Source: Cytophagales bacterium (GTDB lineage: Bacteria > Bacteroidota > Bacteroidia > Cytophagales > Amoebophilaceae). Taken from it: a DNA stretch of 11,976 nt. Below the pieces are notes generated by a model, which did not search any database, had not been told where the DNA came from, and was given only the letters and a program-made list of their open reading frames with translations. The stretch lies in the NCBI GenBank assembly GCA_022360235.1, contig JAKSDE010000367.1, positions 1 to 11,976 of the forward strand. The letters run 5' to 3'. A program made the translations under genes and the position numbers. This document shows, piece by piece, positions 1 through 11,976 of the stretch. Numbering within the stretch: position 1 is the first letter of the stretch; each line of letters starts with the position of its first letter.

Positions 1-73
1 GGCGGATCTATAGTATTGAGTGGGCAAACCAGGAAGCGTTGGCTGGCATGGTTGTTGAAGAAGGGGATAGAAG

Positions 74-111
74 ACCTGATGAAGACCAAGTCTCATGGGT
101 CTTGATGAGGT
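74..111 (+). other. Two-tier inverted repeat (hairpin), function unknown
   Basis: ACCT (74-77) pairs with AGGT (108-111), and AAGACC (82-87) pairs with GGTCTT (98-103). The two stems are separated by the same four bases, GATG, on both sides (78-81 and 104-107), and the loop is 10 nt (88-97). The symmetrical internal loop is visible in the sequence. Whether it forms in RNA, or is an insertion-sequence end or an accident, cannot be told from here. It overlaps the end of the frame that closes at 105. Confidence 0.35.
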
Positions 112-120
112 GCTTTACCG

Positions 121-143
121 AGCATAGGGCATGCTGTTTTTTT
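121..143 (+). terminator. Weak intrinsic terminator candidate
   Basis: AGCAT (121-125) pairs with ATGCT (131-135) around a 5-nt loop, followed by G and seven T residues (137-143). The stem is short and low in GC, so it would be a weak terminator. Its position, after the frame ending at 105 and before the rplC promoter candidate, suits the end of an unrelated upstream transcription unit. That role is an inference. Confidence 0.3.
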
Positions 144-250
144 GCAAGGTTTTGTAGTTGCCATAAAGGTTTTTCTTGCAAATGTTGCTACGCTATACAT
201 GAGTTTTGGTGAGCTAAATATGAATAAATCCTCATATGATAGTATATCGA

Positions 251-292
251 AACTAGGAACTAAGAACTCGGAACCCGGAACTAAGAACTCGG
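251..292 (+). repeat. Six-unit heptamer array upstream of rplC
   Basis: Six heptamers lie head to tail without a break: AACTAGG, AACTAAG, AACTCGG, AACCCGG, AACTAAG, AACTCGG. Each begins with AAC, and one (AACCCGG) is identical to a unit of the large array between rplW and rplB. The units are more diverged than in the large array and lie in the same orientation. The array ends 24 bp before the -33 element of the rplC promoter candidate. Confidence 0.85.
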
Positions 293-316
293 ATTATAAA
301 AAATTAGAAGCCAAAT

Positions 317-347
317 TTTGTATGCTAATGATATTTTTTTACTTTTG
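317..347 (+). promoter_or_regulatory. Bacteroidetes-type promoter for rplC
   Basis: TTTG (317-320), a 19-bp spacer, then TACTTTTG (340-347) match the known Bacteroidetes -33 TTG/TTTG and -7 TAnnTTTG consensus, with spacing in the known range. A start near 351-355 would give a leader of roughly 70 nt before rplC. It is the only good match in the upstream flank and lies directly ahead of the first gene of the cluster. This implies that rplC onward is transcribed without an upstream rpsJ unit. Confidence 0.6.
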
Positions 348-369
348 CATTTCCTTTACCTAATTAAAA

Positions 370-407
370 ACGCAATAGGTACGAATCCTATGCGTGTTGT
401 ACGCATA
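370..407 (+). promoter_or_regulatory. rplC leader with two mutually exclusive hairpins
   Basis: Hairpin 1: ACGC (370-373) plus ATAGG (375-379) pair with CCTAT (387-391) plus GCGT (392-395), nine pairs with one bulged A (374) and a 7-nt loop. Hairpin 2: TATGCGT (389-395) pairs with ACGCATA (401-407), seven pairs with a 5-nt loop. Both use 389-395, so only one can form at a time, as in attenuators and autoregulatory leaders. The second ends 16 bp before the rplC start codon, so it could affect ribosome loading. The inner part of hairpin 1, a 5-bp stem with loop TACGAAT, resembles a tRNA T-arm. Regulation by a ribosomal protein is an inference only. Confidence 0.4.
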
Positions 408-423
408 AATATTTTACAGAGCA

Positions 424-1056
424 ATGCTTGGAATCATTGGAAAGAAAATCGGAATGACGAGCATTTACAACGATCAGGGGCATGCAGTCGCTTGTACATT
501 GCTAGAGGCAGGTCCTTGTATTGTAACACAAATTAAAAAAATAAATACAGATGGCTATGAGGCCATACAGTTGGGGTATGATGAAAAGAAAGAGAAAAAT
601 ACGACAAAGCCTTTAGCAGGCCATTTTAAAAAAGCAAATACAACACCTAAGAAGAAATTGGTAGAGTTTAGAAATTTTAGTACAGAATTTAAGAAAGAGC
701 TAACGTTAGGTCAGTTCATTCGAATTGAAGATATTTTTGAAGAAGGAGATTATGTAGACGCAATTGGTACGGCCAAAGGAAAAGGATTTCAAGGAGTTGT
801 AAAAAGACATGGATTTAGAGGGGTAGGAGACCAAACACATGGCCAGCATAATAGAGAAAGAGCACCTGGCTCTATAGGGGGCGCTTCATTTCCTGCGCGG
901 GTTTTTAAAGGAATAAGAATGGCGGGTAGGACAGGGGGGCATCGAACTAAAACGGAGAACTTACGCGTAATGAAGATAGTTCCTGAGAAAAACCTTATCG
1001 TAGTAAGTGGAGCAGTTCCGGGTGCAAGAACGTCTTATGTTATTTTACAGAAGTAA
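424..1056 (+). CDS. rplC: 50S ribosomal protein L3 (uL3)
   Basis: Early-assembling 23S rRNA-binding protein whose central extension reaches toward the peptidyl transferase centre. The 210-residue length is normal. The N-terminus [12 protein letters not shown], the signature GKGFQG (119-124), the following THG (138-140) and the loop [14 protein letters not shown] (147-160) are all family landmarks. At the position where E. coli L3 carries the PrmB-methylated Gln150, this protein has Gly153, as in other lineages with a GSIG(G/A)AS loop, so that modification is not expected. The ATG gives the canonical N-terminus and has no clear Shine-Dalgarno. This is the first gene of the cluster here, preceded by its own promoter candidate and leader; the usual upstream partner rpsJ is missing. 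It is followed after 3 bp by rplD. Confidence 0.97.
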
Positions 1057-1059
1057 AAA

Positions 1060-1689
1060 ATGGAATTACCAGTAGTAAAGTATACAGGAGAAGATACAGG
1101 TAAAAAGATTAAGTTTGCCGAAGAAGTATTTAGTATTGTGCCTAATGATCATGCTATCTATTTAGCTATAAAGCAGTTACTAGCTAATAGGAGGCAAGGT
1201 ACACATAAGGCTAAAGAGAGAGCAGAAATTACAGGCTCAACAAGAAAGATTAAAAAACAAAAAGGTACAGGAACAGCGAGAGCAGGGAGTATTAAATCGC
1301 CTATATTCAAAGGAGGAGGATGTGTATTTGGCCCCCGGCCAAAAAATTATGGGTTTAAGCTTAACAAAAAGCTTAAAAAATTAGCAAGAAAGTCTGCCCT
1401 CAGCTACCAAGCAAAAGAGAAAAATATTACCGTAATAGAAGATTTTTTTTTTGAATTACCTAAAACAAAAAACTATCTAGGCATGCTTAATAGTCTGTCT
1501 TTATCAGATAAAAAAACGCTGTTAGTCTTAGCGAAGCCCGATGAGAACATTATACGCTCAGGAAGGAATCTTAAAAATACAAAGGTTACTACCGCGAGTC
1601 AGTTGAACACCTATGATCTTCTCAATGCGGAGAAATTATTGTTAAGCGAAAGCGCTATAGAAAGTATTACGAAAAACTTAAGCGAATAA
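1060..1689 (+). CDS. rplD: 50S ribosomal protein L4 (uL4)
   Basis: Binds 23S rRNA domain I, and its long loop lines the narrow part of the peptide exit tunnel. The loop is recognisable at residues 44-97 by RRQGTHKAKERAEI, the following KQKGTGTARAGS segment and the GPRPKNY end. The 209-residue length is typical, and the C-terminal half has the globular L4 fold pattern (LLVLAKPDENI, and TYDLLNAEKLLLSE near the end). In E. coli, L4 represses the S10 operon through its leader. That mechanism is not known to be general, and nothing in this gene proves it here. It abuts rplW: its TAA is immediately followed by the rplW ATG, which suggests coupled translation. Confidence 0.97.
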   Translation: MELPVVKYTGEDTGKKIKFAEEVFSIVPNDHAIYLAIKQLLANRRQGTHKAKERAEITGSTRKIKKQKGTGTARAGSIKSPIFKGGGCVFGPRPKNYGFKLNKKLKKLARKSALSYQAKEKNITVIEDFFFELPKTKNYLGMLNSLSLSDKKTLLVLAKPDENIIRSGRNLKNTKVTTASQLNTYDLLNAEKLLLSESAIESITKNLSE

Positions 1690-1980
1690 ATGAATATCTT
1701 GAAGAAACCCTTAGTGACAGAGAAAATAGCTGCCTTGAATGAAAAAGGGGTGTATGGCTTTGTCGTTGATAAAAAAGCCAATAAGATTGAAATCAAGAAA
1801 GCAGTAGAGAATACCTACATGGTTAGTGTAGAAAGAGTGAATACCATGATATATCCTGGTAAAAAGAAAACCAAGTATACAAAGTCGAAAGTAATCAAAG
1901 GAAAAACACCTTCTTATAAGAAAGCAATTGTTACACTGAAAGAGGGAGAAGTCATTGATTTTTATGGTAGTATTCAGTAA
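1690..1980 (+). CDS. rplW: 50S ribosomal protein L23 (uL23)
   Basis: L23 sits at the exit of the peptide tunnel and docks trigger factor, SRP and the SecYEG channel. The start MNILKKPLVTEK is the family signature; Val-Glu-Asn-Tyr-like text (KKAVENTYMVSVERVNTM) and the basic loop GKKKTKYTKSKVIKGKTPSYKKA follow in the usual order. At 96 residues the protein is normal in length and intact. Its start codon directly follows the rplD stop. Downstream the compact layout breaks: the stop is followed by 223 bp before rplB, nearly all of it the heptamer array, whereas this junction is usually only a few bases long. Confidence 0.96.
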   Translation: MNILKKPLVTEKIAALNEKGVYGFVVDKKANKIEIKKAVENTYMVSVERVNTMIYPGKKKTKYTKSKVIKGKTPSYKKAIVTLKEGEVIDFYGSIQ

Positions 1981-1990
1981 TAGATGATTT

Positions 1991-2200
1991 TACTAGAAAC
2001 CCGGAACTCAGAACTCAGAACTCAGAACTCAGAACCCGGAACTCAGAACTAGAAACCCGGAACTCAGAACCCGGAACTCAGAACTAGAAACCCGGAACTC
2101 AGAACTAGAAACCCGGAACTCAGAACCCGGAACTCAGAACTAGAAACCCGGAACTCAGAACTAGAAACCCGGAACTCAGAACCCGGAACTCAGAACTAGA
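1991..2200 (+). repeat. 30-unit phased heptamer array between rplW and rplB
   Basis: The 210 bp are exactly 30 consecutive heptamers with no insertion or deletion. Three kinds occur: a = AACTCAG (13 copies), b = AACCCGG (10), c = AACTAGA (7, the first with T for A at base 1991). Their order is cbaaaaba, then cbaba, cba, cbaba, cba, cbaba, c. From 2047 this makes a perfect 56-bp higher-order unit (cbabacba) at 2047-2102 and 2103-2158, with 42 bp of a third copy to 2200. GC is about 49 percent, above the flanking genes. Unit c carries TAG and its palindrome CTAG, which puts stops on both strands, and the 7-bp period breaks the reading frame, so the array is not coding. It ends 3 bp before the rplB ATG. 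Confidence 0.97.
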
Positions 2201-2203
2201 AAT

Positions 2204-3028
2204 ATGCCAGTAAAAAAATTAAAACCGATAACACCAGGGCAACGGTTCAGAATTGCGCCAGACTTTTCAGGACTTACAAAAAGTAAGCCAGAGAAATCGC
2301 TATTGGTGTCGGTCAAGCGTACAGGTGGAAGAAATAATAGTGGCAAGATGACGGTACGCCATCGAGGGGGTGGACACAAGAAACGCATGCGCATCATTGA
2401 CTTCAAGAGAAAAAAGAGTGATGTTCCAGCGACTGTACAGTCTATAGAATATGACCCTATGCGTACGGCCCGAATCGCTTTATTGTATTATGCTGATGGG
2501 GAGAAGTCATACATCATTGCTCCAGAAGGACTTAAGGTAGGTGATAAAGTGATCGCAGGAAAGAATGTGGCACCTGATGTAGGGAATGCCCTTCCATTGA
2601 AGTCAATTCCTATCGGTACTATTGTACACAATGTAGAAATGCATCCGGGAAAAGGAGGCGCACTTGTTAGAAGTGCTGGTTCTTATGCGCAATTATTAGC
2701 CAGAGAAGGAAGGTATGCTACCTTAAAACTCCCTTCAGGTGAAATGAGAATGGTATTGTCTGCGTGTAAAGCTACTATAGGCACCGTTTCCAATAGCGAT
2801 CACATCAATACTACGCTTGGTAAAGCAGGAAGAAATAGATGGCTAGGAAGAAGACCAAGAGTAAGAGGCGTAGCCATGAACCCTGTAGATCACCCCATGG
2901 GAGGAGGAGAAGGCAAAGCTTCTGGAGGGCATCCTAGGTCAAGGAAAGGATGCTATGCTAAAGGTCAAAAAACAAGAAGCGTGCAGAAGTATTCCGATCA
3001 GTTAATTATTAGTAGAAAGAAAAAATAA
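2204..3028 (+). CDS. rplB: 50S ribosomal protein L2 (uL2)
   Basis: Highly conserved 23S rRNA-binding protein needed for subunit association and peptidyl transferase centre assembly. The 274 residues are full length. The N-terminal domain shows [18 protein letters not shown] (52-69), the middle shows [12 protein letters not shown] (141-152), and the C-terminal domain shows [20 protein letters not shown] (219-238). His230 matches the functionally important E. coli His229. The ATG gives the family start [16 protein letters not shown]. Its upstream region is unusual: apart from the bases AAT, everything before the start codon is heptamer repeat, with no Shine-Dalgarno. Translation must therefore start from repeat-derived RNA or be coupled from far upstream. 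Its stop overlaps the rpsS start by one base. Confidence 0.98.
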
Positions 3029-3303
3029 TGCCAAGATCTATAAAAAAAGGACCTTATGTAGCTCATCATCTTCAAAAGAAAGTAGATGCTATGAATGAGT
3101 CAAGAGATAAATCTGTTATAAAGACATGGTCGAGGCGTTCTACTATAACGCCAGATTTTGTAGGTCGTACCATAGCAGTGCATAATGGTCGTAAATTCAT
3201 TCCCATTTTTGTTACAGAAAATATGGTAGGACACAAACTCGGTGAATTTGCGCCTACAAGAACTTTTAAAGGACATACTTCTAAAAAAGGAAATAAAAGA
3301 TAA
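3028..3303 (+). CDS. rpsS: 30S ribosomal protein S19 (uS19)
   Basis: Small-subunit head protein that, with S13, contacts the A-site tRNA region and intersubunit bridges. The sequence has the expected RSIKKGPYV start (3-11), TWSRRSTI (33-40), [20 protein letters not shown] (52-71) and [10 protein letters not shown] (74-83). The length of 91 residues is normal. The start codon shares its A with the rplB stop (TAATG), a classic translational coupling layout. The next gene, rplV, begins 5 bp after the stop. Confidence 0.98.
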
Positions 3304-3308
3304 TAGCC

Positions 3309-3737
3309 ATGGAAGCAACAGCAATGTTAAGAAATGTACCTACTTCTCCGCGTAAAATGCGCCTTATAGCAGATCTTATTAGAGGAATGCTTGCTGTCAA
3401 AGCACTGACCGTACTAAAATATGAGCCTAGACAAGGCGCTGCCCAGATAGAAAAGCTTTTGCTTTCGGCAATTGCCAATTGGCAAAACAGCAATGAAGAT
3501 GCTGAGCTAGAAGAAGTAGATTTATATATAAAAGAAATTAGGGTAGATGGCGCAGGCATGTTAAAGCGCTTCAGGCCTGCTCCTCAAGGAAGAGCACATA
3601 GAATTAGAAAAAGAGCGAATCATGTTACGCTTGTGGTAGATAGCCACCAAAAATCTGAGAAGATTATTACTAACGAACAAGAAGAAGAGATTGCGCAGAA
3701 AGAAGAACAAAATACGCAAAAAGAACAAAATAAGTAA
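3309..3737 (+). CDS. rplV: 50S ribosomal protein L22 (uL22), with polar C-terminal tail
   Basis: L22 contacts all domains of 23S rRNA and lines the exit tunnel with a beta-hairpin. The body is ordinary: [18 protein letters not shown] (10-27), ALLxAIANW-type helix (52-59) and the hairpin and C-terminal strand [20 protein letters not shown] (88-107). After Val110 comes a tail of about 32 residues (111-142), dominated by Gln, Glu, Lys and Asn with a repeating QKE/KEEQ/KEQNK pattern, lacking hydrophobic residues and probably unstructured. L22 of about 110 residues is usual in E. coli; tails of varied sequence are known in Bacteroidetes and elsewhere. The last A of the TAA stop is the first base of the rpsC start. 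Confidence 0.97.
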
Positions 3738-4444
3738 TGGGACAGAAAGTTAATCCTGTGGGTTTAAGACTTGGCTATATTAGAGGATGGGATTCCAATT
3801 GGTTTGCCTCTAAGAAAGACTATGCAGATAAGTTAATAGAAGACGAAAAAATAAGACGTTACTTATATGCACGAATGCCTAAAGGAGGGATTTCAAAAAT
3901 TGTCATTGAACGAACGCTGAAGAGAGTTACATTAACTATACATACAGCCAGGCCAGGAATGATAATTGGCAAAGGAGGGGCAGAAGTAGGTAAGATCAAA
4001 GAAGAATTAAAGAAACTGACAGGCAAAGAAGCTCAAATAGATATTTTTGAGATTAAAAGACCTGAACTAGACGCAAAACTTGTTGCAGAGTCTATTGCAC
4101 AGCAATTAAAAGCAAGAGTTTCTTATAGCAGAGCGATGAAGCAAGCGATTACCGCAGCTATAAGAGTAGGAGCACAAGGAATCAAAGTGAGAGTATATGG
4201 AAGACTAGCAGGCGCAGAGATGGCAAGAAGTGAACACTATAAAGAGGGGAGGATACCTCTTCATACATTACGGGCTGATATTGATTATGCAGTTGCTGAA
4301 GCAAAAACTGTTTACGGTAAAATCAGTGTTAAAGTTTGCATATTCAAAGGCGAGGTATATGGTAAGCACGACCTATCACCCAACACAAGTCTTGTTAACG
4401 AAAATAGTAGAAAAAATAGGAACCTTACCAGGAAAAATAGATAG
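3737..4444 (+). CDS. rpsC: 30S ribosomal protein S3 (uS3)
   Basis: Forms part of the mRNA entry channel of the 30S subunit and contributes to its helicase activity. The start [13 protein letters not shown] is canonical. The type II KH domain has its GxxG loop in IIGKGG (76-81), and the C-terminal domain shows [20 protein letters not shown], followed by [18 protein letters not shown] and [11 protein letters not shown]. The protein has 235 residues, ending in a basic, Asn/Arg-rich tail (roughly 218-235) that may touch rRNA and varies between species. It overlaps the rplV stop by one base. A 45-bp spacer follows, long for this cluster, in which I see only weak inverted repeats. Confidence 0.97.
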
Positions 4445-4489
4445 CTACTATTGTACTGTAGTCTAAATAGCACAATTGAAGCATGAAAG

Positions 4490-4912
4490 ATGTTACAACC
4501 TAAGAGAACAAAATATAGAAAGGTACAAAAGGGAAGAATTAGAGGATTAGCGTACAGAGGTAGTTCATTAGTCTTTGGTACCTTTGGTATCAAATCGTTA
4601 GAGCCCGTTTGGATTACGTCTAGGCAAATTGAAGCAGCACGTATTGCTATGACCAGAGCGATGAAAAGACAAGGACAAGTTTGGATCCGTATCTTTCCTG
4701 ATAAGCCTATCACCAAGAAACCTGCCGAAGTTCGAATGGGGAAAGGAAAAGGGACACCAGAGTATTGGGTAGCTGTTGTAAAACCTGGAAGGATACTTTT
4801 TGAAGTTGCAGGCATAGATAGGGCCCTAGCACAAGAAGCATTGCGCTTAGCAGCACAGAAATTACCTATTAAAACGAAATTTGTCGTAAGTAGAGACTAC
4901 GTTAGTGAATAA
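4490..4912 (+). CDS. rplP: 50S ribosomal protein L16 (uL16)
   Basis: Late-assembling protein near the A-site tRNA elbow. [16 protein letters not shown] (1-16) is the family start, and an ATG 7 bases upstream is out of frame. The conserved core [20 protein letters not shown] (29-48), [20 protein letters not shown] (57-76) and EVRMGKGKG (80-88) is intact. Arg82 aligns with E. coli Arg81, the residue hydroxylated by YcfD/RoxA; whether this organism modifies it is unknown. The C-terminus [16 protein letters not shown] is also typical. The length of 140 residues is normal. Its stop lies 4 bp before the chosen rpmC start. Confidence 0.98.
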
Positions 4913-4916
4913 GGAG

Positions 4917-5141
4917 ATGAAGTACGAAGAAATTAAAAACTTATCATTGCATGAGGTAAATGAGAAAATTAAGACCGAAGAAGAAGTCTTACAAAAGTTA
5001 AAATTTGCTCATGCCATTTCTCCTATTGAGAATCCGATGAAGATTAAACATACGAGAAAGTACCTAGCAAGGCTAAAAACTGCTCAGCGGGCAAAAAAGT
5101 TTGAAAATAATCAACAGCATAATGACACCAAGGAATCTTAG
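4917..5141 (+). CDS. rpmC: 50S ribosomal protein L29 (uL29)
   Basis: Small helical-hairpin protein next to the tunnel exit beside L23. I chose the ATG at 4917 because [18 protein letters not shown] is the normal L29 start; a GTG at 4905 would add four residues and overlap rplP. Two helices are clear, residues 10-32 and 40-60, with the conserved [17 protein letters not shown] segment (39-55). At 74 residues it is slightly longer than the 60-68 usual. The extra is a polar C-terminal tail (61-74), part of which is encoded in DNA that also encodes the start of S17: the genes overlap by 20 bp in different frames. The AAGGAG just before the ATG has no spacing and is probably not a working Shine-Dalgarno. 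Confidence 0.93.
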
Positions 5142-5379
5142 AAAAGAAAGGGTAGGCATAGTAATTAGCAACAAGTGCGATAAATCTATCACAGTTGCAG
5201 TGAATCGTAGCGTAAAGCATCCTGTCTACGGTAAATTTATTCGAGCGACTACTAAGTTTATGGCGCATGATGAAAAAAATGAAGGTAACATGGGAGATAG
5301 TGTAAGAATTATGGAAACGCGTCCACTGAGCAAAAAAAAGCGGTGGCGACTAGTAGAAATCCTTGAAAGAGCTAAATAA
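5122..5379 (+). CDS. rpsQ: 30S ribosomal protein S17 (uS17)
   Basis: Primary 16S rRNA-binding protein with an OB fold, in the body of the 30S. The ATG at 5122 gives [20 protein letters not shown], matching the family start; a TTG at 5101 would add seven unlikely residues. Landmarks are [20 protein letters not shown] (20-39), [15 protein letters not shown] (49-63) and [13 protein letters not shown] (65-77). The length of 85 residues is normal. The start lies inside the rpmC gene (20-bp overlap), which suggests coupled translation. rplN begins 2 bp after the stop. Confidence 0.96.
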
Positions 5380-5381
5380 TC

Positions 5382-5750
5382 ATGATACAGCAAGAGTCAA
5401 GATTAAAAGTTGCAGATAACAGCGGGGCAAAAGAACTATTATGTGTCCACGTATTAGGAGGTACAGGCAAACGTTATGCTAGCGTAGGCGATAAGATAGT
5501 GGTAACGGTTAAATCGGCCCTTCCCTCTGGTAATTTGAAAAAAGGAACCGTATCTAAAGCAGTAGTTGTAAGAACCAAAAAAGAAATTCGAAGAAAAGAT
5601 GGCACGTACATCCGTTTTGAAGATAATGCAGCTGTTTTATTAAATGCCAATGATGAACTAAGAGGTACACGTATTTTTGGCCCTGTTGCTAGAGAGCTTC
5701 GCGAAAAAAAATTTATGAAAATAGTATCTTTAGCACCTGAAGTCTTGTAA
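5382..5750 (+). CDS. rplN: 50S ribosomal protein L14 (uL14)
   Basis: Beta-barrel protein forming intersubunit bridges and, as known in other bacteria, the docking site of silencing factor RsfS. The protein has 122 residues, with [20 protein letters not shown] at the start, the conserved VHVLGG (22-27), [19 protein letters not shown] in the middle and [20 protein letters not shown] toward the end. No insertions or losses are seen. It lies 2 bp after rpsQ and 3 bp before rplX. Confidence 0.98.
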
Positions 5751-5753
5751 GCC

Positions 5754-6098
5754 ATGCAAAGAAAAGCTAATAAAATAAAACTACATATAAGAAAAGGAGA
5801 TACAGTGAAAATTTTAGCCGGAAACTATAGAAACAAAACAGGCAAAGTACTCGCAGTATTTCCTAAAAAATATAGCGCTACGGTAGAAGGAATTAAAACA
5901 ATCGTTAGACACATTAAGCCTTCGGCAAAAAACGCGCAAGGGAGGATAGAAAAAAAAGAAGCACCTATGCACATAAGTAACCTTATGCTAATAGATCCAG
6001 CTACAGGAGATGCTACGCGAATAGGGAGAAAGCGTAATGAACAAGGTAAGTTGGAAAGATATTCTAAAAAAAGTGGGGAGGTTATAAAAAATGACTGA
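5754..6098 (+). CDS. rplX: 50S ribosomal protein L24 (uL24)
   Basis: Assembly-initiating protein that binds the 5' end of 23S rRNA near the tunnel exit. A KOW motif is clear at [19 protein letters not shown] (14-32), followed by [14 protein letters not shown] (44-57) and [14 protein letters not shown] (69-82), the signature of bacterial L24. At 114 residues it is slightly long, with a basic, polar C-terminal tail from about residue 92. Its end overlaps the rplE start by 8 bp (ATGACTGA), again a coupling arrangement. Confidence 0.97.
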
Positions 6099-6648
6099 TC
6101 CAAGGTTAAAAGAGAAATATTTAAAAGAGATTATTCCTACGCTAAAGGAAAAAATGCAATACAAGTCAGTAATGCAGGTGCCTAGGCTAAAGAAAATATG
6201 TATTAACCAAGGACTCGGTGCCGCAGTGACTGATAAAAAACTCATCGAAGTAGCTATCGAAGAACTAACAGCTATCACAGGTCAGAAAGCAGTACCTACG
6301 ACAGCAAAGAAAGCTATTTCAAATTTTAAGGTGAGAAAAGGTATGCCTATTGGTGTTAGGGTTACCTTGCGTGGTAAAAAGATGTATGAATTTTTTGATA
6401 GACTCGTTACAGTAGCACTTCCACGAGTGAGGGACTTTAGAGGAGTAAGTGAAAAAAGCTTTGATGGTAAGGGCAACTATACACTAGGAATTAGAGAACA
6501 AGTTATCTTTTTTGAAATTAGTATGGCTAAGGTCAGTAAGGTTACAGGGATGAACATTACCTTTGTTACTAATACAAAAAGCGACAAAGAAGCGTATGAA
6601 TTATTGAGAGCTTTGGGAATGCCTTTCAAAGATTTAAATTTAAATTAA
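6091..6648 (+). CDS. rplE: 50S ribosomal protein L5 (uL5)
   Basis: Binds 5S rRNA and helps form the central protuberance, contacting P-site tRNA. Key stretches are [14 protein letters not shown] (30-43), [20 protein letters not shown] (70-89), the tRNA-contacting loop [13 protein letters not shown] (108-120) and LGIREQVIF (132-140). The 185-residue length is normal. It overlaps rplX by 8 bp. Its stop is followed directly by the rpsN ATG with no intervening base. Confidence 0.98.
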
Positions 6649-6918
6649 ATGGCAAAAGAATCAGTTAAAGCACGAGAAAGAAAACGCCAGAAGTTAGTTG
6701 CTAGATACGCAGCAAAACGGGCCGAATTGAAAGCAAAAGGTGATTATGCAGCCTTAGATAAGCTTCCCCAAAATGCCTCTCCCGTAAGATTGCATAATAG
6801 ATGCAGGGTTACAGGAAGGCCTAAGGGATACATGAAAAAATTTGGTATCTCCAGAGTCATCTTTAGGGAGTGGGCTTCGCAAGGGAAAATACCTGGAATC
6901 ACCAAAGCTAGTTGGTAA
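6649..6918 (+). CDS. rpsN: 30S ribosomal protein S14 (uS14), zinc-free long form
   Basis: Head protein of the 30S subunit, interacting with S3 and S10. It is the long, zinc-independent C-minus form: 89 residues with a single cysteine (Cys52, in RCRVTGRP) and none of the four ligands of the short zinc form. [20 protein letters not shown] and the C-terminus [22 protein letters not shown] are diagnostic. Its position between rplE and rpsH is the standard spc layout. The 86-bp gap after it is one of the largest in the cluster and carries a second promoter candidate. Confidence 0.97.
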
Positions 6919-6929
6919 TCTCCTTTAGC

Positions 6930-6960
6930 TTTGATTTTTCAAGAAAATATAGTAAGTTTG
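6930..6960 (+). promoter_or_regulatory. Internal Bacteroidetes-type promoter before rpsH
   Basis: TTTG (6930-6933), a 19-bp spacer and TAAGTTTG (6953-6960) match the Bacteroidetes -33/-7 consensus exactly, with the same spacer as the rplC promoter candidate. It sits in the 86-bp gap before rpsH, one of the few places with room for it. A start near 6964-6968 would give a leader of about 40 nt. The inverted repeat TGCGT-N7-ACGCA (6959-6975) overlaps its downstream edge. Confidence 0.55.
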
Positions 6961-7004
6961 CGTCCTTTTTACGCACTAAATTTAACAAATAGGCTGAAAA
7001 GAAG

Positions 7005-7406
7005 ATGACTACAGATCCAATTGCTGATTATTTGACAAGAGTTAGAAACGCGATCAAAGCGAAACATAGGACCGTAGAGATACCTTTATCCAATATTAAA
7101 AAAGCAATTACAGAAATATTGCACGATCAAGGCTATATCCAGCACTATAAACTTGATAGCGAAGCAAATGTGCAAGGAACTATCAAAATAGCTCTAAAAT
7201 ATGATCCTAACACAAAAGAATCAGCTATTGTTAAACTAAAAAGAGTGAGTAAACCTGGATTAAGGAAGTATGCAAAAACAAATGCCTTACCTAAAGTGCT
7301 AAACGGATTAGGTATTGCCATTATATCTACCTCCAAAGGCGTGATGAGTGACAAAGAAGCGAGAAAAATGAATGTAGGAGGAGAGGTATTATGTTATGTT
7401 TATTAG
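7005..7406 (+). CDS. rpsH: 30S ribosomal protein S8 (uS8)
   Basis: Central-domain 16S rRNA-binding protein. In E. coli it represses the spc operon by binding mRNA that mimics its rRNA site. The 133-residue protein has [20 protein letters not shown] (1-20) and the diagnostic C-terminal [20 protein letters not shown] (108-127), ending in LCYVY. The start is the canonical ATG, without a Shine-Dalgarno. It is the first gene behind the internal promoter candidate, so it may head a second transcript that supplements the main one. I saw no obvious copy of the helix-21 mimic in the upstream gap, but a structure search was not possible. Confidence 0.98.
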
Positions 7407-7416
7407 TATGTAAGCA

Positions 7417-7971
7417 ATGTCAAGAATAGGAAAGAATCCCATTAGATTACCTGAAGGTGTTACTGTAGCAATGGCTAAAGACAATACAGTACATGTAAAA
7501 GGCCTAAAAGGCGAGCTATCACAATACATAGAGCCTTCTATTACCGTGAAGATAGAAGAGGGGCAAGTTGTACTGCAAAGAAAATCCGATCAAAAAAGAC
7601 ACAAGGCCTTTCATGGACTTTACAGATCACTCATCAATAATATGGTGATCGGTGTAAGTGAAGGCTTTAAAAAAGCATTAGAACTAGTGGGCGTAGGTTA
7701 CAAAGCCAGCGTTCAAAACAATGTATTAGAACTCAATCTGGGATATTCCCATAGTATTTTTTTTGCTGTTCCGCCAGAGATTACTGTGAAGGCTGAGACG
7801 GTCAAAGGAAAAAACCCTGTTGTTTATCTCGAGGGGATAGATAATCAACTCGTTGGTCAAGTAGCAGCAAAACTGAAATCCTTAAGAAAAGTAGAACCTT
7901 ATAAAGGTAAAGGAATACGTTTTGTAGGCGAGAAGATTAGACGGAAGGCTGGAAAAACTACAGCTAAATAA
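7417..7971 (+). CDS. rplF: 50S ribosomal protein L6 (uL6)
   Basis: Two-domain protein at the base of the L7/L12 stalk, near the factor-binding site and sarcin-ricin loop. The start MSRIGKNPIRLPEGV, KAFHGLYRSLINNMVIGVSE, then LVGVGYKASVQNN mark the first domain and linker. The second domain ends in the bacterial signature RKVEPYKGKGIRFVGEKIRR (157-176). The length of 184 residues is normal. A 47-bp A-rich spacer follows, in which I see no promoter or hairpin. Confidence 0.98.
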   Translation: MSRIGKNPIRLPEGVTVAMAKDNTVHVKGLKGELSQYIEPSITVKIEEGQVVLQRKSDQKRHKAFHGLYRSLINNMVIGVSEGFKKALELVGVGYKASVQNNVLELNLGYSHSIFFAVPPEITVKAETVKGKNPVVYLEGIDNQLVGQVAAKLKSLRKVEPYKGKGIRFVGEKIRRKAGKTTAK

Positions 7972-8018
7972 GCCAAGGAAGTTAAAGTAAAAAACTAATC
8001 AGTAAGATATACACGAGC

Positions 8019-8372
8019 ATGAGGGTCAAGAACAAAAAGCTTGAAAGGAGATTAAGAATTAGAAGAAGAATTAGAAAAGCAGTAAGTGGAACTGCTGAGA
8101 GACCAAGGCTAGCAGTCTATAAAAGCAATCAGTGCATTTATGCACAACTCATAGACGATGAAAAAGGCCATACGCTCGTAACAGCTTCTTCGGCAGGCTT
8201 AGGAGATAAAAATGTCAATAGAGAGAAGGCAAAAAAGGTAGGAGAAAGGTTAGCCGAAAAAGCAAGAGCAAAAGATATTCATGGTGTAGTTTTTGATCGT
8301 TCAGGTTACATTTATCACGGTAAAGTGCGTGCTTTAGCAGAAGGTGCTAGAGAAAAAGGCCTTAAATTTTAA
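8019..8372 (+). CDS. rplR: 50S ribosomal protein L18 (uL18)
   Basis: 5S rRNA-binding protein of the central protuberance, acting with L5. The basic N-terminus ([20 protein letters not shown]), [20 protein letters not shown] and the C-terminal [20 protein letters not shown] (89-108) are typical. At 117 residues it is full length. It has no Shine-Dalgarno upstream, in line with its neighbours. rpsE begins 3 bp after its stop. Confidence 0.97.
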
Positions 8373-8375
8373 TAC

Positions 8376-8894
8376 ATGATGATTCCAATTAAAAAAAGAA
8401 TCAAAGCGAGTGAACTTGACTTACAAGAAAAGGTCGTTGCTGTAAAAAGAGTAACAAAAGTCGTTAAAGGAGGGCGTAATTTCAGCTTTTCGGCCGTAGT
8501 CGTTGTAGGAGATGGTAAGGGAGTAGTAGGCTATGGGCTGGGAAAAGCTAATGAGGCTACTGATGCTATTGCAAAGGGAGTAGATGATGCTAAGAAAAAT
8601 TTAATAAAAATTCCTATCCTCCATGGAACGTTGCCCCATGAAGCAATAGGAAAATTTGGAGGTGGGTTAATTTTATTAAAACCTGCTGCACCAGGTACAG
8701 GCGTCATTGCAGGAGGAGGAGCTCGTATAGTACTAGAAAGTGCAGGAGTGCACAACGTACTCGCTAAATCAACAGGGTCATCCAACCCTCATAATGTAGT
8801 GAAAGCAACTTTTAAAGCATTAGTACAGTTACGTGATCCTATGACCGTTGCAGCACAAAGAGGTATTTCCCTTGACAAAGTATTTAATGGATAG
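8376..8894 (+). CDS. rpsE: 30S ribosomal protein S5 (uS5)
   Basis: Sits at the mRNA entry site and helps decoding accuracy. The N-terminal double-stranded-RNA-binding domain carries [20 protein letters not shown] (26-45) and [17 protein letters not shown] (45-61). The C-terminal domain carries [20 protein letters not shown] (94-113) and [16 protein letters not shown] (134-149). The length of 172 residues is normal. Two adjacent ATGs (8376 and 8379) could serve as the start, changing the protein by one Met. rpmD begins 2 bp after the stop. Confidence 0.98.
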
Positions 8895-8896
8895 CC

Positions 8897-9079
8897 ATGG
8901 CAAAAATCAGCATTACCCAGGTTAGAAGTACGATTAATAGACCTCAAAAACAAAAGCTTACTATAAAAGCGCTTGGACTTGGAAAGATTAACAAAAGCGT
9001 TGAGGTTGAAGTTACGCCTCAAATTAAAGGGATGATTGATAAGGTGAAGCACTTAGTAACTATAGAAGAATTATCATGA
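8897..9079 (+). CDS. rpmD: 50S ribosomal protein L30 (uL30)
   Basis: Small 50S surface protein, present in many but not all bacteria. The 60-residue sequence starts [20 protein letters not shown] and has [20 protein letters not shown], then the [16 protein letters not shown] end, all characteristic. Its TGA overlaps the rplO start (ATGA), suggesting that the same ribosomes continue into rplO. Confidence 0.96.
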
Positions 9080-9525
9080 TGCGACTAAATACCCTGAAGC
9101 CAGCTTCAGGAGCTGTAAAAAATAGAAAAAGAATTGGTAGAGGACAAGGCTCTGGTAGAGGAGGTACCTCAACAAGAGGCCATAAAGGAGCAAAATCAAG
9201 GTCAGGATACAAAAGGAAAATAGGTTTTGAAGGAGGGCAGCTTCCTTTACAAAGACGTCTTCCAAGATTCGGATTTAAAAATCGAAATAAGATTATTTAT
9301 AGACCCATTAACTTAAGTACGCTACAACATTTGATTGAAAAAGAAGCGGTTAAGTCAATTAACCCAATAGTTTTGAAAGAGCATGGCTTGATTGGGAAGC
9401 ACGATAAGTTTAAAATTTTAGGAAAAGGAGAACTCAAAACAAAAGCGGATGTAAGTGCGCACGCCTTTTCTGCTTCAGCATTAGCAGTTATCGAAAAATT
9501 AGGAGGTAAGGTCACTACTTTATAA
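9076..9525 (+). CDS. rplO: 50S ribosomal protein L15 (uL15)
   Basis: Late-assembly 50S protein with an extended basic N-terminus threading through 23S rRNA. That extension is plain: [20 protein letters not shown] (4-23), then Gly/Arg-rich text to about residue 50, followed by [19 protein letters not shown] (51-69). The C-terminal globular domain ends [18 protein letters not shown]. The length of 149 residues is normal. Either of two consecutive ATGs (9076 or 9079) may be used; the first overlaps the rpmD stop. secY follows after 6 bp. Confidence 0.97.
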
Positions 9526-9531
9526 ATACCT

Positions 9532-10848
9532 ATGAACAAGCTTTTTTCTACTATAAGAAACATTTTTGCTATTGAAGAGCTAAAAACACGTATTATCAAT
9601 ACCATCGGCTTTTTAATAGTGTTCAGGTTAGGCTCTTATATTGTTCTACCAGGAATTGATTCATCAAAATTAACGGGTAAAGCAAAAGGAATCTTTGGCT
9701 TGCTAGACACCTTCTTAGGAGGCGCCTTTAGCAATGCCTCTATATTTGGCCTAGGAATTATGCCTTATATCTCTGCCTCCATTGCAGTTCAACTGTTGAC
9801 AGTCGCAGTGCCCTACTTTCAAAAGCTTCAGAAAGAAGGACAGTCAGGTAGAACTAAACTAAACCAAATTACAAGAGTGCTTACCATCTTTATTGCAGCA
9901 CTTCAGTCAGTGGGCTATCTTTCTGCAGCTATCTCTGACGAAGTTATCACCATTAGTAAGCCATCTTTTGTTACGTCCTCTATGATTATCCTTACAGCAG
10001 GCACCATGTTTTGCATGTGGTTAGGAGAGAAAATTACAGATAAAGGGATTGGTAATGGTATTTCCATGCTTATTATGGTTGGTATCGTCTCTTCCCTACC
10101 CGGCGCACTTTTTGAAGAAGCGATCTCCCGAGGTATGCGAGGAGCATTATTATTTATCCTGGAAATAGTTGTGCTGTTTTTTATTGTGATAGGCGTAGTT
10201 ATGTTTATCCAGGCGACAAGAAGAATCCCTGTGCAGTATGCTAAACAAATGGTAGGCAATAAAGTGTATGGAGGACAAAGACAGTACATCCCCTTAAAAT
10301 TGAATTCAGCAGGCGTTATGCCTATCATCTTTGCACAAGCATTAATGTTTTTACCAGCATTACTGGCAAGTATATGGACAGATACAAGTGATATAGCTGC
10401 AGCAGTAGGACAAGCTTTTTCTAACTTTACGACCTGGCAATACAATTTAGTATTCAGCCTACTCATTGTAGCTTTTACTTTTTTTTATACAGCGCTCTCT
10501 ATTAATCCTAATCAGATTGCAGATGATATGAAACGAAACGGTGGTTTTATCCCCGGTGTTAAACCTGGTAAAGCCACTTCCATGTTTATAGACAATGTAT
10601 TGAGCAGAATAACGTTACCAGGCTCACTGTTCCTTGCATTAGTAGCCATTTTACCAGCTATTGCCCATCTTATAGGGATAAGTAGACAATTTAGCCAGTA
10701 TTATGGAGGTACCTCTTTATTAATTATGGTAGGAGTAATTCTAGATACATTACAGCAAGTGGAAAGCCATTTACTCATGCGTCATTATGAAGGAATGATG
10801 AAGTCAGGTAGAGTAAGAGGGCGTCTTCAAAATACTGTAATGGCTTAA
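9532..10848 (+). CDS. secY: Protein translocase subunit SecY
   Basis: Central pore of the SecYEG channel in the inner membrane, moving nascent membrane and secreted proteins. The 438 residues give the expected ten-helix pattern. Signature 1 appears as SIFGLGIMPYISASIAVQLL (70-89). Signature 2 appears as MWLGEKITDKGIGNGISMLI (162-181). Cytoplasmic loops that bind ribosome and SecA are visible as RRIPVQYAKQMVG (230-242) and GGFIPGVKPGKAT (337-349), and LKLNSAGVMPIIFAQAL (255-271) marks the seventh helix region. The C-terminal MRHYEGMMKSGRVRGR is typical for Bacteroidetes. Placement after rplO is standard and couples channel supply to ribosome supply. map follows 3 bp later. Confidence 0.98.
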   Translation: MNKLFSTIRNIFAIEELKTRIINTIGFLIVFRLGSYIVLPGIDSSKLTGKAKGIFGLLDTFLGGAFSNASIFGLGIMPYISASIAVQLLTVAVPYFQKLQKEGQSGRTKLNQITRVLTIFIAALQSVGYLSAAISDEVITISKPSFVTSSMIILTAGTMFCMWLGEKITDKGIGNGISMLIMVGIVSSLPGALFEEAISRGMRGALLFILEIVVLFFIVIGVVMFIQATRRIPVQYAKQMVGNKVYGGQRQYIPLKLNSAGVMPIIFAQALMFLPALLASIWTDTSDIAAAVGQAFSNFTTWQYNLVFSLLIVAFTFFYTALSINPNQIADDMKRNGGFIPGVKPGKATSMFIDNVLSRITLPGSLFLALVAILPAIAHLIGISRQFSQYYGGTSLLIMVGVILDTLQQVESHLLMRHYEGMMKSGRVRGRLQNTVMA

Positions 10849-10851
10849 TGT

Positions 10852-11625
10852 ATGATCTTCTTAAAGACAGTGGAAGAAATAGAACAGATTAAAGAAGGAG
10901 CAATGATTTTAAGTAAAGCGCATGGGCTCATCGCGCAGAAAATAAGACCAGGCCTAGCAACGAAGGTACTCGATGAGTTAGTAGAAGTGTTTATCAAAGA
11001 TCATCATGGAAAGCCATCTTTTAAGGGATATAAGGGCTTTCCTTTTACACTTTGTACCTCTATAGGAGAACATGTTGTGCATGGATTGCCAAGCGATTAT
11101 GAATTAAAAGAGGGAGATGTCGTTTCTGTAGATTGTGGTGTCTATTATAAAGGATTTCACAGTGATGCTGCTTTTACCTATCCTGTCGGAGAGCAGTGCC
11201 AAGAGGTGATGGACTTGCTTAAAACAACAAAGCAAGCATTATATCTCGGAATCGATGAAGTAAGCACAGGAAAACGAATAGGAGATATTGGTCATACTAT
11301 TCAAAGCTATGTAGAAAAATATAACTATTCAGTAGTACGAGAGCTGGGAGGACATGGGATCGGAAGAAGATTACACGAGGCCCCTGATATACCTAACTAT
11401 GGAAAAAGAGGGAGAGGTAGAAAAATAGAAGAAGGAATGGTTCTTGCGATTGAGCCAATGATTAACTTGGGTACAAAATACGTTGTTCAGGAAGAAAATA
11501 ATGGGTCCTTTAGAACTTTAGACAGAAAACCCTCTGTCCATTTCGAACATACGGTGGCAGTAGTCAAAGGTAGAGCTGAGATATTAACAACTTATAAATA
11601 TATAGAAGAAGTTTTTAAATTTTGA
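10852..11625 (+). CDS. map: Type I methionine aminopeptidase
   Basis: Cytosolic metalloenzyme that removes the initiator Met after deformylation, when the second residue is small. The pita-bread fold ligands are all present: Asp94 (VDCG), Asp105 (HSDAAF), His168 (GGHGIG), Glu201 (AIEPM) and Glu232 (FEHTVAV). His77 (VVHGLP) corresponds to the catalytic His79 of E. coli. At 257 residues it is the short type Ia form without an N-terminal extension. Its place between secY and infA is the usual one in Bacteroidetes and many Gram-positives. One base separates its stop from the infA start. It looks fully active. Confidence 0.98.
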
Positions 11626-11626
11626 T

Positions 11627-11842
11627 ATGCTTAAGCAACTACCTATTGAACAAGATGGCTTTGTAGAAGAAACGCTTCCTAATGCAACGTTTAGGGTGAG
11701 GTTAGACAATGGCGTTTTAATAATGGCGTATATATCTGGAAAGATGAAAAAATATTATATAAAAATATTGCCAGGCGACAAAGTAAAGCTAGAACTTTCG
11801 CCTTATGACTTGACACAAGGACGTATCGTTTATAGGTACTAA
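11627..11842 (+). CDS. infA: Translation initiation factor IF-1
   Basis: OB-fold protein that occupies the 30S A site during initiation and assists IF2 and IF3. The 71-residue sequence follows the family closely from Ile7 on: [40 protein letters not shown] and [16 protein letters not shown]. Differences include an N-terminus of MLKQLP where MAKQ or MAKE is usual, and Tyr in place of the common His in the AHISGKM motif (here AYISGKM). Neither suggests loss of function. The start is 1 bp after map; rpmJ follows at 11872. Confidence 0.97.
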
Positions 11843-11871
11843 TAATTGACAATATAAGCGGACTATTTTTT

Positions 11872-11976
11872 ATGAAAGTAAAAGCATCTGTAAAAAAGCG
11901 AAGTAGTGAATGTAAGATTGTACGCAGAAAAGGAAGAATATATATTATTAATAAGCAAAAACCAAGATTTAAACAA
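11872..11976 (+). CDS. rpmJ: 50S ribosomal protein L36 (bL36), cut by window end
   Basis: The frame opens with ATG and reads [20 protein letters not shown], then [15 protein letters not shown], when the window ends after 35 codons. The family is 37-38 residues, so only the last few codons and the stop are missing. It is the zinc-free C-minus form: of the usual Cys11, Cys14, Cys27 and His33 ligands only Cys14 remains. Bacteroidetes commonly show this form. L36 binds 23S rRNA late in 50S assembly. In this phylum rpsM, rpsK, rpsD, rpoA and rplQ normally follow. Confidence 0.93.

Follow-up and report, generated by a model that had tools for sequence, protein, structure and literature searches.

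The junction between the ribosomal protein genes rplW and rplB in a draft genome of a Cytophagales bacterium (family Amoebophilaceae) is occupied by an array of heptamers that is real and of the same kind as known bacterial heptamer minisatellites. In our view it is probably (at roughly 70%) a local copy of a minisatellite that is dispersed genome-wide and specific to the lineage, tolerated in an essential operon and having no dedicated function. The units are new, and many of the arrays are carried by a MITE-like element; the unusual points are the density of arrays in one small genome and the position of this one inside the S10 operon. The case places a variable minisatellite in an operon that ranks among the most conserved in bacteria, and the genes on either side of it are still open.

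The array between rplW and rplB

The window, i.e. the whole stretch of DNA analysed, is 11,976 nucleotides long. The array lies at positions 1991–2200 on the forward strand and consists of an edge unit, TACTAGA, and 29 AACNNNN units of three types (13 AACTCAG, 10 AACCCGG and 6 AACTAGA), without a single slip of phase. Thirty in-phase heptamers of three types, varying at four of the seven positions, had been proposed from the sequence, and both statements were borne out by a recount; the tandem period of 7 bp is maintained far beyond chance length, as in a long simple sequence repeat (minisatellite). On the 5′ side the array is preceded by rplW (L23; 1690–1980, forward strand; Pfam PF00276), and on the 3′ side it is followed by the bases AAT and then, three bases past the last full unit, by the ATG of rplB (L2; 2204–3028, forward strand; PF00181 and PF03947). 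The original prediction considered the junction unusually long, which agrees with the median gap of 11 bp across 80 named Bacteroidota loci, all of which have rplW upstream of rplB and 79 of which have a gap of at most 118 bp (479 bp in the remaining one).

Both ends of the array fall within an 8-bp direct repeat, ACTAGAAA, the left copy of which bounds the array at 1992–1999 and the right copy at 2195–2202 (both on the forward strand). Deletion of everything between the two copies would leave a junction of 20 bp, which in view of the above median is ordinary for Bacteroidota; before an insertion at ACTAGAAA, the array-free junction would have read TTTTACTAGAAATATG. A target-site duplication as a general mark of such arrays was rejected: among the 19 arrays with unique flanks a repeat of 8 bp is present solely at rplW–rplB, the bounding repeats of the other 18 measuring 0–3 bp, with no excess over permuted flanks for the set (p = 0.11). 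We thus regard the 8-bp repeat as a suggestive mark for this site alone. The draft genome comprises 1,871,772 bases in 528 contigs, of which 101 (583,594 bases, or 31% of the genome; 68 of them picked for bearing arrays) were read. Within these 31% of the genome, neither a MITE flank nor any dispersed repeat other than the array itself was found around 1991–2203, and the array does not lie between two ends of the MITE-like element described below.

The order of the units carries further information. Tandem Repeats Finder reports a period of 56 bp (eight units) with a 97% match, and units eight places apart agree in 90% of cases versus 52% in shuffles (p = 0.003). Significant unit order was detected in 7 of the 28 arrays of at least 12 units; that the other 21 show none says little in either direction, because a fragmented draft may have lost arrays whose blocks are long and perfect. 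When arrays of at least eight units were pooled, the correlation of types was strongest at lag 3, with odds ratios of 4.8 for position 4 and 2.4 for position 6, lag correlations being partly raised by array-to-array differences in composition (for position 4, at other lags), and position 6 tended to alternate between neighbouring units (odds ratio 0.36). The copying of blocks envisaged in the original prediction is supported by the lag-8 order together with the pooled lag-3 correlation, and we read the lag patterns as block duplication after the arrival of the array. AACTAGA is enriched at this locus (6 of 29 units versus 8 of 1,066 elsewhere in the contigs read), and its enrichment and the 56-bp higher-order repeat indicate that the rplW–rplB copy grew in place. 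The array probably began when another array recombined with a short native match, ACTAGAAA, in a junction of ordinary length (about 20 bp), or when template switching linked the two. It then grew by duplication of units in blocks at rplW–rplB itself, and probably persisted because its sense strand adds to the operon mRNA no unusual structure, recognisable promoter or terminator.

The heptamer family and its carriers

The original prediction knew of no match to these units, which is incorrect as far as the same genome is concerned. Six AACs at 7-nt spacing occur there in 603 overlapping windows (421 forward and 182 reverse) as compared with none for the reversed pattern, which excludes chance. 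The contigs read contain many arrays, 124 of at least three units, totalling 1,095 units; 43 of these arrays are four units long and the longest comprises 48. The units follow the rule AAC-Y-N-R-N, with a pyrimidine at position 4 in 1,067 of the 1,095 and a purine at position 6 in equally many, and four of them (AACTCAG, AACTCGG, AACCCAG and AACCCGG) account for 794. A tandem-repeat scan of the same contigs returned 145 loci, 69 of them overlapping arrays; the sole period-7 locus outside the arrays, TGAGTTC, is an array unit in another register, and 17 others have periods of 14, 21 or 42. No plasmid relatives of the rplW–rplB array were found, and viral contigs yielded eight stretches of arrays of the same unit. 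The genes next to ten arrays of 18–48 units look, when read by eye, like recJ, truA, mltG, polA, hemH, uvrD, fumC, dapB, dapF and other housekeeping genes. Two arrays in contig C229 (6287–6464) are inverted relative to each other and separated by 10 bp, and a similar inverted pair is present in a relative, genome G350 (locus L302, 627–689).

The window itself contains a second array of the same family, six AACNNNN units following TATCGA (251–292, forward strand), upstream of rplC (L3; 424–1056, forward strand; PF00297). At the very start of the contig, also upstream of rplC, repeat matches reveal a fragment of a dispersed MITE-like element on the reverse strand (1–218), with 30 matches in the other contigs read and an identity of 82–93% in the 24 listed. 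Because the contig starts inside this reverse-oriented repeat, the gene preceding rplC sits on another contig; in most Bacteroidota that gene is rpsJ. Neither of these two features, nor the genome-wide occurrence of the units or the 56-bp period, had been noticed in the original prediction. Eight frames of the window were identified by Pfam (rplC, rplD, rplW, rplB, rpsS, rpsC, secY and a map-like gene), the S10/spc region contributes additional frames, and a search of the whole window against Rfam at the gathering threshold gave no match to a known structured RNA or ribosomal protein leader.

Most arrays are associated with other repeats. A total of 104 arrays are bordered by 50 bp or more on each side. 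For 85 of these, one flank or both can be found again in the contigs read (the left one only in 47 cases, the right one only in 4, both in 34), and for 19 neither can, recurrence being judged within 31% of the genome and some recurring flanks possibly representing decayed array sequence. The best-defined carrier starts with AGTCGNCCCTTAACAAGTATT, extends over some 200–380 bp to CCCCTATCGA, continues with the array and terminates some 35 bp further on, at AAAATAGCACCATCGAGCGTTATTAAGGGTCGACT or near it. It is MITE-like, with the TIR AGTCGNCCCTTAA (about 13 bp) and the array about 35 bp from one (the right) end. Its left-end composite was recorded at no fewer than 40 sites genome-wide; of 85 candidates, 40 were scored. 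Ten inverted pairs of ends lie within 6 kb of each other, eight of them 202–481 bp apart and two 4.1 and 4.6 kb apart; an array is held by five of the eight short TIR-bounded intervals, so that the family does include short elements with an internal array. In the 4.1- and 4.6-kb intervals, as represented in the contigs read, no transposase-like frame was recognised by eye, the frames looking like ordinary genes. According to a simple motif test, the left or the right module accompanies 46 of the 124 arrays, and both accompany 14. Judging from this layout, the carrier resembles a MITE that harbours a minisatellite, in the manner of BrickBuilt (see below). In addition, among arrays whose left flank recurs and whose right flank does not, several unrelated dispersed modules, ending in CCTATCGA, GGACCTAA, GGACACAC and GTCGCACCGA, stop at the array start, which makes these arrays look as if they were junctions between repeats. 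The genome makes it possible to compare the spread of a MITE, the seeding of arrays and block expansion for one repeat family at more than 100 sites.

Relatives, other Bacteroidota and known repeat systems

The comparison of the rplW–rplB junction suggested by the original prediction could be made for 18 of 20 family relatives, whose gaps range from −1 to 158 bp and never contain the array; a run of four AACNNNN units is likewise absent from the rplB loci of all 20. Ordinary junctions in close relatives, combined with the absence of heptamer arrays elsewhere, had been named as a sign that would speak against the feature; such junctions were indeed seen, but arrays elsewhere abound in the same genome. 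A six-AAC run was found in one of the 20 other family genomes, as a perfect array of a different unit, AACAGAA. At the scale of the phylum, five consecutive AACYNRN units occur in 112 of 395 Bacteroidota genomes and five of the transposed pattern AACRNYN in 56 of 395 (the present genome not among them), with the reversed-pattern controls of both surveys also matching in a number of genomes. Among the matches listed the units differ between genomes (e.g. AACYTGA, AACTCAT and AACYAAC), six-AAC runs were present in 12 of the 26 genomes reached from the named loci, and in 400 kb of the relative G350 the period-7 arrays include AACYTGA and also other units such as AGTCGAA, TTTAGAT and GCTTTAG. That AACYNRN holds universally is contradicted by the AACRNYN arrays and by the other heptamers of G350; across the phylum the pattern amounts to a preference, which is near-strict only in the present genome.

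Two of the 80 named rplB loci bear AAC arrays of at least four units, both on the sense strand. In a Dysgonamonadaceae MAG (locus L109, 214–255), six AACYTAA units end 8 nt before rplB, i.e. at the same junction in another lineage. In Pedobacter cryophilus (locus L064, 5774–5801), four AACNNNN units directly precede an rpmC-like start near rplB, the gene having been identified by reading. In other genomes, such as G354, G085 and G283, AAC recurs every 7 nt before an ATG but nearly every unit has different letters at the remaining four positions, and runs of this type are not easily accounted for by slippage alone.

One of the two closest precedents is the family of TAACTGA direct repeats described from Beggiatoaceae, cyanobacteria and five Bacteroidetes. 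They reach 43 copies in some species, and one Beggiatoaceae genome has sets of them ahead of the genes for S1, L3, S4 and S21 (PMC4679880). Like the arrays reported here, they are heptamers with an AAC core that occur at many places in a genome, some of them in ribosomal protein operons just before start codons (PMC4679880). As described there, however, TAACTGA is one favoured unit present in 2–6 copies per set in BOGUAY, whereas our arrays have variable AACYNRN units in up to 48 copies, and the sense-strand placement just before start codons that is the rule for the BOGUAY sets (PMC4679880) is rare here (5 of 109 arrays within 12 nt of a long frame), even if the rplW–rplB array itself conforms to it. 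The units at rplW–rplB differ from TAACTGA, and AACTGAN is outside the 40 commonest of the 1,095 units, single AACTGAG and AACTGAT units being found at array edges in the genome.

The other, BrickBuilt of Porphyromonas gingivalis, a minisatellite inside a MITE, resembles the present family in being a multi-copy, intergenic element of a member of Bacteroidota with an internal tandem array; further points in common are a leader and a tail, ends formed by small inverted repeats, and putative target duplications that vary in length (PMC4596501). According to the same description (PMC4596501) its unit is 23 bp rather than 7 bp long and its host is different; the rplW–rplB array, moreover, is not inside a MITE copy. 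The Xanthomonas GGGANTN and Nostoc GGGGA(C/T)T repeats are similar in their period of 7, mainly intergenic location, variable positions and length variation, but, as reported, they are G-rich with quadruplex potential, have another unit and belong to other phyla (PMC4692102). Within the Amoebophilaceae, MITECca01 of Cardinium cOegib likewise reaches a high copy number in a small Bacteroidota genome rich in repeats; it differs in being about 240 bp long and derived from IS982, and the word "tandem" does not appear in the main text of the report (PMC9769881). No report of the rplW–rplB array or of its unit strings was found in the literature searched, the scope of which did not extend to most subscription journals.

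Orientation, expression signals and alternative explanations

To describe the placement of arrays we relied on crude gene calls (open frames of at least 80 codons), which left 44 of the 124 arrays with no called frame on one side and put 11 inside a frame. Between co-directional frames, 23 arrays run with the genes versus 16 against them (p = 0.34). Convergent frames are separated by 24 arrays and divergent ones by 6, the corresponding numbers of array-free gaps being 38 and 44 (Fisher p = 0.002), and this excess in the former and scarcity in the latter fits insertions tolerated away from promoters. Any ATG is found within 12 nt on the sense side of 19 of 109 arrays and on the antisense side of 8; for an ATG that opens a long frame the numbers are 5 and 1 (p = 0.22), with 5 versus 2 within 25 nt and 6 versus 3 within 40 nt (n = 104). 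Across the genome, places where an array meets an ATG number 26 in sense and 7 in antisense. The rplW–rplB array folds no better than shuffles on the sense strand (z = 0.10) and much better on the antisense strand (z = −5.0), and three terminator-like hairpins, versus 1.1 expected, are confined to the latter. With the sense strand free of unusual structure and hairpins only on the antisense strand, the forward orientation is the harmless one for the operon mRNA. No sigma-70-like promoter was found by a scan that does not cover Bacteroidota promoters. A general rule of sense arrays before ATGs was discarded on the basis of the 5 versus 1 long-frame ATGs and of the phylum-wide survey (175 of 395 Bacteroidota genomes in sense versus 184 of 395 in antisense, the latter number being too high wherever the unit, as read on the GTT strand, includes an ATG of its own), and an interpretation of the AAC cores as integron attC sites was set aside after inspection by eye. 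Tests for a shared regulatory role have thus been mostly negative, and the selection for a binding pattern considered in the original prediction is unsupported by the orientation counts, the convergent enrichment and the few long-frame sense ATGs.

The array might still be a cis element of the S10 mRNA or DNA, its AAC sites binding an RNA- or DNA-binding protein or providing an unstructured standby site and so tuning the translation of L2, much as a regulatory role has been proposed for the TAACTGA repeats of Beggiatoaceae (PMC4679880). We consider this unlikely. It would account for the array ending three bases before the rplB ATG, for the less structured sense strand, for the preponderance of sense ATGs near arrays in this genome, and for the independent sense arrays before rplB in the Dysgonamonadaceae MAG and before rpmC in P. 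cryophilus, which the tolerated-minisatellite explanation has to leave as coincidence and which, like the Beggiatoaceae sets before ribosomal protein genes, keep a regulatory reading alive without establishing it. It is at odds with the scarcity of long-frame ATGs abutted in sense, the near-equal sense and antisense counts across the phylum (the inflated antisense count notwithstanding), the lack of a same-orientation excess in co-directional gaps and the absence of the array from the family relatives measured. A broader proposal, that arrays with AAC every 7 nt form a recurrent Bacteroidota class that enters ribosomal protein operons in sense just before starts and acts as an unstructured, protein-bound spacer whose length tunes ribosomal protein output, draws on the sites at rplB (here and in the Dysgonamonadaceae MAG), rpmC in Pedobacter and L3 in Beggiatoaceae, and seems to us quite improbable. 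A tolerated minisatellite, which we favour, has its own difficulties: the rplW–rplB copy is free of a MITE flank, the bounding repeat is not general, no parental transposase was recognised in the two long TIR-bounded intervals, and ATGs of any kind lie within 12 nt more commonly in sense than in antisense.

That the array is an assembly artefact, being either absent in reality or the product of a misjoin of two array-ended contigs, is very unlikely, the expected neighbours being present on both sides in the order and proximity typical of the named loci, which makes a misjoin improbable, and arrays of the same family adjoining all ten housekeeping-like loci inspected. What does speak for such an origin is the fragmentation into 528 contigs, the location of 15 of the 124 arrays no more than 10 nt from where a contig ends, the near-identical 56-bp blocks, which are hard for short reads, and, at the start of one contig (C263, 1–21), an adapter-like tail that leads straight into a 45-unit array. 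We take this tail to be an Illumina adapter and see in it a sign of untrimmed short reads. Since the assembly breaks up at such arrays and was apparently built from short reads, the exact number of units is uncertain, and the copy number of the rplW–rplB array may well be wrong. Equally improbable is a dedicated templated process (a reverse transcriptase or site-specific insertion of an element) under which AAC stays constant while positions 4 and 6 can vary; the independence of these positions within core units (p = 0.39), the varied dispersed modules ending at array starts and the 47 of 104 arrays with a recurring left flank only would suit it, but ordinary block duplication is what the correlations at lags 3 and 8 suggest, AACRNYN arrays exist at half the frequency of AACYNRN ones, other heptamers occur in the relative G350, and no enzyme was identified.

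The arrays also point to one reason why contigs break, and odd reading frames arise, in draft genomes of this kind. For the four main units, the period of 7 leaves all three forward frames open. In contig C82 (5922–6124), a 29-unit array is read through in frame and forms the C-terminus, an NPELGTR-like tail, of a ferrochelatase-like (hemH-like) frame, and in contig C460 (6949–7479) a frame read as rnpA opens with an array-coded NPELGTQ-like stretch ahead of its usual start.
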